A stretch of 64,000 bases of DNA from Pandoraea norimbergensis (GTDB taxonomy: Bacteria; Pseudomonadota; Gammaproteobacteria; Burkholderiales; Burkholderiaceae), in NCBI RefSeq assembly GCF_001465545.3, contig NZ_CP013480.3:5332001-5396000 (forward strand), given 5' to 3'. Below the pieces are notes generated by a model. That model was not told where the DNA came from. It worked only from the letters and a program-made list of their open reading frames with translations, and searched no databases. How positions within the stretch are numbered: position 1 is the first letter of the stretch; every line of letters starts with the position of its first letter. A program made the position numbers and the translations under genes. This document shows positions 1-64,000 of the stretch, one piece after another.

Positions 1-336
1 CGTAACTGGTTTCCGGCGCCCATGCTCGATGGCGACGATCCGGCGGTCGTACCGTTTCGCGAAACGCTGCTCGCGACCAACCGCCACGGGCTGGCCGGCT
101 CGTGGGCGGCTGTCCAGCAGACAGACCTCCGGCGCGATATCGCCGCCATCACTCGCCCGACACTCGTGATCTGCGGCGAATACGACACGGTGACCTCCTC
201 CGCGCTCGGGGAAGCTATCGCGAACACGATTCCCGGCGCCCGCCTGCAAGTGTTCCCTGCGGTGCATTTGTCTAACGTGGAATTTCCCGAGCCGTTCTCG
301 AAAGCGATCATCGCGTTTCTCATGCCGCCGCAATGA
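1..336 (+). CDS. Alpha/beta hydrolase, 3-oxoadipate enol-lactonase-like (3' part)
   Basis: The reading frame is open at the first base, so the start lies outside the window; about 111 C-terminal residues are present. The fragment carries the last part of an alpha/beta-hydrolase fold: a segment ending in LVICGEYD (the Asp of the triad is in EYD) and near the C-terminus AVHLSNVE, whose His fits the catalytic base. The HLSN(V/I)E signature is typical of PcaD-type enol-lactonases, which hydrolyse 3-oxoadipate enol-lactone in the beta-ketoadipate pathway; that precise substrate is inferred because the nucleophile elbow is not visible. It reads toward the DUF3348 operon, separated by 230 bp in which I see no gene or convincing terminator. 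Confidence 0.7.
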   Translation, partial: RNWFPAPMLDGDDPAVVPFRETLLATNRHGLAGSWAAVQQTDLRRDIAAITRPTLVICGEYDTVTSSALGEAIANTIPGARLQVFPAVHLSNVEFPEPFSKAIIAFLMPPQ

Positions 337-566
337 CACGGATCGCGTGCCGCACCACGGGTTTCGGTGTGCGCCGGACCCGTTACTCCCCGTCCTCGGC
401 ACGCCGCCAGTCAGCACCCACTCTCCTTTCACCACCGACCGTTGTGCGCGATAGATGCCGCGTCACGAGCGTGTCATGAACGTTGCCGGCACGGGCGGCG
501 AACCTCAACCCGGGGGTGCCGGGGGCCGCGCAGTGTAAACTGCTGGGTTTTTGACCCCCCAGTGGA

Positions 567-1373
567 ATGGTGCAAGTGCCCCGGCGTCCTGTAATCAGCG
601 CCCCGACACTCATACGCTCGCTGGCCCGTCTGAGCACGTTCACGCCGCCTGAGGCCGCGCCGTCGCTCTCGGACCGCATGAGTGAGTGGCTGGGCTGGAC
701 CGACGCCATCGCCCTGTCGTCGGCTCTCAAAGCCTCCTCGCCGGCCGAAACGCCCGGCGGGCGTACGGCCGCCCCGGCTTCGGCCAGCGGCAGCCGGGAG
801 TTGACACGCGTACGCACGGACCTCGCCGCCGCCATCGCCCGCGATTGCGGTCTGGCCACCGCCCCCGGCGGGCAAATTCGGGCAATGAGCGCCGCCGAGC
901 GTCAGCGGGCCGCCTCGTTTGCCGAGTTTCCCGCTTATCGGCAGCGCTACGCCACGTCGCAACAGACCATGGACACGGCCATCGGCGCGCTGCGCACCCG
1001 CATGCGCGCACAACTGGCGTTGATGTCGCCAGACGCCGCCCGTCTGGCCAGTGTCGATGCCGTCATGGAGCGCGTGCTGGGCGCCCGCGAGCGCACCTTG
1101 CTCGCCAGTGTGCCGAACCTGCTCGAAGGCCATTTCGTGAAGTTGCGCGATACCGAACAGGCCGCGTTGGCCGCACCGCGCGTGTCCGGTGCCCCGCCGC
1201 TCGCCCCGGCAGGCACGTGGCTCGACACTTTCCACCGGGACATGCAGAGCATCCTGCTCGCAGAACTCGATATCCGCCTTCAACCGCTTGAAGGGCTGCT
1301 CGCCGCCCAGCTCGCGATTGAACCCGGCGAAAACGTTAGTGAACCCGGACAACATGAATCGTTACCTCGTTGA
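567..1373 (+). CDS. DUF3348 family protein, first gene of motor-like operon
   Basis: A 268-residue soluble protein without signal peptide or membrane segment, matching the DUF3348 family by its motif pattern (early PTLIRSLARL segment, then the YRQRYATSQQTMDTAI region near residue 130, predicted mostly helical). The biochemical role is unknown. Residues 57-75 are Ala/Pro/Gly-rich and probably a linker. The next gene (DUF802) starts inside its last codons (20 bp overlap), and two further genes also overlap, so all four are likely co-translated. Start: ATG at 567, with only a weak purine stretch upstream; a GTG immediately follows, so the exact start is uncertain by a few codons. The operon setting beside an ExbB/MotA-like protein suggests a cytoplasmic accessory of that membrane complex (inference). 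Confidence 0.75.
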   Translation: MVQVPRRPVISAPTLIRSLARLSTFTPPEAAPSLSDRMSEWLGWTDAIALSSALKASSPAETPGGRTAAPASASGSRELTRVRTDLAAAIARDCGLATAPGGQIRAMSAAERQRAASFAEFPAYRQRYATSQQTMDTAIGALRTRMRAQLALMSPDAARLASVDAVMERVLGARERTLLASVPNLLEGHFVKLRDTEQAALAAPRVSGAPPLAPAGTWLDTFHRDMQSILLAELDIRLQPLEGLLAAQLAIEPGENVSEPGQHESLPR

Positions 1374-4300
1374 TCTCGTCGCCTTTGTCGCCGGACTGGC
1401 CGTTGTCGGCTGGATCGCCATCGGCTATGCCGGCACCAACACCCTCGCGCTGGCCGTCACACTGGTCATCGCCGCCGTCTATCTGTTCGGTGCGCTTGAA
1501 CTCAAACGCTTTCATCAGTCTTCCAACGCGCTCGCGAAGGCGGTTGGCGAACTGAATACGCCCCCGGCGTCACTGCCGTCATGGCTCGACACGCTGCCCG
1601 CCGGCCTGCGCACCGCCGTGCGCCTGCGCGTGGAAGGCGAGCGCGTCGGCCTGCCCGGCCCGGCACTCACGCCCTATCTCGTCGGCTTGCTCGTGCTGCT
1701 CGGCATGCTCGGCACGTTCCTCGGCATGGCGGCAACGCTGCGCGGCACCGGTATCGCCCTCGAAGGCGCGACCGACCTGCAAGCCATTCGTGCGTCGCTC
1801 GCCTCGCCGGTCAAGGGCCTCGGCTTTGCCTTCGGCACCTCGGTCGCCGGTGTCGCGACGTCGGCCATGCTCGGCCTGCTCGCCGCACTCGCCCGCAAAC
1901 AGCGCGCGCAAGTGGTGCAGTCGCTCGACGCGCGCATTGTCACCACGCTGCGCGGCTTCTCGCAGCAACATCAGCGCGAAACCACACTGCAACTGCTTCA
2001 GCAGCAAGCCGCTGTAATGCCCGCGCTGGTCGACCGTCTGCAAGACATGATGGCGGCCATGGAGCGCCAGAGTCAGGGCCTCGGCGAACGCCTCGTGGCG
2101 AATCAGGATGCCTTGCACGCGCGCACGGATGCCTCGTATGCGCAGCTCACAAACGCGATGCAGCAGTATCTGAAAGACAGCGTGACGACCACGGCCAGCG
2201 CCGCCGGTGCCGCCATTCGCCCCGAAGTCGAAGCGACGATGGCCAGTCTGGCGCGCGAGACCGCGTCGTGGCACCAGACGGTGTCGTCCGCCATGCAAGA
2301 CCGCATGGACGGTCTTTCCGAGCGCTTCGAAGCAACGACCTCGCGCGTGGCGAATGTCTGGAAGGATTCGCTGGACGCGCAGTTGCGCACCAACGAGTCG
2401 CTCGCGATCGATCTGCGCGGTGCACTCGGTGAGTTCGCGCAGACGTTCGAGACACGCTCGGCGCGCCTCGTCGACGACGTTGCCACCCGGCTCGAAAGCG
2501 CGACCGGTCAGGTGAGCACGGCACACGCCGGTGTGGCGCAAACGTGGGAAGCCTCGCTCGCCGCACAGCAACGCACCAGCGATGCGCTCGCGAAGGAACT
2601 CGGCGCGACGCTCACGCAGTTCGCACAAACGTTCGAAACGCGCTCTGCGGGGCTGCTGGCCGATGTGACCACGCGCCTCGATAACGCCACTGGCAGCATC
2701 GCCACTGCGCAGACGACTGTCGCGCAGGCTTGGGAACAAGCGCTTGCGCAGCAGCAAAGCTCGCACAACGCGTTGACGCAGGATCTCGGCACGGCGCTGG
2801 AACGATTCGCACAAACCTTTGAAGCGCGTTCGAGCGCGTTGCTCGGCGACGTGGCGGCCAAGCTCGACGCGACGAGTGGCAACGTGACCGGCGCGCACGA
2901 GCGTGTGGCGCAGGTGTGGGATCAGGCACTGACGCAACAACGTCTGTCGCACGACACGATGACGCAGGAACTCGGTGCCGCGTTGGAGCGCTTCGCGCAG
3001 ACGTTCGACGCACGCTCGAATGCGCTGATCAGCGACGTGGCCGTGAAGCTCGATACGACCAGCGGCAATGTGTCCGGTGCGCACGAGCGTGTGGCGCAAG
3101 TGTGGGATCAGGCATTGACACAACAACGTCTCTCGCACGACACGATGACGCAGGCGCTCGGTGCCGCGCTGGAACGCTTCGCTCAGACGTTCGACGCGCG
3201 TTCGAATGCGTTGATCAGCGACGTGGCCGCAAAGTTCGACACGACAAGCGGTAACGTGTCTGGCGCTCACGAGCGTGTTGCGCAAGTGTGGAACGAATCG
3301 CTGGCGCTGCAAAAGGCCGCCAACGCGTCGCTGGCTGCCGATCTCGGCGCCGCATTGAGCCGCTTCACGGAAACATTCGAGCAACGCTCGGCGCATCTGG
3401 TGGACGGTGTGAGCACGCGCACGGAAGGCGCAATGCAAAGCGTTGCCGACACGGCGGCGGTGGTTTCCGGCGAGTGGAAGCAGGCCATCACTGCGCAGCA
3501 ACAGGCCAACGACTCGCTCACGAAAGACCTCGCCGCCGCACTCGCGCGCTTTGCCGACACCTTCGACACGCGCTCGACGCAACTGCTGCAAGGTGTCTCG
3601 ACGCAGATGGACGCCGCGTCGGCCAACGTCGCACACGCCTGGCGCGAAGCCATCGCCGAACACGCTCGCGTGAGCGAACAACTGGCAGGCGGCAACCAGC
3701 AACTCGTTGCCGCGACGACGACGGCCTTCACCGAACACAGCGCGTCGCTGCTCGATGCTCTGAACGCCGCCAACGCCGCGCATCACGACGCCACCGCCGA
3801 GCGCGAGACGCAACGCTTGTCGGCATGGACCGAAACGCTCGAAGGCACGCTCGCGACACTGCGCGAACAATGGCAGCAGATGGGCGCACAAACGGCCGAT
3901 CAGCAACAGACCATCTGCGAGACGCTCAGCCGCACCGCGCTCGAAATGTCGGAACAATCGCGCAACAACGCGAGCGACACCATCGCCGAGATTTCGCGCC
4001 TGATGCAGACCGCCGCCGAAGCGCCGAAGGCTGCCGCCGAAATCATCGCCGAACTGCGCCAGAAGCTCTCGGACAGCATGGTGCGCGACAACGCCATGCT
4101 GGAAGAACGCTCGCGTCTGCTCGACACACTCGGCACGCTGCTCGACACGGTCCGCCATGCGGGCAACGAACAACGCGCGGCGGTCGACGATCTCGTCACC
4201 ACGTCGGCGCAGTTGCTCGAACGTGCCAGCGCAAATCTGGGCGACACCATCGCCGCCCAGACCGAGAAACTGGCCGCCGCATCGGCGCAGGTCACCGGCA

Positions 4301-4566
4301 GCGCCGTGGAAGTGGCGAGCCTTGGCGACACGTTCGGCGCTGCCGTGCAGGCCTTCGGCGAATCGAACACGCAACTGCTCGACCATCTGCAACGCATTGA
4401 GGCGGCACTCGACAAGTCGATGGCCCGCAGCGACGAACAACTCGGCTACTACGTCGCGCAAGCGCGCGAAGTGGTGGAGCTGAGCGTGATGTCGCAAAAG
4501 CAGATTCTCGAAAACCTGCAACAGCTCGGCGCTGCCCGCGCACAACCGGGTAGCGCGGCAGCATGA
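1354..4566 (+). CDS. DUF802 repeat protein with MotA/TolQ/ExbB-like membrane domain (ZorA-like)
   Basis: A 1070-residue protein. The start is set at the ATG at 1354, where a hydrophobic N-terminus begins; a longer frame upstream would simply shadow DUF3348. Two membrane segments lie at about residues 5-26 and 29-47, and two more at about 107-127 and 154-180. Segment 3 reads LLGMLGTFLGMAATL and segment 4 has GLGFAFGTSVAG, closely resembling the paired pore helices of ExbB/TolQ/MotA/ZorA proton-channel subunits. After residue 190 the protein is almost wholly helical, with seven 62-residue repeats (about residues 332-765) and further Ala/Gln/Glu-rich helix to the end. A MotA-type pore with a very long cytoplasmic tail is the architecture of ZorA from Zorya defence systems. 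The stop overlaps the next start (ATGA), pairing it with the MotB-like gene. The Pfam name DUF802 covers the repeats; the motor reading is my inference. Confidence 0.8.
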   Translation: MNRYLVDLVAFVAGLAVVGWIAIGYAGTNTLALAVTLVIAAVYLFGALELKRFHQSSNALAKAVGELNTPPASLPSWLDTLPAGLRTAVRLRVEGERVGLPGPALTPYLVGLLVLLGMLGTFLGMAATLRGTGIALEGATDLQAIRASLASPVKGLGFAFGTSVAGVATSAMLGLLAALARKQRAQVVQSLDARIVTTLRGFSQQHQRETTLQLLQQQAAVMPALVDRLQDMMAAMERQSQGLGERLVANQDALHARTDASYAQLTNAMQQYLKDSVTTTASAAGAAIRPEVEATMASLARETASWHQTVSSAMQDRMDGLSERFEATTSRVANVWKDSLDAQLRTNESLAIDLRGALGEFAQTFETRSARLVDDVATRLESATGQVSTAHAGVAQTWEASLAAQQRTSDALAKELGATLTQFAQTFETRSAGLLADVTTRLDNATGSIATAQTTVAQAWEQALAQQQSSHNALTQDLGTALERFAQTFEARSSALLGDVAAKLDATSGNVTGAHERVAQVWDQALTQQRLSHDTMTQELGAALERFAQTFDARSNALISDVAVKLDTTSGNVSGAHERVAQVWDQALTQQRLSHDTMTQALGAALERFAQTFDARSNALISDVAAKFDTTSGNVSGAHERVAQVWNESLALQKAANASLAADLGAALSRFTETFEQRSAHLVDGVSTRTEGAMQSVADTAAVVSGEWKQAITAQQQANDSLTKDLAAALARFADTFDTRSTQLLQGVSTQMDAASANVAHAWREAIAEHARVSEQLAGGNQQLVAATTTAFTEHSASLLDALNAANAAHHDATAERETQRLSAWTETLEGTLATLREQWQQMGAQTADQQQTICETLSRTALEMSEQSRNNASDTIAEISRLMQTAAEAPKAAAEIIAELRQKLSDSMVRDNAMLEERSRLLDTLGTLLDTVRHAGNEQRAAVDDLVTTSAQLLERASANLGDTIAAQTEKLAAASAQVTGSAVEVASLGDTFGAAVQAFGESNTQLLDHLQRIEAALDKSMARSDEQLGYYVAQAREVVELSVMSQKQILENLQQLGAARAQPGSAAA
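2347..3648 (+). repeat. Seven in-frame 186-bp (62-residue) tandem repeats in DUF802 gene
   Basis: Units begin at 2347, 2533, 2719, 2905, 3091, 3277 and 3463, each opening with a codon for Val (VAxxW in most units) and containing FAQTF.(A/T)RS near the middle. The spacing is exactly 186 bp. Units starting at 2905 and 3091 are nearly identical in DNA, while outer units have diverged, so the array probably grew by recent duplication of central units. Confidence 0.9.
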
Positions 4567-5255
4567 GCCACGACTTCGACTCCGAGATGGCCGACGGCGA
4601 CGTTGGCGCCGCCGCACCGGCGTGGGCCGTGTTCGGCGATCTGATGTCGGTGATGCTCGGCGCGTTCGTGCTGATCATGCTCGGTGTGATCGGCGTGCAG
4701 CTCGAACTGTCGGCCAAGCTGGAGCGAGAGGTGAAGGAGCGTCAGGCCGAAACGCAACGCCGCGAGACGCTGGAGAAAGCGCTCGCCGGGCCGCTGGCAG
4801 GTGGACGCGTCACGATCGTGAACGGCCGCATCGGTATCAGCGGCAACGTGCTCTTCGCGCTGAATTCGGATCAGTTGCAGCCGCAGGGCCGCGAAGTGCT
4901 GCGCAGTCTCGCCGCGCCGCTCGCCGCCTACCTGAAGGTGAGCGACGAGATTCTGATGGTCAGCGGCTTCACCGACGACCAGCAAGTGCGTGAGACGAAC
5001 CGGCGCTTTGCCGATAACTGGGAGTTGTCCGCGCAACGGGCACTCACCGTCACGCGCGAATTGATCGCGGCAGGTATTCCCCCGTCGTCGGTGTTCTCGG
5101 CCGCGTTCGGGGCAGAGCAGCCCGTGACGTCGAATGGCGACGAGGCTGGCCGCGCCAAGAACCGCCGTGTGGAAATTGCACCGATGCCGCGCAGTAGTGC
5201 GGGGAATGCGGGGAATGCGAGCAATGCCAGCAAGGCCGGGAAGACAAATGGCTGA
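4563..5255 (+). CDS. OmpA/MotB-like stator protein (ZorB-like)
   Basis: A 230-residue inner-membrane protein with a short cytoplasmic N-terminus, one transmembrane helix (about residues 21-44) and a periplasmic OmpA-type peptidoglycan-binding domain (about 80-210, including NRRFADNWELSAQRA and the C-terminal AKNRRVEI motif). The helix begins WAVFGDLMSVMLGAF. Asp26 occupies the place of the ion-carrying Asp in MotB, ExbD, TolR and ZorB, with the flanking pattern W-x-x-F/Y-x-D-[LF]-M. ATGA overlap with the DUF802 gene indicates coupled translation, as expected for subunits of one complex. The C-terminal tail is a low-complexity Ser/Ala/Asn/Gly run encoded by short repeats at 5198-5233. Role: probable peptidoglycan-anchored stator coupling ion flow to movement of the DUF802 subunit (inference from family logic). 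Confidence 0.85.
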   Translation: MSHDFDSEMADGDVGAAAPAWAVFGDLMSVMLGAFVLIMLGVIGVQLELSAKLEREVKERQAETQRRETLEKALAGPLAGGRVTIVNGRIGISGNVLFALNSDQLQPQGREVLRSLAAPLAAYLKVSDEILMVSGFTDDQQVRETNRRFADNWELSAQRALTVTRELIAAGIPPSSVFSAAFGAEQPVTSNGDEAGRAKNRRVEIAPMPRSSAGNAGNASNASKAGKTNG

Positions 5256-6114
5256 CGCTGATACCGCCGATTCGGCGGGCACCGCCGACACCGCCGATCA
5301 ATCGGTCTGGCAGACGCAGCTCGACCTCTGGCGGGCGCAACAAGCCGACAAACGCGACCCAGTTCGCTTTCACCTCATTGAAGCGCTGGCGCGGCGATCA
5401 GCGACCTATACGGGCGAAGCAAGGCGCGTGCTGGACGCGCGCCTGCAAACGCTCGTCGACGCGTTCTCGAAGGCGTTGACGGGCGGTGCAGCACCGGACG
5501 CCGAAGGCAGCGCTGCCACGGTGCCGGAAGGCGGGGTTGCTGCCGCATCGTCTTCTCTGTCGCCCCCGTCGCCCCCGTCGCCATTGTCGCCATTGTCGCC
5601 ATTGTCTGCCCTGATCGCCGACATGACGCAACGCGTCGGCGAGCGGCCCGCACGGTCGGTAGCGTCCAGCAAGCGCCCCGCGAACACGACACCCGCTGCG
5701 CGTCCGGCTAGTCCCGCTTCCTTCGTCGCGCCGTCCGCCACGGCTCCCGCTCCCGCCACGCTCCCGGCCGCTCCGCCTGCCCCGCCGAGCGTCATCGCGA
5801 CGGACGACAGCTTTGAAGACATGGACGTGCTGGAGTATTTCCGCGAGACGTGGTCGAAGCTCAGCACCGACGGCAATCTGCGACAGTCGCTGGCGCAGGT
5901 GCCGGAGAATGCCGGGCCGCTGAATTCCAGCCATCTCGTGCATCGCGCGCTCTCGCTCATGCATGACGTGTCGCCCGACTATCTGCGCCACTTTCTGCGC
6001 CATGCCGACGCCCTCTCGTGGCTCGAAGACATGGACAGCGCCGGCGCAATGCGCAACAAGAGCGCGGCGCGTGTCGCAGCGTCGGCCAAGCCCTCACGGG
6101 CGAAGGCGCGTTGA
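5248..6114 (+). CDS. DUF2894 family protein, last gene of motor-like operon
   Basis: A 288-residue soluble protein; the ATG at 5248 overlaps the OmpA-like stop by 8 bp. The N-terminal part (residues 17-75, with WQTQLDLWRAQQADKRDP) and the C-terminal part (about 190-275, VLEYFRETWSKLSTDGNLR and the HALS..HDVSPDYLRHF region) match the DUF2894 family. Between them lies a Ser/Pro and then Ala/Pro-rich linker encoded partly by 9-bp tandem repeats. The C-terminus is basic. No catalytic motif is visible. DUF2894 with DUF3348 and DUF802 forms a recurring neighbourhood in Burkholderiaceae (family knowledge), so it is probably a dedicated component or effector of the complex, but its activity is unknown. 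Confidence 0.75.
   Translation: MADADTADSAGTADTADQSVWQTQLDLWRAQQADKRDPVRFHLIEALARRSATYTGEARRVLDARLQTLVDAFSKALTGGAAPDAEGSAATVPEGGVAAASSSLSPPSPPSPLSPLSPLSALIADMTQRVGERPARSVASSKRPANTTPAARPASPASFVAPSATAPAPATLPAAPPAPPSVIATDDSFEDMDVLEYFRETWSKLSTDGNLRQSLAQVPENAGPLNSSHLVHRALSLMHDVSPDYLRHFLRHADALSWLEDMDSAGAMRNKSAARVAASAKPSRAKAR
5560..5604 (+). repeat. Five 9-bp tandem units in DUF2894 linker
   Basis: Two units of TCGCCCCCG are followed by three of TCGCCATTG. They encode Ser-Pro-Pro and Ser-Pro-Leu triplets in the linker. The 9-bp period keeps the frame, so copy-number change would only alter linker length. Confidence 0.85.
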
Positions 6115-6305
6115 GCGGCCCCGGGGGCCAACTTGCCAGTCAAGGCCGTTCCGGGCGATAATCGCGCTCGTTCCCGCCGCCAAGGCGCGGGAAAATCCTT
6201 TGAAAAATCATCGTGTTGGGCGCCAGCGCAGGCTTCACTGCTAAGCGCGCCGCCCGCCGCAGCACTTCCTCGACAAGCCGTCGCCCCCGACGGCTTTCTG
6301 CTTCC

Positions 6306-7115
6306 ATGACGAACCACGCCAACCACGGACAACCGCCGGCTGACGACGCGCAACCGGCCCACGACGACGACGCCGACCTCGACGCGCCGAACACCTCTGA
6401 CGCGCAAGACGATGAAGCCCAGGTCGGCCCGGACGGCGTTGCGCACCCGCGCCGTATCCGCAGCTTCGTGCGCCGTGCCGGTCGCAGCTCGGAAGCGCAA
6501 AAGCGCGCGTTCGATACGCTCGGCCCGAAGTTCCTCGTGCCCTACGCGCCCGAAACGCTCGACTGGCCGGCCGCCTTCGAGCGCCCGAACGCTCCGCGCA
6601 TTCTCGAAATCGGTTTCGGCATGGGCGACGGCACCGCGCATATCGCCAACGTGCGTCCTGACGACGATTTTCTCGGCGTGGAAGTGCACGAGCCGGGCGT
6701 GGGCGCACTGCTCAAGCTCATCGGGACCACCCCGCTGTCGAACGTGCGCATCATCCAGCACGACGCCGTGGAAGTGGTTCAGCACATGCTGCCGGAGGCG
6801 TCGCTCGACGGTGTTCACGTGTTCTTCCCAGACCCGTGGCACAAGAAACGCCACCACAAGCGCCGCCTGCTCCAGCCGCCGTTCGTCGCACTGCTCGCTT
6901 CGCGCCTGAAACCGGGCGGCTATCTGCACTGCGCGACCGACTGGCAGGAATACGCCGAGCAGATGCTCGAAGTGCTGGGCGCCGAGCCGACGCTCGAGAA
7001 CACCGCCGCCGACTATGCACCGCGTCCCGACTACCGTCCGGTGACGAAGTTCGAGAATCGCGGCCTGCGCCTCGGTCACGGCGTGTGGGATCTGGTCTTC
7101 AAAAAGCGCGGCTGA
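6306..7115 (+). CDS. trmB: tRNA (guanine-N7)-methyltransferase
   Basis: A 269-residue TrmB/YggH protein that places m7G at tRNA position 46 using SAM. The family core starts around residue 40 ([10 protein letters not shown]). The SAM-binding loop [12 protein letters not shown] is followed by [12 protein letters not shown] and the hallmark [16 protein letters not shown], then the C-terminal TKFENRG motif. The first 35 residues are an Asp/Ala/His-rich extension. The start is placed at the ATG at 6306 because the upstream frame is Arg/Ser-rich and unlike coding sequence. It is followed by a strong bidirectional terminator. Confidence 0.95.
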
Positions 7116-7144
7116 ACGGCGCGATTGAAAGGCTGAGGCATACG

Positions 7145-7173
7145 AAAAAGGGCACCGCGAGGTGCCCTTTTTT
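7145..7173. terminator. Bidirectional terminator between trmB and uppP
   Basis: A 7-bp GC stem (GGGCACC, 7150-7156, pairing with 7161-7167) with GCGA loop is flanked by five A on the left and six T on the right. It can end both convergent transcripts. Confidence 0.9.
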
Positions 7174-7194
7174 CATTGCGTCAATCCGTGATGC

Positions 7195-8037
7195 TTAGTC
7201 TGCCCAGACCACCAGCCCGCTGTAACCGGTCGCCAGCACCACCAGACCGAACACGATGCGGTACCACGCGAACGCCGTGAAGTCGTGCGACGCGATGTAG
7301 CGCAGCAGCCAGCGCACGCAAATGAACGCGCTGATGAACGCCGCCACAAACCCCACGCCGAACAGGCTGAAGTCGTCCACCGACAGCGTGGCACGCGCTT
7401 TGTACAGTTCGTAGATGGTTGCGCCGAACAGAATCGGAATCGCGAGGAAGAACGAGAACTCGGTCGCCACCTTGCGCTCCAGCCCGAACATCATCCCGCC
7501 GATGATCGTGGCCCCCGAGCGCGACGTGCCGGGCACGAGCGCGAGGCACTGTGCGAAGCCGACCTTCAGCGCGTCGGCCACCGACAGATCGTCGATGGAA
7601 TTCACACGCGGCAATTGGCCCGCTTCGACATTGCGGCGGTTATGACGCTCGACCAGCAGAATGATCACGCCACCCACGATGAACGCGGTGGCCACCACCG
7701 TCGGATTGAACAGCATCGCCTTGATGTGCTTGCCGAGCAGCAGCCCCAGCACGATGGCCGGCAGGCAGGCGACGATCACGTTGATGGCGAAGCGGCGCGA
7801 GGTGGCATCGCTGCCCAGCCCGGCCATGACGCGCGCAATCTTCGCGCGAAACTCCCAGCACACAGCCAGAATCGCGCCGAACTGAATCATGATCTCGAAG
7901 ACCTTGCCTTTGTCGTCGTTAAAGTTGAGCAGACTACCGGCCAGAATCAGGTGACCGGTCGATGAGATCGGGAGGAATTCGGTCAGACCTTCGACCACAC
8001 CGAGAATGATCGCCTTAAGCGCCAGCAACAAGTCCAT
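7195..8037 (-). CDS. uppP: Undecaprenyl-diphosphatase UppP (BacA)
   Basis: A 280-residue polytopic membrane enzyme that dephosphorylates undecaprenyl diphosphate so the lipid carrier can be reused in peptidoglycan and glycan synthesis; it also confers intrinsic bacitracin tolerance. Both family motifs are present: [15 protein letters not shown] at the N-terminus (Glu16, Glu20, Ser25-Ser26 and His29 are active-site positions) and PGTSRSGAT in the middle, with the conserved Arg. AGGAAA lies about 8 nt before the ATG. It functionally links to the undecaprenyl-phosphate glycosyltransferases at 23.6-25.9 kb. Confidence 0.96.
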
Positions 8038-8148
8038 GCAATGGTTTCCTGAGAAGTCTTGAAATCGGAAAAAGAGGTTTTACGCGGAAAAAATTAGGTG
8101 AGCCGTAGGGCGCTTAACGGCTTAACGCCGAGGCTTGGCCGCGCGGGA

Positions 8149-8787
8149 TCAACGGGAATCGAATTTGACGTTCACACCGTGGGAAAGCACGGTGATCTGG
8201 CCCGGCTGGCGCGCCACGCCGCCGATGGTCAGTTGCTCGGGCTTGAACGTGTAGATCGGCGCGCCTTGCAGCAACTGCGTGGCGAGCAACGCTCCCGCCG
8301 CATTCAACTGGCGAGACCAGCGTTCAGGCAAGCCATCGATCGTGAACGTTTCGACCTCCGGGTCGCGCAGCACCACGGACATCGTGGCCGGGTCGTAAGC
8401 CAGCGCACTGTCGATGGCCAGCGTCCCGGTGAGCGGTGCGCCGCCGAGCGGATGCGTGACCGTGGCGTCGACGGCCACCGCCAGACGGTTGCGCTCGGGT
8501 AACAGCGTCAGACGCGGGTGCGACAGGTTCACGTCGAGCACGGCCAGCACGCGGCGGTCGAACGGAAACTTGCGCTCCAACGCGCGCTGCAACTGGCTTT
8601 CTGAAAACGTGTAGTCGTTGCCGAACGGCAAACCGGCACACGCGGCGAGCCCAGCAGCGAGTGCCGATGCGCCAGTGAGCGTCAGCCAGCGACGACGCGA
8701 AGGGTTCGCCGCTTCGTGCACATCGCGTGCGTCCAATGCCTCGCACTGCTGATGATGTTGCCGGTCCGGATGCGTTTGACGCGCCAT
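8149..8787 (-). CDS. DUF1439 family lipoprotein
   Basis: A 212-residue predicted lipoprotein. An unusually long N-terminal tail (about 30 residues) precedes a twin-Arg stretch (SRRRWLTLTG) and a hydrophobic segment ending at the lipobox LAAC with Cys50; Tat-dependent export is possible. The remainder fits DUF1439 (YceB-like tubular lipid-binding fold), with FSESQLQRALERKFP early in the mature part. The ATG at 8787 has GGAACGAG upstream and is preferred to a GTG 12 codons earlier. It lies upstream of uppP in the same direction with a 111 bp gap. Function unknown, probably a periplasmic lipid- or ligand-binding protein. Confidence 0.75.
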   Translation of the reverse strand: MARQTHPDRQHHQQCEALDARDVHEAANPSRRRWLTLTGASALAAGLAACAGLPFGNDYTFSESQLQRALERKFPFDRRVLAVLDVNLSHPRLTLLPERNRLAVAVDATVTHPLGGAPLTGTLAIDSALAYDPATMSVVLRDPEVETFTIDGLPERWSRQLNAAGALLATQLLQGAPIYTFKPEQLTIGGVARQPGQITVLSHGVNVKFDSR

Positions 8788-8921
8788 GTCTCGTTCCACT
8801 ACAGGGCGCCAAGCGCCCGACACGCGCGACTATAGCATCCGCCTATGACGCCGAACTACCCGGTGCCTATTGGCATAGCGCTGTGGCGGATGAGGTTTGA
8901 TGCGTGGGGGTGATCTGCCGG

Positions 8922-9182
8922 TTACTGCATCGGCGCGGTCAGCGCTTCGAGTTCGGACAGCCAGCGCACGGCCTGTTCGCGGTCGTTGCCACACATTTCC
9001 AACGAAGGTTGCAACGAGCCGCACACGGCCGGGCGCAGCGGGCTGCCGAAGATCTGGCAGCGGTCGGCCTCGTCGAGTTGCACGCAACGCGTGTTTGCGG
9101 GCTTACCGTGCGGCATGCCGGGAATCGGGGACGAGATGGAAGGCGCGATACAACAAGCCGCGCAATGCGGTCGGCAGTTCAT
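8922..9182 (-). CDS. YkgJ-family cysteine cluster protein
   Basis: A Cys-rich protein of 86 residues (from the ATG at 9182; a GTG 12 codons upstream is also possible). It has the CxxxCxxC arrangement at the N-terminus (CRPHCAACC), then [15 protein letters not shown] and further Cys residues typical of the YkgJ/UPF0153 family, thought to bind a metal or Fe-S cluster. Role unknown. The gene stands alone between the lipoprotein and the SDR gene, all on the minus strand, with no clear ribosome-binding site for either start. Confidence 0.75.
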
Positions 9183-9276
9183 GAAACGTTCGGTTGGGGC
9201 CGGCGGCGGAGGTGTCACCGGACAAGCAGGCTGCGCATTTTACCGCGAGCACAACCTGCCCTCCCCCTTCACCCGA

Positions 9277-10050
9277 TCACCACGGCAACGCGCCTGCCAC
9301 GTCGAAGAAGCCGCCGTTGACCGCCCCGCGCTCGCCCAGCGCCAACATCACCACGCTGCGCGCGCCGTCTTCCACACTCTGGGTGCCTCGTTTGCCGTTC
9401 AAGTCGGTGGCCGTGTAGCCCGGGTCGACGGAATTCACGGTGATCGCCGTCTCGCGCAACGTGTGCGAGAGCTGCACGGTCAGCATGTTGAGCGCCGCCT
9501 TAGAGGCGTTGTAGCCGATCAGCTTGAACGCGGCATGCTCCCACGCCGGGTCGCCGTTGTTGGCGAGCGAGCCCAGACCGCTCGACACGTTGACAATACG
9601 CGCGGCGTCCGAGCGCGACAGCCACGGCAACATGGCCTGCGTCACCCGCAAGGTGCCGAAGAAGTTGGTCGCGAATACCCGCTCGACCGCCTCGATGGAC
9701 GCCCGCTCGGGGGTGTCGTCGCGAGGATCGGTAATGCCCGCATTGTTCACCAGTACGTCCAGCCGCCCGTGATAGCGCCCGATCCGGTAGGCCGCCGCGT
9801 GCAGCGTCTCCGGCTTGAGCAGGTCGATCACCAGCGTCTCAGCCTGAAAACCCGCCTTGCGCAGCGGCGCCACCACCTCTTCACCCCGGGCCTCGTCGCG
9901 GGCCCCCACCACCACCGTCATGCCCGCCTCGGCGAGCGAGCGTGCCACTTCCTGCCCAATACCCTTGGTCGCGCCCGTCACCAGTGCCACCCGTCCCAGA
10001 TGGCGTTCGGCGTCCGCTCGCACTGCCTTGTCGATTGCGTCCCGTTTCAT
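9277..10050 (-). CDS. SDR family oxidoreductase
   Basis: A 257-residue classical short-chain dehydrogenase/reductase. It has the Rossmann glycine motif TGATKGIG near residue 26, NNAG, the catalytic Ser in NVSSGLG and YNASKAA (YxxxK). The start is placed at the ATG at 10050, which has GGGAG 8-12 nt upstream; two earlier in-frame ATGs lack this. The protein resembles carbonyl/quinone reductase-like SDRs; the substrate is unknown. It is divergent from a TetR regulator 108 bp away, which may control it. Confidence 0.85.
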   Translation of the reverse strand: MKRDAIDKAVRADAERHLGRVALVTGATKGIGQEVARSLAEAGMTVVVGARDEARGEEVVAPLRKAGFQAETLVIDLLKPETLHAAAYRIGRYHGRLDVLVNNAGITDPRDDTPERASIEAVERVFATNFFGTLRVTQAMLPWLSRSDAARIVNVSSGLGSLANNGDPAWEHAAFKLIGYNASKAALNMLTVQLSHTLRETAITVNSVDPGYTATDLNGKRGTQSVEDGARSVVMLALGERGAVNGGFFDVAGALPW

Positions 10051-10158
10051 CACTGCTCCCGTCGTCATGCCTGTTGTTCTGCGCTGAACTGCATGCAAAG
10101 CCGCGCAAATTTGTTAGCATCGAGTTTATGAAGAATCCTTCAGATTTTCTATTCGCAT

Positions 10159-10812
10159 ATGAAACCGGACATCCGAGGGGCCTCAGGGCCCCGTAAATCG
10201 CCGCAGCAGGCCCGTTCGCGTGTCACGATCGACGCGATTTTCGAGGCCGCCCTTCAGGTTTTGCTGCTCGATGGCGGGCGCCAGCTCACCACCACCCGGG
10301 TGGCGGAGCGCGCCGGGGTGTCGGTCGGCACCCTCTATCAGTACTTCCAGAACAAACAGGTACTGCTCTATGCCGTGCTGGAGCGGCACATCGATCGCAT
10401 CGTCTGCACGGTGGAAAAGACGTGTCTGGATTCGCACGGCCTGCCACTCGAGGCAATGGCCCGGGCGCTGGCTGACGCGTACGTCGGCGCGAAGATGACG
10501 GATATCGCGGAGGCGCAGGCGCTCTATCGTCTGTCGGAAGATCTGGATGGCCGGGAGGTGTTTGCGGGGGCGAGCCAGCGCATGCATGCGGCGGTCGTCG
10601 CCATGCTGGATACCGCGCAGGACGGGCGTTTCGACGATACGAGCACGGTCGCTTTCGTGTTCCTGAACTCGATGACGGGGCCGATCAAAGCGATTCTGGA
10701 GAACCGCACGCCGGCGGGCACGACCTGCGGCCAGCTCGCTGCGCACATTGCCGATCAGATCGCCACGATGTGTGCGGCCTATCTGCATCGCGTGACCCTT
10801 CCCACCCCATAA
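10159..10812 (+). CDS. TetR/AcrR family transcriptional regulator
   Basis: A 217-residue regulator. The N-terminal helix-turn-helix (residues 20-68) contains TTRVAERAGVSVGTLYQYF, a near-consensus TetR recognition helix followed by NKQVLL. The C-terminal ligand-binding domain is not assignable. Divergent orientation with the SDR gene suggests local repression of that gene and itself. I found no clean palindrome in the 108-bp intergenic region, so the operator is unassigned. Confidence 0.88.
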   Translation: MKPDIRGASGPRKSPQQARSRVTIDAIFEAALQVLLLDGGRQLTTTRVAERAGVSVGTLYQYFQNKQVLLYAVLERHIDRIVCTVEKTCLDSHGLPLEAMARALADAYVGAKMTDIAEAQALYRLSEDLDGREVFAGASQRMHAAVVAMLDTAQDGRFDDTSTVAFVFLNSMTGPIKAILENRTPAGTTCGQLAAHIADQIATMCAAYLHRVTLPTP

Positions 10813-10891
10813 GTTCACGCGTCATCATGACCGTCGCCCGGAACTGGTAAAATGCGCGGTTGTGTTTGCCTACAATCCCACGGTAATCGAA

Positions 10892-11560
10892 ATGAATTAC
10901 GAACAGGCCCGCTTTAACATGATCGAGCAGCAGATCCGCCCTTGGGATGTGCTCGATCAGCAGGTGCTCAATCTGTTGACGGTGGTCAAGCGCGAAGACT
11001 TCGTGCCGGCGCCCTACCGCAACCTCGCTTTCACCGACGTCAAGATCCCGCTCAAGGGCGCTGCGATCAGCAACGACAGCCAGTTCATGCTGGAACCGCG
11101 CGTCGAAGCGCGCATTCTGCAAGCGCTCGCGCCGAAGAAGAACGAAAACGTGCTGGAAATCGGTACGGGTTCGGGCTACATGGCCGCGCTGCTCGCCTAT
11201 AACGCGCATCACGTGACCACGGTGGAATTCGACGCCTATCTCGCCCAGACCGCCCAGCAGACGCTGCGCGCGAACGGCGTGACGAACGTGGAAGTCGTAA
11301 ACGCCGACGGCGCACAAGGCTGGAGCGCCGCCGCCCCGTACGACGTGATCGCGATCTCGGGCGCGCTGGCAGAACTGCCGCAGGCCTTCCTCGCACAGCT
11401 CAAGGTGGGCGGCCGTCTGGCAGCCTTCGTGGGCGGCTCGCCGGTGATGGAAGCGCAACTGATCACGCGTCTGTCGGAGAACGAGTACCGCACCGAAAAC
11501 CTGTTCGAGACGCAAGTGGCCTATCTGGTCGCGCCGCAACCGTCGAGCTTCAAGTTCTGA
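10892..11560 (+). CDS. Protein-L-isoaspartate O-methyltransferase family protein
   Basis: A 222-residue PCMT-like SAM-dependent methyltransferase. It has MIEQQIRPWDV at the start, VLEIGTGSGYMAALL (SAM motif I) near residue 91, and a C-terminal GGRLAAFVG strand. Proteins of this subtype sit directly before rhodanese and tolC in many Burkholderiaceae, as here. The repair activity on isoaspartyl residues is assumed from family only; this subgroup diverges from E. coli Pcm at the N-terminus. The ATG at 10892 (MNYEQARFN) is chosen over an upstream GTG because family members begin here. Confidence 0.85.
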   Translation: MNYEQARFNMIEQQIRPWDVLDQQVLNLLTVVKREDFVPAPYRNLAFTDVKIPLKGAAISNDSQFMLEPRVEARILQALAPKKNENVLEIGTGSGYMAALLAYNAHHVTTVEFDAYLAQTAQQTLRANGVTNVEVVNADGAQGWSAAAPYDVIAISGALAELPQAFLAQLKVGGRLAAFVGGSPVMEAQLITRLSENEYRTENLFETQVAYLVAPQPSSFKF

Positions 11561-11681
11561 GCCCGGCGCCCGGGTGTATGCCGCCGCCAGCTGACGGCGG
11601 CGCGCCCGGATTGCCGTGTGCGGACCCGTCCCCCGGGGGATGAATGAGGACTGGCCGCCATCTATACGACACACGTTGATC

Positions 11682-12005
11682 ATGCAAAACATTACACCGG
11701 CGCAATTAGCCCAGTGGCTGGCGGATGGGGACCGCGGCCAACCCACGCTTCTGGATGTGCGTGAGGATTGGGAAGTGCAGACCTGCCACATTGCGCAGAG
11801 CAAGAACGTGCCGCTTGGCGACGTGCCTGCCCGCCTGAACGAACTCGACGCCGACGCGCCCATCGTGTGCATTTGCCATCACGGCATGCGCAGCGCCCGT
11901 GCCGCGATGTTTCTGGAACAACAAGGTTTTACCCAGCTTTTCAATCTCGACGGTGGTATCGATGCCTGGGCTCGCCAGGTCGACCCGTCGATGCCGACCT
12001 ACTGA
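11682..12005 (+). CDS. Rhodanese-like domain protein
   Basis: A 107-residue single-domain rhodanese. It has LLDVREDWEV at the start and an active-site loop C65-HHGMR-S, with the persulfide-carrying Cys present, followed by FLEQQGFTQLFNLDGGIDAW. It transfers sulfane sulfur to a thiophilic acceptor; the partner is unknown. It is followed 9 bp later by tolC. Confidence 0.93.
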   Translation: MQNITPAQLAQWLADGDRGQPTLLDVREDWEVQTCHIAQSKNVPLGDVPARLNELDADAPIVCICHHGMRSARAAMFLEQQGFTQLFNLDGGIDAWARQVDPSMPTY

Positions 12006-12014
12006 GCGAGGGCC

Positions 12015-13529
12015 ATGCGCCCCCCGAGGCTCGCCGCGCTCCCGCGCGCGGCCAAGCGTGCGCCCGCCCTGCGCGCAGCGTCTGCGATGCCCGTCGTCTT
12101 CGCGACGATGTGCTTCGCGCTCGCCGCGCCCGCCGGTGCCACCGATCTTCTCCAGCTTTATGGGGAAGCCCAGACCCGCGACGCGTTGATCGCCAGCGCA
12201 CGCTCGGCCTATCTCGCGAATGTCGAAGCCCTGCCGCAAGCGCGTGCTGCCCTGCTGCCGCAAGTGACCGCGCGCTGGAGCACCGTGAATACGCACTACG
12301 GCTCGGGCAATATCTCGAATACGTTCGGCAGCAGCGGTTACAGCCTCGCGCTAACGCAGCCGATCTTCCATTGGGATAGCTGGCAGACGTATCAACAAGG
12401 CAAGCTGACAGTTGCCGCCGCCGAAGCCTCGTTCGCACAGGCAGAGCAGGATCTGATTCTGCGTGTGGCCGGGGCCTATTTCGACGTCCTCGCGGCGCAG
12501 GATGACCTCGCGCTGGCCGGTACGCACAAGCAGGCGATTGCTGAGCAACTCGCCGCCGCGAAGCGAAATTTCGAAGTCGGTAACGCGACGATCGTCGACG
12601 CGAATGAAGCGCAGGCCAGTTTCGATCAGGCCACGGCTCAGGAAATTGCCGCGCAGAACACGCTCGACGTACGCCGCGCCGCATTTGCCCGTATCGTCGG
12701 CCATCCGGTCGGCTCGCTCGCGACGCTGCGTGCTGGCTCGACGCTGCCCTCGCCGCAGCCGAACAATGTGGCGGATTGGGTCGCACAGGCGGAACAAGCG
12801 AACTACGGCGTGCAGTTGCAGACGCTGACGCTGGAGACGGCACGACGCGAAACGTCGAAAGCGAAGTCAGGCTATATGCCATCGATCGATCTGATCGCCA
12901 GTGGAGCGCACTCGAACGTCGGTAACGCGAACAGCCTGCTGTCGTCGGCGATGTCGAGCCCGACCAGTCAAGGCTCAGGGCCCAGCTCGGCGGGGCAGAT
13001 CGGCATTCAGATCAGCATTCCGATCTTCTCGGGCGGCTCGGTGCAGAGCAAACTCCGCCAGACACTCGCGCTGGAAGACAAGGCAACGAGTGATCTCGAT
13101 GACGCACGTCGACTCGCCGTGCTGAGTGCGCGTACGTCGTATCTCGGGGTTTCCAGCGGACTGGCTCAGGTGAAGGCGCTTGAGGCCGCAGAGCAATCGG
13201 CGCAATCGTCGGTGGCGTCGAACAAGCTGGGCTATCAGGTCGGCATCCGCATCAACGCCGACGTGCTCAACGCGGAAGACAAGCTCTTCACGACACGTCG
13301 CGATCTCGCCAAGGCACGCTACACCACGCTGCTCTCAAGCCTTCAGTTGAAGGCCAGCGCAGCCACGCTGGTGGATACCGATCTGCAACTGCTCAACGCG
13401 CTGCTGACGGAAAATCCTGACGCGTCGGCCGCGATGGCCGGGGTTCGCGAAGCCGCGCCGAAGAATTCGGGGGCGGGGTTGCCCGAACGCGGTGTGCGGC
13501 CGGGGACTACGGCGCCATTGCGGCGCTAA
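12015..13529 (+). CDS. tolC: TolC family outer membrane efflux protein
   Basis: A 504-residue outer-membrane factor. The N-terminus is basic and then hydrophobic (residues 25-42, cleavage near AGATD), followed by two OEP repeats (about 45-230 and 255-450) with coiled-coil helices and the beta-barrel strands typical of TolC trimers that join type I secretion and RND pumps. LALTQPIFHWDSW and IQISIPIFSGG are the usual barrel motifs. GAGCGAGGG precedes the ATG. No inner-membrane partner lies beside it, which is normal for a general TolC. The C-terminal about 30 residues are low complexity. Confidence 0.93.
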   Translation: MRPPRLAALPRAAKRAPALRAASAMPVVFATMCFALAAPAGATDLLQLYGEAQTRDALIASARSAYLANVEALPQARAALLPQVTARWSTVNTHYGSGNISNTFGSSGYSLALTQPIFHWDSWQTYQQGKLTVAAAEASFAQAEQDLILRVAGAYFDVLAAQDDLALAGTHKQAIAEQLAAAKRNFEVGNATIVDANEAQASFDQATAQEIAAQNTLDVRRAAFARIVGHPVGSLATLRAGSTLPSPQPNNVADWVAQAEQANYGVQLQTLTLETARRETSKAKSGYMPSIDLIASGAHSNVGNANSLLSSAMSSPTSQGSGPSSAGQIGIQISIPIFSGGSVQSKLRQTLALEDKATSDLDDARRLAVLSARTSYLGVSSGLAQVKALEAAEQSAQSSVASNKLGYQVGIRINADVLNAEDKLFTTRRDLAKARYTTLLSSLQLKASAATLVDTDLQLLNALLTENPDASAAMAGVREAAPKNSGAGLPERGVRPGTTAPLRR

Positions 13530-13553
13530 GGCGCTAAGGCGCTAAGGCGCTAC
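13522..13553 (+). repeat. Four 8-bp tandem units at the tolC stop codon
   Basis: GGCGCTAA occurs three times followed by GGCGCTAC. The first unit holds the tolC TAA stop, so slippage here would not change the protein. Confidence 0.85.
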
Positions 13554-13587
13554 GGCAGATGGGTGCGCCCAGTCTGTCCTCCGGGAC

Positions 13588-13650
13588 GGACCGGGGCCCC
13601 TTCCCGCTGCTCAGACAAGTTCAACTCGCCTCGGGAAGGGGCCCCGATCC
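13588..13650. repeat. 19-bp inverted repeat between convergent tolC and waaA
   Basis: The arms at 13588-13606 and 13632-13650 match at 18 of 19 positions and surround a 25-nt spacer. The core GGGGCCCC is itself self-complementary. No T-tract follows on either side, so if it ends transcription it is not a classic intrinsic terminator. Confidence 0.75.
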
Positions 13651-13692
13651 ATCCCCTCCCACATCGCCTGTCCGCCAACGAAACCGATCGGC

Positions 13693-15027
13693 TCAAGTCG
13701 CGCTCGGTGCGGCTTTCACGACTTGCTCGACGTTCCTTTCTTCGCCCAGCCAACGGCCCAGCGCGCCCACCGTGCGCCGGGTCGCGCCCTGATGCTGCTT
13801 GGCAAATAACGTCGCCGCCGTACGCATCGCCAAACGACGATCGTCGTTGACCAACAAATCCGCCAACGACGCGGCCAACTCGCCCGCATCGCTCACCCGT
13901 CGCGCAGCACCCGCCGCCAACGCGTTTTCGCTCGCCTGCGTGAAGTTGAACATGTGCGGACCGAAGATCACCGGGGTGCCCGCGGCACACGATTCAATCA
14001 GGTTCTGACCACCCAACGGCAGCAAACTTCCACCAATGAAGGCGATGTCGGCCGCCGAAAAATACGCCGGCATCTCGCCCATCGAATCACCCAAGACCAC
14101 CTCGACATCGGCAGGTAACGGCGTGCCATCGTCAGGCCACGCGCTGCGACGCACGTAGTTGAGTCTGAATTTCTCCAACATCGCTGCGACTTCGTCAAAT
14201 CGCTGCGGATGCCGTGGCACCAGTACCAACAACGCACGACGTCCTTCGTCCGACGCTGCCGCCAACATGGCCCGTGCCTGCAATACCTGCGCTTCTTCAC
14301 CATCGCGTGTGCTGGCGGCCAGCCACACTTTGCGATTGCCGAAACGCTCGCGCCACACTTTGCCCAGCGCAACGAGTGCAGGCGGCGCGGTCATGTCGAA
14401 CTTGAGATTGCCCAGCACGTCGACGTCGTGCGCACCCAACATGCGCAAGCGCTCGGCGTCGGCATCGCTCTGTGCAAGCACGCGCGTGAAACCACCGAAC
14501 ACCGGACGGGCCGCTTCGCCAAACTTGGCCGCTCGCTTGAACGAACGCGCCGACATCCGCGCATTGACGAGCACTAGCGGCGTGCCTTGTTCGCGGCACG
14601 TGAAGATCAGATTCGGCCAGACTTCGGTCTCCATCACCACGCCGACACTCGGGCGCCACTGCTTCAGGAAACGCCGGATCGGGCCGACCATGTCGTACGG
14701 CAGATAACAGCGCAGCACGCGATCGCCGAACAGGCTTTCGCCCGTGGCGCGGCCGGTGGGCGTCATGTGCGTGAGCAAGATGCCGTGCGACGGGTATTGC
14801 TCGAGCAAAGCTTCGATAAGCGGCTGCGCTGCACGCGTCTCACCGACGGAGACGGCATGCACCCAGATGAGCGGGCGGCCGGTGTACGGCGCCGCATCGT
14901 AGAAGCCGAAACGCTCACCAATGTGACGGCGATAGCCCGGCTCGAACCGGCCTCGCCACCACAGGCGAATTACCGCGAGCGGCGCAACGATCCACCACAA
15001 CGCACCATAGACGAGACGCAGGAACAT
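13693..15027 (-). CDS. waaA: 3-deoxy-D-manno-octulosonic acid transferase
   Basis: A 444-residue KdtA/WaaA inner-membrane-associated GT30 enzyme that adds Kdo to lipid IVA. It has an N-terminal anchor (FLRLVYGALWWIVAPLAVIRL), then RHIGERFGFY, WVHAVSVGETRAA with the catalytic Glu, the LLTHMTPTGRA stretch, and C-terminal GGSLLPLGGQNLIE with the donor-binding loop. The start at 15027 overlaps the kdoO stop by 1 bp (TGATG). It is the last gene of a waaC–kdoO–waaA unit, so LPS inner-core assembly and its modification are co-expressed. Confidence 0.96.
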   Translation of the reverse strand: MFLRLVYGALWWIVAPLAVIRLWWRGRFEPGYRRHIGERFGFYDAAPYTGRPLIWVHAVSVGETRAAQPLIEALLEQYPSHGILLTHMTPTGRATGESLFGDRVLRCYLPYDMVGPIRRFLKQWRPSVGVVMETEVWPNLIFTCREQGTPLVLVNARMSARSFKRAAKFGEAARPVFGGFTRVLAQSDADAERLRMLGAHDVDVLGNLKFDMTAPPALVALGKVWRERFGNRKVWLAASTRDGEEAQVLQARAMLAAASDEGRRALLVLVPRHPQRFDEVAAMLEKFRLNYVRRSAWPDDGTPLPADVEVVLGDSMGEMPAYFSAADIAFIGGSLLPLGGQNLIESCAAGTPVIFGPHMFNFTQASENALAAGAARRVSDAGELAASLADLLVNDDRRLAMRTAATLFAKQHQGATRRTVGALGRWLGEERNVEQVVKAAPSAT

Positions 15028-15977
15028 CAGATGAGCGCCCGGTGCGTGAGACGTTGCAAGACCGCCAACGGCGAGCACTCGGGGTGCACCATCGCGTCGG
15101 CCGGCAGGAAGAAGGTCTGTTCCATCATGAACTGTCCGGACATCACGGCATGCGAGGTCTGGTCGGAAAAGCAGATCCACACGCTCCCCGGCGGGAACGG
15201 CATGGTCTGCTGATCAGCCTCGCTCTGGTAGGTCATGTCGGCCTTCATGCCGTCGTGCAGATTCAGCATGATGTGATCGTAACCACTGCGCGGACGCTTG
15301 GTAATGCCCACCGCGTTCTGCAACCATGCGGAGCCCGGCCACTGGGTCGGCACTTTCGGCAGGAAACGCTTGGCCACATCTTCGAACGGCTCGCCCACGC
15401 GCCACACGCGCGGCTGGCCCGCCGGGTTGATGTTGGTGAACACGCGCAAGATGCGCTCGCCATAGTTGGGCCGCGACGGGAACGCATCGACGTGCAGGCG
15501 GCTGTCGTCCTTGCGCCACGAAGTCTGGCGCGTTTCGACCTGATGCAGACGCAGGCTCGTCGGCGCCGCACGCAGCTTGCCCCGGTACTCGGGCAACAAG
15601 CCGTCGATCAGGCTGCACGCCTGCGCGTAGTAACGCTTGACGAGCGCGTGCACGGCACGCTGGGTCGCGTCGTCGGACGCCACACCCACGAGGACGTCGG
15701 TTTTCGGATCGAGGCTGATGTTCTTGCGCTTGGGATCGGCAATCGCCGGGTCCAGCAGACGCGTTTCGTCCGCACCGATCGCAAAGGCCAGATGCGGGAA
15801 ATACAGCACTTTGCCAGCCTCGACATCAGCCACCAGCCGCTCGCGCGGCAGCGACAATTCGCCACCCTGCCAGTTGCCGGATTCGACGGTGACGATCTGG
15901 CCGCTCTCGGCGCCTGCATTTACGGCGCTCGAAGTGCTTGCGGCGTTCGCGGCGCGGGTTGAATTCGTTTGGCTCAT
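15027..15977 (-). CDS. kdoO: Kdo hydroxylase (KdoO-type Fe(II)/2-oxoglutarate dioxygenase)
   Basis: A 316-residue protein of the Kdo hydroxylase family, which converts the outer Kdo of lipid A to D-glycero-D-talo-oct-2-ulosonic acid (Ko) in Burkholderia and Yersinia. The 2-His-1-Asp metal triad is visible as H162-V-D164 (SRLHVDAFPSR) and H276 (QTSHAVMSG). Position between waaC and waaA, with overlaps at both ends (ATGA with waaC, TGATG with waaA), strongly supports the assignment. GGGGAGGAC precedes the ATG. The first 25 residues are a Ser/Ala-rich extension of no evident function. Confidence 0.88.
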   Translation of the reverse strand: MSQTNSTRAANAASTSSAVNAGAESGQIVTVESGNWQGGELSLPRERLVADVEAGKVLYFPHLAFAIGADETRLLDPAIADPKRKNISLDPKTDVLVGVASDDATQRAVHALVKRYYAQACSLIDGLLPEYRGKLRAAPTSLRLHQVETRQTSWRKDDSRLHVDAFPSRPNYGERILRVFTNINPAGQPRVWRVGEPFEDVAKRFLPKVPTQWPGSAWLQNAVGITKRPRSGYDHIMLNLHDGMKADMTYQSEADQQTMPFPPGSVWICFSDQTSHAVMSGQFMMEQTFFLPADAMVHPECSPLAVLQRLTHRALI

Positions 15978-17014
15978 GCGTTTCTGTCCTCCCCGGAGGC
16001 GGCGACGTTGCCCGGCAACCCATGCGCCGGCGGCGAGGCTGCCGGCAACAACGGTGCGAACTCGCGCACGGTGTCGCGCACCTGAGCGAGCGTGGGTTTA
16101 TGCTCGGCGTCGCCGAGATTGACGATGTGCGGCGACCAGAATCCGCCGGTGCGCCACGCAGTGCTGAAATTGTATAGCTCGATGGTCGGGCGGTTCAGCG
16201 CTGCGGCAATATGTACCAAACCGGTATCGACCCCGACGGTGATCGCGCCTCGGTCAATCAGGCCGACCACCTGCGACAGATTCATTTTGGGCGGGACCCA
16301 TGCGCTGTCACCGAGCGCCGCGCCCAAACGCTCGGACACCTCGCGCTCGGCCGCACTGCCCCACGGCAACACGATCAGCAGGCCCTGCGCGGCCAGATCG
16401 CGGCCCAGTGCAATCCAGTCGGCTTCGGGCCACGTCTTGTCGTCACGCGATGTGGCATGCACGAACACGGCATACGGACGGTCCGGGCACTGGCTGTGAT
16501 CGGCACGCTCGGTCGCAATGCCGAAGTCGATATCCTCCGGCACCTCGAAACCCATCGCCCCGGCGACCAGCAGGCGCGAGCGCGTCACGACGTGGGTGTG
16601 CGGTTCGATCTGCACCATGTGCTGGTAGAGCAGCCGCACGGGCCATTCGTAGCTGGCGCCTTCGGTGCGATTGCCCAGTCCCCACACGGCGCCACGCGCG
16701 GTGCGCGCGATCCAGCCGGTCTTGACCAGACCCTGCGTGTCGATCACGTAGTCGTAGGGGGTTTCGCGCAGGGCACGGCGGAACGTGCCGATCTCCTGCC
16801 ACGTCTGGGCAGCGAGCGGCTTCTTGCGCCAGCGGCGCAGCGCAAAGGGGATGACCCGGCGCACACCGCGCACGAGTTTGACGAGGTCGACGAAGCCCTC
16901 TTCCACGACCCAGTCGATCTGGGCGTCGGGATGGTGACGCAGGATGTCCTGCACCACGGGCATGTTATGGACGACGTCGCCGAGCGACGAGACTTTGACG
17001 ATCAGAACCTGCAA
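15974..17014 (-). CDS. waaC: Lipopolysaccharide heptosyltransferase I
   Basis: A 346-residue GT9 enzyme that adds the first L-glycero-D-manno-heptose to Kdo. It begins QVLIVKVSSLGDVVHNMP, where Asp13 corresponds to the catalytic Asp of WaaC. DTQGLVKTG and the nucleotide-sugar loop VGVDTGLVHIAAALNRP are present. The start codon is TTG at 17014 with GGAG 8 nt upstream; no better in-frame start exists because the family N-terminus begins here. A TAAAAT box near 17063-17068 (minus strand) could be its promoter -10. Confidence 0.94.
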   Translation of the reverse strand: MQVLIVKVSSLGDVVHNMPVVQDILRHHPDAQIDWVVEEGFVDLVKLVRGVRRVIPFALRRWRKKPLAAQTWQEIGTFRRALRETPYDYVIDTQGLVKTGWIARTARGAVWGLGNRTEGASYEWPVRLLYQHMVQIEPHTHVVTRSRLLVAGAMGFEVPEDIDFGIATERADHSQCPDRPYAVFVHATSRDDKTWPEADWIALGRDLAAQGLLIVLPWGSAAEREVSERLGAALGDSAWVPPKMNLSQVVGLIDRGAITVGVDTGLVHIAAALNRPTIELYNFSTAWRTGGFWSPHIVNLGDAEHKPTLAQVRDTVREFAPLLPAASPPAHGLPGNVAASGEDRNA

Positions 17015-17163
17015 CCGAACGCTCCGGCGGTTCGGCCGGGCCTCGTGAGCAAAAACGCGATTTTACTCTGTCCCGGCCCGCCAATCATGGCTTCGGTTAC
17101 CGTTCGGGCCCGACGCCGCCGGTAGTTGGCAAACGTCAGGCCCGAAATGCCTTCAATCCACGC

Positions 17164-18561
17164 TTAGAACGGCAGCTTGGCGTCCGGCTTGACCGCCAGA
17201 ATGGCGCTGCGGAAGTCGTCCTGAATGCGCTTGATGGCAGCCTCGCTGTCGGCCTCGAAACGCAACACGACGACCGGCGTGGTGTTGGACGAACGCGCCA
17301 GACCAAAACCATCCGGATATTCGACACGCACGCCGTCGATCTTGATGATTTCCTGCGAGCCCTCAAACTTTGCGGTCTCGCGCAGCTTGTCGATCAGCGC
17401 GAAGTTCTCGCCTTCGGCCAGCGGAATCTGCAACTCGGGCGTCGAGATCGAGTTCGGCAGCGCGTTGAGCACTGCGCTCGGATCGGCCGACTTCGAGAGA
17501 ATCTCGAGCAGGCGCGCGCCGGTGTACAGGCCGTCGTCGAAACCGTACCAGCGGTCCTTGAAGAACACGTGACCGCTCATCTCACCAGCCAACGGCGCGC
17601 CGGTTTCCTTGAGCTTGGCCTTGACCAGCGAATGGCCCGTATTCCACATGACCGGCTCGCCGCCATGCTCACGCACCCAACTGGCGAGATTACGCGTGCA
17701 TTTGACGTCGTAAATGATCTTCTCGCCCGGGTTGCGGCTCAGCACGTCGGCCGCGAACAACATGAGCTGACGGTCCGGATAGATGATCTGGCCGTCTTTG
17801 GTCACAACCCCCAGACGGTCGCCGTCGCCATCGAAGGCGAGGCCGATCTCGGCATCGGTGGTCTGGAGCGTGCGGATCAGGTCCTGAAGGTTCTCGGGGT
17901 GTGCCGGGTCCGGGTGATGGTTCGGGAACGTGCCGTCGACGTCGCAGAACAGCTCGATAACGTCGCAACCCAGCGCATGGAACAGCGCCGGGGCGTAAGC
18001 GCCGGCCACACCGTTGCCGCAGTCGACGGCAATCTTCATCGGACGCGCCAGATGCACGTCGTTCGAGATGCGCGAACGATACGACTCGCCGATTTCGTCG
18101 GCCGTGTAGGTGCCCTGACCGGTCTCGAAATCCTGCTGCTCGATGAGCTTCGCCAGCCCCTGAATGGCATCGCCGTAAATGGCACGGCCACGCAGCACCA
18201 TCTTGAAGCCGTTGTAGTCAGGCGGGTTATGGCTGCCCGTGACCATGATGCCGGAATCGACGACGCGCCCGTGCAGGGTCACGTTGGTGGCGAAATAGAC
18301 CATCGGGGTGACAACGACGCCGATGTCGACCACGTCGACGCCGGCGGCGCGCAGGCCGTCGGAGAGTGCACCGACCAACTCGGGGCCGGACAGGCGGCCG
18401 TCACGGCCGACCACGACAGCATTGCCGCCTTCGCGACGCAGCGCCGTGCCGAAAGCGCGACCGATCAGGTGCGCGACGTTGGCATCGAGGGTCTTGCCGA
18501 CGATGCCGCGAATGTCGTATGCCTTGAAAATCGCAGGCGAAACTTGCGTGGTTTGCGTCAT
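17164..18561 (-). CDS. Phosphomannomutase/phosphoglucomutase
   Basis: A 465-residue alpha-D-phosphohexomutase (AlgC/ManB type) that interconverts hexose 1- and 6-phosphates to supply GDP-mannose, UDP-glucose and related donors. It has the four-domain pattern with phospho-serine Ser110 in VTGSHNPPDYNG, metal loop FDGDGDRLG, sugar-binding GEMSGH, and the C-terminal phosphate-binding loop (ARSSNTTP). It is placed between LPS core genes and the glycan operon, for which it would provide precursors. Confidence 0.93.
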   Translation of the reverse strand: MTQTTQVSPAIFKAYDIRGIVGKTLDANVAHLIGRAFGTALRREGGNAVVVGRDGRLSGPELVGALSDGLRAAGVDVVDIGVVVTPMVYFATNVTLHGRVVDSGIMVTGSHNPPDYNGFKMVLRGRAIYGDAIQGLAKLIEQQDFETGQGTYTADEIGESYRSRISNDVHLARPMKIAVDCGNGVAGAYAPALFHALGCDVIELFCDVDGTFPNHHPDPAHPENLQDLIRTLQTTDAEIGLAFDGDGDRLGVVTKDGQIIYPDRQLMLFAADVLSRNPGEKIIYDVKCTRNLASWVREHGGEPVMWNTGHSLVKAKLKETGAPLAGEMSGHVFFKDRWYGFDDGLYTGARLLEILSKSADPSAVLNALPNSISTPELQIPLAEGENFALIDKLRETAKFEGSQEIIKIDGVRVEYPDGFGLARSSNTTPVVVLRFEADSEAAIKRIQDDFRSAILAVKPDAKLPF

Positions 18562-18728
18562 GGAAAAGGGTCTCTCGGGAACGAGGGGGAAATTAGTACC
18601 TGATACGAATAGCAGAAGCGGGTACCCAAGCGGATTCGCGAAGCGGCATGTCAGAGCACGCCGCCATGCTGCCAGATCAAGAACGGCCCGCCACGAAGGC
18701 AGGCCGGTAACGGCTGCATTACGCTAAA

Positions 18729-18734
18729 ATTATA
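18729..18734 (-). promoter_or_regulatory. Candidate -10 element for the mutase gene
   Basis: Minus-strand TATAAT lies 168 bp upstream of the mutase ATG. The -35 position (about 18752-18757) is poor, so the call rests on the -10 only. Confidence 0.4.
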
Positions 18735-18843
18735 CGGGACTTCGCCGCACTGCGGCACGCCGCGAAACCCTTGTCAGCGAGTACCTACAATCGCCCTGCG
18801 AACCGTACCGGCTCACGATGACAAGCCAGTGAAGTCCCCCAGC

Positions 18844-18870
18844 ACCGGCCTCCCAAGGCCGGTTTTGCTT
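18844..18870 (+). terminator. Hairpin with T-rich tail upstream of flippase gene
   Basis: ACCGGCCT (18844-18851) pairs with AGGCCGGT (18856-18863) around a CCCA loop, followed by TTTGCTTATTTT. The plus-strand flippase starts 20 bp later, so this may attenuate the operon or end a short upstream transcript. Confidence 0.6.
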
Positions 18871-18883
18871 ATTTTGAGAACGA

Positions 18884-20122
18884 GTGAGCCCCGCGCCCGC
18901 CCACATGCCCTACCGGACCATCATTCGCAACATCCTCTGGATGCTGACCGAGCGCGGCGCGCAAATCGTCGGCGGCATCGTGGTCTCCGGCCTGCTCGCC
19001 CGTAGTCTCGGTGCCGCCCAGTTCGGCCTGTTTCAATACGCGCAATCGCTGGTGTTTCTGGCCGCCTCGCTCACGCTGCTGTGCGGCAGCGAAGTCGTCG
19101 TGCCCCGCCTCGTGGGCAAGCCCGAAGCGGAGCAGCGCACTGTCATCGCGCACGCCTTCATGCTGCGTCTGGGCGCCGCCGCCGTGGCCTACGCGGCGCT
19201 GGCGGTCTACGTGATCGTGTTCGCCGACTCGGAACTAATGGCGGCCGCCCTCTGGCTCGGCGTGGCGCTGTGGTTCCGCGAGCCGGTCGGCATCGTCATC
19301 GCCTGGTTGCAGGCACGCACGTTCAATCGCCCCAGCGTGACGGCCAACCTGTGCGCGCTCGGCGCCAAGCTCGCACTGGTGGCAGTGTTGTTCGTCACCC
19401 ATGCGGGCATCGTCGCGTTCGCCATCGTCTACGCCGTGGAAGCCGTGGTCGCCGCAGCCCTGCTCGCCCGCTATTACTTCCGGCATTCCCCATCCACTCG
19501 AGTGATCTGGCGGCCCGATCTGCTGCGCGAGTTGCTCACGAACGGCATGACGTTCTGGGGCGGTTTGATGCTGATGATGCTCTTCAAGCGCATCGACCAA
19601 CTCGTGCTCAAGCCGATCATTCCGCTGGCCGAACTCGGCGCCTATGCGGCCGCCATGCAGATTACGGAGAACTTCGTACTCGTCGCGCCGATCATCGCGA
19701 ATTCGCTGGCACCGCAGTTGATCTTTCAGGCGAACGACAACCTGCACGCGCGCCGCAATACGGTGCGCGCTATGTGGCTGATGGTCGCCGCCGGGGCAAG
19801 TCTGGCCATCCCCATCGCGCTGCTCGCCCCGTGGATCGTGCATTTGATCTACGGCGCCGGGTTTGCGGAGTCAGCGCAGATTCTGCGCGTGTCGGCCCTG
19901 ATGGGCATTCTGGTGTTTGCCGACGCCGCCCTCAATCTGACGCTGGTGCGGCGCGGCGCCGGACGCTGGGTGATCGCCAAGTGGCTGTTCGCGGCAGTGA
20001 TCGCGTTCGTCGTGGTGCGCACGTTCGCGCCACAAATCGGGGCACTGGCGGGTGCGTTAGGGTATGGCGCGGGCTACGCCGCCGCCCTCGCCCTCGGCAT
20101 CTGGCTGCTGCGACGGGACTGA
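18884..20122 (+). CDS. Wzx-like polysaccharide flippase
   Basis: A 412-residue polytopic protein with about 12 predicted membrane helices, of the MATE/MVF-type polysaccharide biosynthesis (Wzx/RfbX) superfamily. It has a basic RNILWMLTERGAQIVGG start, the SLGAAQFGLFQYAQSL region after TM1, and FKRIDQLVLKPI in the central loop. It should flip undecaprenyl-linked oligosaccharide to the periplasm. GTG at 18884 has GAGAAC 6-7 nt upstream; an ATG at 18905 is the alternative. It is the first gene of a five-gene plus-strand operon; the next starts 4 bp after its stop. Confidence 0.87.
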   Translation: MSPAPAHMPYRTIIRNILWMLTERGAQIVGGIVVSGLLARSLGAAQFGLFQYAQSLVFLAASLTLLCGSEVVVPRLVGKPEAEQRTVIAHAFMLRLGAAAVAYAALAVYVIVFADSELMAAALWLGVALWFREPVGIVIAWLQARTFNRPSVTANLCALGAKLALVAVLFVTHAGIVAFAIVYAVEAVVAAALLARYYFRHSPSTRVIWRPDLLRELLTNGMTFWGGLMLMMLFKRIDQLVLKPIIPLAELGAYAAAMQITENFVLVAPIIANSLAPQLIFQANDNLHARRNTVRAMWLMVAAGASLAIPIALLAPWIVHLIYGAGFAESAQILRVSALMGILVFADAALNLTLVRRGAGRWVIAKWLFAAVIAFVVVRTFAPQIGALAGALGYGAGYAAALALGIWLLRRD

Positions 20123-20126
20123 CGCG

Positions 20127-21257
20127 ATGACGACAGCCTCACCCAACCGCCCGCCCCAGACGATCTGCCTGTTCACCGGCACATTGGCCGCTTTTGCCGG
20201 TGCCGAGCGGGCGACCGCCACACTGGCCAACGCGCTTGCCGCACGCGGACACCGCGTGCACGTGCTCTCGCTGTGGGGCCACACCCCCGTCTTTGCGTTG
20301 GCCTCCGATGTTCAGCATCACGCACTGTTTGCCGAGCGCGTGGCTTTCAAACATCACTACTTCTCGATCGTTCGTAACGTTCGGCGGTATGTGCGAGAAC
20401 ACGGTATCGACGTAATGATCGACGTCGACCCGATGCTCGCGCTCTACACACTGCCTGCGACGTTCGGTCTGTCACTGCGCCGTATCGCGTGGGAGCACAG
20501 CACCTATGCGAGCGACCTCGGCCGTCGCGCACGCCGTTGGGCGCGAAGTCTGGCCGCGCGGCGCTACGATGCCGTCGTGGTTTTGACCGACGCCGATCGC
20601 GACGCCTGGCAAGCCCACCATCCCCACGCGCGAGCGCAATTCGTCACGTTGCCCAATCCGCTGGGCATTGCCGCCCCGGCGCAAGCGCCCTCGCATGACG
20701 ACGCACGTTGCATTCTCGCTGTCGGGCGGCTGGTGCCCGAAAAGGGGTTCGACCGGCTGATCGACGCATGGGCGAAAATCGCGGCGGATGCGCCCGGCTG
20801 GCAGGTCCGGATCGTTGGCGACGGGGCATTGCGCGATGCACTTCTTGCGCAGACCCGCGAGCGTGGTGTCGGCGACAGCGTGCAGTTGCTGCCTGCCGTG
20901 GCCGAGATTGCCCGGCATTACGCCGAAGCCGCGATCTACTGCCTGCCGTCGCGACGAGAAAGCTTCGGACTGGTGCTGCTCGAAGCGCAGGCGTTTGCGC
21001 TGCCCATCGCGGGCTTTGCTGCCGACGCCGGACCCCGGGCACTGCTGCATGACGGCATCGACAGTCTGATCGCCACCGATGGCGATATCGACGCGCTCGC
21101 CCTCGTGCTGCGCCGTCTGATCGACGATGCCCCACTTCGTCAGCGGCTGGGTGCTGCCGGCTACGCGCACGCTCAGGCGTTTCAGCCCGATGCCATCGCG
21201 GTGCGTTGGGAGACGTTGTGGTCGCACACGACAACTGTCCCGGGGAGCCCCGCATGA
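20127..21257 (+). CDS. Glycosyltransferase family 4 protein
   Basis: A 376-residue GT-B enzyme. The N-terminal domain has the acceptor loop GTLAAFAGAERATA. The C-terminal donor domain starts at ILAVGRLVPEKGFDRLIDAW (about residue 195), with the EX7E-type motif in SRRESFGLVLLEAQAFALP. Donor and acceptor are unknown; retaining GT4 family. It lies between flippase and second glycosyltransferase and overlaps the latter by 4 bp (ATGA), indicating one transcription unit. Confidence 0.9.
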   Translation: MTTASPNRPPQTICLFTGTLAAFAGAERATATLANALAARGHRVHVLSLWGHTPVFALASDVQHHALFAERVAFKHHYFSIVRNVRRYVREHGIDVMIDVDPMLALYTLPATFGLSLRRIAWEHSTYASDLGRRARRWARSLAARRYDAVVVLTDADRDAWQAHHPHARAQFVTLPNPLGIAAPAQAPSHDDARCILAVGRLVPEKGFDRLIDAWAKIAADAPGWQVRIVGDGALRDALLAQTRERGVGDSVQLLPAVAEIARHYAEAAIYCLPSRRESFGLVLLEAQAFALPIAGFAADAGPRALLHDGIDSLIATDGDIDALALVLRRLIDDAPLRQRLGAAGYAHAQAFQPDAIAVRWETLWSHTTTVPGSPA

Positions 21258-22393
21258 AGATCGTACTGTTCGTGACCGGCTTGCAGTTGGGCGGCGCGGA
21301 AACGCAGGTCGCCGATCTTGCTCGCGGATTTCTCGCGCGCGGGCACGACGTCGTCATGATCTCGTTGACCGGCGAGTGCACCGTCCGGTTGCCGGACTCG
21401 CCCCGCTTCTCCCTGATCGAATTACGCGCCGCCAAGACGCCGTGGTCGCTGGCCGCGGCGGTGGCGAAGTTTGCCTCGCACATCCGGCGCTTGCGGCCCG
21501 ACGTCGTGCACGCCCACATGGTGCACGCGAACTTGCTGGCCCGCGTTGCCCGGCTGTTTGCGCCGATGCCGGTGCTCGTCACCAGCGCGCACAGCCGCAA
21601 TGAAGGCGGGAAGCTGCGCATGCTTGCGTATCGGCTCACCGACCGGCTCACCGACCTGACGACCAATGTCAGCGACGACGCCGTCGCCGCGTTCGTCGCC
21701 CAGCGTGCCGCCCCTGCGGCACGTATCGTCAGCATGCCCAACGGGATCGACACCCAGCGTTACCAGCCCGATCCGGCCGATCGCCCTGCGCTGCGTGAGC
21801 GTTTGCTGCAAGCGCAGACACGTTCGTCCTTCGCTCCCGTTGTCTTTGCCGCCGGACGTTTGGTCGATGCGAAGGATTACCCGACGCTGTTCGCCGCCTT
21901 CGAACACGTGCTCGCCGAGATGCCCGATGCCCGGCTGTATATCGCCGGCGACGGTCCGCTGCGTGCCGGGTTGCAGGCACGGATCGAAACACTGAACCGA
22001 ACGAACGCCATCACGAACGCCATCACGCTGCTGGGCCGTCGCGACGATGTGGCGCAGTGGCTGCGCGCCGCCGATGTCTACGCGATGTCTTCAGCATGGG
22101 AAGGCCTGCCGCTGGTCGTCGGCGAAGCCATGGCGAGCGGCCTGCCAGTGGTGTCGACCGACTGTGGCGGCGTGCGCGAGTTGATCGGCACCGATAGCGA
22201 CAATGTCCTCGTGCCTGTCGGCGACGCCCAAGCGCTGGGCCATGCCCTGCTCCGGATGCTGCATCTGAGCCCCGGCGCACGCGATGCGATCGGGGCTGCC
22301 AACCGCGAGCGCATCGTTACGCATTACTCGCTTGACGCCGTCGTGGCGCGCTGGCTCGATGCCTACGCGCAGCTCGCCGCACGGCCTGCTTGA
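21254..22393 (+). CDS. Glycosyltransferase family 4 protein
   Basis: A 379-residue GT-B enzyme with N-terminal FVTGLQLGGAETQVADLA (typical WcaL/WbpX-like N-domain) and a C-terminal donor domain with FAAGRLVDAKDYPTL and SSAWEGLPLVVGEAMASGLP (EX7E). GGGGAG lies 7 nt before the ATG at 21254. Sugar specificity cannot be read from sequence. It belongs to the flippase/WecA operon. Confidence 0.9.
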   Translation: MKIVLFVTGLQLGGAETQVADLARGFLARGHDVVMISLTGECTVRLPDSPRFSLIELRAAKTPWSLAAAVAKFASHIRRLRPDVVHAHMVHANLLARVARLFAPMPVLVTSAHSRNEGGKLRMLAYRLTDRLTDLTTNVSDDAVAAFVAQRAAPAARIVSMPNGIDTQRYQPDPADRPALRERLLQAQTRSSFAPVVFAAGRLVDAKDYPTLFAAFEHVLAEMPDARLYIAGDGPLRAGLQARIETLNRTNAITNAITLLGRRDDVAQWLRAADVYAMSSAWEGLPLVVGEAMASGLPVVSTDCGGVRELIGTDSDNVLVPVGDAQALGHALLRMLHLSPGARDAIGAANRERIVTHYSLDAVVARWLDAYAQLAARPA

Positions 22394-22408
22394 ACTTTCT
22401 GATCACCC

Positions 22409-23563
22409 ATGCGCCCACCCGTTCTGTTCTGCTCCAATTCGTTCTGGTCGATCCACAACTTCCGCGGCGGCCCGATCCGTGCCCTGCTGGCCGACGGCTA
22501 CCCGGTGCATGTGGTCGCCCCGGATGACGACTATGCGCCGCTCCTGCGCGCGATGGGGTGCGTCGTGCACCTCATGCCGATGGCGTCGAAAGGCAAGAAT
22601 CCGCTCGACGATCTCGCGCTTGCCCGGCGATTGTTCCGCCTTTACCGTAGCGTTCGCCCCGCCGTGTGCTTTCACTACACGATCAAGCCCAATATCTACG
22701 GCGCCATGGCCGCGCATTGGGCCGGCATTCCCTCGGTGTCGATCACCACGGGCATGGGCACGGTCTTCATCAATCGTTCGTTCCTGACCCGGATCGTCCG
22801 CCTGCTCTACCGCCACGCGTTTCGCCATACGCGGGAGAACTGGTTCCTGAACGAATCGGATTTCGACGCGATGGTCGGCGGCGGGCTCGTCGACCTGCGC
22901 AAGGCCCGACTTCTGCCCGGAGAAGGGGTGAATCTCGATCACTTCGCCAGCGCGCCATGGCCGGCCGACAACGGTTCGTTCCGATTTCTGCTGATCGCCC
23001 GCATGTTGCGCGACAAGGGCGTGCTGGAGTTCATCGAGGCGGCCCGCGCGCTCAAATCGTCGGCACCCCATGTCAAATGCCAGTTGCTGGGCCCGGCCGA
23101 TGTGGAGAACCCCACGGCCATTTCACGCGATCAGATCGCCGAATGGGAACGGGAAGGGCTGGTCGAGTACCTGGGAGTGACGCAGGAAGTGCGGCCCGCG
23201 ATCGCACAGGCGCACTGCATTGTGCTGCCGTCGTATCGCGAAGGCTTGTCCCGGACGCTGCTCGAAGCGGGGGCCATGGCACGCCCGGTGATCACGACCG
23301 ACGTGCAAGGATGCCGCGAAGTGGTCGACCATGGCATCACCGGATGGGTCGTGCCGGTTCAGGATGCCAAGGCATTGGCAACGCAAATGGCGGCAACTTC
23401 TGGCATGCCCCTGCCGGAATTGCAGGCAGTTGGACGGGCCGGGCGTGCTAAAGTAGCGCAAAATTTCGACGAAGGTCTGGTGATCGCAGAGTATTTCAGA
23501 ATCCTCGGCGAGATCGATGGGAGCCCCACTCGCACCCGGCTCTCATCCGATTCAGCGCAATAA
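22409..23563 (+). CDS. Glycosyltransferase family 4 protein (PglA/WbpX-like)
   Basis: A 384-residue GT-B enzyme. The N-domain carries SFWSIHNFRGGPIRAL and HYTIKPNIYGAMAA; the latter pattern is common in enzymes that extend N-acetylhexosamine-PP-undecaprenol (PglA-type, inference). The donor domain has LLIARMLRDKGVLEFIEAA and SYREGLSRTLLEAGAMARP (EX7E). The gene follows the second glycosyltransferase by 15 bp and precedes the first WecA-like gene by 55 bp. It is the best candidate for the enzyme adding the second sugar to the lipid-linked primer. Confidence 0.88.
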   Translation: MRPPVLFCSNSFWSIHNFRGGPIRALLADGYPVHVVAPDDDYAPLLRAMGCVVHLMPMASKGKNPLDDLALARRLFRLYRSVRPAVCFHYTIKPNIYGAMAAHWAGIPSVSITTGMGTVFINRSFLTRIVRLLYRHAFRHTRENWFLNESDFDAMVGGGLVDLRKARLLPGEGVNLDHFASAPWPADNGSFRFLLIARMLRDKGVLEFIEAARALKSSAPHVKCQLLGPADVENPTAISRDQIAEWEREGLVEYLGVTQEVRPAIAQAHCIVLPSYREGLSRTLLEAGAMARPVITTDVQGCREVVDHGITGWVVPVQDAKALATQMAATSGMPLPELQAVGRAGRAKVAQNFDEGLVIAEYFRILGEIDGSPTRTRLSSDSAQ

Positions 23564-23618
23564 GCTGACACCAGTCGCACATAAGAACTAACAACGCGCT
23601 CAACGACTTGTCCGCACT

Positions 23619-24719
23619 ATGCTGAACCTGACATTGGCCCTCGTAGTCTCGTTTGTCACCACGCTGCTGATCGTGCGTTATGCCCACGTGCACGCGCACT
23701 TCTCGAGCGACAGCGACACGAAGGGCGTCCAGAAGGTCCATGCGCATCCGGTGCCACGCATCGGCGGGCTGGGCATCATGTTCGGCCTGCTTGCCGCTGG
23801 AACGTTTGCGAAGCTCCACTACGACGGCCCCCTGGAGGAGATTCTCCTTCTCGCGGCGAGCGCCGCCCCGGTGTTCCTTGGCGGCTTCATCGAAGACATC
23901 ACCAAACGGGTGTCGCCGCGCATGCGCCTGTTGTGCGCCATGATCTCAGCGTTCGTCGCCTATCTGATACTCGGCATTCACATCAATCGCATCGGCATCG
24001 CGCCGATCGATCATCTGCTGACGATCCCCGTCATTTCAGTCGTGCTGACGGTCGTCTGCACCGCCGCCATGACGAATGCGGTCAATATCATCGATGGCTT
24101 CAATGGTCTGGCGGCGATGGTGAGCATCTTCATGTTCGCCTCTCTCGGCTACGTCGCCTTTCAAGTGGGCGACTACATCGTGCTGGCCACGTCGATGATC
24201 ATGATCGGGGCCGTGCTGGGCTTCTTCATCTTCAATTACCCGAATGGCCTGATCTTCCTCGGCGACGGCGGTGCCTATTTTGTCGGCTTCATGCTGGCCG
24301 AACTGGCCATTCTGCTGGTCATGCGCAACCCGGCCGTGTCGCCGTGGTATCCCGCGCTCATGCTGATCTATCCGATCTTCGAAGTGTGCTTCTCGATCTA
24401 TCGCCGCCGCTTCATCCGGGGGGTTTCGCCCAGCATGCCCGACGGCGTGCACCTGCACATGCTCATTTACAAGCGCATTCTGCGCTGGGCGGTCGGCTCG
24501 CGGGTCGCAGCGCAACTCACGCGCCGTAATTCGCTGACGTCGCCGTACCTGTGGGTGCTTTGCCTGCTCGCGGTCATTCCCGCAACGATCTTCTGGCGCC
24601 ACACGGGCATTCTCGTCGCGTGTTGTCTGGCGTTTATCGTGACCTACACGTGGCTGTATCGCCGCATCGTACGGTTCCGCTCGCCGCGCTGGTTGATCGT
24701 CAAGAAAAAGAAATCCTGA
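23619..24719 (+). CDS. WecA/MraY-family undecaprenyl-phosphate sugar-phosphate transferase (copy 1)
   Basis: A 366-residue, roughly 11-helix integral membrane enzyme of the polyprenyl-phosphate N-acetylhexosamine-1-phosphate transferase family, which starts lipid-linked glycan assembly. It has the early VHAHPVPRIGGLG loop, the Mg-binding NAVNIIDGFNGLA motif, FLGDGGAYFVGF, and the cytoplasmic HLHMLIYKR segment with His residues used for substrate binding. The C-terminus is Lys-rich (KKKKS). It is closely related to the next gene, evidently by tandem duplication. The UDP-sugar used is unknown. Confidence 0.92.
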   Translation: MLNLTLALVVSFVTTLLIVRYAHVHAHFSSDSDTKGVQKVHAHPVPRIGGLGIMFGLLAAGTFAKLHYDGPLEEILLLAASAAPVFLGGFIEDITKRVSPRMRLLCAMISAFVAYLILGIHINRIGIAPIDHLLTIPVISVVLTVVCTAAMTNAVNIIDGFNGLAAMVSIFMFASLGYVAFQVGDYIVLATSMIMIGAVLGFFIFNYPNGLIFLGDGGAYFVGFMLAELAILLVMRNPAVSPWYPALMLIYPIFEVCFSIYRRRFIRGVSPSMPDGVHLHMLIYKRILRWAVGSRVAAQLTRRNSLTSPYLWVLCLLAVIPATIFWRHTGILVACCLAFIVTYTWLYRRIVRFRSPRWLIVKKKKS

Positions 24720-24769
24720 TTGTCCGCTTCACTCTTTGATGGCCTCATCGCAGGCCATCGGGCTGCATC

Positions 24770-25861
24770 ATGCTGAGTCTTGCCATCGCTCTCGTCGTGT
24801 CGTTCGTCGCGACGCTGCTTATCGTGCGCTACGCGCATGTTCACGCCCGCTTTTCCGGTGACAGCGATGTCGTCGGCGTACAGAAATTTCACGTCCGCCC
24901 GGTGCCCCGCATTGGCGGCGTCGGCATTCTGGCCGGCCTGATCGTCGCCGCCACGGCCCTCGCCTTCCCCTACCCGAAAGTCGCGCGCGACATTCTGATG
25001 CTCGTGGCCTGCGGCCTGCCGGCGTTTCTCGGTGGTTTTGTCGAAGACCTGACCAAGAAGGTCACGCCGACGGTGCGACTGGTCTGCACCATGTTCGCCG
25101 CCCTGCTCGCGTGGCTGTTGCTCGACATTCGCATCACGCGCATCGACATCGGTTTTGCCGATCGGGCGCTGCTGCTTGCCGCCGTGTCGGTGCCGCTCAC
25201 GGTGCTGTGTGTGGCCGGCATGGCCAATGCGGTCAACATCATCGATGGCTTTAACGGGCTCGCCGCCATGGTCGCCATGATCATGTTCGCCTCGCTCGGC
25301 TATGTCGGGTTTCAGGTGCAGGACCCCATTGTGCTCACCACCTCGATGATCATGGTTGGGGCCATTCTGGGATTCTTCATCTTCAACTTCCCCGGCGGCC
25401 TGATCTTCCTCGGCGATGGCGGGGCCTATTTCGTCGGCTTCATGCTGGCCGAAATCGCCATCCTGCTCGTGATGCGCAACCCTCAGGTCTCGCCGTGGTA
25501 TCCCGCGCTGATGGTGATTTACCCGGCCTTCGAGGTCTGTTTCTCGATCTATCGCAAGCGCTTCGTGCGCGGCATCTCGCCCGGTATTCCCGATGGCGTG
25601 CACCTGCACATGCTCGTGTACAAGCGGTTGATGCGCTGGGCGGTTGGCGTGCGCACTGCGAGTGCCCTCACGCAACGCAATTCCTTGACCTCCCCGTACC
25701 TGTGGCTGTTATGCTTGCTGGCAGTGATCCCGGCGACTGTCTTCTGGCGACACAGCCTGGTGCTCGCACTTTGCTGCGTCGCCTTCATGGTGACGTATGT
25801 CTGGCTGTACCTGCGCATCGTCCGCTTTAAGGCACCCCGCTGGCTGATCTACAAAAAATGA
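24770..25861 (+). CDS. WecA/MraY-family undecaprenyl-phosphate sugar-phosphate transferase (copy 2)
   Basis: A 363-residue paralogue of the preceding gene, with the same motifs (VRPVPRIGGVG, NAVNIIDGFNGLA, FLGDGGAYFVGF, HLHMLVYKR). Identity is high in catalytic and C-terminal parts; differences cluster in about residues 55-145, the helices and loops before the Mg-binding motif. All catalytic residues I can check are intact, so both copies look functional. The 50-bp spacer contains a perfect 8-bp hairpin (24738-24745 with 24752-24759) without a T-tract. Possible roles are different sugar specificity or dosage. Confidence 0.92.
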   Translation: MLSLAIALVVSFVATLLIVRYAHVHARFSGDSDVVGVQKFHVRPVPRIGGVGILAGLIVAATALAFPYPKVARDILMLVACGLPAFLGGFVEDLTKKVTPTVRLVCTMFAALLAWLLLDIRITRIDIGFADRALLLAAVSVPLTVLCVAGMANAVNIIDGFNGLAAMVAMIMFASLGYVGFQVQDPIVLTTSMIMVGAILGFFIFNFPGGLIFLGDGGAYFVGFMLAEIAILLVMRNPQVSPWYPALMVIYPAFEVCFSIYRKRFVRGISPGIPDGVHLHMLVYKRLMRWAVGVRTASALTQRNSLTSPYLWLLCLLAVIPATVFWRHSLVLALCCVAFMVTYVWLYLRIVRFKAPRWLIYKK

Positions 25862-25979
25862 AAGACCACGGGGGGCGACGCACTTTGGTAGGCCATTGAA
25901 TGGTAAGCCACTGAAGTGCGCAGCCGCGGCACACGGAATCCCCCTGTTCGGGACAACAAGACAAGACAGCGCCACCGCG

Positions 25980-27005
25980 ATGCGTGACATCTATGCCATC
26001 GGCGACCTTCAGGGTTGCCAAACGTCGTTTGAAGAACTTCTTGCCCTTTTACCGCAAGACGCCGACCTATGGCTGGCCGGCGATCTCATCAATCGCGGCC
26101 CCCGTTCCCTCGACACGCTCCGTCAGGTCATCGCCCTCGGCGATCGCGTGAGTGTCGTCCTCGGCAATCACGACCTGCACCTGCTGGCGGTTGCCGCCGG
26201 GGTTCGGCAGGCCCACGGCAGCGACACGCTCGACGATATTCTGAACGCCCCCGATCGCGACGCACTCATCGACTGGGTGCGCCATCGTCCGCTCGCGCAT
26301 TTCGCCCACGGCCACCTGATGGTGCACGCCGGCGTATTGCCGCAGTGGGACGCCGAGCAGGTCATCACGCTCGCACGCGACGTGGAAAGCCAGTTACGTG
26401 GCCCGGACTGGCAGACGTTTCTCTCGCGCATGTTCGGCAATCAGCCGGATCAGTGGCGCGAAGGTCTGGCCGACGACGACCGTCGACGCCTCACGATCAA
26501 TGCGCTCACGCGGCTGCGCTTTTGCACCGCCGATGGCCGCATCGATTTCAAACTCAAGGAAGGCGCCGACGCCGCCACGGACGACCTCAAGCCGTGGTTC
26601 GAGGCGCCGAATCGACGGACCGCCGATATCACCGTCGTGTTCGGTCACTGGTCGGCACTCGGTCTGGTGATGCGTGAGCATGTGCTCGGGCTCGACACCG
26701 GCTGTGTGTGGGGTGGGCAACTGACCGCGGTGAAGCTGGCCGACTCGCCGGCACAACGCGACCTGATTCAGATCGACTGCCCGCAGGTGCGTGATCCGTT
26801 CGGATCGGCCGAGGGCAAGAAGCGCGGCAAGATCAAGAAGGCAGAGAAAGCCGAAGACGCGTTCAAGGCCGCCAAGGAAGAAAAGCTTGGCAAGTCCGTG
26901 CGCAAGCTTGAGAAGATCGGCAAGAGCGCAGCGAAGAGTTCGAAGGCAGAGAAGATCGACAAGAACGACAAGCCCGAGAAGGCGGCAAAGCGCAAGGAAG
27001 CGTGA
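25980..27005 (+). CDS. apaH: Bis(5'-nucleosyl)-tetraphosphatase (symmetrical), with lysine-rich tail
   Basis: A 341-residue Ap4A hydrolase of the calcineurin-like phosphatase superfamily. The metal motifs are in order: AIGDLQGC, LAGDLINRGP, VLGNHD, MVHAGVLP and FGHWSALG. It hydrolyses Ap4A to two ADP and lowers stress alarmone levels. Typical ApaH is about 270-280 residues and ends soon after LDTGCVWGGQLTAVKL. Here about 65 further residues follow (from about 276), a Lys/Ala/Glu-rich charged helix with repeated KAEK and KIGK words and no known domain. The start is the ATG at 25980, just before the family core. Confidence 0.95.
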   Translation: MRDIYAIGDLQGCQTSFEELLALLPQDADLWLAGDLINRGPRSLDTLRQVIALGDRVSVVLGNHDLHLLAVAAGVRQAHGSDTLDDILNAPDRDALIDWVRHRPLAHFAHGHLMVHAGVLPQWDAEQVITLARDVESQLRGPDWQTFLSRMFGNQPDQWREGLADDDRRRLTINALTRLRFCTADGRIDFKLKEGADAATDDLKPWFEAPNRRTADITVVFGHWSALGLVMREHVLGLDTGCVWGGQLTAVKLADSPAQRDLIQIDCPQVRDPFGSAEGKKRGKIKKAEKAEDAFKAAKEEKLGKSVRKLEKIGKSAAKSSKAEKIDKNDKPEKAAKRKEA

Positions 27006-27085
27006 TCCCGTTACCGTCTACCGTCGCGTAAGACACGTAGACTGCTTAGGACGCTAAAGACGCGTCAGGCCATTGTCGATAGAAG

Positions 27086-27113
27086 AACGGCGCCGTCATT
27101 GCGGCGCCGTTTT
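27086..27113 (+). terminator. Intrinsic terminator after apaH
   Basis: A 10-bp stem (AACGGCGCCG, 27086-27095, with 27102-27111) with 6-nt loop is followed by TTTTCGTTTT. It lies between convergent apaH and the acyltransferase gene. Confidence 0.88.
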
Positions 27114-27142
27114 CGTTTTGCTATCCCGGGAGATATCCCGAA

Positions 27143-27973
27143 TCAGACCTGCACGGCCTGCGTGGCGTCGCCCTCTTCATCGCCCACGGCGGCCTCACGC
27201 GACCCCACCGAGCCGCTCTGCGGCAGCACCGCCTCCGGCAAGTACCCCTGCAACTGTTCGCCCACCGCCTTCTGTGCGGCGAGTGCGACGTCACGCCGAT
27301 GTTGTCCATCCTGCGGGTACTGCGGTTCGCCCACTGCCAGACGCACCGTCATCGGCGGCGCCCGCAGAATCATGTCGATGGACTCGATCAGCGTCATCTC
27401 GCCGATGTACGCCGGTGCCATCGTGTGACGCCCGCTGGCCGCATCCGTGTAGAACAGGCACAGCGGCTGCACAGGCTTGCCGGTGCTAACAGGCGCTTGC
27501 AACAGATTCGCGTGAAACGGCAGGAGACTTCGTCCATCCGTGGTCGTGCCTTCCGGAAACACCGTGATGATGTCACCATCGCGCAAACATTCCGACAGGT
27601 AATGCATGATGCGGCGCGCATCGGCACGGCGTTCGCGTTGCAGGAAGATCGTGCGCGTCTGCACGCACAGCCAGCCCACCAGCGGCCAGTGGCGGATCTC
27701 GGCTTTCGCGACGAAACGCACCGGTTGCCACGCATTGATCGCGAAGATGTCGATCCACGAGACGTGGTTGCACAACAGCATCACACCGCTCTCGGGGAGC
27801 GGCCCGCGTTGTTCGACTTCGAGTTGCATGCCGCACAGTCGCAGCAGCTTTTGCGACCATGCACGAATGCGGCGATGCCGGCCCGCTTCTGACAGAAACG
27901 GGAACAGCACCAGCGCGGTCAGCAGGCCGCGCGCGAGGTGCAGGCCAAGACGGAGTTTTTTGATCAACAACAC
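27143..27973 (-). CDS. 1-acyl-sn-glycerol-3-phosphate acyltransferase family protein
   Basis: A 276-residue PlsC-like acyltransferase. It has the HX4D motif in CNHVSWID (His70, Asp75) and the glycerol-phosphate motif FPEGTTTDG, with a hydrophobic N-terminal segment that would hold it at the inner membrane. The likely reaction is acylation of lysophosphatidate, or a related lipid such as ornithine lipid; the acceptor is not certain. It is the last gene of the yqgE–ruvX–pyrB–dihydroorotase-like unit, 12 bp after the preceding gene. Confidence 0.88.
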   Translation of the reverse strand: MLLIKKLRLGLHLARGLLTALVLFPFLSEAGRHRRIRAWSQKLLRLCGMQLEVEQRGPLPESGVMLLCNHVSWIDIFAINAWQPVRFVAKAEIRHWPLVGWLCVQTRTIFLQRERRADARRIMHYLSECLRDGDIITVFPEGTTTDGRSLLPFHANLLQAPVSTGKPVQPLCLFYTDAASGRHTMAPAYIGEMTLIESIDMILRAPPMTVRLAVGEPQYPQDGQHRRDVALAAQKAVGEQLQGYLPEAVLPQSGSVGSREAAVGDEEGDATQAVQV

Positions 27974-27985
27974 GGCATTCGCGTC

Positions 27986-29302
27986 CTAAACGGCAAGGGT
28001 TTCATACGCCACGTGGCCGCCGACCAGTGTGAGACGTACGCGTCCCGGCAATTCATAGCCGAGGAACGGAGTGTTGTGTCCCGCACTGCGCAGCAGCGCC
28101 GGCGAAACTGTCCAATAAGTGGAAGGCTCGAACACGCAGAGATCGGCAGGCAGGCCAACGGCAAGCTTACCTGCACCGGCGGCCTCGCCGCTCGTTTTGC
28201 TGGGCTTGTCTCGACTGCACAGACCGTCCAGATGCTGTGCGGGGCCATGGGTAACGCGTGCCAACGCGTCAATCAACGGCACCCGGGCCTCATCGGCCCA
28301 CTTCAATACCAGCGACAACAGCAGTTCCAGCCCCGTCGCCCCCGGTGCGGCCTCGGCAAACGGCACGAGCCGGGCATCGGCAGCTAGCGGCGTGTGGTCG
28401 GAGCAGATGGCATCGATCGTCCCATCGCGGGCCGCATCGCGAATCACTTCACGATCGCGCTGGCCGCGCAACGGTGGGTCGAGCCGGTACTGGGCATCAA
28501 AATAACCGATGTCCATGTCGGTGAGATGGAGGTGATGCGCCGCGACGTCGCACGTGACCGGCAAGCCCTCAGCCTTGGCCGCCCGCACCAACGCGACTCC
28601 TGCGGCCGACGATAAGCGGCACAAGTGCACCCGTGTGCCCGTCACACGCACCAGTTCGAGGATGGTGTGCAATGCAATCGTCTCGGCGGCCACCGGAATG
28701 CCGGCCAGCCCAAGACGCGAAGCCACTGCGCCACTGGCAGCCACGCCGCCGGCCGCGAGAGCGGCATCCTGTGGGCGCAGCCAGACGGTCAGCCCGAAGG
28801 TGCCCGCGTATTGCAGTGCGCGCAGCAGCGTGCGGTTGTCCGATATCGGCGCATTGGCCTGTGACAAACCAATACAACCCGCCGCGCTCAACTGGGCCAT
28901 TTCGGTGAGTTCCCGTCCGGCGAGTCCGACCGTGAGTGCGCCGAGCGGATGCACTTGCGCGTGGTGCATCGCACGCGCGCGATGCTGAAGCATTTCGACC
29001 AGATCAGGCGCATCGAGCACCGGATCGGCATCCGGCGGGCACACGACGCGCGTCACGCCACCGGCCAGTGCCGCCGCCGCTTCGCTGGCCGCCGTCATCT
29101 TGCGGGCTGCCAGATCCACCAGCCCCGGCGCCACAACGAGGCGCGCCGCGTCAATCGTACGGTCGGCGGTGAAGCCATCCGGCGCACTGCCAAAGCCGGC
29201 AATCTTGCCGTGTGCAATGAATACGTCCTGGACCCGGTCGGAGCGGGTGGCGGGGTCGATGACGCGGCCACCCTTCAGATGCAGTTTCATGGGCGCGCTC
29301 AT
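27986..29302 (-). CDS. Dihydroorotase-like protein lacking the metal site (PyrC'-type)
   Basis: A 438-residue amidohydrolase homologue of class I dihydroorotase. Active enzymes have PGLVDxHxHxREPG after the first strand; here the same place reads [15 protein letters not shown], so the two metal-binding His and the substrate Arg motif are missing. SDHTPLA is retained. Such inactive homologues (pyrC') are encoded next to pyrB in pseudomonads and other proteobacteria and form a dodecamer required for aspartate transcarbamoylase activity. ATGA overlap with pyrB (29299-29302) supports complex formation. A true dihydroorotase should lie elsewhere in the genome. Confidence 0.87.
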
Positions 29303-30276
29303 CCGTGGTTACCAGCGACGATGCTCATCACAGCCATGCGCACGGCAATGCCGAACGACACTTGTTCGAGAATGACGGACTGCGGACCATCGGCCACCCG
29401 CGAATCGATTTCCACGCCGCGATTCATCGGCCCCGGATGCATGACGATGGCATCCGGCTTGGCCAGGGCCAGCCGCTCGGGGGTGAGGCCGTAGTATTTG
29501 AAGTACTCGTTCGCCGACGGCAGCAGGGCGCCATTCATCCGCTCGTTCTGCAAACGCAACATGATGATGACGTCCACGTCGCGCAGCCCTTCGTCCATGT
29601 CGTGGAACACACGCACGCCGAGTTGTTCGAGCCCGGCCGGCAACAACGTACGCGGCCCGATGGCGCGCACTTCCGGCACGCCGAGCGTGGTGAGTGCGTG
29701 AATATCGGAGCGCGCGACCCGCGAGTGCAGGATGTCACCGACGATGGCGACCGTCAGGTTGTTGAAGTCGCCCTTGTGGTGGCGAATCGTGTACATGTCG
29801 AGCAACCCCTGCGTGGGGTGCGCATGGCGCCCGTCGCCCGCGTTGATGACATGCACGTGCGGTGCGCAATGCTCGGCGATCAGGTACGGGGCGCCCGACT
29901 GCGCGTGCCGCACGACGAACAGATCCGCATGCATCGCCGAGAGGTTGCCGATCGTATCGAGCAAGGTTTCGCCCTTGCTCGTCGACGACGCATTGATATT
30001 CAGATTCAACACGTCGGCAGACAATCGCGCAGCCGCGATCTCGAACGTCGTGCGCGTACGGGTGGAGTTCTCGAAGAACAGATTGAAAACGGATTTGCCG
30101 CTCAGCAGCGGTGCTTTCTTCACATCGCCGTCGTTCAGACTGACGAACTGCGTGGCGGTGTCGAGAATATGGGTGAGAACGGCGCGCGGCAGGCCTTCGA
30201 CCGTGAGCAAATGCTTCAACTCGCCGTTGCGAGTCAGTTGCGGGTGGCCGCGCCGGCCAAGCATTCCATTAGCCAT
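29299..30276 (-). CDS. pyrB: Aspartate carbamoyltransferase catalytic subunit
   Basis: A 325-residue enzyme that forms carbamoyl-aspartate from aspartate and carbamoyl phosphate, the first committed step of pyrimidine synthesis. It has the carbamoyl-phosphate loop [30 protein letters not shown], and the C-terminal [11 protein letters not shown]. The start ATG at 30276 has GGAGA 7 nt upstream; codons before it are Arg-rich non-coding sequence. It is probably assembled with the inactive dihydroorotase homologue encoded next. No pyrR or upstream UMP-sensing leader was recognised in the 98 bp before it. Confidence 0.96.
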
Positions 30277-30374
30277 GCGGCGTCTCCGGGGCGGCGGCCC
30301 GTTGCTGGGGTGCTTCGCCCGATCCGGGCGAAGCGAGCGATTGGTGCAATCTGGAACACGCCTGCGGCGCAGCG

Positions 30375-30803
30375 TCAGGCAGGCACATGCTCGTCGAAGT
30401 ACTGCTGGAGAATGATGCGGGCGGCTTCGGCGTCGAGAGAGGTCTTTTGCGAGACCTTGATGCCGGCTTCGGCGAGTGCGGCAGCGGCGGCCACCGACGA
30501 ATATCGCTCGTCGACCCACACCACGGGAACATCGAAACGCCCATTGACCTGATTGCCGAAGCGCTTGGCCTGCTGCGTCATTTCATGCGGCGTGCCGTCG
30601 GGATGACACGGCAGGCCGACGACGATCAGCTCGGGCTGCCATTCGGCAACGAGCCTGCCGACTTCGGCAAAACGGACTTCGCGATTGAGATTGGCGAGAA
30701 CGGTGAGTGCACGGGCTTCTCGCAGCAGCAGATTGCCGATCGCCACACCGATACGACGCTCGCCGTAATCGAAGGCGAGCACCGTGGCGCTACCAGCCGT
30801 CAT
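30375..30803 (-). CDS. ruvX: Holliday junction resolvase-like / pre-16S rRNA nuclease
   Basis: A 142-residue RuvX/YqgF RNase H-like nuclease that matures the 5' end of 16S rRNA. It has [15 protein letters not shown] with the catalytic Asp, a VVGLP strand followed by the VDERYSS motif, and C-terminal [16 protein letters not shown] overlap with yqgE upstream and pyrB downstream reproduces the standard proteobacterial order. Confidence 0.95.
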
Positions 30804-31369
30804 GCGTGGCCAGCGTCGGCGGAGAGCATCGACGACGATACCCCCAGCAACGCGAGTGCAGCGTCAAAACGCTCTGCCGGCGGAACATCGAACACGATGC
30901 CGGGATCGGCTGCCACGGTCAGCCAGCCGTTGCGGCTGATTTCGTCTTCCAGTTGCCCCGCGCTCCAGCCGGAATGACCGAGCGTGAGCAGGAAGCGGCT
31001 CGGACCGTCGCCATTCGCCACGGCTTCGAGCACATCCTTGGAGGTGGTCATCTCGAGACCGCCCGGCACCGACAGCGACGAGCTGTACGGCGTGCCGGTC
31101 GCTTCGTGCAGCACGAAGCCGCGCTCCGTTTGCACCGGACCGCCGAAGAACACCGGCTGATGGGCCAACGGGTCGATTTCGAGCTTGAGGTCCAGCCGTT
31201 CGAAGAGCGATTGCAGATCGATGTCGGTCGGACGATTGATCACCAGTCCGATCGCGCCGCGCTCGCTGTGCTCGCACATGTACACGACCGTTCCGGAAAA
31301 CGTCGGATCGGCCATGCCAGGCATGGCGATGAGGAACTGATTCGTGAGATTGATACGGTCGTTCGGCAT
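30800..31369 (-). CDS. yqgE: UPF0301 protein YqgE
   Basis: A 189-residue DUF179 protein with [21 protein letters not shown] at its start, then [16 protein letters not shown] and [14 protein letters not shown]. Function unknown; almost always linked to ruvX, as here (4-bp overlap). The start is placed at the ATG at 31369, where the family sequence begins. Confidence 0.94.
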
Positions 31370-31473
31370 AGGGCCAAAGTAGTTTCGCGGACGGTTTGCG
31401 GTCTTACCGCATCGTGCTACGGCCATCGGCCACCTTGTTCGACCACCTTAGGCAGCCTTTGCTGCCGACTTTA

Positions 31474-32943
31474 TCACGGAACGTCGCGCCCGGTGACGAG
31501 CCGCTGTCCGAATACACTCGCATCCAGCGCCCGCTCCCGCCACATTGCCATCTCGGCAATCAGGTCGGGACGCGGCTCCGGATAAGCGTCTGCGGCGAAC
31601 TGGTGAAGCATGCCGCGCAAGGCCTTCACGGTCATGGCCAGCGCCGCCGGGCCGCCCGGCTCGGCCGGAGGCGACGCCGCCAGACGCTCGCCCGTCGCCG
31701 ACACGGCGGCGGCCAGCCGGGCGACCGGCGCCAGACCGATCGCCGACGCATAGTCGGCCACACGCCCCGCCACGGCAGGGTCGTTCAGATTCGGCAAGGC
31801 TTCGTCGGCCAGACTCAGGAAGGTCTGGCACACGTCATGGCGCACCGCAATCGGACCGATGCGCAGCCAATCGCGCGAACTCGTGCCAGCGCCCTGCTTC
31901 TGGGCGGCCTCAACGGCATCGGCCAACGACGCGGGCAAATTACCGCCACTGCGCAGTACGCCGAAATCGGCCAACAAGGTGTTCAGCCAACTGTCCGGCG
32001 CTTGCGCCTGCCATGTCGCCAAGGCTTCGAGCAGGTCATGACCGGGGATGACTTCGGTTTGTGATTTGGGGGCCGACACTGCCCCCGTTGCAGCCGCAGC
32101 ACTCGTTGCGGCCGTACCGGCTTGCCCCGGTGCCGCAGGGGCGGCCGACAGGTTCGGCGTGGGGATTCCGGTGGTCGTCTGACCCGGCTCGGTCGGCCGT
32201 GTCAGTTGGCGCCGCAGCGCCATGTTCATTCGCCCGATCTGACGCTTGTCGGCCAGACTCAGCGGGGCACGGGCAAAACGCAGCCATGCGGCCGCGAGAC
32301 GCCAGTAATCGAGCGGCGCGGTCGCCCCAGCACGGTGCAGGTCAGCGGCCAGATCGGCCAGTTGTGCGAGGGCTGCCGTGGTGTCGGCCGCGTCGGCATC
32401 GGGACGCAGCAGACGCAACAACACACGCTCGACATCGGCACGCAGGGGCGCGGTCCCCGCCGGCAAGCCATGCAGACGAGGCGTGGCGACGGCCCAGCCG
32501 GTCATGCGTAGTTCGCCAGGGGTCGGTGAACCCGGCCAGTCGGGGGTTGCAGCGGGTGTCGCCGCAGTCGATACAGAAGGTGCGGTAGGTGCCGTCGGTG
32601 TAGCGGGTGCAGCACCGGCCTGCCAGATCTCGCGCTCGAACTGGCGCAGCGCATTGCGCATGGCGTCCTGACTGCCGGGCTGACCATAGGCCGTCTCGGC
32701 AATGGCTTGCACAAGCCGTTCGCCATGGAGCGCCCAGTCGGCATGACCGCTGGTCTGCAACAAACGATTGGCACGCCGTAATGGTCCGAGCGCCGCCGCC
32801 GGTCCGTTCGACCATGCGTCGGAGGCTTCCGTCAACGCCTCAGCGACGTCAGGAAGACGCCATAGCGGGGCGTCACGCGTCTCGCGTGTCGCGGGGCCAG
32901 GCGTGCTTGCAGTGGGGTCGAGGGGCGTTTGCGGAGTCACCAT
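31474..32943 (-). CDS. Hypothetical helical protein between yqgE and rubredoxin
   Basis: A 489-residue soluble protein I do not recognise. It has Ala-rich helical blocks at about 25-110, 145-255 and 300-480, separated by Pro/Thr/Ala linkers (about 112-140 and 258-295). There is no signal peptide, membrane segment or catalytic motif. In Ralstonia and some relatives the pilG–pilJ–chpA twitching-chemotaxis genes occupy this site next to rubredoxin, so a FimL- or ChpA-N-terminal-like scaffold is one possibility, based only on context and helical layout. It follows rubredoxin by 12 bp in the same direction, suggesting co-transcription. Confidence 0.6.
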   Translation of the reverse strand: MVTPQTPLDPTASTPGPATRETRDAPLWRLPDVAEALTEASDAWSNGPAAALGPLRRANRLLQTSGHADWALHGERLVQAIAETAYGQPGSQDAMRNALRQFEREIWQAGAAPATPTAPTAPSVSTAATPAATPDWPGSPTPGELRMTGWAVATPRLHGLPAGTAPLRADVERVLLRLLRPDADAADTTAALAQLADLAADLHRAGATAPLDYWRLAAAWLRFARAPLSLADKRQIGRMNMALRRQLTRPTEPGQTTTGIPTPNLSAAPAAPGQAGTAATSAAAATGAVSAPKSQTEVIPGHDLLEALATWQAQAPDSWLNTLLADFGVLRSGGNLPASLADAVEAAQKQGAGTSSRDWLRIGPIAVRHDVCQTFLSLADEALPNLNDPAVAGRVADYASAIGLAPVARLAAAVSATGERLAASPPAEPGGPAALAMTVKALRGMLHQFAADAYPEPRPDLIAEMAMWRERALDASVFGQRLVTGRDVP

Positions 32944-32955
32944 GGGCCATCGGCC

Positions 32956-33126
32956 TCAGATCTGCACCATCTCGAAGTCTTCCTTGCGCGCACCGCACTC
33001 AGGGCAGGTCCAGTTGATGGGCACGTCGTCCCAGCGCGTGCCGGGGGCAATGCCTTCGTCGGGCAAACCTGCCTCTTCGTCATAAATCCAGCCGCAAATG
33101 AGGCACATCCAGCTCTTGTATTCCAT
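32956..33126 (-). CDS. rubA: Rubredoxin
   Basis: A 56-residue one-iron electron-transfer protein. The two Cys pairs that bind Fe are visible: MCLICGWIYDE and TCPECGARKEDF, with the conserved aromatic core (WIYD, W40 in INWTCP). Rubredoxin passes electrons to alkane hydroxylases or oxidative-stress enzymes; no such partner is adjacent. A good sigma-70-like promoter lies immediately upstream, giving a very short leader. Confidence 0.96.
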   Translation of the reverse strand: MEYKSWMCLICGWIYDEEAGLPDEGIAPGTRWDDVPINWTCPECGARKEDFEMVQI

Positions 33127-33139
33127 TCTTTCTTAAGCG

Positions 33140-33168
33140 ACTAGCGTTCCGTTACAATGGCTTGTCAA
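33140..33168 (-). promoter_or_regulatory. Sigma-70-type promoter for rubredoxin
   Basis: On the minus strand TTGACA (33163-33168) is followed after 17 bp by GCTAGT (33140-33145). The predicted start is only about 7 nt before the rubredoxin ATG. Confidence 0.55.
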
Positions 33169-33288
33169 CCGCTTCGGGCCCCGGCGACAGACTTGTCGAA
33201 CGGTGATGTGGGGGGCCTGCCGATGCATTGCCCGGCAGGTGCTGCCCACGACGCTTGCAAGCGCTCCGAAGCGGGCATTTAAGGCGTG

Positions 33289-34224
33289 ATGGTACCAACG
33301 AACCCAAGCCCTGACCAGATCGCCGTCTATCCTGCCCCCATGCAAACTGAATCCCCTCCCATTCTGCTGACCTTCGGGCTTTCCGATCCCACCTCGGCCA
33401 CCGGCATTCAGGCCGACCTGCTCACGTTCGCGAGCATGGGCGGCTATGGTGTGTCGGTGCTCACCGGCTATTCATCGCAAGACTCACGCGCCTGCGTGGA
33501 CGTGCAGCCGGTCGACCCGGACTGGATCGTCGATCAGGCACGCATGCTGCTCGAAGACATGCCGGTGGCCGCGTTCAAGGTCGGCAGTGCCATCAATGCC
33601 GAGAACGTCGCCGCCATCGCCGAAATCGTCGCCGACTATGACGAGACGCCGCTGGTCGTGTCGCCGGACTTCGGTCTGGCCGGCGAACACCTGCTGTCGG
33701 CCGACGAACTGCGCGAAGCCACCGCCAGCCTGCTCGTGCCGCAGGCGAGCGTGCTGGTGGTGAGCCCGGCGAGTACCATCGCGCTGGCACAGACGGTCAG
33801 CGAGAACGAAAACGTGTCGATGGAGGAAGCCGTGAGCATCCTCCTCGAACACGGCTGCGAGTTCATTCTGGTGAGCGACAGCAACGCGCCACAATTCACC
33901 CACACGCTGTATTCGGACGATGGCGTGGTGCGCGAAGACACGTGGGACCGCCCGCCGCACAATGTGGCAGGCGCCATGGATACGCTTGCGGCGGCCGTGG
34001 CAGCCATGCTGGCCAATGGTCTGGCCATGCCGGAGGCCGTGCGAGAAGCACAAGAGTACTTGCAACAAGTGCTCGAGAATGCGTTCCGCCCGGGGATGGG
34101 ACGTCATTTCCCCGATCGCTTCTTCTGGGCGCGCAACGACGAGAACGAAGACGATCCGGTGGCGGATTCCCCGGATATCGCCGTGCCTCCCGCGCTCGCG
34201 CCGGACGAAAGCGATAAGGCCTGA
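33289..34224 (+). CDS. ThiD-like hydroxymethylpyrimidine kinase homologue, divergent
   Basis: A 311-residue ribokinase-fold protein of the ThiD/PdxK superfamily. The N-terminal substrate loop reads GLSDPTSATGIQADLLTF, where canonical ThiD has GSDSSGGAGIQADLKTF. The C-terminal anion-hole region reads HNVAGAMDT (residues 224-232) where ThiD has HGTGCTLS, so the GTGC with catalytic Cys is absent and an Asp (Asp231) stands in the PfkB/pyridoxal-kinase-like position. The C-terminal about 35 residues are acidic. True HMP kinase activity is therefore doubtful. The ATG at 33289 has AAGG upstream; an ATG at 33340 is closer to the family start. Orientation is divergent from rubredoxin. Confidence 0.75.
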   Translation: MVPTNPSPDQIAVYPAPMQTESPPILLTFGLSDPTSATGIQADLLTFASMGGYGVSVLTGYSSQDSRACVDVQPVDPDWIVDQARMLLEDMPVAAFKVGSAINAENVAAIAEIVADYDETPLVVSPDFGLAGEHLLSADELREATASLLVPQASVLVVSPASTIALAQTVSENENVSMEEAVSILLEHGCEFILVSDSNAPQFTHTLYSDDGVVREDTWDRPPHNVAGAMDTLAAAVAAMLANGLAMPEAVREAQEYLQQVLENAFRPGMGRHFPDRFFWARNDENEDDPVADSPDIAVPPALAPDESDKA

Positions 34225-34253
34225 CGGTCGTCGTTTGTGCCCCGCGTCACCAC

Positions 34254-34295
34254 AAAAGAAAACGCCCGCAATGTGAATTGCGGGCGTTTTCTTTT
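34254..34295. terminator. Strong bidirectional terminator between thiD-like and pglL
   Basis: A perfect 18-bp stem (34254-34271 with 34278-34295) with loop TGTGAA; the A-rich and T-rich ends form part of the stem, so it works in both directions for the convergent genes. Confidence 0.95.
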
Positions 34296-34322
34296 CTCCG
34301 AGCGCGTCAGCGTGAGCGATGT

Positions 34323-36161
34323 TCAGGACATCCGTTTCGCGGCCGATGCCGGTGACGTCATCGCCTCGTCGTCATCCGGGTCGCCCTTCGGGCGTCCCCA
34401 CTTCTCGATGACGCGCTTGGTGAACGGCTTCAAGTCATCGCCCTGCGCGCGCAGCAAGCGAATCAATGACGCGTACTGACCGTCGAAAATCTGCATGTTG
34501 TAGTGCTTCAGCCTCTGCACGTCTTCCAGCGCCTCGTCGTCACGCCCCGCGAGGGCGAGCAGCACGATGTAGCGCTTGATCATCGTCGGCCCGGCACCGA
34601 GCGCCAGCGCTTCGCGATGCGATGCCAGCTTTTCGTCGAGCTGATCGCGATTGAGGTACAACGCGCCGGTCACGGCGTAGTCGCCATACGGCGCGAAGAA
34701 CAACGCCGGGTCCGTGCGATACGTGTCGATCTTGCCCGCGCGGTAAGCCACTTCCACGCGCTGGTAGTCACTGATCAACCACGGAATCGCCACGCAGGCG
34801 AACAGCACGATCACGCCGTTGATGGCCCCGGTCGCGGTCGGCGACACGCCATTGATGGCCTTCGTATCGCAAAAGCCCAGCAGAAACAACGCCGGGAGCA
34901 GGAAGAACGCGTAATGCTGCGGATACTCAAGCATCGCGTGCACGGCGAGCATGCCGAGCAGGATGAACGCGAAGGCAATCGGTGCCGATTTGATGGCGCG
35001 CACCGCACGAGCGAACCAGAACAGCAGCGGCACGAGCACCAGCAACGTGCCGACGAGACCGATTTTCGCGAGCAGATCGAGCAGCGCGTTGTGCGCGTTG
35101 TCCGCCATTTCGACGGGGCCCAGTTTGTCGACCAACGCGAACTGCGCGTCGATGTAATTCGACCACCCGGCACCGAAGAGCCAATGCTCCCGGAAAATCG
35201 CAAAGCCGTATTCCCACAAGTTCAGCCGCCCGGCCACCTGCCCCGCCTGCTGCATCCGCGCCACCGCGCTGCCGTCGAGTTGCAGTCCCCACGCCACATT
35301 GGCCCAGCCGACGAACATCGTCATCAGGCCTAACAGCGGCAGAATCACCACGGGCGCAAACCAGCGCATCGGACGGCGCACGTTGTGCGGCGAATCGACG
35401 CGCTCATTCCAGACCAGCCACAGACCGAAGGCCGACAGCAAGGCCAGTTGCAGCCACGGCGTGCGCGAACCGGTGAAACAAATGCCGATATCGAACGCCG
35501 CCCACACCGGCAGCAACAGCCACACCGGCAACTTACGGTGATACCAGAGATAGAACGCACCAGCACTCGCGAGCGACAGGTACGTTGCCAGATGATTCGG
35601 CTGATACATATTGCCGAACAGACGCCGCGCCACGCTGACGGTGTACTTCGCAACCAGCCATGGCACATGCGCTTCGAGATGGAAGGCCTGCACCACCTGC
35701 GCGCCAAACGCGTAGAGGCCCCCGACGGTGAGCGCCGCAGCACTCAAACGCATGAGCGTGCCGCGCCAGCCCAATTGCGCGAGCCAGTACCCCGAACTCA
35801 CTGCCACGATCATCGCCACGCCGTAGAGCAGCGCGGTCATCATCAGTTGCGGCAGCTCGGTCGCCATCGTCGCGCGCTGGACGAGAATTACCGCAATGAA
35901 CATCAGCGGCATCCACGTAATGCGCGGCAGTTGCAGCAAACGCGAATCGCGCCGCAGCACGGCCACCATCGACAACACGCCGAGTGCGCCGAACAGCGAA
36001 AACGTCAGCGCCTCCGAATAGAACGTCGAGATCGGGTACGTGTGTTTGACAAAGTTATAGGGCAGAGCCCAGATCGCGGCCAGCGTGAGCCCGATCATCG
36101 AGAGAAGCAGAGGTGGAAACAAGGTCGCCGCCGTGCAGTACACCGGTTGAAAGATGCGCAA
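34323..36161 (-). CDS. PglL/Wzy-family O-oligosaccharyltransferase
   Basis: A 612-residue integral membrane protein with about 12-13 helices and a soluble C-terminal domain (about 480-600). It has the PglL-type motif GNMYQPNHLATYLSL near residue 180, the large periplasmic loop with GRLNLWEYG and GAGWSNY, and DNAHNALLDLLAKIGL with the conserved His-Asn of the Wzy_C family. These enzymes transfer preassembled glycan from undecaprenyl diphosphate to Ser/Thr of periplasmic proteins, notably pilins. The pilin gene lies immediately upstream, which favours protein O-glycosylation over O-antigen ligation, though the two cannot be separated by sequence alone. Confidence 0.87.
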   Translation of the reverse strand: MRIFQPVYCTAATLFPPLLLSMIGLTLAAIWALPYNFVKHTYPISTFYSEALTFSLFGALGVLSMVAVLRRDSRLLQLPRITWMPLMFIAVILVQRATMATELPQLMMTALLYGVAMIVAVSSGYWLAQLGWRGTLMRLSAAALTVGGLYAFGAQVVQAFHLEAHVPWLVAKYTVSVARRLFGNMYQPNHLATYLSLASAGAFYLWYHRKLPVWLLLPVWAAFDIGICFTGSRTPWLQLALLSAFGLWLVWNERVDSPHNVRRPMRWFAPVVILPLLGLMTMFVGWANVAWGLQLDGSAVARMQQAGQVAGRLNLWEYGFAIFREHWLFGAGWSNYIDAQFALVDKLGPVEMADNAHNALLDLLAKIGLVGTLLVLVPLLFWFARAVRAIKSAPIAFAFILLGMLAVHAMLEYPQHYAFFLLPALFLLGFCDTKAINGVSPTATGAINGVIVLFACVAIPWLISDYQRVEVAYRAGKIDTYRTDPALFFAPYGDYAVTGALYLNRDQLDEKLASHREALALGAGPTMIKRYIVLLALAGRDDEALEDVQRLKHYNMQIFDGQYASLIRLLRAQGDDLKPFTKRVIEKWGRPKGDPDDDEAMTSPASAAKRMS

Positions 36162-36169
36162 GCATAACG

Positions 36170-36194
36170 AAAAACGGTCGCCGGAGGGGCGACC
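36170..36194 (-). terminator. Terminator between pilA and pglL
   Basis: On the minus strand a 7-bp stem (GGTCGCC with GGCGACC, 36188-36194 and 36176-36182) is followed by TTTTT (36174-36170). It sits 8 bp before the pglL start and would limit read-through from the pilin. Confidence 0.75.
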
Positions 36195-36315
36195 ATTTCA
36201 TGCGAGAGACGAATCTTCGCCTCTCGTTCCGATGCGCAAACCGTGCGGCGGATGATGGCTGGTTTTTGTCCTCCGCCCATCATCACCGCACACGCCATTC
36301 GCTACCCGGGCCGAC

Positions 36316-36840
36316 TCAGCCCTTGGCCGCTTCTGCCGTTACACCACGGCACTCAGGCGGCGCGACCTTGGCCGACAGCGTGGCACCGCTCGGGGCGCCG
36401 TCGCGGCCTTGCGCGTAGCACGTCCAGACGATCTGCCCTTCCGGCGCTTTGCCGCTTTCCAGCACCGCGGGCTTGCCGTCGGCACCGGTCTGCATCGGCA
36501 CCAGCACCAGCGTGCCGTCGCCGGCGCGTTGCGTGTAGGCGATGCTGACATTGCCGGTAGAACCGTCGATGCTGACCGAGTTGACGTTATCCGTCGCGCT
36601 CGGCACTTGCCAGCCGCTGTTGAACGGCGCGCCGTGCATGGCGTTCTCGGCCACGAGCGCCTTGGCAGCAGCCGCCGACCCGAGACCCTCGACGACGCGC
36701 GCACGCACCAGATAATTTTGCAGATACGGGACGCCTGCCGTGACCAGCACACCGATGATCGCCAGCACGATCATCAGCTCGATCAGGGTGAAGCCCCGGG
36801 ACTTGGCGATACCGGTGGTCCGGTGGCCGAAACGACGCAT
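36316..36840 (-). CDS. pilA: Type IV pilin, major-pilin-like
   Basis: A 174-residue class IVa pilin. The prepilin leader is MRRFGHRTTGIAKSRG, 16 residues and longer than the usual 6-7, cleaved before Phe17. The mature start FTLIELMIVLAIIGVL has Glu5 (residue 21), needed for assembly, and forms the transmembrane/spine helix. Two C-terminal Cys (Cys141 and Cys164) should form the D-region disulfide. The Ser/Thr-rich central part (residues 81-110) offers O-glycan sites for the neighbouring PglL. GGGAG precedes the ATG at 36840. No other pilus genes are nearby, as is usual for pilA. Confidence 0.9.
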   Translation of the reverse strand: MRRFGHRTTGIAKSRGFTLIELMIVLAIIGVLVTAGVPYLQNYLVRARVVEGLGSAAAAKALVAENAMHGAPFNSGWQVPSATDNVNSVSIDGSTGNVSIAYTQRAGDGTLVLVPMQTGADGKPAVLESGKAPEGQIVWTCYAQGRDGAPSGATLSAKVAPPECRGVTAEAAKG

Positions 36841-37020
36841 TGTGTAACTCCCAGCGATAGCATTGAAAACGAAACGGACGCGCCATTCCAGGCTCGGAAC
36901 GGCGCTCGTCGGGGGGAAGTGGGCGGAGTATGCCATAGCCCCCGCGCCGAGAACCCTGCCGCAGATCAAAATCGGGCGGGGCTGTATGGGTGATGAGAAA
37001 TCACCCGGTAATGGACCGGA

Positions 37021-37749
37021 TTATTCCGAAGAGGTTGCACGCAATTGACGCGCCTCGCTACGACGCCGGAGTATCAGCCCGATACCGACGACCAGCAACG
37101 CCCCGATACCCGATGCAATGTAGTGCGTGTATTCCGCCGCAGCGCCCGGCAGGTGCAGCCAGGGGCCGATGCCCGGATCGGTCACGATCAGGTTGCCCGC
37201 AATCCAGCCGAGCAGCGCCGCGCCCGCCATCACAATGATGGGGAAGCGATCGAGCGCCTTCAACACCAGTTGCGAGCCCCAGACGATCAGCGGAATGCTC
37301 ACAAGCAGCCCGAAGATCACGAGCGGCAGTTGATGATGATCGGCAGCCCCTTCAGCGGCGCCGGCGATGGCGATCACGTTGTCGATGCTCATCACCAGAT
37401 CGGCGACGATGATCGTCTTGACCGCGGTCCAGAGCTTGTCGGCAGGCTTTACGCTGTCGTGCGCGTCGTGATCGGGCACAAGCAGCTTCGTGCCGATCCA
37501 GAGCAACGCCAGGCCGCCCAATGCCTTCAGATAAGGCACGGCGAGCAGCGTCACGGCGAACGCGATCAGGATCACGCGCAAGACGATGGCGCCGACGGTG
37601 CCCCACATGATGCCCTGCAAACGTTGCTTGGCCGGCAGATTACGGCACGCGAGCGCGATCACCACGGCATTGTCGCCACCCAGCAGGATGTCGATCATGA
37701 TGATTTGCAGCACGGCTGCCCAGTTCAGCTCAGCGAAAAACGCCAGCAT
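37021..37749 (-). CDS. TerC family integral membrane protein
   Basis: A 242-residue TerC/YjbE-type protein with seven predicted helices and the paired acidic motifs LLGGDNAVVIALA and SIDNVIAIAG in helices 2 and 5, which are thought to move metal ions such as Mn2+ during secretion-coupled metalation. The start ATG at 37749 has AAGGA upstream. A second, more distant TerC gene lies at 48.5 kb. I looked for a yybP-ykoY manganese riboswitch upstream and did not find it; the sucCD terminator is there instead. Confidence 0.88.
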   Translation of the reverse strand: MLAFFAELNWAAVLQIIMIDILLGGDNAVVIALACRNLPAKQRLQGIMWGTVGAIVLRVILIAFAVTLLAVPYLKALGGLALLWIGTKLLVPDHDAHDSVKPADKLWTAVKTIIVADLVMSIDNVIAIAGAAEGAADHHQLPLVIFGLLVSIPLIVWGSQLVLKALDRFPIIVMAGAALLGWIAGNLIVTDPGIGPWLHLPGAAAEYTHYIASGIGALLVVGIGLILRRRSEARQLRATSSE

Positions 37750-37780
37750 GGCAAGAAATCCTTGGTTTGAAACCCATAGC

Positions 37781-37813
37781 AAAAAAGGGAGCCCGATAGT
37801 TCAGGCTCCCTTT
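37781..37813 (-). terminator. Terminator of the DUF2889–sucC–sucD operon
   Basis: The stem is 37784-37793 with 37804-37813 (10 bp, containing GGGAGCC). On the minus strand it runs into six T (A-tract 37781-37786). The downstream TerC gene starts 32 bp later. Confidence 0.9.
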
Positions 37814-37874
37814 CTAGTGACTCATCGCGATGGCTACCGGTTCCGGCAGCCGCAACGGAGTCAACCGACGGTAA

Positions 37875-38756
37875 TTACAGCACCGACTTGAGCAGGCGGC
37901 CCATTTCCGACGGGTTCTTGGTCACCTTGATACCGCAGGCGTCCATGATGGCCAGCTTGGCTTCGGCCGTATCGGCACCGCCCGAGATCAGCGCGCCGGC
38001 GTGGCCCATGCGCTTGCCCGGAGGCGCCGTCACGCCTGCGATGAAGCCGACGACCGGCTTCTTCATGTTGCCCTTGATCCACTCAGCAGCCGTGGCTTCG
38101 TCCGGACCACCGATTTCACCGATCATGATCACGGCGTCCGTATCCGGATCGTCGTTGAACATCTGCATGACGTCGATGTGCTTCAGACCGTTGATCGGGT
38201 CGCCACCGATACCGACGGCGGTCGACTGGCCCAGACCCAGGGCAGTCAGTTGGCCGACGGCTTCGTACGTCAGGGTGCCCGAGCGCGACACGACGCCGAT
38301 GCGGCCCTTCTTGTGGATGTGACCCGGCATGATGCCGATCTTCAGTTCGTCCGGCGTGATCACGCCCGGGCAGTTCGGGCCGAGCAGCAGGGTCTTGCGA
38401 CCTTCGCGGCGCATACGGTCCTTCACTTCGATCATGTCACGGACGGGGATGCCTTCCGTGATACAGATCGCCAGGTCCAGATCGGCTTCGACGGCTTCCC
38501 AGATCGCGGCAGCAGCGCCTGCGGGCGGGACGTAGATCACCGAAACGGTGGCGCCGGTTTGTTGCTTGGCGTCCTTGACCGAACCGAAAATGGGGATGCC
38601 CTCGAAGTCCTCACCGGCCTTCTTCGGGTTCACGCCTGCGACGAACGCGTTCTTGCCGTTCGCGTATTCGCGGCACATGCGGGTGTGGAACTGGCCAGTC
38701 TTGCCAGTAATACCCTGGGTGATGACCTTGGTATCTTTGTTGATCAGAATCGACAT
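37875..38756 (-). CDS. sucD: Succinyl-CoA synthetase alpha subunit
   Basis: A 293-residue ADP/GDP-forming succinyl-CoA ligase alpha subunit (TCA cycle). It has the N-terminal CoA-binding Rossmann domain ([15 protein letters not shown]), [10 protein letters not shown], and active-site His in [10 protein letters not shown] that becomes phosphorylated. It lies 81 bp after sucC with a strong terminator behind. Confidence 0.98.
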
Positions 38757-38837
38757 TGCTTGATTTCCTTCATCCGGTTGCCGGGCAGCGTTCGCACAAC
38801 CCTTTGGGCGGTGCGCCGCTGCGGCTTAGACAGTTAG

Positions 38838-40004
38838 TTAGTTGCCTTTGGCAGCTGCAACAACCTTCTGGGCAGCTTCTTCCATGCTGTCTGCGGCGAT
38901 GATCGGCAGGCCGGATTCGGCGAGCATCTTCTTGCCCAGGTCTTCGTTCGTGCCCTTCATGCGCACGACCAGCGGCACCTTCAGCGAAACGGCCTTCGAT
39001 GCAGCGATCACGCCTTCGGCGATCACGTCGCAGCGCATGATGCCGCCGAAGATGTTGACCAGGATCGCGGTCAGGTTCGGGTTCTTCAGCATGATCTTGA
39101 ACGCTTCGGTCACCTTCTCCGTCGTGGCGCCACCGCCCACGTCCAGGAAGTTGGCCGGCTCGCCGCCGAACAGCTTGATGGTGTCCATCGTGGCCATGGC
39201 CAGACCGGCACCGTTCACCAGACAGCCGATGTTGCCGTCGAGCGAGATGTAGGCCAGATCGAACTTCGAGGCTTCGACTTCAGCCGGATCTTCTTCGTCC
39301 AGATCGCGGTACGCGACGATTTCCGGGTGACGGAACAGGGCGTTCGAATCGAAGTTGAACTTGGCGTCCAGTGCCGTGACCGTGCCGTTGCTCGACACGT
39401 TCAGCGGGTTGATTTCGGCCAGCGATGCGTCGGTTTCCCAGAAGGCCTTGTACAGACCTTGCAGGATCGCGCGGGCTTGCGGGATCGAAGCGTCGGGGAC
39501 GCTGATCTTCTTGGCGAAGTCGTCGGCTTGCGCGTCGGTCAGACCGGCCGACGGATCGATGACAACGTGGTGAATCAGTTCCGGATGCTTTTCGGCAACT
39601 TCTTCGATGTCCATGCCGCCTTCGCTCGAACCCATCATCACGATCTTCTGCGTGACGCGGTCAACCACGAGGCTGACGTACAGTTCGTTATTGATGTCCG
39701 CGCCTTCTTCGATATACAGGCGGTTGACCTTTTGGCCTTCCGGACCGGTCTGGTGCGTGACCAGTTGCATACCGAGGATCTGGTTGGCGTACTCGCGCAC
39801 TTGCTCGAGCGACTTGGCCACCTTCACGCCACCGCCCTTACCGCGACCGCCTGCGTGAATCTGGGCCTTGACCACCCAAACCGGACCGCCGAGTTCTTCG
39901 GCTGCCTTCACGGCCTCATCCACGGAATAAGCCGGAATGCCGCGGGGCACCGCGACTCCGAATTTCCGGAGGATTTCCTTGCCTTGATACTCATGAATCT
40001 TCAT
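38838..40004 (-). CDS. sucC: Succinyl-CoA synthetase beta subunit
   Basis: A 388-residue beta subunit with the ATP-grasp N-terminal half ([18 protein letters not shown]) and C-terminal flavodoxin-like domain ([28 protein letters not shown]). It pairs with SucD to couple succinyl-CoA cleavage to nucleoside triphosphate formation. The start overlaps the DUF2889 stop by 4 bp (ATGA), placing all three genes in one operon. Confidence 0.98.
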
Positions 40005-40678
40005 GCGTGATTCCCTTCTTGCTGAGTTGGAAGTTTGGGTTCGAGCTTGCGAGTCGAGGCACCATCGCGCACCGCTTCGGTAGTGGCGGGCGTCGTGGGC
40101 TCGTTCGCTCGATCGTTTGCGCGGCCGTTGAACCAGCGCGGGTAAAACCGGCGCACTGCCTCGCCATCAAACCGCAAGGCGTGACAATGTCCGAGTTGGA
40201 AAGGAGGCACCGTGTTTTCGGTGTCATTGGCCGCAGTGTCCGGTGTATGAATGACAACACCGGCAAAGGCCTGAATCGCTGCCGTGGGCAGGACACTACA
40301 AAGTTCGGTCAGATGGGTACAGCCTGCCGCGCCGGCGAGTCGCTCGCGCACACCATGGCGGAAGCCGCGGCGCAGGTTAAGACCGATCAACTGACGGTAT
40401 TCGGGGCCGATCTGATCGCAAATGCCGGGATATGGCACCCAGTCAGAGACGGCTTCGGCGTCATGCACCTCGAAATCTTCGTCGATCGTCAAGCGCAGCC
40501 ACAGCTCGTGGATCGGCGTGCCCTCCTTGCGAAGGCCCGTTGCCAATGCAAAATCCCGATCTTTGTGATCGGTCAGACGGGCTTCGATGTCCCATAGGCC
40601 ATCCTCACGCGAATACGCTTCGACAGCGATCGTGCGGCGGTGACGCAGGGTACGAGGGGCGGGCTCAGAGAGCGGCAT
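40001..40678 (-). CDS. DUF2889 domain-containing protein
   Basis: A 225-residue protein starting at the ATG at 40678 ([21 protein letters not shown]), matching DUF2889 with [19 protein letters not shown], a [20 protein letters not shown] motif and ACT-like [17 protein letters not shown] with two Cys and His residues. Some DUF2889 genes sit beside aromatic catabolism or sucCD genes; the role is unknown. The C-terminal about 40 residues are a variable Thr/Arg/Asn-rich tail overlapping sucC. A TAGAAT element 38-43 bp upstream is a plausible -10. Confidence 0.82.
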
Positions 40679-40996
40679 GCGAGAGTGTGCAATGCATGAA
40701 CGCAGAAAGACCTTGATTCTAGCATAGGCCACGAAGTCTTCTGCCGCAGTGCAGCAGACGCCCGCTGCATAAGGCTTGATTACCCGACCCATCGGTCGGG
40801 TTATGCGAATTTCGAGGCCGTGGCGAGCATGGTGCGACGCCACATCCCGATAAGCGCGCAACCAAGGTGTCATGCGAGTTTCCGTGCCGCATCATACGTC
40901 ACGTGACGTGCCTCGCGAGTCCTCACGAACGCAGCACATTGCCGATGAATGGCCACCGATTCATGAGAAACATTTTTTGCGCTCGCCGGATGCGGC
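40679..40996. other. 318-bp region between recX and DUF2889 without a credible gene
   Basis: Frames here lack coding character. It contains a minus-strand TAGAAT (40716-40721), likely the -10 for DUF2889–sucCD, and a perfect 8-bp hairpin ACCCGACC/GGTCGGGT (40782-40789 with 40794-40801) without a T-tract. Confidence 0.5.
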
Positions 40997-41542
40997 TTAG
41001 TCTTCGTCCGAGAATTCGTCGGCGCCCCGCACGATTTTGCTGATAACGGTACGCGAAAAGCCACGCGATGCGAGAAAGCGCATCTGCTTGGCGCGTGCCT
41101 CGGGGGTGATGGCAACTTCGCCGAACTTCCGTTGCCAGACCGCGCGGGCACGGGACAGCTCGGTCTCACGCAATTGCTCGGCGAGCGCGGAGACGGTGTC
41201 CGGGTCAACCTGATGTTGTTTGAGTTCGCCGACGATGCGCGACGTACCGAGCCGGGACGACCGGCGGTGCACCACACTTTCCGCAAACCGCTCGTTGGAC
41301 AACCAGCGTTCGGCTTCAAGGGTGTCGAGCAGACGATCCAGTGCTTCGGGGTCCTCGGCATCGGCGTACGGCATCAACTTGCGGCGCAATTCCGCACGGC
41401 TGTATTCCCGGCGCGATAGATAGCCCATGGCGCGGCCTTTGAGACTGAGCACGGGTTTTCGCGAGCGCTTGACCGCCACCGCGTCGTCACCCGGCGGAGG
41501 CGGTGGATCTTGCGGGTTGCGGGGAGGACGTCGATTGATCAT
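40997..41542 (-). CDS. recX: Recombination regulatory protein RecX
   Basis: A 181-residue RecX that binds RecA filaments and limits their extension. The Arg-rich helical repeats are visible: GYLSRREYSRAELRRKLMPYA, LDTLEAERWLSNERFAESVV, and C-terminal RFLASRGFSRTVISKIV. The N-terminal 30 residues are a Pro-rich basic extension. It lies directly downstream of recA on the same strand, separated by a terminator that read-through would have to cross. Confidence 0.93.
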   Translation of the reverse strand: MINRRPPRNPQDPPPPPGDDAVAVKRSRKPVLSLKGRAMGYLSRREYSRAELRRKLMPYADAEDPEALDRLLDTLEAERWLSNERFAESVVHRRSSRLGTSRIVGELKQHQVDPDTVSALAEQLRETELSRARAVWQRKFGEVAITPEARAKQMRFLASRGFSRTVISKIVRGADEFSDED

Positions 41543-41624
41543 GAAGATAGCGCGCGGATAGCACCAAAGCAGGGATCAAAGCGGAGCCTAGCGCTACGGC
41601 CCGAACGGCAAAACCAAAACTACA

Positions 41625-41668
41625 AACAAAAACGGCAACGCGACACCGTATTAGCGTCGCGTTGCCGT
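41625..41668 (-). terminator. Terminator between recA and recX
   Basis: A 13-bp perfect stem (41632-41644 with 41656-41668) with 11-nt loop; on the minus strand it is followed by TTTTTGTTTG. Partial read-through here is the usual means of keeping RecX below RecA. Confidence 0.9.
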
Positions 41669-41684
41669 ATTGACTCGGGGGTCA

Positions 41685-42749
41685 TCAGACCTCGTCGTCT
41701 GCTTCGATCTCGCCGGTCTCGTTGATCGCCGTCACGCCGAGCGATGCACGCACCTTGTTTTCGATCTCGTGGCCGATGTCAGGATTCTCACGCAGGAATT
41801 CGCGTGCGTTGTCCTTACCTTGGCCGATCTTCTCGCCGTTGTAGCTATACCAGGCGCCCGACTTCTCGACGATCTTCGCGGTCACGCCCAGATCGATGAT
41901 TTCGCCTTCGCGCGAGATGCCCTGACCGTACAGGATGTCGAAAATGGCTTCGCGGAACGGCGGCGCGACCTTGTTCTTGACGACCTTCACGCGGGTTTCG
42001 TTACCGACGACTTCGTCGCCCTTCTTGATCGAACCGATACGGCGGATGTCCAGACGCACCGAGGCGTAGAACTTCAGCGCGTTACCGCCCGTCGTCGTTT
42101 CCGGGTTACCGAACATCACGCCGATCTTCATCCGGATCTGGTTGATGAAGATGACCGTGCAGTTCGTCCGCTTGATCGTGCCGGTGAGCTTGCGCAGCGC
42201 CTGCGACATCAGACGGGCTTGCAGACCCGGCAGCGAGTCGCCCATTTCGCCTTCGATTTCGGCCTTCGGCACCAGGGCCGCCACCGAGTCGATCACGATC
42301 AGGTCGATCGAGCCCGAACGCACCAGTGCGTCGGCAATTTCCAGTGCCTGTTCACCGGTGTCCGGCTGCGAGATCAGCAGTTCCGGGACCGAGACGCCCA
42401 GCTTGCTGGCGTAGCCGACGTCGAGGGCATGTTCTGCGTCGATGAACGCGCAGGTGCCGCCGATCTTTTGCATTTCCGCTACGACTTGCAGCGTGAGCGT
42501 CGTCTTGCCCGACGATTCCGGGCCGTAGATTTCGATCACGCGGCCGCGCGGCAGGCCACCGACGCCAAGCGCGATGTCCAGACCCAGCGAGCCGGTCGAG
42601 ACGACCTGGATGTCAGCTTCGACCTCGCTGTCGCCCAGACGCATGATCGAGCCCTTGCCGAATTGCTTTTCGATCTGCGCGAGGGCAGCGGCGAGCGCCT
42701 TGCCCTTCTCGGCCGACAGATTGGCAGACCCTTTCTTGCTTTCTTCCAT
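41685..42749 (-). CDS. recA: Recombinase RecA
   Basis: A 354-residue RecA, the strand-exchange ATPase and LexA co-protease. It has Walker [25 protein letters not shown], the L2 loop ([17 protein letters not shown]) and an acidic C-terminus (EIEADDEV). AAAGGA precedes the ATG at 42749. The upstream region has a perfect 16-bp LexA box overlapping the promoter. Confidence 0.99.
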
Positions 42750-42805
42750 GAATCGTCCTTTGATATGATGAGCGAGACGGCTCGAGTGAGGCGTGAATGC
42801 CAGCA

Positions 42806-42833
42806 CTGTATAAAAAAACAGTGCTTTTGGCAA
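42806..42833 (-). promoter_or_regulatory. LexA (SOS) box overlapping the recA promoter
   Basis: CTGTATAAAAAAACAG (42806-42821, plus-strand reading) fits CTGT-N8-ACAG exactly. On the minus strand it overlaps a TATACA -10 (42807-42812) with a TTGCCA -35 at 42828-42833. Confidence 0.93.
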
Positions 42834-42950
42834 GTGCCTGTTGTCCGAAAGCGCCGAAACGACAAAAAAAGCCGCGAACCACGCGCCGCAACATCACAGG
42901 AGACACGCCGCAGCCGTCAGGCTCCGGTGCCTAACAAGCCTATCACGCCC

Positions 42951-43640
42951 ATGCGAATTCTCATCGCAGAGGATGACAGCATTCTGGCTGACGCCCTGAC
43001 CCGCTCGCTGCGCCAGGGAGGCTACGCCGTCGATCACGTCAAGACCGGGCTCGAAGCCGACTCCGCGCTGTCTGCCCAGACGTTCGATCTGCTGATTCTC
43101 GATCTTGGTTTGCCCCGCCTGCCCGGCCACGAAGTCTTGCGCCGGTTGCGTGCACGAAATTCCCATTTGCCGGTATTGATTCTGACCGCGTCGGACAGCG
43201 TCGATGCGCGCGTGAAGGGGCTCGATCTCGGCGCCGACGACTATATGGCGAAGCCGTTTGCGCTCGCCGAACTCGAAGCGCGCGTGCGAGCGCTCACGCG
43301 ACGCGGTGCGGGCGGCGGCTCAACCGTGATCCGGCACGGCCCGCTCAGTTTCGATCAGGTCGGGCGCACTGCCTATATTCACGAGCAGATGCTGGATCTG
43401 TCGGCGCGCGAGCTCGAACTGCTCGAAGTGCTGCTGCTGCGCACGGGCCGGCTCGTCTCGAAGGAGCAACTCGTCGACCACCTGTGTGGCTGGGGCGAAG
43501 AAGTCAGCAACAACGCCATCGAGGTGTACATGCACCGGCTGCGCAAGAAGATCGAGCCGAGCGGCGTGCGCATTGCGACGATTCGCGGACTGGGCTACTG
43601 TCTGGAAAAACCCGCCACTGCGCCTGCCAATGCGGCGTGA
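42951..43640 (+). CDS. OmpR-family response regulator (TctD-like)
   Basis: A 229-residue regulator. The receiver domain (1-120) has EDD at 7-9, the phospho-acceptor Asp51 (LLILDLGLPRLPG) and KPF with the conserved Lys. The winged-helix DNA-binding domain (about 128-220) ends EVYMHRLRKKIEPSGVRIATIRGLGY. The ATG at 42951 begins the family sequence. It is followed 158 bp later by its presumed kinase. Confidence 0.94.
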   Translation: MRILIAEDDSILADALTRSLRQGGYAVDHVKTGLEADSALSAQTFDLLILDLGLPRLPGHEVLRRLRARNSHLPVLILTASDSVDARVKGLDLGADDYMAKPFALAELEARVRALTRRGAGGGSTVIRHGPLSFDQVGRTAYIHEQMLDLSARELELLEVLLLRTGRLVSKEQLVDHLCGWGEEVSNNAIEVYMHRLRKKIEPSGVRIATIRGLGYCLEKPATAPANAA

Positions 43641-43798
43641 TAGGGTGCGACGCGGGGGTGCGACGCGATCTACCCAACGGGATGCCACCCGGACGACGAC
43701 CGCAGATCAAGTGAACCCGGCTTGATGACCGCCAAGCGTCACCGGCCGGACACCAGCGCCTTCAGAGACGCAAGGCCCGCCAGAAATTCCGAGGTTTT

Positions 43799-45469
43799 AT
43801 GCGCCTGAGTCTTCGTCATCATCGCGATGCCAACACGGCGAACACGGCGGGCCGCTCTCGGCCATCGCGTTCAGCAAATTCAGCACACGACGACGCCTTC
43901 CCGCCCGACATCGAAGAACCGTCGCTCGACTCAGTCGACGCCACCGACCCGTTCGACCCGTTCGACCCGTTCGACCCTTACGCCGATCCCTTCACGCGTC
44001 CCGGATTCGGCGCGCCGCTGGAGCGCGAAGCCGAGCCGCCGCCCCGCTCGCTCTTCGGCGAGATTCTCGACTGGATGCTCGCGCCGTTGCTGCTGCTCTG
44101 GCCGATGAGTATTGCGGTGACGTATCTCGTCGCCAAGTCGATTGCGAATGGCCCCTTCGATCGCGCCCTCGAAACCAACACTTACGTGCTTGCCCAGCAG
44201 GTCCATACCGATCGCGGACAAGTCACGTTGACGCTGCCCATGCCCGCGCGCGATCTGCTGCGGGCCGACGCCACCGACAGCGTCTACTTTCAGGTGCTCG
44301 GCGCGAAGGGCGAGCTCGTGGCCGGCACCGCCGACTTGCCGCTGCCTCATGAAGACGACCGCCCGCAGCCGGGCGTCGTGCAATTTCGCGACGAAACCCT
44401 CGGCGGCAACGACATTCGCGTGGCGTTCACTTATGTCGATCTGCCGCGTCTCGAACCGAAAGGCGGCATGGCACTGGTTCAGGTCGCCGAGACGCTCGAC
44501 AAGCGCAGCCAACTGGCCAACGAAATCATCAAGGGCGTGATCCTGCCGCAGTTCGTCATTCTGCCGCTGGCCATCGTGCTCGTCTGGTTCGGGCTGTCGC
44601 GCGGCCTCGCGCCGTTGCATGCGTTGCAGGAACACATTCGTGCGCGGCGTCCCGACGATCTCTCGCCACTCGAAGCCCGGCAAGCGCCGCCGGAAATTGC
44701 CCCGCTCGTGAATTCGCTGAACGATCTGCTGGGGCGGCTTGAAACAAACATGAAGCTCCAGCAGCGCTTCATCGCCGACGCGGCGCATCAGTTGAAGACA
44801 CCGCTCGCAGGGCTGCGCATGCAAGCCGAGCTGGCGTTGCGGCAAACGTCGCCCGACGAATTGCGCCGCTCGCTCTCGCAGATTGCGGTGAGTTCCGAGC
44901 AGGCGGCCCGCCTCGTCAATCAGTTGCTGGCACTGGCGCGCGCAGAAAACAGCGCGAACGATGCGGCGGCATTCACGCCAGTCAATCTCAGTGTGCTGGC
45001 ACGCAATGCGATGCAAGACTGGTTTCAGGCCGCGTTCGCCAAGCGCATCGATCTGGGCTTCGAGGAGCCGCCGTTCCCCGTGCAACTGTCGGGCCAGCCG
45101 GTGATGCTGCGCGAGTTGCTCAACAACCTGATCGACAACGCGATTCGCTACACACCGGCGGGCGGCAAGGTCACGGTGCGGCTGCGTCATGAAGCCTCGG
45201 ACGGCTTCGTGCATCTGGAAGTCGAAGACACCGGACCGGGCATTCCGTCAGCGGAGCGGCCGCGCGTGTTCGAGCGCTTTTATCGCATTCTTGGCAGCGA
45301 CAGCGACGGCAGCGGACTGGGTCTCGCGATCGTGCGCGAGATTGTGCAGATCCATCGAGGCGACGTGAATGTGCTCGACCATGTCGACGCGCAGCATCCC
45401 GAAGCAACGGGCACGTTGATACGCGTCACCCTGCCTCTTGGGGACCCTATCGAAAACCCGGATGCCTGA
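43799..45469 (+). CDS. Sensor histidine kinase (TctE-like)
   Basis: A 556-residue inner-membrane kinase. It has a long cytoplasmic N-terminus (about 95 residues) with a DPF repeat (DPFDPFDPFDPYADPF), TM1 (about 97-115), a periplasmic 2CSK-N domain (116-245), TM2 (about 248-268), HAMP-like linker, HisKA with His330 in DAAHQLKTPLAGL, and HATPase with NNLIDNAIRYTP, DTGPGIP and GSGLGLAIVREI. The TctE family senses tricarboxylates or related anions. GAGG lies before the ATG. It lies upstream of an MHS transporter, a plausible target. Confidence 0.92.
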   Translation: MRLSLRHHRDANTANTAGRSRPSRSANSAHDDAFPPDIEEPSLDSVDATDPFDPFDPFDPYADPFTRPGFGAPLEREAEPPPRSLFGEILDWMLAPLLLLWPMSIAVTYLVAKSIANGPFDRALETNTYVLAQQVHTDRGQVTLTLPMPARDLLRADATDSVYFQVLGAKGELVAGTADLPLPHEDDRPQPGVVQFRDETLGGNDIRVAFTYVDLPRLEPKGGMALVQVAETLDKRSQLANEIIKGVILPQFVILPLAIVLVWFGLSRGLAPLHALQEHIRARRPDDLSPLEARQAPPEIAPLVNSLNDLLGRLETNMKLQQRFIADAAHQLKTPLAGLRMQAELALRQTSPDELRRSLSQIAVSSEQAARLVNQLLALARAENSANDAAAFTPVNLSVLARNAMQDWFQAAFAKRIDLGFEEPPFPVQLSGQPVMLRELLNNLIDNAIRYTPAGGKVTVRLRHEASDGFVHLEVEDTGPGIPSAERPRVFERFYRILGSDSDGSGLGLAIVREIVQIHRGDVNVLDHVDAQHPEATGTLIRVTLPLGDPIENPDA

Positions 45470-45566
45470 CGAAAATGCGTCCAAAACCGTCAATTTCGGG
45501 GCAAAGACGAGGGTAAGTCCCTAGCAACGTAAGCTTCGAGTCAGTTTGGCGTCAGACGGCGGTAAG

Positions 45567-45592
45567 GTTGCACTCCAATAATCAGTTGCAAC
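45567..45592. promoter_or_regulatory. Inverted repeat upstream of MHS transporter, possible operator
   Basis: GTTGCA (45567-45572) and TGCAAC (45587-45592) are inverted around 14 nt, 48 bp before the transporter ATG. It could be a regulator site; the protein is unknown. Confidence 0.4.
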
Positions 45593-45640
45593 GGCCCGGG
45601 CACGACCCAGGGGCGTGCTTACATTACAGGAGACAACCGC

Positions 45641-47299
45641 ATGGCTACTGCAACGACAGCCACTACGCATGCGCCGATGACCAAAGAAGAACGAAAGGTC
45701 ATCTTCGCGTCGTCGCTGGGCACGGTGTTCGAGTGGTACGACTTTTATCTGGCCGGTTCGCTGGCCGCCTTCATCAGCCGGCACTTTTTCTCGGGCATCA
45801 ACCCGACTGCGGCATTCATCTTTACGCTGCTGTCGTTTGCAGCAGGCTTCGCGGTGCGTCCGTTTGGCGCCATCGTGTTCGGCCGCATCGGCGACATGGT
45901 TGGCCGCAAATATACGTTCCTCGTGACCATCACGTTGATGGGTCTGTCCACGTTGGTCGTCGGCTTGCTGCCGGGCTACACGTCGTGGGGCATTGCCGCA
46001 CCGGTGATCTTCATCGCGATGCGTCTGTTGCAGGGTCTGGCCCTCGGCGGCGAGTACGGTGGTGCCGCCACGTATGTGGCCGAGCACGCACCGCATGGTC
46101 GTCGTGGCTTCTATACGTCGTGGATTCAGACGACGGCCACGCTCGGTCTGTTCCTCTCGCTGCTGGTGATTCTCGGCACGCGCATGGTGATGGGCGAAGA
46201 AGCGTTCGGTGAATGGGGCTGGCGCATTCCGTTCGTGCTGTCGATCGTGCTGCTGCTGATCTCGTTGTGGATTCGTCTGCAACTGAGCGAATCGCCGGCG
46301 TTCCAGCGCATGAAGGCTGAGGGCAAGGGCTCGAAGGCACCGCTCAAGGAATCGTTCGGTGAGTGGAAGAACCTGAAGATCGTGATTCTGGCGCTGGTCG
46401 GCTTGACCGCGGGTCAGGCAGTCGTGTGGTACACGGGCCAGTTCTACTCGCTGTTCTTCATGACACAGGTGCTCAAGGTCGACGGCAACACCGCCAACAT
46501 CATGGTGGCGTTGGGTCTGTTGATCGGCAGCCCGTTCTTCGTGTTCTTCGGCGCGCTGTCGGACAAGATTGGCCGCAAGCCGATCATCATGGCCGGCTGC
46601 CTGCTCGCGGCACTGCTGTACTTCCCGATCTTCAAGGCACTGACGCACTACGCCAACCCGGCGCTGGAAGCGGCAACGGCCCGTTCGCCGATCACGGTGA
46701 TCGCCGACCCGAACGAGTGCTCGTTCCAGTTCAACCCGGTGGGTACGTCGAAGTTCACCAGTTCGTGCGATATCGCGAAGAGCTATCTGTCGCGCGCAGG
46801 TTTGAACTATGAGAACCAGGCGGCACCGGCGGGCACGATGACGACGGTGAAGATTGGCGACAAGGTGATCCAGTCGGTGGACGGCAAGGCAGCGGACGCG
46901 AAGGACAAGACCAAGGCGTTCGAGACCGACATGTCGGCCACGCTCAAGGCGGATGGTTATCCGCCGAAGGCTGACCCGGCGCAGATGAACAAGCCGATGG
47001 TCGTGATCCTGCTGGCGATTCTGGTGATCTTCGTGACGATGGTGTACGGCCCGATTGCGGCGATGCTGGTCGAGATGTTCCCGACGCGCATTCGCTACAC
47101 GTCGATGTCGCTGCCGTATCACATTGGTAACGGCTGGTTTGGCGGCTTCCTGCCGGCCACCGCGTTCGCCATCGTGGCGGCCAAGGGCAATATTTACTCC
47201 GGCCTGTGGTACCCGATCGTCATCGCGTTGATCACGTTCGTCATCGGCATGCTCTTCATCAAGGAGACGAAGGACGTCGACATCTACGCCAACGACTAA
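45641..47299 (+). CDS. MHS-family MFS transporter (proline/betaine/citrate-type)
   Basis: A 552-residue major facilitator with the metabolite:H+ symporter signatures SSLGTVFEWYDFYLAG at TM1, FGRIGDMVGRKYTF in loop 2-3, and QGLALGGEYGGAATYVAEHAP. A roughly 110-residue soluble insert (about residues 345-450) sits before a late helix (PMVVILLAILVIFVTMVYG); it contains two Cys and should lie in the periplasm. AGGAG precedes the ATG. The substrate is not deducible; a carboxylate is likely given the upstream TctDE-like pair. Codon use is strongly biased to preferred codons, suggesting high expression. Confidence 0.9.
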   Translation: MATATTATTHAPMTKEERKVIFASSLGTVFEWYDFYLAGSLAAFISRHFFSGINPTAAFIFTLLSFAAGFAVRPFGAIVFGRIGDMVGRKYTFLVTITLMGLSTLVVGLLPGYTSWGIAAPVIFIAMRLLQGLALGGEYGGAATYVAEHAPHGRRGFYTSWIQTTATLGLFLSLLVILGTRMVMGEEAFGEWGWRIPFVLSIVLLLISLWIRLQLSESPAFQRMKAEGKGSKAPLKESFGEWKNLKIVILALVGLTAGQAVVWYTGQFYSLFFMTQVLKVDGNTANIMVALGLLIGSPFFVFFGALSDKIGRKPIIMAGCLLAALLYFPIFKALTHYANPALEAATARSPITVIADPNECSFQFNPVGTSKFTSSCDIAKSYLSRAGLNYENQAAPAGTMTTVKIGDKVIQSVDGKAADAKDKTKAFETDMSATLKADGYPPKADPAQMNKPMVVILLAILVIFVTMVYGPIAAMLVEMFPTRIRYTSMSLPYHIGNGWFGGFLPATAFAIVAAKGNIYSGLWYPIVIALITFVIGMLFIKETKDVDIYAND

Positions 47300-47333
47300 A
47301 GGTGTGACCTGCCAGACAGGTTGAATGGATCGT

Positions 47334-47370
47334 CAACGCCGGTGCCTTCGGGTACCGGCGTTGTCTTTTT
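47334..47370 (+). terminator. Terminator of the MHS transporter gene
   Basis: A 10-bp stem CAACGCCGGT (47334-47343) with 47354-47363, followed by TCTTTTT. Confidence 0.9.
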
Positions 47371-47426
47371 GTGGGACGAGTGGCTGAGAGGGCTGACGGT
47401 TATTTTCATCTTCTCGCAAAAACCTG

Positions 47427-47455
47427 TTGACAGCCCAAGGTGGCCTTCATATAAT
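47427..47455 (+). promoter_or_regulatory. Consensus sigma-70 promoter for tRNA-Met
   Basis: TTGACA (47427-47432), exactly 17 bp, then TATAAT (47450-47455), 10 bp before the tRNA. Both hexamers match the consensus perfectly. Confidence 0.95.
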
Positions 47456-47465
47456 CTTTTTCTAC

Positions 47466-47542
<77 letters not shown>

Positions 47543-47548
47543 AATTGG

Positions 47549-47581
47549 AAAGCCCGCACTCTCACGAGTTGCGGGCTTTTT
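47549..47581 (+). terminator. Terminator of tRNA-Met
   Basis: AAAGCCCGCA (47549-47558) pairs with TGCGGGCTTT (47570-47579), with five T in the tail. It lies 6 bp after the tRNA CCA. Confidence 0.92.
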
Positions 47582-47637
47582 CATTTGCGTCGACAAAATG
47601 CGCGCGCAAGCAGAGCGCAAAGTCCGACAGCACAAAT

Positions 47638-47667
47638 GCAAAAGCCCGGCTTTCGCCAGGCTTTTGC
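47638..47667. terminator. Second hairpin downstream of tRNA-Met
   Basis: GCAAAAGCC (47638-47646) pairs with GGCTTTTGC (47659-47667). It is A/T-flanked within the stem and may serve the convergent zinc-ribbon gene. Confidence 0.7.
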
Positions 47668-47821
47668 GTCCCATCGAGAGGGAAAACACTTTGGACTGCT
47701 TTTGCCTCAAGGGCAACGGTTGGATGCTAAGGGTTGCTGGGTAGGCTGCCAAAGATACGGGCTTAGCGTTGCCCGGACCTCACTTCGCAGCCCCTCACAT
47801 CAGACCGCCCGTTCCCTCGTA

Positions 47822-48202
47822 TCAATCAAAGTCGAACATCTCAAACAGCGACTTCTTCTTTCTGGGTTGATCGTAGTGGCGGCGGCGGTCGTCGTGGCCG
47901 TAGTGGGCGTCGCGGCGCTGTTCGCCGCTGTGGCCGAAGCCGTGTCCTTGGCTCTCCTTCCGATACTCCCGCTCGATGTGCTGGCCGCGCTCGTCGCTAT
48001 CCCGACGCTCACCTCTGTCGCCGCGATCGCCATTGCGGGTCAGATGCGCCGGCATTGTCGCGCTCCCGTCCGTGCGCTCGATCAGCTTGTCCAGCTCGCC
48101 ACGGTCCAGCCACACGCCCCGGCAGATCGGGCAGTAATCGATCTCCACTCCCTGACGCTCCGTCATCAACAGATCCGGGGTACTGCACACAGGACATTTC
48201 AT
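47822..48202 (-). CDS. Zinc-ribbon (zf-TFIIB-like) protein
   Basis: A 126-residue protein. Residues 1-45 form a two-CxxC zinc ribbon (CPVC, then YCPICRGVWLDRGELDKLIE), the conserved zf-TFIIB domain of bacterial YjjJ-like small proteins. The remaining 80 residues are extremely hydrophilic, rich in Arg, Asp, His and Gly, ending with a KKKSLFEMFDFD motif that recurs in this family. Likely nucleic-acid or protein binding; role unknown. Confidence 0.85.
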   Translation of the reverse strand: MKCPVCSTPDLLMTERQGVEIDYCPICRGVWLDRGELDKLIERTDGSATMPAHLTRNGDRGDRGERRDSDERGQHIEREYRKESQGHGFGHSGEQRRDAHYGHDDRRRHYDQPRKKKSLFEMFDFD

Positions 48203-48324
48203 CGTTTCGCTCCGTCACGTAAAAGACAACGTCCTCAATGTATCGGTCAGCACCTTCCGGAAAAACCTGCATTTCCATTCATCCCACTTCGGAAAAACCG
48301 AACTCGGCAATCGCTTCACCCAAA

Positions 48325-48360
48325 CGAAAAGGCGGTGCCGATTTTCACCGGCACCGCCTT
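48325..48360 (-). terminator. Terminator downstream of TerC gene 2
   Basis: A 12-bp perfect stem (48329-48340 with 48349-48360), 8-nt loop; minus-strand tail TTTTCGTTT. Confidence 0.9.
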
Positions 48361-48453
48361 GTTCACTTCGCCTGATACCGCAGCGATCTGACGTCAATCG
48401 GACTTCGATATGAACGCCAGCCCTGCTGCGTGTCATGGGTCACGCGTTGCAGA

Positions 48454-49233
48454 TCACTCCACCACGCGCGCCTTCTCCACGTCGCGCCGCGCTTTGGCAC
48501 GACGCGTCAGCATGTTCAAACCTTCAACGAACGCTGAGAATGCCATGGCTGCGTAGATGTACCCCTTCGGTATGTGCGATCCCATGCCTTCGGCAATCAG
48601 CGTCATACCGATCACCAGCAGGAAGCCCAGTGCCAGCATGATCACGGTCGGGTTCGCTGCGATGAATCGCGAGAGCGGCCCAGCCATGAACAGCATCGCC
48701 GTCACCGCAGCAATCACCGCAATGAACATGATCGGGATGTGCTCCGTCATGCCCACCGCCGTCACGATACTGTCGATCGAGAACACCAGGTCCAGCACCA
48801 GAATCTGGATCACCGCCGCCTTCGCCGTGATCGTCACCACCGCGCCAGCCGCCGAGCCCGTTTCAGCGTGCGGCTCGTCGCCAGTGCCCGACGCCACGTG
48901 ATGGTGCATCTCCTTGGTCGCCTTCCACACCAGGAAGAGACCGCCCGAAATCAGGATCAGGTCGCGCCACGAATACCCGTGATCGAACAACTCGAACAGC
49001 GGCGTGGTCAGCTTGGCAATCCAGGCCACCGTGCCCAGCAACGCCAGACGCATCACCAACGCCAACGCAATACCCATGCGCTGCGTCCTCGCGCGCATCG
49101 ACAACGGCAATTTGTTGGTCAAGATCGAAATGAAGATCAGGTTGTCGATGCCAAGCACGACCTCCATCACCACCAGCGTAACGAGCGCCGCCCATACCGC
49201 CGGGTCAGCCGCCAAAGCAAGCAGATAGTCCAT
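48454..49233 (-). CDS. TerC/YgdQ-type integral membrane protein
   Basis: A 259-residue TerC-family protein with the acidic helix motifs [15 protein letters not shown] and [15 protein letters not shown], about seven helices, and a His-rich loop ([17 protein letters not shown], residues 108-124) between helices 3 and 4 that could bind metal. Related to E. coli YgdQ/YoaE N-domains. Divergent from nhaR; an inverted repeat lies between them. Confidence 0.88.
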
Positions 49234-49366
49234 AAGTGCGCCAGAGTTTCCGTAGAGTTATCGAAATCGCGCCGCCAACCACCCTCGCCAGCCGCCTCGA
49301 TCCCGTTTGTTGTCCCGCCAACAACGCATAACGCGGGTTCAGGTCAGCATCATCGTCGAACTCATG

Positions 49367-49415
49367 CTTCGTAAAAACCAGTTATATACTTCACCTTAGT
49401 TCGGTTTTTTCGAAG
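49367..49415. promoter_or_regulatory. Inverted repeat in the TerC–nhaR divergent region
   Basis: CTTCGTAAAAACC (49367-49379) and GGTTTTTTCGAAG (49403-49415) are inverted copies with one mismatch, 23 nt apart, flanking a TATATACT stretch. It ends 10 bp before the nhaR ATG. It fits a LysR-type autoregulatory site. Confidence 0.55.
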
Positions 49416-49425
49416 TTACCGCTTT

Positions 49426-50484
49426 ATGTTGAACTACCGTCATCTTTACTATTTCTGGGTCGTCGTCAAGGAGGGGGGCTTCGCAAGGGCCGCCGAGCGC
49501 CTCGACATGGCCGTGCAGACGATCAGCGCACAAGTTCGCGAACTGGAAAAATCGCTGGGCCACCAGTTGCTCAAGCCACTCGGACGCGGCGTGGCCATGA
49601 CAGACCCCGGCCAAGCCGCGTTCCGGCGCGCGGAAGAAATCTTCCGGCTCGGGCAGTCGATTCCCGACGAAGTCCGCGAAGCCGCCAGTGGCCGTGTCGC
49701 ACGTCTGGCGGTCGGCCTCTCGGACGGTATTTCGAAACTCGCCGCCCACGCCCTGCTGGCGCCCGTGCTCGCCACCCCCTCGCTGCGGCTCGTCTGCCAC
49801 GAAGGCGAGCACGAACAACTGCTCGCCGAACTCGCCCTGCACAAGCTCGATCTCGTACTCGCCAACCAGCCCGCCCCCTACAACCCCACGCTGCGGCTCG
49901 CCAGCGAGCGCCTTATCGAGTCACCCGTCGACTGGTACGGCCCGGCGTCGCTCGTGCGTAACGCCTCGCGCGAACACTTTCCGCAGTGCCTCACCGAACT
50001 CCCCGTGCTGATGCCGACCGGGCACTCGGCCCTGCGAGCACGTCTCGATCAATGGTTCGAAGCCCAAGCCATTCGTCCGAATATCGTCGGCGAATTCGAA
50101 GACAGCGCGTTGATGGCGGTCTTCGCCACGCGCGGCATGGGCGTGTTTCCGCTGAGCGAAGCCGGTGCCGGTGACGTGTCGGTACTGCGCGGCCTGCGTT
50201 GGCTCGGACGCCCGCAAGGCGTGCACGAAGAAATTCACGCGATTCGCTCACGGCGCGGCGAAGGTCATCCGCTCGTCCACCAGATCATGCAAGAAGCGGC
50301 CGCGCTCGCGGCGACGCCATCCGAGTCTGATATAACGACACGTAAGCCGACCACCGCATCGACGCCGACGCCGACGACAGCGGTTACTTCAGCTACGGCG
50401 AGCGCAATGCGTTCGACGCGTGACACCGCCGCCGAGCCGTTGACACCCGCAGCCTCTTCGAGGAAATCTCATGTCAAGCCGTAG
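49426..50484 (+). CDS. nhaR: LysR-family regulator NhaR
   Basis: A 352-residue LysR protein. It begins MLNYRHLYYFWVVVKEGG with the winged HTH (1-60; AERLDMAVQTISAQVRELE), matching NhaR, the Na+/Li+-responsive activator, followed by the periplasmic-binding-like effector domain to about residue 300. The last about 50 residues are a Thr/Ser/Ala-rich extension (TTASTPTPTTAVTSATASAM) not found in standard NhaR (about 300 residues). Its stop lies 14 bp inside the following perM-like gene. No nhaA is adjacent. Confidence 0.88.
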   Translation: MLNYRHLYYFWVVVKEGGFARAAERLDMAVQTISAQVRELEKSLGHQLLKPLGRGVAMTDPGQAAFRRAEEIFRLGQSIPDEVREAASGRVARLAVGLSDGISKLAAHALLAPVLATPSLRLVCHEGEHEQLLAELALHKLDLVLANQPAPYNPTLRLASERLIESPVDWYGPASLVRNASREHFPQCLTELPVLMPTGHSALRARLDQWFEAQAIRPNIVGEFEDSALMAVFATRGMGVFPLSEAGAGDVSVLRGLRWLGRPQGVHEEIHAIRSRRGEGHPLVHQIMQEAAALAATPSESDITTRKPTTASTPTPTTAVTSATASAMRSTRDTAAEPLTPAASSRKSHVKP

Positions 50485-51544
50485 CGAGCAGCGCAAGTTC
50501 TTCCATCTCCTGCTGTTCGCCGTGACGATCGCCTTCGTGTGGATTCTGTTTCCGCTGTTCGGCGCCGTCTTCTGGGGAACGATTCTGGCCGTGCTGTTCC
50601 AGCCAATACAGCGCCGCATCGAGCTTCGCATGCGGGGCCGCAAGAATCTGGCAGCCCTCGTCACCCTGTCACTGATTCTGATCATCGTGATCCTGCCGCT
50701 CACGCTGATCGTCGGCATGCTCACGCAGGAAATCGGCACGGCCATCGTGCGCTTTCGCACCGACCTGCCGCAACTCACCATCGCGTTTCAGGGGCTGCTC
50801 GACCGCCTGCCAGTGAGCGTGCACCGGATCATGGATCTGGCCGGAATACAGGACGTCACGGCCATGCAGTTGAAACTCGGCGACGGTGCCGCGCAGATCG
50901 GCCGCTTCGTGGCCGTCTACCTGCTGAGCATCGGCCAGAACACGGCGCAATTGCTCGTGAGCTTCGGCGTCATGCTCTATCTGCTGTTCTTCCTGCTGCG
51001 TGACGGCATCGTACTGGGCGTGATCATCCGCCGCGCCATTCCGCTCGACGAGCGTCACAAGACGCAGTTGCTCAAGCAGTTCACGACGGTCGTGCGCGCT
51101 ACGGTGAAGGGCAACATCGCCGTCGCCGTGGCACAGGGTGCGCTCGGCGGCTTCATCTTCGCGGTGCTGGGGATTCAGGGATACGTGCTGGCCGCCGTGG
51201 TGATGGCGTTTCTGTCACTGCTGCCGGCTGTGGGCGCAGCCTTCGTGTGGGTGCCCGTGGGCGTGTGGCTGTTTCTCTCGGGCGACATCTGGCGCGGGGT
51301 CATCCTCTTCGCCTTCTGCGGCACCATCGTCAGTCTGGTCGACAACGTGCTGCGCCCGATTCTCGTGGGCAAAGACACCAAGCTGCCCGACTGGGTGGTA
51401 CTGATCTCCACGCTCGGCGGCATGTCGCTCATCGGGCTGACCGGGTTCGTGATCGGCCCGCTCATCGCCGCCCTCTTCATCGCGTGCTGGAATATCTACA
51501 CCCGCATGCGCGACGAAGAGGTCGATCAAAGCGATATCGGCTGA
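50471..51544 (+). CDS. AI-2E/PerM family transporter
   Basis: A 357-residue membrane protein of the AI-2 exporter/PerM family (formerly DUF20). It has paired N-terminal helices, a central amphipathic region (about 90-190), and a C-terminal helical block with the diagnostic GAFVWVPVGVWLFLSGD, DNVLRPILVGKDTKLPDWVVLISTLGG and GPLIAALFIACW. GAGGAAA precedes the ATG. Members include AI-2 exporter TqsA and Na+(Li+)/H+ antiporters of the UPF0118 group. Overlap with nhaR makes a cation-antiport role attractive (inference). Confidence 0.9.
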   Translation: MSSRSEQRKFFHLLLFAVTIAFVWILFPLFGAVFWGTILAVLFQPIQRRIELRMRGRKNLAALVTLSLILIIVILPLTLIVGMLTQEIGTAIVRFRTDLPQLTIAFQGLLDRLPVSVHRIMDLAGIQDVTAMQLKLGDGAAQIGRFVAVYLLSIGQNTAQLLVSFGVMLYLLFFLLRDGIVLGVIIRRAIPLDERHKTQLLKQFTTVVRATVKGNIAVAVAQGALGGFIFAVLGIQGYVLAAVVMAFLSLLPAVGAAFVWVPVGVWLFLSGDIWRGVILFAFCGTIVSLVDNVLRPILVGKDTKLPDWVVLISTLGGMSLIGLTGFVIGPLIAALFIACWNIYTRMRDEEVDQSDIG

Positions 51545-51620
51545 CCCGGGCGGCCGTCAAGGCGGCCTGCCCGAGTGGCCGGTTGAGTGAATCGATGGCC
51601 GAATGTGGCCATCACTCAGC

Positions 51621-53198
51621 TCAGCCCGCGACCGACTCGCCCTTCGCGTTCGTCGCAATGGCATCCAGATCCGCACTCACCTGCGCCATCACCGCATCCC
51701 AGTCGCCGCGCTGCGGCTGGCGATAGAGCGCAACCGACGAATACCATGCGCTGTCGCGCCGCGTCAGTTGCCAGCGCCAATCGGGCGTGTGGTTGAGCAA
51801 CACCCACACCGGTTTGCCCAACGCCCCAGCCACATGCGCCACGGCGGTATCCGCCGTAATCACCACGTCCATCTGTGCGATGACCGCCGCCGTCTCGGCA
51901 AAATCGCTGAGCTTCGCGCCGATGTCGCGCACGTTGGCGTGCGCCGCCAGTTGCGCGCGCTCCTCGTCGGTCGCATCCACCTGCAAGGAAAAGAACTTCG
52001 CGCCGGTGGCGAACACCGGCTTCCAGTGATCGAGGCCGACATCGCGATTCGGCGGGAACGGACGCGGGCGCCACGCAAAGCCCACGCGCACTTCGCCCGC
52101 CGGCTTGGCTCCCAGCATCGAGCGCCAGATCATTTCGCGTGCCGCACTTGAGCGCACATAAGGCATATGCCCGCTGCTCACGTCACCGCCGACGCCGAGC
52201 AAATGCGGCAGGCTGAGCAACGGCATCTGCCAGTCGAACGACGGCACCGGCATATGCTCGCCCAGCACCGTCACGCCACGGGCGAAACCACCCAGCAGCG
52301 TCACGAGCGGCGCCTGCACGCAGAGCATCACCTGCGCGCCCAGTTCCACCAGCCGCGGCACAAAGCGCACGAATTGAAGCGTGTCGCCGAAACCCTGCTC
52401 GCTATAGACAAAGACCTTCTTGCCCGCCAGCGGCGCTTTGCCGTCCCAAAGCCGATCGGGGAAGCGGCGCGTTTGCCCGCCATCGAGCCAACGCCATTCA
52501 TAGTCGCGCCAGCCGTGCTCGAAGTCGCCGAGCAACAGATTCGTCTGCGCACGATTGGTACGGGCACCCGCGTGTTCCGGCGACAACTTCACGGCTTGGG
52601 TGAAGCACTGCAAGGCGTCCTGAAACGCGTGCCGCTCGCGCAGCGCCACGCCGAGATTGACCAGCGGATCGGGCTGCTGGGGCGCAATGGCGTTCGCGAG
52701 CCGGTAGGCATCGATTTCTTCGTCGTACCGGCCCAAGGCACCCAGTGCACGGCCACGGTTGAAGTGGGCCTGCCACAGTGCAGGAGCCTTGGCGGCGGTG
52801 CGCTCGAACCAGGTCAGCGCGCGGGCGTTATCGCCCGCCTGCGCCCAGGTCATGCCGATCGTGTGCATCGCACCGATGGCATCGGGAGACTGCTGCACGG
52901 CCGACTCGAACAGCGCGTCGGCCCGCATGGGGCGGCCCGCCTGCAAACTGGCCATCGCCGCATCGAAACTGACTTGCGCCCCGGCCTGTGGCACCAGCGC
53001 CAGCATCCGGTCGAACGCATCGGCCGCCGCGTCGAACGCGTTCATGCGCAGCGAGACGTAGGCGAGCCCCTCAAGGCCGGGCAGAAATTCCGGTGCCTGC
53101 TTGAGCAACTGGCGCAGTTCGGCAATCGCTTCGCCCAGCCGGCCAGCGGCACTCAGTTGTCGTGCGCGCTCGCAACGCGCATCCATTGGCGTCGTCAT
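51621..53198 (-). CDS. TPR protein with C-terminal GT9-like glycosyltransferase domain
   Basis: A 525-residue two-part protein. Residues 5-215 contain about six tetratricopeptide repeats (for example NLGVALRERHAFQDALQCFTQAVKLSPEHAGA). Residues 225-515 resemble a GT9 heptosyltransferase-like domain: VYSEQGFGDTLQFVRFVP (nucleotide-sugar N-domain), VRVGFAWRP and ITADTAVAHVAGALGKPVWVLLN (donor loop, as in WaaC). Likely a cytoplasmic sugar transferase acting on protein or lipid acceptors selected by TPRs; substrate unknown. AAGGAAG precedes the ATG. Confidence 0.83.
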   Translation of the reverse strand: MTTPMDARCERARQLSAAGRLGEAIAELRQLLKQAPEFLPGLEGLAYVSLRMNAFDAAADAFDRMLALVPQAGAQVSFDAAMASLQAGRPMRADALFESAVQQSPDAIGAMHTIGMTWAQAGDNARALTWFERTAAKAPALWQAHFNRGRALGALGRYDEEIDAYRLANAIAPQQPDPLVNLGVALRERHAFQDALQCFTQAVKLSPEHAGARTNRAQTNLLLGDFEHGWRDYEWRWLDGGQTRRFPDRLWDGKAPLAGKKVFVYSEQGFGDTLQFVRFVPRLVELGAQVMLCVQAPLVTLLGGFARGVTVLGEHMPVPSFDWQMPLLSLPHLLGVGGDVSSGHMPYVRSSAAREMIWRSMLGAKPAGEVRVGFAWRPRPFPPNRDVGLDHWKPVFATGAKFFSLQVDATDEERAQLAAHANVRDIGAKLSDFAETAAVIAQMDVVITADTAVAHVAGALGKPVWVLLNHTPDWRWQLTRRDSAWYSSVALYRQPQRGDWDAVMAQVSADLDAIATNAKGESVAG

Positions 53199-53694
53199 GC
53201 GGCGCTTCCTTACTGTTCTTGAAATTGGGGGCGGGTCGGCCTGGCGGTCCTTTGTACATGGCGTACATCGAGTACCGGCGGCCCGAACAAGCGGTGCACA
53301 CTACACCACCGCACGGCACGAAGCAAGCCGCGGGGATTCGGCCTTCCAAGTGACGCAAAGTTCACCTCTGGGAGCGACGAAAATGTGACAATTTTTGCGG
53401 CCTGCACCGGCGATCCCTAAACTGCCTCGCCCACTCGTCTTATCCTTCGAAACCACGGCTGCGGCAGTGCAGCATAAAAACCACAGTCGGCAAATGGTGA
53501 TCGCAGTTTGCCAGCCCGATGCGGTCGCTTTAACATCATTTTGCGGGTCAATCTGGTAGCATCCGCTGCCGTCCATGTGTATGTGCGCGATCGCTGGCAA
53601 TTTTGCGGGCAACCACCCCGCTGCGATCCCTGCCACAGCGCATGTCGACGCCGAGTCCGTTGTTCGTCCGACCCCTCAAAATCACGAGGTCCTG
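53199..53694. other. 496-bp divergent intergenic region
   Basis: It separates the TPR–GT9 gene from the ABC permease gene. Frames open here lack coding character. I see no perfect promoter or palindrome; GAGG before the permease ATG is the only clear element. A long leader for the ABC operon is possible. Confidence 0.45.
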
Positions 53695-55434
53695 ATGCCG
53701 CGCGTAGCCCGACCGTTCATTCCCGCCACCGCGCGACGCCTGCTGCCCAATCGCTGGGATTTCATTGCCTTCCCGATCATCATCGGTTTTCTGATGGTCA
53801 GTTCTTCAGGCATTCGCCAGACTTGGGCACCGCTGGCCGATCTGCAAACCGAAGTCATCTCGCTTGACCCGTCCAATCTGCCCGAGTACGCGCTACGCAC
53901 CACCCTGCGCATGCTCGCCGCGATGGTCGCCTCGCTGATCTTCACGCTGATCTACGGCACGCTCGCCGCCAAGAGCCGCCGCGCCGAGAAACTGCTCGTG
54001 CCGATGCTCGACATCCTCCAGTCGGTGCCGGTGCTGGGCTACATCTCGTTCACGGTGACGTTTTTCCTCGCGCTCTTCCCCGGGCGCGTGCTGGGCGCCG
54101 AGTGCGCCGCCATCTTCGCGATCTTCACGAGTCAGGCGTGGAACATGACGTTCTCGTTCTACCAGTCGATGCGAACCCAGCCACGCGACCTCGCCGAAGT
54201 CTCGGTGAACCTGCGGCTCTCGCCGTGGCAGCGCTTCTGGAAGCTCGACGTGCCCTACTCGATGCCCGGCCTCATCTGGAACATGATGATGAGCATGTCG
54301 GGCGGCTGGTTCTTCGTGGTCGCATCCGAAGCCATCACCGTAGGCGACAAGACGGTCACGCTGCCGGGCATCGGTGCCTATCTGGCCACCGCCATCCTCC
54401 AGCGCGATCTGCACGCCGTAGGCTGGGTGATTCTCGCCATGACGGTCGTGATCCTGATTTACGACCAGTTCCTGTTCCGCCCGATGGTCGCGTGGTCGGA
54501 CAAATTCCGTCTGGAAGACACCGTCTCGCAGGCCGCCCCCGAGTCGTGGGTGCTGAACATGATTCAACGCACCCGTGCGATTCAGTACCTGCTGCGTCCT
54601 TTCGGCAAGCTGCTGCGCACGATCGCCCGCGCGCGCATGCCGATCTCGCTGCCGGCGGCCATCCATTCCGAGTCGAACTCGCCGCTGTCTCGCGTGATCG
54701 ACTGGATCTGGGCGGCATTGCTGGTCGTGCTCAGCGTGTTCGCCGCGTGGAAGATCGTCGCCTTCGTCTTGGCTGAAGTCGGTTTTTCCGAAATTCTGCG
54801 GGTGTTCGGTCTGGGCCTGATTACGCTGGTGCGCGTGATGGTGCTCATCGCCGTGGCGTCGGTCGTGTGGGTGCCGCTGGGCGTGCTGATCGGCCTGCGC
54901 CCCAAGCTCGCCGAACGGATTCAGCCGCTCGCACAGTTCCTCGCGGCTTTCCCGGCGAACCTGCTGTTCCCGATCTTCGTGGTGGCGATCGTGCATTTCC
55001 ACGCCAACCCCGACATCTGGCTCTCGCCGTTGATCGTGCTCGGCACGCAGTGGTACATCCTGTTCAACGTGATTGCCGGCGCGACCACGTTCCCGAACGA
55101 CTTCAAGGAAGCCGCCACCAACTTCCGCATTCGCGGCTGGCAATGGTGGCGTCAGATCATGCTGCCGGGCATCTTCCCGTACTACGTGACGGGCGCGATT
55201 ACCGCCTCGGGCGGCGCATGGAACGCGTCGATCGTCTCGGAATACGTGCAGTGGGGCGACGACAAGCTCGCCGCGCACGGTCTGGGCGCCTATATCGCGC
55301 AAACCACGGCGGCCGGCGACTATCCGCGCATTCTGCTGGGCATCGCCGTGATGGCGCTGTTCGTCGTACTGTTCAACCGCTTGCTGTGGCGTCCGATGTA
55401 CGCCATTGCCGAAAACAAGCTTCGCCTGAATTGA
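53695..55434 (+). CDS. ABC transporter permease, fused double domain
   Basis: A 579-residue protein with two complete binding-protein-dependent permease domains in one chain (about 20-300 and 345-575). Each carries the EAA-type loop that contacts the ATPase: DLAEVSVNLRLSPWQRFWKLDVP in the first half and KEAATNFRIRGWQWWRQIMLPG in the second. It belongs to the NitT/TauT-like class. The start ATG at 53695 has GAGG 6 nt upstream; earlier in-frame codons are not supported. It is followed 10 bp later by its ATPase. No periplasmic binding protein is encoded nearby. Confidence 0.92.
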   Translation: MPRVARPFIPATARRLLPNRWDFIAFPIIIGFLMVSSSGIRQTWAPLADLQTEVISLDPSNLPEYALRTTLRMLAAMVASLIFTLIYGTLAAKSRRAEKLLVPMLDILQSVPVLGYISFTVTFFLALFPGRVLGAECAAIFAIFTSQAWNMTFSFYQSMRTQPRDLAEVSVNLRLSPWQRFWKLDVPYSMPGLIWNMMMSMSGGWFFVVASEAITVGDKTVTLPGIGAYLATAILQRDLHAVGWVILAMTVVILIYDQFLFRPMVAWSDKFRLEDTVSQAAPESWVLNMIQRTRAIQYLLRPFGKLLRTIARARMPISLPAAIHSESNSPLSRVIDWIWAALLVVLSVFAAWKIVAFVLAEVGFSEILRVFGLGLITLVRVMVLIAVASVVWVPLGVLIGLRPKLAERIQPLAQFLAAFPANLLFPIFVVAIVHFHANPDIWLSPLIVLGTQWYILFNVIAGATTFPNDFKEAATNFRIRGWQWWRQIMLPGIFPYYVTGAITASGGAWNASIVSEYVQWGDDKLAAHGLGAYIAQTTAAGDYPRILLGIAVMALFVVLFNRLLWRPMYAIAENKLRLN

Positions 55435-55444
55435 AGGGACCGTG

Positions 55445-56761
55445 ATGCCGAACGATACCCAACCGACCGTCGGAAAAGAGATCTTCTCGCTCGCCAATGT
55501 CAGCCGCGGTTTCCGCAAGGGCAGCGACGAGCGTCAGGTGCTCGATGGCGTGAACCTGCAACTGCATGAAGGCGAAATCGTCGGCATGCTCGGCCGCTCG
55601 GGCTCGGGCAAGTCGACGCTGCTGCGCATCATTGCCGGCCTGATCCAGCCCAGTTCGGGCGACATCCGCTACCTCGGCGAGCCGCTCGAAGGCCCGCCCG
55701 AAGGCGTGGCGATGGTGTTCCAGACCTTCGCGCTGTTCCCGTGGCTGACCGTGCTGCAAAACGTGGAAGCCGGTCTCGAAGCGCTTGGCGTCGAGCCGAA
55801 AGAGCGCCGCAAGCGTGCGCTTGCCGCGATCGACCTGATCGGTCTGGACGGCTTCGAGAACGCCTACCCGCGCGAACTCTCGGGCGGCATGCGCCAACGC
55901 GTGGGCTTCGCCCGTGCGCTGGTGGTCAACCCCACGCTGCTGCTCATGGACGAGCCGTTCTCCGCGCTCGACGTCCTGACCGCCGAGACGCTGCGTACCG
56001 ACCTGCTCGACCTGTGGAGCCAGCGTCAGTTGCCGATCAAGTCGATCCTGATCGTCACGCACAACATTGAAGAAGCCGTGTTCATGTGCGACCGCATTCT
56101 GGTGCTGTCGTCGAACCCGGGGCGCGTGGTGGCCGAGATCAAGGTGCCGTTCCCGCACCGCCGTAATCGTCTCGACCCGGCCTTCCGCAAGATGGTCGAC
56201 GACATCTACGCACTGATGACCTCGCGCCGTAATGCGCACACCACGCAGAAGATTCCGCTGGAGCTGTCGAGCCCGCTGCATGAAGTCTCGACCAACCTGA
56301 TGGCCGGTCTGCTCGAAGCGCTGGCCGGGCCGCCCTACAACGGCCGCGCCGACTTGCCGGATATCGCGCAGACGCTGCTGCTCGAAGTCGACGATCTGTT
56401 TCCGGTGGCGGAAATTCTCGACCAACTGGGCTTTGCCGAACTCAAGGAAGGCGACCTGTTGCTGACGACGGCCGGCAAGCGCTTTGTGGACGTGAGCACG
56501 CAGGAGCGCAAGGTGCTGTTCGCCGAACATCTGCTGCGTCACGTGCCGCTCGCCGCGAAGATTCGCGCCGTGTTGCAGGAGCGTCGTGGACAACGGGCGC
56601 CGCGCGTGCGTTTCGAACAGGAACTGGAAGATTCGATGTCGGACGATCTCGCCCAGGAAACGCTCGATACCGCCATCAACTGGGGCCGTTACGCCGAGAT
56701 CTTCTCGTACAACGACCACACCGAGACGTTCAGTCTCGAGGATGTGGAAGGCGCGACCTGA
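55445..56761 (+). CDS. ABC transporter ATPase with AAA-associated C-terminal domain
   Basis: A 438-residue ATPase of the nitrate/sulfonate/taurine class. It has Walker A GRSGSGKST, Q-loop FQTFALFPW, signature LSGGMRQRV, Walker B LLLMDEPF and H-loop THN. Beyond about residue 270 a further domain of about 160 residues follows (LHEVSTNLMAGLLEALAG, LPDIAQTLLLEVDDLFPVAE), typical of the AAA-associated C-terminal family and built like a regulatory winged-helix unit. AAGGGA is best spaced for the ATG at 55445, one codon after a GTG. Substrate unknown. Confidence 0.92.
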   Translation: MPNDTQPTVGKEIFSLANVSRGFRKGSDERQVLDGVNLQLHEGEIVGMLGRSGSGKSTLLRIIAGLIQPSSGDIRYLGEPLEGPPEGVAMVFQTFALFPWLTVLQNVEAGLEALGVEPKERRKRALAAIDLIGLDGFENAYPRELSGGMRQRVGFARALVVNPTLLLMDEPFSALDVLTAETLRTDLLDLWSQRQLPIKSILIVTHNIEEAVFMCDRILVLSSNPGRVVAEIKVPFPHRRNRLDPAFRKMVDDIYALMTSRRNAHTTQKIPLELSSPLHEVSTNLMAGLLEALAGPPYNGRADLPDIAQTLLLEVDDLFPVAEILDQLGFAELKEGDLLLTTAGKRFVDVSTQERKVLFAEHLLRHVPLAAKIRAVLQERRGQRAPRVRFEQELEDSMSDDLAQETLDTAINWGRYAEIFSYNDHTETFSLEDVEGAT

Positions 56762-56785
56762 GCGTAGGGGTAAGGGGGTGCGGCT

Positions 56786-57679
56786 TCAGAACGCGTACCC
56801 CACGCCGATCATCCACGTCTGGTTGATCGTTTTCGAATCCGGTTCGTAGGCGTTGACGCCCGGCGACACCTGCGTCACGTCGGAGCGTCCGTACTGGAAG
56901 CGCGACCACTCGTAGGTGGTGTTCACGTGGAAGTTGCGCGTCACCGCGTAGTCCAGACCAAAACCCGCCACGACCACTGGCTTACTGCCCAGCGTGAACG
57001 TGTTCTGCGAGCCGGCCAGCGTCATTGAAGCGCCGAGGATGGCACCGGCGCGCACATCGGCCGTTGCCACCAGCTTCGAGGTGACTTCGAGCTGGCCCAT
57101 CAGACCGCCGCCCACCACATGGTGGCGATACCGCTCATAGAAACCATACGGGTCGCGGCTGCTGTCTCGAATCCAATCGCGATAGCTGTAGCTCACGTAC
57201 GGGACGAGTTGCGCGTGCCATGTGCCGAGCATGAATGGCAGCGCCTTGCCCGCCTTGAGCGTGACGTCGGTCGAGGTCGAGCGCGTACTCATCTGGTAGT
57301 TCGGCAGCACCACGCGGCCCGTCGGGTCCTGCAAATAGCCGCCGTAATCCGTGTTGCCATGGGCAACGCGCACCTGGCCGCTGAAGTACAGATTGGAAAT
57401 CCCGAACAGCTGGTGCTGTGTGGACGCGCCAAGTCCGAACGCGGCAGTGGTGCCTCGCTCGGAATCGTTTTTGCCCGCGCCGATGTTTTCCCAGTAGTGC
57501 AGTTGCTGCACCCCGCCGTCGACCCAGACCTGATTGTTGGCGCGCAGCATCGCTTCCTGCGCATGGACGTTGCTCGCCATCAAAGTCGCGGCAACCAGTG
57601 CAATGGCGGTGGCCGCATGACATGCAGCGGCGGCTCCGCGTTGGCCGCAATCGATGGTGCGGCGCGTCTTCGGCGTCAT
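56786..57679 (-). CDS. Outer membrane beta-barrel protein
   Basis: A 297-residue protein with an export signal (basic start, hydrophobic ALVAATLMAS, cleavage near VHAQ at about residue 40). The mature part alternates amphipathic strands with short turns and ends in Phe after IGVGYAF, the usual BAM-recognised C-terminus. No specific porin family is recognised; the MetA-pathway phenol-degradation type barrel is one possibility. GGGGAGGG precedes the ATG at 57679. It converges with the ABC operon 24 bp away without an obvious terminator. Confidence 0.75.
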   Translation of the reverse strand: MTPKTRRTIDCGQRGAAAACHAATAIALVAATLMASNVHAQEAMLRANNQVWVDGGVQQLHYWENIGAGKNDSERGTTAAFGLGASTQHQLFGISNLYFSGQVRVAHGNTDYGGYLQDPTGRVVLPNYQMSTRSTSTDVTLKAGKALPFMLGTWHAQLVPYVSYSYRDWIRDSSRDPYGFYERYRHHVVGGGLMGQLEVTSKLVATADVRAGAILGASMTLAGSQNTFTLGSKPVVVAGFGLDYAVTRNFHVNTTYEWSRFQYGRSDVTQVSPGVNAYEPDSKTINQTWMIGVGYAF

Positions 57680-57810
57680 GGCACGGCCCTCCCCAGGCGT
57701 GAACTCAACGACGACTCGGCAATGGCCGTCAGCGCGGCCACCGTTTTCAGGCATTGTTTCAGCGCGTGACGTGCTGCGCAAGCGGGCAACCGTGGATTTT
57801 TTGTGGTCTT

Positions 57811-57838
57811 CGAGATTCAGAAATCTCGCGATTCGAGA
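57811..57838. promoter_or_regulatory. Clustered inverted half-sites upstream of the barrel gene
   Basis: CGAGATT (57811-57817) and AATCTCG (57822-57828) are inverted around 4 nt; TCTCG/CGAGA (57824-57828 and 57834-57838) repeats the pattern. Three alternating half-sites in 28 bp suggest cooperative regulator binding. Confidence 0.45.
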
Positions 57839-57993
57839 GACTTGTGCGCGGCGTCCCCGATCCGGACCGTAGCGGCCTTGATGGGCGAGCGTGAGACCGG
57901 AGAAAACGTGGAGAGCGGGTGAAGCGGGTCGATCCCGAGGATGGAGTCGAAACGCATGAGACGGTGACCGACCGTGTCAAAAAGGCCACACCT

Positions 57994-58011
57994 ATCAGTG
58001 TAGATACTGAT
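57994..58011. promoter_or_regulatory. 18-bp palindrome, candidate operator
   Basis: ATCAGT-GTAGAT-ACTGAT is a perfect 6-6-6 inverted repeat located 135 bp before the small membrane protein gene. Confidence 0.5.
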
Positions 58012-58145
58012 TAGCGGTCGTTTTTGTGCAGTCGCATAATCAGTCAAGGATCTGCCTGTCACGCGCCGGGGGGCGCTGCGACAAGCCTTCGCGCAGATCC
58101 CATCCGCGGCAAAGACCGTGTGTCAGAAGACCCGAGATACGCACT

Positions 58146-58289
58146 ATGAGCTACTACCATTCGAAAGAAGAAGGCCGGGGACGCGCCATCACCTTCACCA
58201 CTGGCTATCGCTGGCGCCGTCGCGGCATGGCCGTCACCTTTGCGGTCATCGCCGCGCTGGTCTACTACGCGGTGCATCACCCGAAGTAA
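58146..58289 (+). CDS. Small single-pass membrane protein (47 residues)
   Basis: MSYYHSKEEGRGRAITFTTG opens a 47-residue protein with a basic segment (RWRRRG) followed by one membrane helix (about 27-43, AVTFAVIAALVYYAV) and a short HHPK tail; predicted N-in topology. Not recognised as a named family. The start codon has only a weak GAG upstream. It is unlinked to the neighbours on the opposite strand; the gap of 97 bp downstream holds no clear terminator. Confidence 0.5.
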   Translation: MSYYHSKEEGRGRAITFTTGYRWRRRGMAVTFAVIAALVYYAVHHPK

Positions 58290-58386
58290 GGCCCCGCCCC
58301 TAGGCTTCGAAGTACAGCCTTGAAGCACGGCCCCGAAGCACGGCCCCGTCAAGCACGACGCGGCCGCTTCTTCCCTCTCGCGCCCT

Positions 58387-59361
58387 TCAGGCGGCGTTTC
58401 CCAAGGCCGGCGCATGCCAGTCGAGGGGAACGTTCGCGAGCATATCGTCGACCATCGCATCCAGACCGAATGCCGGCTGCCAGCCCCAGTCGTAGCGGGC
58501 ATGCGTGTCGTCGAGCGTATGCGGCCACGTCTCGGCAATCGCTTGCCGGAAATCCGGCGCGTACTTCACCGTGAAGCCCGGCACACGACGCTCGATCGCC
58601 GCGGCCAGCGTCGCCGGATCGAAGCTCACTCCCGCCACGTTATAGGACGAGCGCACACGCAGACGCGACGGGTCGGCGTTCATCAGCTCAAGCGTGGCGC
58701 GCACGGCGTCGGGCATGTAGATCATGGGCAGCGTGGCGTCTTCCTTCAGGAAGCACGTGTACGTCTCGCCACGGCGTGCCGACTGGAAGATATCGATCGC
58801 GTAGTCGGTCGTGCCGCCGCCCGGGGGCGTCTTGTAGCTGATGACGCCCGGATAACGCAGGCTGCGCACGTCCACGCCGAACTTCGCGTGGTAGTACTCG
58901 CACAGCCGCTCGCCCGCCTGCTTGCTGATGCCGTACATGGTGGTCGGGTCCATGATCGCGAGCTGCGGCGTTTCAACGGCCGGCGTGTGCGGGCCGAACG
59001 CGGCAATCGACGACGGCCAGAACACGCGCAAACCCTTGCGCGACTGATGCTCGCGGGCCAGTTCCAGCACGTTGAGCAGCCCGTTCATGTTGAGCGTCCA
59101 CGCCTGCAACGGACGGGTTTCGCCCGTGGCCGACAGCAGCGCCGCCAGATGGAAGATCTGCGTGATGCCGAAACGCTCCACGAGCGCGGCCAGACGCGCC
59201 GCATCAAGCACGTCGAGGGTCTCGTAGTGCACCGGATGGCGCGACGGCCCCGGTGCGATATCTGTCGCCACGACATTCTCTTTGCCGTACTGCGCGGCCA
59301 GGGCTTCGACGAGTTCGCTGCCGATCTGCCCGTTGGCGCCGATGATGAGGATTCGTTCCAT
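58387..59361 (-). CDS. tdh: L-threonine 3-dehydrogenase, SDR type
   Basis: A 324-residue extended SDR resembling UDP-glucose 4-epimerase but of the short-chain threonine dehydrogenase group. NAD-binding GANGQIG is at residues 8-14, SS at 117-118 lies in FWPSSIAAFGP, and catalytic Tyr143-x-x-x-Lys147 is in MYGISKQAG. The threonine-type motif YPGVISYKTPPGGGTTDYA is characteristic. It oxidises L-threonine to 2-amino-3-ketobutyrate, the substrate of Kbl encoded just upstream (2-bp gap). AAGG lies before the ATG at 59361; a TTG two codons earlier is less likely. Confidence 0.93.
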   Translation of the reverse strand: MERILIIGANGQIGSELVEALAAQYGKENVVATDIAPGPSRHPVHYETLDVLDAARLAALVERFGITQIFHLAALLSATGETRPLQAWTLNMNGLLNVLELAREHQSRKGLRVFWPSSIAAFGPHTPAVETPQLAIMDPTTMYGISKQAGERLCEYYHAKFGVDVRSLRYPGVISYKTPPGGGTTDYAIDIFQSARRGETYTCFLKEDATLPMIYMPDAVRATLELMNADPSRLRVRSSYNVAGVSFDPATLAAAIERRVPGFTVKYAPDFRQAIAETWPHTLDDTHARYDWGWQPAFGLDAMVDDMLANVPLDWHAPALGNAA

Positions 59362-59363
59362 GT

Positions 59364-60581
59364 TCAACCTTGCTTGAGAATGCCGAGTTCGTTGCCGGCC
59401 TGCGCAAAGGCAGCCAGCGCGCGCGTGAGTTGTTCACGCGTGTGGGCCGCCGAGAGTTGCACGCGCACGCGCGCCTGCCCCTGCGGCACCACCGGATAGA
59501 AGAAGCCCGTGGCGATCACGCCCAGTTCGTACAGGCGTTGCGCGAAGCTTTGCGCCAGCGTGGCGTCGAACAGCATCACCGGCACGATCGGGTGCGTGCC
59601 CGGCTTGATCGTGAAACCCAGCGCAGCCACTTCGTGGCGGAAGAACGCCGTGTTCTCATGCAACTGCTCACGGCGGGCCGACGAGTGTTCCAGTTCGTCG
59701 AACACGGCCAGCGACGTACCGACGATGGCCGGCGCCAGACTGTTCGAGAAGAGATACGGACGCGAGCGCTGACGCAGCGTCTCGATGACTTCGCGGCGCC
59801 CGGCCGTGAAGCCGCCCATCGCGCCGCCCAGCGCCTTGCCCAGCGTGCCCGTGATGATGTCGATCTTGCCGATCACACCGTGGTGTTCATGCGTGCCGCG
59901 GCCGGTCGCGCCCATGAAGCCGGTCGCATGACACTCGTCGATCATGATCAGCGCGCCGTACTGTTCGGCCAGCGCGACGATGCGGTCGAGTTGCGCAATC
60001 GTGCCGTCCATGGAGAACACACCGTCGGTGACGATAATGCGGTGACGCGCCCCGGCGGCCGCTTGCAACTGGCGCTCCAGGTCTTCCATGTCGTTGTGGG
60101 CGAAGCGCAGACGTTGCGCCTTGCAAAGCCGTACGCCGTCGATGATCGAGGCGTGGTTCAGCGCGTCGGAGATGATGGCGTCCTGCTCGTCGAACAGCGG
60201 CTCGAACACACCGCCATTGGCGTCGAACGCGGCGGCATAAAGAATGGCGTCTTCCGTGCCGAGATAGGCGGCGATGCGCGCCTCAAGTTCCTTGTGCGGG
60301 CCTTGCGTGCCGCAGATGAAACGCACCGACGACAGGCCGAAGCCGAAGTCTTCGAGCGCCTTCTGGCCGGCCTTGACCAGCGATTCGCTACCCGAGAGGC
60401 CGAGATAGTTGTTGGCACACAGATTGATGCGGGTCACCCCGTCGTCGCACATGACCTCCGGCCCCTGCCGCGACATGAGCACGCGTTCCTGCTTGAAAAG
60501 GCCTTGGCGGCGCGTGTCTTCGAGTCGTTCGGTCAGTTGCTGGTAGAAGCCCTCGCGGGCTTCCGGGGTTTGTGCGGTCAT
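59364..60581 (-). CDS. kbl: Glycine C-acetyltransferase (2-amino-3-ketobutyrate CoA ligase)
   Basis: A 405-residue PLP enzyme of the alpha-oxoamine synthase family that cleaves 2-amino-3-ketobutyrate with CoA to glycine and acetyl-CoA. It has NNYLGLSG, FICGTQGPHKELE, MIDECHATGFMG and the PLP lysine Lys249 in TGTLGKALGG. The ATG at 60581 has GAGGAG about 9 nt upstream. It forms the threonine-degradation operon with tdh; the promoter (TTGAAA, 16 bp, TATAGT) is overlapped by palindromes. Confidence 0.97.
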   Translation of the reverse strand: MTAQTPEAREGFYQQLTERLEDTRRQGLFKQERVLMSRQGPEVMCDDGVTRINLCANNYLGLSGSESLVKAGQKALEDFGFGLSSVRFICGTQGPHKELEARIAAYLGTEDAILYAAAFDANGGVFEPLFDEQDAIISDALNHASIIDGVRLCKAQRLRFAHNDMEDLERQLQAAAGARHRIIVTDGVFSMDGTIAQLDRIVALAEQYGALIMIDECHATGFMGATGRGTHEHHGVIGKIDIITGTLGKALGGAMGGFTAGRREVIETLRQRSRPYLFSNSLAPAIVGTSLAVFDELEHSSARREQLHENTAFFRHEVAALGFTIKPGTHPIVPVMLFDATLAQSFAQRLYELGVIATGFFYPVVPQGQARVRVQLSAAHTREQLTRALAAFAQAGNELGILKQG

Positions 60582-60648
60582 CGTGTACATCTCCTCGGTC
60601 GTTCGGCCGGTGCGCTCTGCTACCATGCAGGCATTCACCTTAGCGGAA

Positions 60649-60685
60649 ACTATACTTTATATTGAACTAGTTTCAATATATTGAA
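60649..60685. promoter_or_regulatory. kbl–tdh promoter overlapped by tandem palindromic operators
   Basis: The minus-strand promoter is -35 TTGAAA (60671-60676), 16-bp spacer, -10 TATAGT (60649-60654). It is overlapped by TATATTGAA-CTAGT-TTCAATATA (60658-60680, perfect 9-bp arms) and by TTCAATATATTGAA (60672-60685, perfect). Three alternating half-sites cover the -35 region. Confidence 0.8.
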
Positions 60686-60709
60686 AAATTCTAATATCCC
60701 GGAAAGAAT

Positions 60710-61300
60710 ATGGCAAGCACCCCCGCAACGCCCGCGACCGTGCCGACGGCGCCGCCGCCGGTCGGCGACATGATTCAACAGCTGCGCAAAGAACGCGGCA
60801 TGACGCTGGAAACGCTCTCGCGCGCCTCGGGCGTCTCGAAGTCGATGCTCTCGCAGATCGAGCGCGACAAGGCCAATCCAACCATCGCCGTGGCCTGGCG
60901 GCTGTCCAACGCACTGGGCGTGCGGCTCGATCAGTTGCTCGGCGCGCCTGCTGGCGACCCGGAGCCGGTACGGGTGATCGGCAAGCACGAAATTCCCACG
61001 CTGGCCGGCGCAGAGCACGCCTATCAGTTGAAGATCCTTGGCCCGATGGAGCTGGCCGGCAAATACGAGTGGTATGAACTCACGCTCCAGCCGGGTTCCG
61101 CGCTCGTCTCCGACCCGCATGACCCGGGCACCCGCGAGCACTTCACGGTGTTCGACGGGCAGGTGGACATCGAAGTCGAAACGTTCGTGCGCCGCGCCAA
61201 GCCCGGCGAGACGGCCCGCTACCCCGCCGACCGCGCCCATGCGATCCGCAATGCGGGCAAGTCCGTGGCACGCGGACTGCTCGTGGTGATTCACGGTTAA
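60710..61300 (+). CDS. XRE-family regulator with C-terminal cupin domain
   Basis: A 196-residue regulator. The Cro/CI-type helix-turn-helix spans residues 19-76 (MTLETLSRASGVSKSMLSQIE, a near-ideal XRE recognition region); a cupin sensor domain follows (about 110-195, with PGSALVSDPHDPGTREHF). PuuR-like relatives control amino-acid or polyamine catabolism. GGAAAG lies before the ATG. It is divergent from kbl–tdh with palindromes between, so it probably represses both in response to threonine or a breakdown product (inference). Confidence 0.9.
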   Translation: MASTPATPATVPTAPPPVGDMIQQLRKERGMTLETLSRASGVSKSMLSQIERDKANPTIAVAWRLSNALGVRLDQLLGAPAGDPEPVRVIGKHEIPTLAGAEHAYQLKILGPMELAGKYEWYELTLQPGSALVSDPHDPGTREHFTVFDGQVDIEVETFVRRAKPGETARYPADRAHAIRNAGKSVARGLLVVIHG

Positions 61301-61504
61301 GCCCTTTCCCCCTAAGCCGCTTCGCTCAAGTCCGCCGCCAGACTGCCGTTACCACACGTTCGGTCGGTGCCTTCATCAGGGGCACTGATAACCAATACAC
61401 AACCGGACCGCCCGGACGTCTCCCCCCTTGTGAGACGTCAAGGGCAGCCGCCGCCAGCGCAAGCAACCAGCTAGCACCGCGGAACGAGTGGGGATGACGA
61501 AGTA

Positions 61505-63127
61505 ATGCAGCGATTGAGTTTGAATGCGAAGTTGTGGTCGGCCGTCGGGTTGATGTGGATCAGTCTGCTGGTCATGGCAGTGTGGGGCGCGTGGGCCCAG
61601 CGCAACACGATGCTCAGCGAGCGGCGCGCGGGGCTCACTCACGTGGTCGATTCCGGCCTCAGTCTCGTGAAGCACTACGCCGAGCGCGCCGAACGCGGCG
61701 AAATGACCGTCCCCGACGCACAGAAACTCGCCCGCGAGCAGATCGGTGCGATCCGTTACGACGGCGACAACTATTTCGGTATCTTGAACTCGCAACGGGT
61801 GATCGTGCTGAACTCGGTCAATCCGAAGCTCGAGGGCAAGGATATGAGCCAGTTCCGCGACCCGTCGGGCAAGCTCATGTTCTCGGACATCGTCGCCGCC
61901 GCGCGCACCGACAATCCCTTCGTGACCTATCTCTGGCCCAAGCCGGGCTCGGACAAACCCGTCGAGAAAATCAGCCGTGTGGGGGCCTATACCCCGTGGG
62001 ACTGGTATCTGACGACCGGCGTCTATGTCGACGACATCAACGCCGCCTTTGTCGGCGCGCTGCTGCGCTGGGGCGCCATCCTTGCCGTCATCGGTCTGGC
62101 GGTTTCCGCCGTCATGCTGCTCATCATCCGCAACGTGCGCGACAGTCTGGGCGGTGAGCCGGAATACGCGGCCGACATTGCCTCGCGCATCGCCGATGGC
62201 GATCTGCTCACGCAAGTGAAGTTGCGTCAGGGCGATCGCGCGAGCCTGCTTTACGCGATGCAGCGCATGCAGGGCAATCTGCAACAGATGATCGGACGGA
62301 TTCGCAGCGGCACCGGTGCCATTACGACGGCGGCACGCGAAATCGCCGAAGGCAATACGGATCTGTCGGCGCGTACCGAACAGCAGGCGGCGGCACTGGA
62401 AGAGACGGCATCGTCGATGGAGCAACTGACCTCGACCGTTCGTCAGAACGCCGACAACGCGCGTCAGGCCAGCCAGCTCGCCGAGAGTGCCTCGTCCATC
62501 GCGGTACGCGGCGGGCAGGTGGTCGATCAGGTGGTGGCGACGATGGAAGGCATTTCGTCGAGTTCGAATAAGGTCGTCGACATCATCAGCGTGATCGACG
62601 GCATTGCGTTCCAGACGAATATTCTGGCGCTGAACGCCGCCGTGGAAGCCGCCCGTGCCGGTGAACAGGGCCGGGGCTTTGCCGTCGTGGCAGGCGAAGT
62701 GCGCACGCTCGCCCAGCGCAGCGCCGCCGCCGCGAAGGAAATCAAGGAACTGATCGAAGCGTCGAACGGGCGTGTGCAAGACGGCTCGATCCTCGTCGCG
62801 CAAGCCGGACAGACGATGCACGACGTGGTGCAGGCCGTGCGCCGCGTGACCGACATCATGGGTGAGATTTCAGCCGCCTCGAGCGAGCAGAGTCACGGCA
62901 TCGAACAAGTCAGCCGGGCGGTCACGCAGATGGATGAAGTGACGCAGCAGAACGCCGCGCTGGTGGAGCAAGCCGCCGCCGCAGCGGCTTCGATGGAAGA
63001 TCAGGCCCATCAACTCGATGCCGCCGTGGCCGCCTTCCGGATGGCCACCGGGCAGCATCTCGAAATGGCGTCCGGTCCGTTGAGGACGCAAACGGCGTCG
63101 GTGGCCATGAAACGTTTGGCGGCCTGA
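61505..63127 (+). CDS. Methyl-accepting chemotaxis protein
   Basis: A 540-residue chemoreceptor. It has TM1 (10-31), a periplasmic single-Cache domain (about 33-185; [14 protein letters not shown] and [19 protein letters not shown] are typical sCache_2), TM2 (about 188-212), HAMP (213-268) and a cytoplasmic signalling domain with hairpin tip [37 protein letters not shown] split over about 364-400. No C-terminal CheR pentapeptide is present (ends KRLAA). sCache_2 receptors often sense small carboxylates such as pyruvate or propionate; the ligand here is unknown. Confidence 0.95.
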
Positions 63128-63144
63128 TAGGCCGCCAGATAACG

Positions 63145-63170
63145 CGAACGGCGACGGCTAGTGCCGTTCG
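63145..63170 (+). terminator. Weak hairpin after the chemoreceptor gene
   Basis: CGAACGGC (63145-63152) pairs with GCCGTTCG (63163-63170), loop 10 nt. The tail is C-rich with only TTT, so termination may be inefficient. Confidence 0.5.
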
Positions 63171-63196
63171 CCGTCGCCCTTTCCCCGCCAGTCGCA

Positions 63197-63880
63197 TCAG
63201 GCGGGTGCAGGCACTTCCAATAGCGCCGCGTCGATGATCTGCCCTGCCACCGTCGGCAACACCCGCAACGGGGCCGACCCCGGGCCGAATGTCTGGCTCG
63301 CGGCGTAGGCGCCTTCGAGCACCAGCGACAGCGCATCGACCAACGGGGCCGGTTCCTGCAAACCGGCCGCCGTCGCCAGCTCGGTGAAGCGGCGCACCAC
63401 TTCCGCCTTGTAGTTCACCACCGACTTGCGGGCCGGGTGTTCCGGGTCCGGAAACTCGGCGGCCACGTTCACGAACGGGCACCCGCGATAGCCGGGATGG
63501 CTCGCACGCTCCGCCAAATCCACGAAGATCTGGAGCAACTGCTTGCCCGGCTCGCCCGGTCGACGGGCAATGCTCTCGTCGATGCGCTGAAGACTGCACG
63601 TCTGCATTTCATCCAGATACGCCAGAATCAACTCGTCCTTCGACGCGAACTGGCGATACAGGCACATCTTGTTGACGCCCGCGCGCTTGACGACGGCGTC
63701 CACCCCCACGGCCCGCACGCCCTCCGTATGGAACAACTCCACGGCGGCATTGAGCAGATACTGCTGCGCCAACGGTGCCGGCGTCACATGCCGGCCGCCT
63801 TTGACCGTGCTGCGGCCCGTTGCGGGGGAGCCTTCCGCGCTAATGGCTTGCGTGGGGTCCCGGGCTATCGTTTTGGCCAT
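63197..63880 (-). CDS. TetR family transcriptional regulator
   Basis: A 227-residue regulator. A 35-residue Thr/Gly/Arg-rich N-terminal extension precedes the helix-turn-helix (about 40-88; AVGVDAVVKRAGVNKMCLYRQFASKDEL). The C-terminal domain has RASHPGYRGCPFVNVAAEFPDPEHP with a Cys in the GCPF motif found in TetR proteins that answer to electrophiles or quinones. It is divergent from a gene starting at the right edge; inverted copies of TTGTGACGG lie between. Confidence 0.9.
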   Translation of the reverse strand: MAKTIARDPTQAISAEGSPATGRSTVKGGRHVTPAPLAQQYLLNAAVELFHTEGVRAVGVDAVVKRAGVNKMCLYRQFASKDELILAYLDEMQTCSLQRIDESIARRPGEPGKQLLQIFVDLAERASHPGYRGCPFVNVAAEFPDPEHPARKSVVNYKAEVVRRFTELATAAGLQEPAPLVDALSLVLEGAYAASQTFGPGSAPLRVLPTVAGQIIDAALLEVPAPA

Positions 63881-63905
63881 TCTCTGGCGCTCCTGATTCT
63901 ATGAT

Positions 63906-63973
63906 TTGTGACGGAAGGCATGCGGCGCCTCGGCAGTGCGCTGGCGGGTCGCTGAAAGCCCCTGCCGTCACAA
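63906..63973. promoter_or_regulatory. Widely spaced inverted repeat in the TetR divergent region
   Basis: TTGTGACGG (63906-63914) recurs inverted as CCGTCACAA (63965-63973), 50 nt apart. Each arm sits near one of the two divergent starts, as operator half-sites might. Confidence 0.4.
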
Positions 63974-63986
63974 AGGAATGCTTGAC

Positions 63987-64000
63987 ATGTTACCGATCGG
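63987..64000 (+). CDS. Start of a divergent gene cut by the window edge
   Basis: AAAGGA (63972-63977) lies 9 nt before an ATG at 63987 reading MLPI before the edge; an in-frame ATG at 63978 is the alternative. The product cannot be identified. Its position suggests it is the target of the adjacent TetR regulator. Confidence 0.4.

Follow-up and report, generated by a model that had tools for sequence, protein, structure and literature searches.

What kind of machine is encoded by four overlapping genes of Pandoraea norimbergensis that were first read as a possible Zorya-like or novel rotary motor, and does it act against phages or on the cell envelope? We analyzed the whole surrounding stretch of 64 kb, here called the window. 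The four overlapping genes described by the first-pass annotation were confirmed at 567–6114, all on the plus strand, with the features given below. The length of ZorA refers to a start at the ATG at 1354; the mechanical ORF call begins at 1189.

567–1373, + strand: DUF3348 gene, 268 aa (Pfam 1.4e-77; PADLOC ZorG3 1.7e-84)
1354–4566, + strand: zorA3, 1070 aa, membrane motor part (aa 1–190) and cytoplasmic rod of 880 residues (PADLOC ZorA3 E=0, 1440.9 bits)
1714–1716, + strand: ZorA T121 (GTFLGM), pore-helix threonine (78/78 sequences)
1837–1842, + strand: ZorA T162-S163 (FGTSVAG), polar pair of the pore helix (78/78 sequences)
2314–3753, + strand: eight DUF802 repeats within the ZorA rod (8 matches above cut-off, genome coordinates converted)
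2760–3291, + strand: tandem array of the rod unit, 186 bp (62 aa), 2.9 copies (Tandem Repeats Finder score 742)
3874–4563, + strand: tip of ZorA distal to the membrane, conserved, final 230 aa (61 columns invariant across 29 selected sequences)
4563–5255, + strand: zorB3, 230 aa, one membrane helix and an OmpA/MotB peptidoglycan-binding domain (PADLOC ZorB3 5e-112; Pfam OmpA 1.8e-17)
4638–4640, + strand: ZorB D26, position of the ion-carrying aspartate (77/77 sequences)
5248–6114, + strand: DUF2894 gene, 288 aa (Pfam 9e-53; PADLOC ZorF3 4.9e-88)
6052–6111, + strand: basic C-terminal tail of DUF2894, last 20 aa (net charge survey, 77 sequences)

All four genes (4/4) matched the PADLOC models of Zorya type III with E-values of 1.7e-84 or better. 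This type was named in 2021 and defined by ZorA and ZorB together with DUF3348 and DUF2894 proteins, and a copy from Stenotrophomonas nitritireducens, cloned into E. coli, lowered the plating of phages (Payne et al. 2021, PMC8565338). The window carries the same four genes, every profile match agrees and nothing suggests another type. Judged from its sequence, the operon belongs to Zorya type III and is complete. The initial idea of a Zorya-like motor in which DUF3348 and DUF2894 replace the effectors was therefore right, by the PADLOC matches and the 2021 definition; a novel system is not supported, since the type had already been named and tested. The names of the two additional proteins are swapped between sources: the DUF3348 protein is ZorF and the DUF2894 protein ZorG in the 2021 paper (PMC8565338), and PADLOC-DB calls them ZorG3 and ZorF3, respectively. 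The papers that we found on Zorya type III describe one cloned system and no mechanism. The type and the anti-phage activity of one copy are thus known already. Four points exceed these papers: the core-like behavior in the family, the fixed gene order, the pattern of rod length and phase, and the helical, nuclease-free helper proteins.

The genes zorA3 and zorB3 are adjacent and their reading frames share 4 bases. By hydropathy ZorA has four segments at about residues 5–23, 30–48, 109–127 and 162–180 (overlapping hydropathy windows, grouped by us), and both patterns, GTFLGM and GFAFGTS, were found. Residues 191–1070 (880 aa with 4 prolines) follow past the last segment. The four membrane segments, the two motifs and the cytoplasmic part of about 880 residues that had been ascribed to the DUF802 protein were all recovered in this way. 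T121 and T162/S163 are invariant in the window and 77 named loci. In ZorB a single hydrophobic segment was detected at 27–45, and D26 is invariant in all 77 sequences, one further ZorB cut by a contig end being left out. Reading the sequences by eye, we found the aspartate within a W..F.DLM motif in 19/19 loci from other families. The OmpA domain scored 63.9 bits in Pfam against a cut-off of 27.2 and is predicted to bind peptidoglycan; it matches solved MotB proteins (best 3khn, 2.5e-16). ZorB also matches the NCBIfam model PRK09040 (“hypothetical protein”) with 372 bits, above its cut-off. The earlier description of a partner with one helix, Asp26 and an OmpA domain agrees with these results.

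A profile comparison of the ZorA N-terminus had been set beforehand. Against solved structures, with E-values up to 10, residues 1–249 gave a single match, the type I ZorA 8VVN (8.5e-5). The NCBIfam model ZorA_2 matched at 1.2e-10 with 41 bits, under its cut-off of 100. At E 1 or better neither Pfam MotA_ExbB nor, by sequence profile, any solved MotA, ExbB or TolQ matched. The expected relation was thus recovered for ZorA profiles and 8VVN and failed to appear for MotA_ExbB and the solved MotA, ExbB and TolQ; a lack of any relation was not the outcome, as the link to MotA/ExbB runs via ZorA. With MotAB, ExbBD and TolQR the operon shares the pore-helix pattern (from sequence), a one-helix B subunit with an aspartate and an OmpA-type domain. 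It differs from them in the missing MotA_ExbB match and in linkage, as none of 16 neighboring genes is flagellar or belongs to Ton or TolQRA. An assignment as flagellar MotAB stator was rejected: 41 families matched, and in the 25 of them that were listed every MotB-type model scored below its cut-off; the 16 neighbors include no flagellar genes.

Types I and II of Zorya resemble the operon in their motor core with a critical aspartate, their OmpA-like domain and their cytoplasmic rod. In these types the equivalent aspartate, peptidoglycan binding and the rod are all required, and a ZorA5:ZorB2 assembly is known (PMC11890865). In contrast to ZorAB with ZorCD or ZorE, the operon of the window has no ZorC, ZorD or ZorE. 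Since it adds DUF3348 and DUF2894 alone to ZorAB, type I or II was rejected as an assignment. Searching the genome with a single ZorC model gave 0 matches, as did the controls of this search.

The rod comprises about 880 residues here versus about 460 (236–696) and 279 (100–378) in two solved complexes (PMC11890865). The same paper describes component sizes as well conserved within each Zorya family, whereas ZorA ranges from 696 to 1229 aa across the named type III loci. Four relatives fetched from families f58 and f196 have a ZorA of 698–754 aa, compared to 1070 aa in the window, and are without a strong repeat (self-identity 0.23 or less). In the window the Pfam DUF802 match reaches 2.2e-91 in 8 stretches, self-similarity of the protein peaks at 62 aa and the array at 2760–3291 is the sole one scoring 80 or more within the 64 kb (Tandem Repeats Finder). 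Among 18 reciprocal nearest ZorA pairs 7 were equal and 11 unequal in length; in six of the latter the difference is exactly 87 aa, and in another it is 261 (3 x 87). Three differences (166, 29 and 22) are not multiples of the main repeat of their own pair. Rods with a repeat at self-identity 0.27 or more (43/78) use nine repeat lengths (22, 29, 33, 51, 62, 80, 87, 131 and 149), each at most 0.1 from whole turns at 3.63 residues per turn; none of 5000 random sets of repeat lengths fitted whole turns as well. The hydrophobic period was 3.645–3.66 in the 6 rods tested out of 78 and fell outside 3.64–3.68 in 4/12 rods from other families and 2/7 class-level rods. The ends are different: median identity to the window is 68% for the first 250 aa and 65% for the last 260 aa, and the tip holds 61 invariant columns in its 230 positions. 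The predicted rod thus varies mostly by whole repeat units, its length being free, its phase kept and both ends conserved. Phase-keeping repeats are expected for any continuous coiled coil and for this reason support a rod, not rotation.

We then considered the two remaining proteins. The AlphaFold2 model of DUF3348 consists of helices only (mean pLDDT 79.9), and hydropathy indicates no membrane segment. DUF2894 was modeled with a mean pLDDT of 64.9, at least 87 per block across aa 21–80, and a predicted architecture of two helical parts with a Ser/Pro-rich linker between them. Neither protein had a confident match among solved structures. Pfam detected no enzyme domain in the operon, be it a nuclease, a helicase or another kind, and the helical models suggest none. 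Zorya type III thus probably differs from types I and II in encoding no nuclease, and we infer that DUF3348 and DUF2894 serve as helpers. The 2021 authors propose that both proteins regulate ZorAB (PMC8565338). This proposal and the lack of an enzyme domain would also suit a ZorAB that is itself the effector, its triggered ion leak depolarizing the infected cell and the two proteins merely gating it. We regard this as rather doubtful, because the rod of 880 residues and its conserved tip would then have no role and because nuclease recruitment and DNA damage were suggested by the authors for types I and II (PMC11890865).

Alternatively, nuclease activity may be borrowed, DUF2894 and DUF3348 recruiting a host nuclease or holding phage DNA via the basic tail. 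The last 20 residues of DUF2894 carry a net charge of +4 or more in 76/77 sequences, compared to 1.4% of other 20-aa stretches, and +5 to +8 in the four fetched f58 and f196 copies. However, the three most distant copies, from families f161 and f117, have a weak tail (+1 to +3), no DNA-binding fold was recognized in DUF3348 or DUF2894, and no fifth gene linked to the operon across genera was seen. Binding of the tail to the acidic ZorA rod (net charge -40) or to membrane lipids is equally conceivable. We give a borrowed nuclease an appreciable but minority chance.

By analogy with types I and II, for which structures and mutants exist, ZorA and ZorB would form a peptidoglycan-tethered, ion-driven 5:2 motor. 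Disturbance of the envelope by a phage would open this motor, and ion flow would turn or strain the ZorA rod. We propose that the rod is a stiff shaft passing this state to the conserved tip, where DUF3348 and DUF2894 would act. As neither gene encodes a recognizable enzyme, DUF3348 may be an adaptor docked to the rod and DUF2894 a binder acting through its basic tail, which would hold incoming DNA for host nucleases or gate the ion leak of the motor, replacing the encoded nuclease. At the level of sequence the type identity, the intact pore with D26, the OmpA-type domain, the phase and tip of the rod and the four-gene linkage are in place. The full explanation, a Zorya type III operon whose ZorAB motor acts through a rod to its tip with helpers replacing the nuclease, and which is core in Burkholderiaceae, appears probable as a whole.

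The linkage was assessed in 80 named loci. All four genes are present in 76, the four incomplete ones (L096, L128, L130 and L141) being contigs that end inside the operon, and gene order and strand are identical in 76/76 complete loci. The order is also kept in 12/12 and 7/7 fetched loci from other families. This linkage is far beyond chance. Within the genus 31/32 genomes have the operon, and the one without it is a reduced genome of 1.2 Mb; DUF3348 is carried by 262 of 279 family genomes (5 Mb or more, 90% or more complete), in line with the conservation in Burkholderiaceae remarked on before. The neighbors are trmB, uppP and ordinary genes, without convincing defence genes among the 16 inspected; the housekeeping setting had likewise been correctly observed. 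Phage records (50,697) held no match to DUF3348, and none was confirmed in IMG/VR contigs. Among 72,556 plasmid records 27 had a match, and each of the 20 listed is at least 588,872 bases long. A mobile gene set of a defence island was rejected with 31/32 genomes in the genus and 0 phage records; in Burkholderiaceae the operon behaves as core genome and is not island-borne.

In four Pandoraea comparisons dN/dS was 0.039–0.083 for ZorB and 0.052–0.069 for the ZorA motor part, below trmB (0.110–0.134), and the ZorA frame is open through to ZorB in 77/77 named loci, repeats notwithstanding. For a defence system it is unusual to be nearly universal, under strong constraint and located away from islands. 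Together with the scarcity of phage matches and defence neighbors, these data could fit a core envelope or cell-cycle motor in Burkholderiaceae that mainly relays peptidoglycan strain inward, phage protection being a side effect or secondary. In B. cenocepacia K56-2, knock-down of predicted defence systems including Zorya III left fitness against phage Bcep176 unchanged, with few guides for 3/34 defence genes (PMC12584637). Nevertheless we consider such a primary envelope role unlikely. The cloned homologue cut phage plating (PMC8565338), DUF3348 is patchy outside the family (31/399 genomes of the order and 9/347 of the class, the genome of the window counted in both), and 17 large, complete family genomes are without DUF3348, indicating that the operon is not essential. 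DUF3348 (0.133–0.251) and DUF2894 (0.212–0.382) also evolve faster than the motor genes, as could be expected of phage-facing parts. Phage protection by the Pandoraea locus is predicted from its Zorya type III identity.

Within Zorya, the effector step of this type seems to have been studied least. If the type lacks an encoded nuclease, setting it beside types I and II would distinguish the contribution of the motor from that of the nuclease, and the rod offers a direct test of whether signaling needs length or phase. Tentatively, type III may be a nuclease-free branch of Zorya and now a core, stably inherited peptidoglycan-coupled motor in Burkholderiaceae, with the length of its stiff shaft free in phase-keeping steps, torque or strain at the conserved tip alone mattering, an outcome at the helper pair that differs from types I and II, and defence possibly one output of a general envelope-strain sensor. 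A defence system in the core genome of a whole family would test the usual view of such systems as coming and going.

The four genes at 567–6114 overlap one another, and each of their Pfam families has a type III Zorya counterpart in PADLOC-DB:

567–1373, forward strand: DUF3348 gene; matches ZorG3, E 1.7e-84
1354–4566, forward strand: zorA3 (DUF802); matches ZorA3, E 0
4563–5255, forward strand: zorB3 (OmpA); matches ZorB3, E 5e-112
5248–6114, forward strand: DUF2894 gene; matches ZorF3, E 4.9e-88

Because all four genes match, the locus is, judged by sequence similarity, a complete Zorya type III operon. The first-pass annotation was correct in its observation of four overlapping genes and in its motor-like reading; the "novel" system it proposed belongs to a kind already known, as Zorya type III was named in a 2021 paper that counted 6,401 loci (PMC8565338). 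In that study, E. coli carrying a cloned copy from Stenotrophomonas nitritireducens showed reduced plating for at least one of the phages tested. The text of that paper prints 'zorBC' for the central pair of type III. It also gives DUF3348 as ZorF and DUF2894 as ZorG, whereas PADLOC-DB 2.0.0 has them as ZorG3 and ZorF3. The labels may thus be swapped between sources, and we therefore use the DUF names for these two proteins, here called helpers. For ZorB (4563–5255) the sole match above cut-off among the 25 NCBIfam families shown was the 'hypothetical protein' equivalog PRK09040 (372 bits, cut-off 194), so the ZorB name may be missing from public annotation.

ZorA (start at 1354) contains four hydrophobic segments followed by a tail of 880 residues, and ZorB one such segment plus an OmpA domain. 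In the window and the named loci, 80 homologous loci used for comparison, D26 of ZorB is invariant (77/77), as are T121, T162 and S163 of ZorA (78/78). The corresponding Asp of types I and II is packed against a serine/threonine ring, and defence there needs this Asp, peptidoglycan binding and the rod, i.e. the cytoplasmic tail of ZorA (PMC11890865). When ZorA residues 1–249 were searched against solved structures up to E 10, the one match was type I ZorA (8VVN, 8.5e-5). A profile built from 29 ZorA relatives again had 8VVN on top (4.1e-5), with just weak matches to unrelated channels (0.44 or worse) beyond it up to E 1. Pfam MotA_ExbB matched none of the operon proteins at E 1 or better. Of the suggested likeness of the ZorA N-terminus to ZorA, MotA and ExbB, the part concerning ZorA was borne out, and for MotA and ExbB the Pfam search gave no match.

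Selection was compared between the window and four Pandoraea species. dN/dS was 0.039–0.083 for ZorB, 0.052–0.069 for the motor part of ZorA (residues 1–190) and 0.067–0.114 for its tip (last 230 residues), against 0.110–0.134 for the aligned part of the neighbouring control gene trmB, 0.133–0.251 for DUF3348 and 0.212–0.382 for DUF2894. Constraint on the motor is thus no weaker than on trmB, and both helpers change faster.

Hydropathy analysis found no hydrophobic segment in either helper, and fold searches with both gave no confident match. DUF3348 is modeled by AlphaFold2 as all-helical (mean pLDDT 79.9), DUF2894 as two helical parts with a loose linker (mean pLDDT 64.9). DUF2894 varies from 188 to 325 aa among relatives; in the window its Ser/Pro-rich linker contains short 9-bp tandem repeats (5568–5611). 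Its last 20 residues carry a net charge of at least +4 in 76 of 77 sequences, vs 1.4% of other stretches, and this basic tail is weak in the families most distant from the window's. Candidate partners are DNA, the acidic ZorA rod (net −40) or lipid.

By analogy with types I and II, ZorAB would sense an envelope disturbance via peptidoglycan, then open to ions and drive or strain the rod. The rod tip would engage DUF3348 and DUF2894, which would act without an enzyme of their own; candidate outcomes are a general envelope response, an ion leak or DNA capture with a host nuclease. A simple defence reading is opposed by work on B. cenocepacia K56-2, a strain with Zorya III: knock-down of predicted defence genes left its fitness during Bcep176 infection unchanged, although transcript levels of the leading one to two operon genes did change (PMC12584637).

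All four genes are present in 76 of the 80 named loci, in identical order each time; the remaining four are contigs cut short. Outside the family Burkholderiaceae all four genes were again found in this order in 19/19 loci fetched (12 of 24 order-level matches outside the family, the other 12 including some weak ones, and all 7 further class-level matches), with DUF3348 identity down to 26%. Of the named Pandoraea loci, 14 extend far enough downstream to show the next gene; in 13 of them it is trmB (cut at a contig end in one of the 13), P. terrae being the sole exception. Four Pandoraea loci (L098, L107, L108, L111) have approximately 1.5–2 kb of extra DNA between DUF2894 and trmB which the window lacks. 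Beyond Pandoraea the neighbours vary by genus. About 8.7–11.7 kb upstream of the window, on L176 (323–3346), lies the gene for an autotransporter of 1007 aa that has autochaperone and pertactin-type domains.

By its named close homologues and the tree, the window falls within Pandoraea, nearest to P. iniqua. Within this genus 31 of 32 genomes carry DUF3348, all but a reduced one of 1.2 Mb, as do 279 of 398 family genomes; the majority of the 119 without it are smaller than 3 Mb. A control search with trmB matched 391 of the same 398 genomes and supplied sizes and genera for those without DUF3348. Among family genomes of at least 5 Mb and at least 90% completeness, 262 have DUF3348 and 17 do not (hand count over genome rows, with the per-genus sums, 279 in all, checked as well). 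This agrees with the conservation in Burkholderiaceae supposed beforehand, as does the scan of 16 neighbouring proteins, which revealed no convincing defence gene, with the supposed location outside a defence island. Beyond the family the distribution is patchy, given 31/399 genomes in the order Burkholderiales and 9/347 in the class Gammaproteobacteria, the window's own counted in both. DUF3348 was absent from 50,697 phage records, and no confirmed copy was detected in IMG/VR contigs at the sensitivity used. Among 72,556 plasmid records 27 contain it, and every one of the 20 matches listed is at least 588,872 bases long, i.e. a chromid or megaplasmid. In contrast to the description of the three Zorya types as differentially distributed, as typical for anti-phage systems (PMC11890865), type III in this family does not fit that picture. 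A 2026 paper places it among the species-core systems of Ralstonia solanacearum (PMC13064858), so core status is already in print for one species; the literature searched, covering few subscription papers, yielded no family-wide count.

Pandoraea MAG BA404 has a second Zorya III copy (L128, 7032–10373, and L100) with DUF3348 just 52% identical; its counterpart G423 is listed with 4% contamination, and this copy is therefore probably a foreign contig. An 'Acidobacteriaceae' metagenome contig (L141, 4695–5423) ends directly after its DUF3348 gene, which shares 50% identity with that of the window; this reflects either transfer or misbinning.

Across 77 named loci ZorA measures 696–1229 aa, and its frame stays open as far as ZorB in 77/77. 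In 18 reciprocal nearest pairs its length is equal in 7 and unequal in 11. The difference is 87 aa in six of the unequal pairs; the other five differ by 261, 166, 80, 29 and 22 aa, one pair each. Clear internal repeats (self-identity at least 0.27) were found in 43 of 78 rods, with nine lengths: 22, 29, 33, 51, 62, 80, 87, 131 and 149. All nine lie within 0.1 of whole turns at 3.63 residues per turn, which none of 5000 random nine-length sets equalled. A separate measurement on six rods gave a hydrophobic period of 3.645–3.66. Four lengths from rods of other families, outside the fit (95, 69, 73, 55), are off by 0.06, −0.07, 0.03 and 0.09 turn at 3.645, and by 0.17, 0.01, 0.11 and 0.15 at 3.63; the repeats of 73 and 55 have lower self-identity (0.25 and 0.26), and still weaker peaks were left out. 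Beyond the family, the hydrophobic period falls outside 3.64–3.68 in 4/12 order-level and 2/7 class-level rods. The ZorA of L179, from another family (f4), shares the 62-aa period of Pandoraea, through shared array ancestry, transfer or convergence. Phase-keeping is expected of any continuous coiled coil, and the repeats therefore support an uninterrupted near-hendecad rod, not rotation as such. ZorA is conserved at both ends, with median identities to the window of 68% and 65%, and its last 230 aa have 61 invariant columns in 29 sequences; we therefore infer that the far end may be a docking place. What remains of interest in this operon is its effector step, its core inheritance and its phase-keeping rod.
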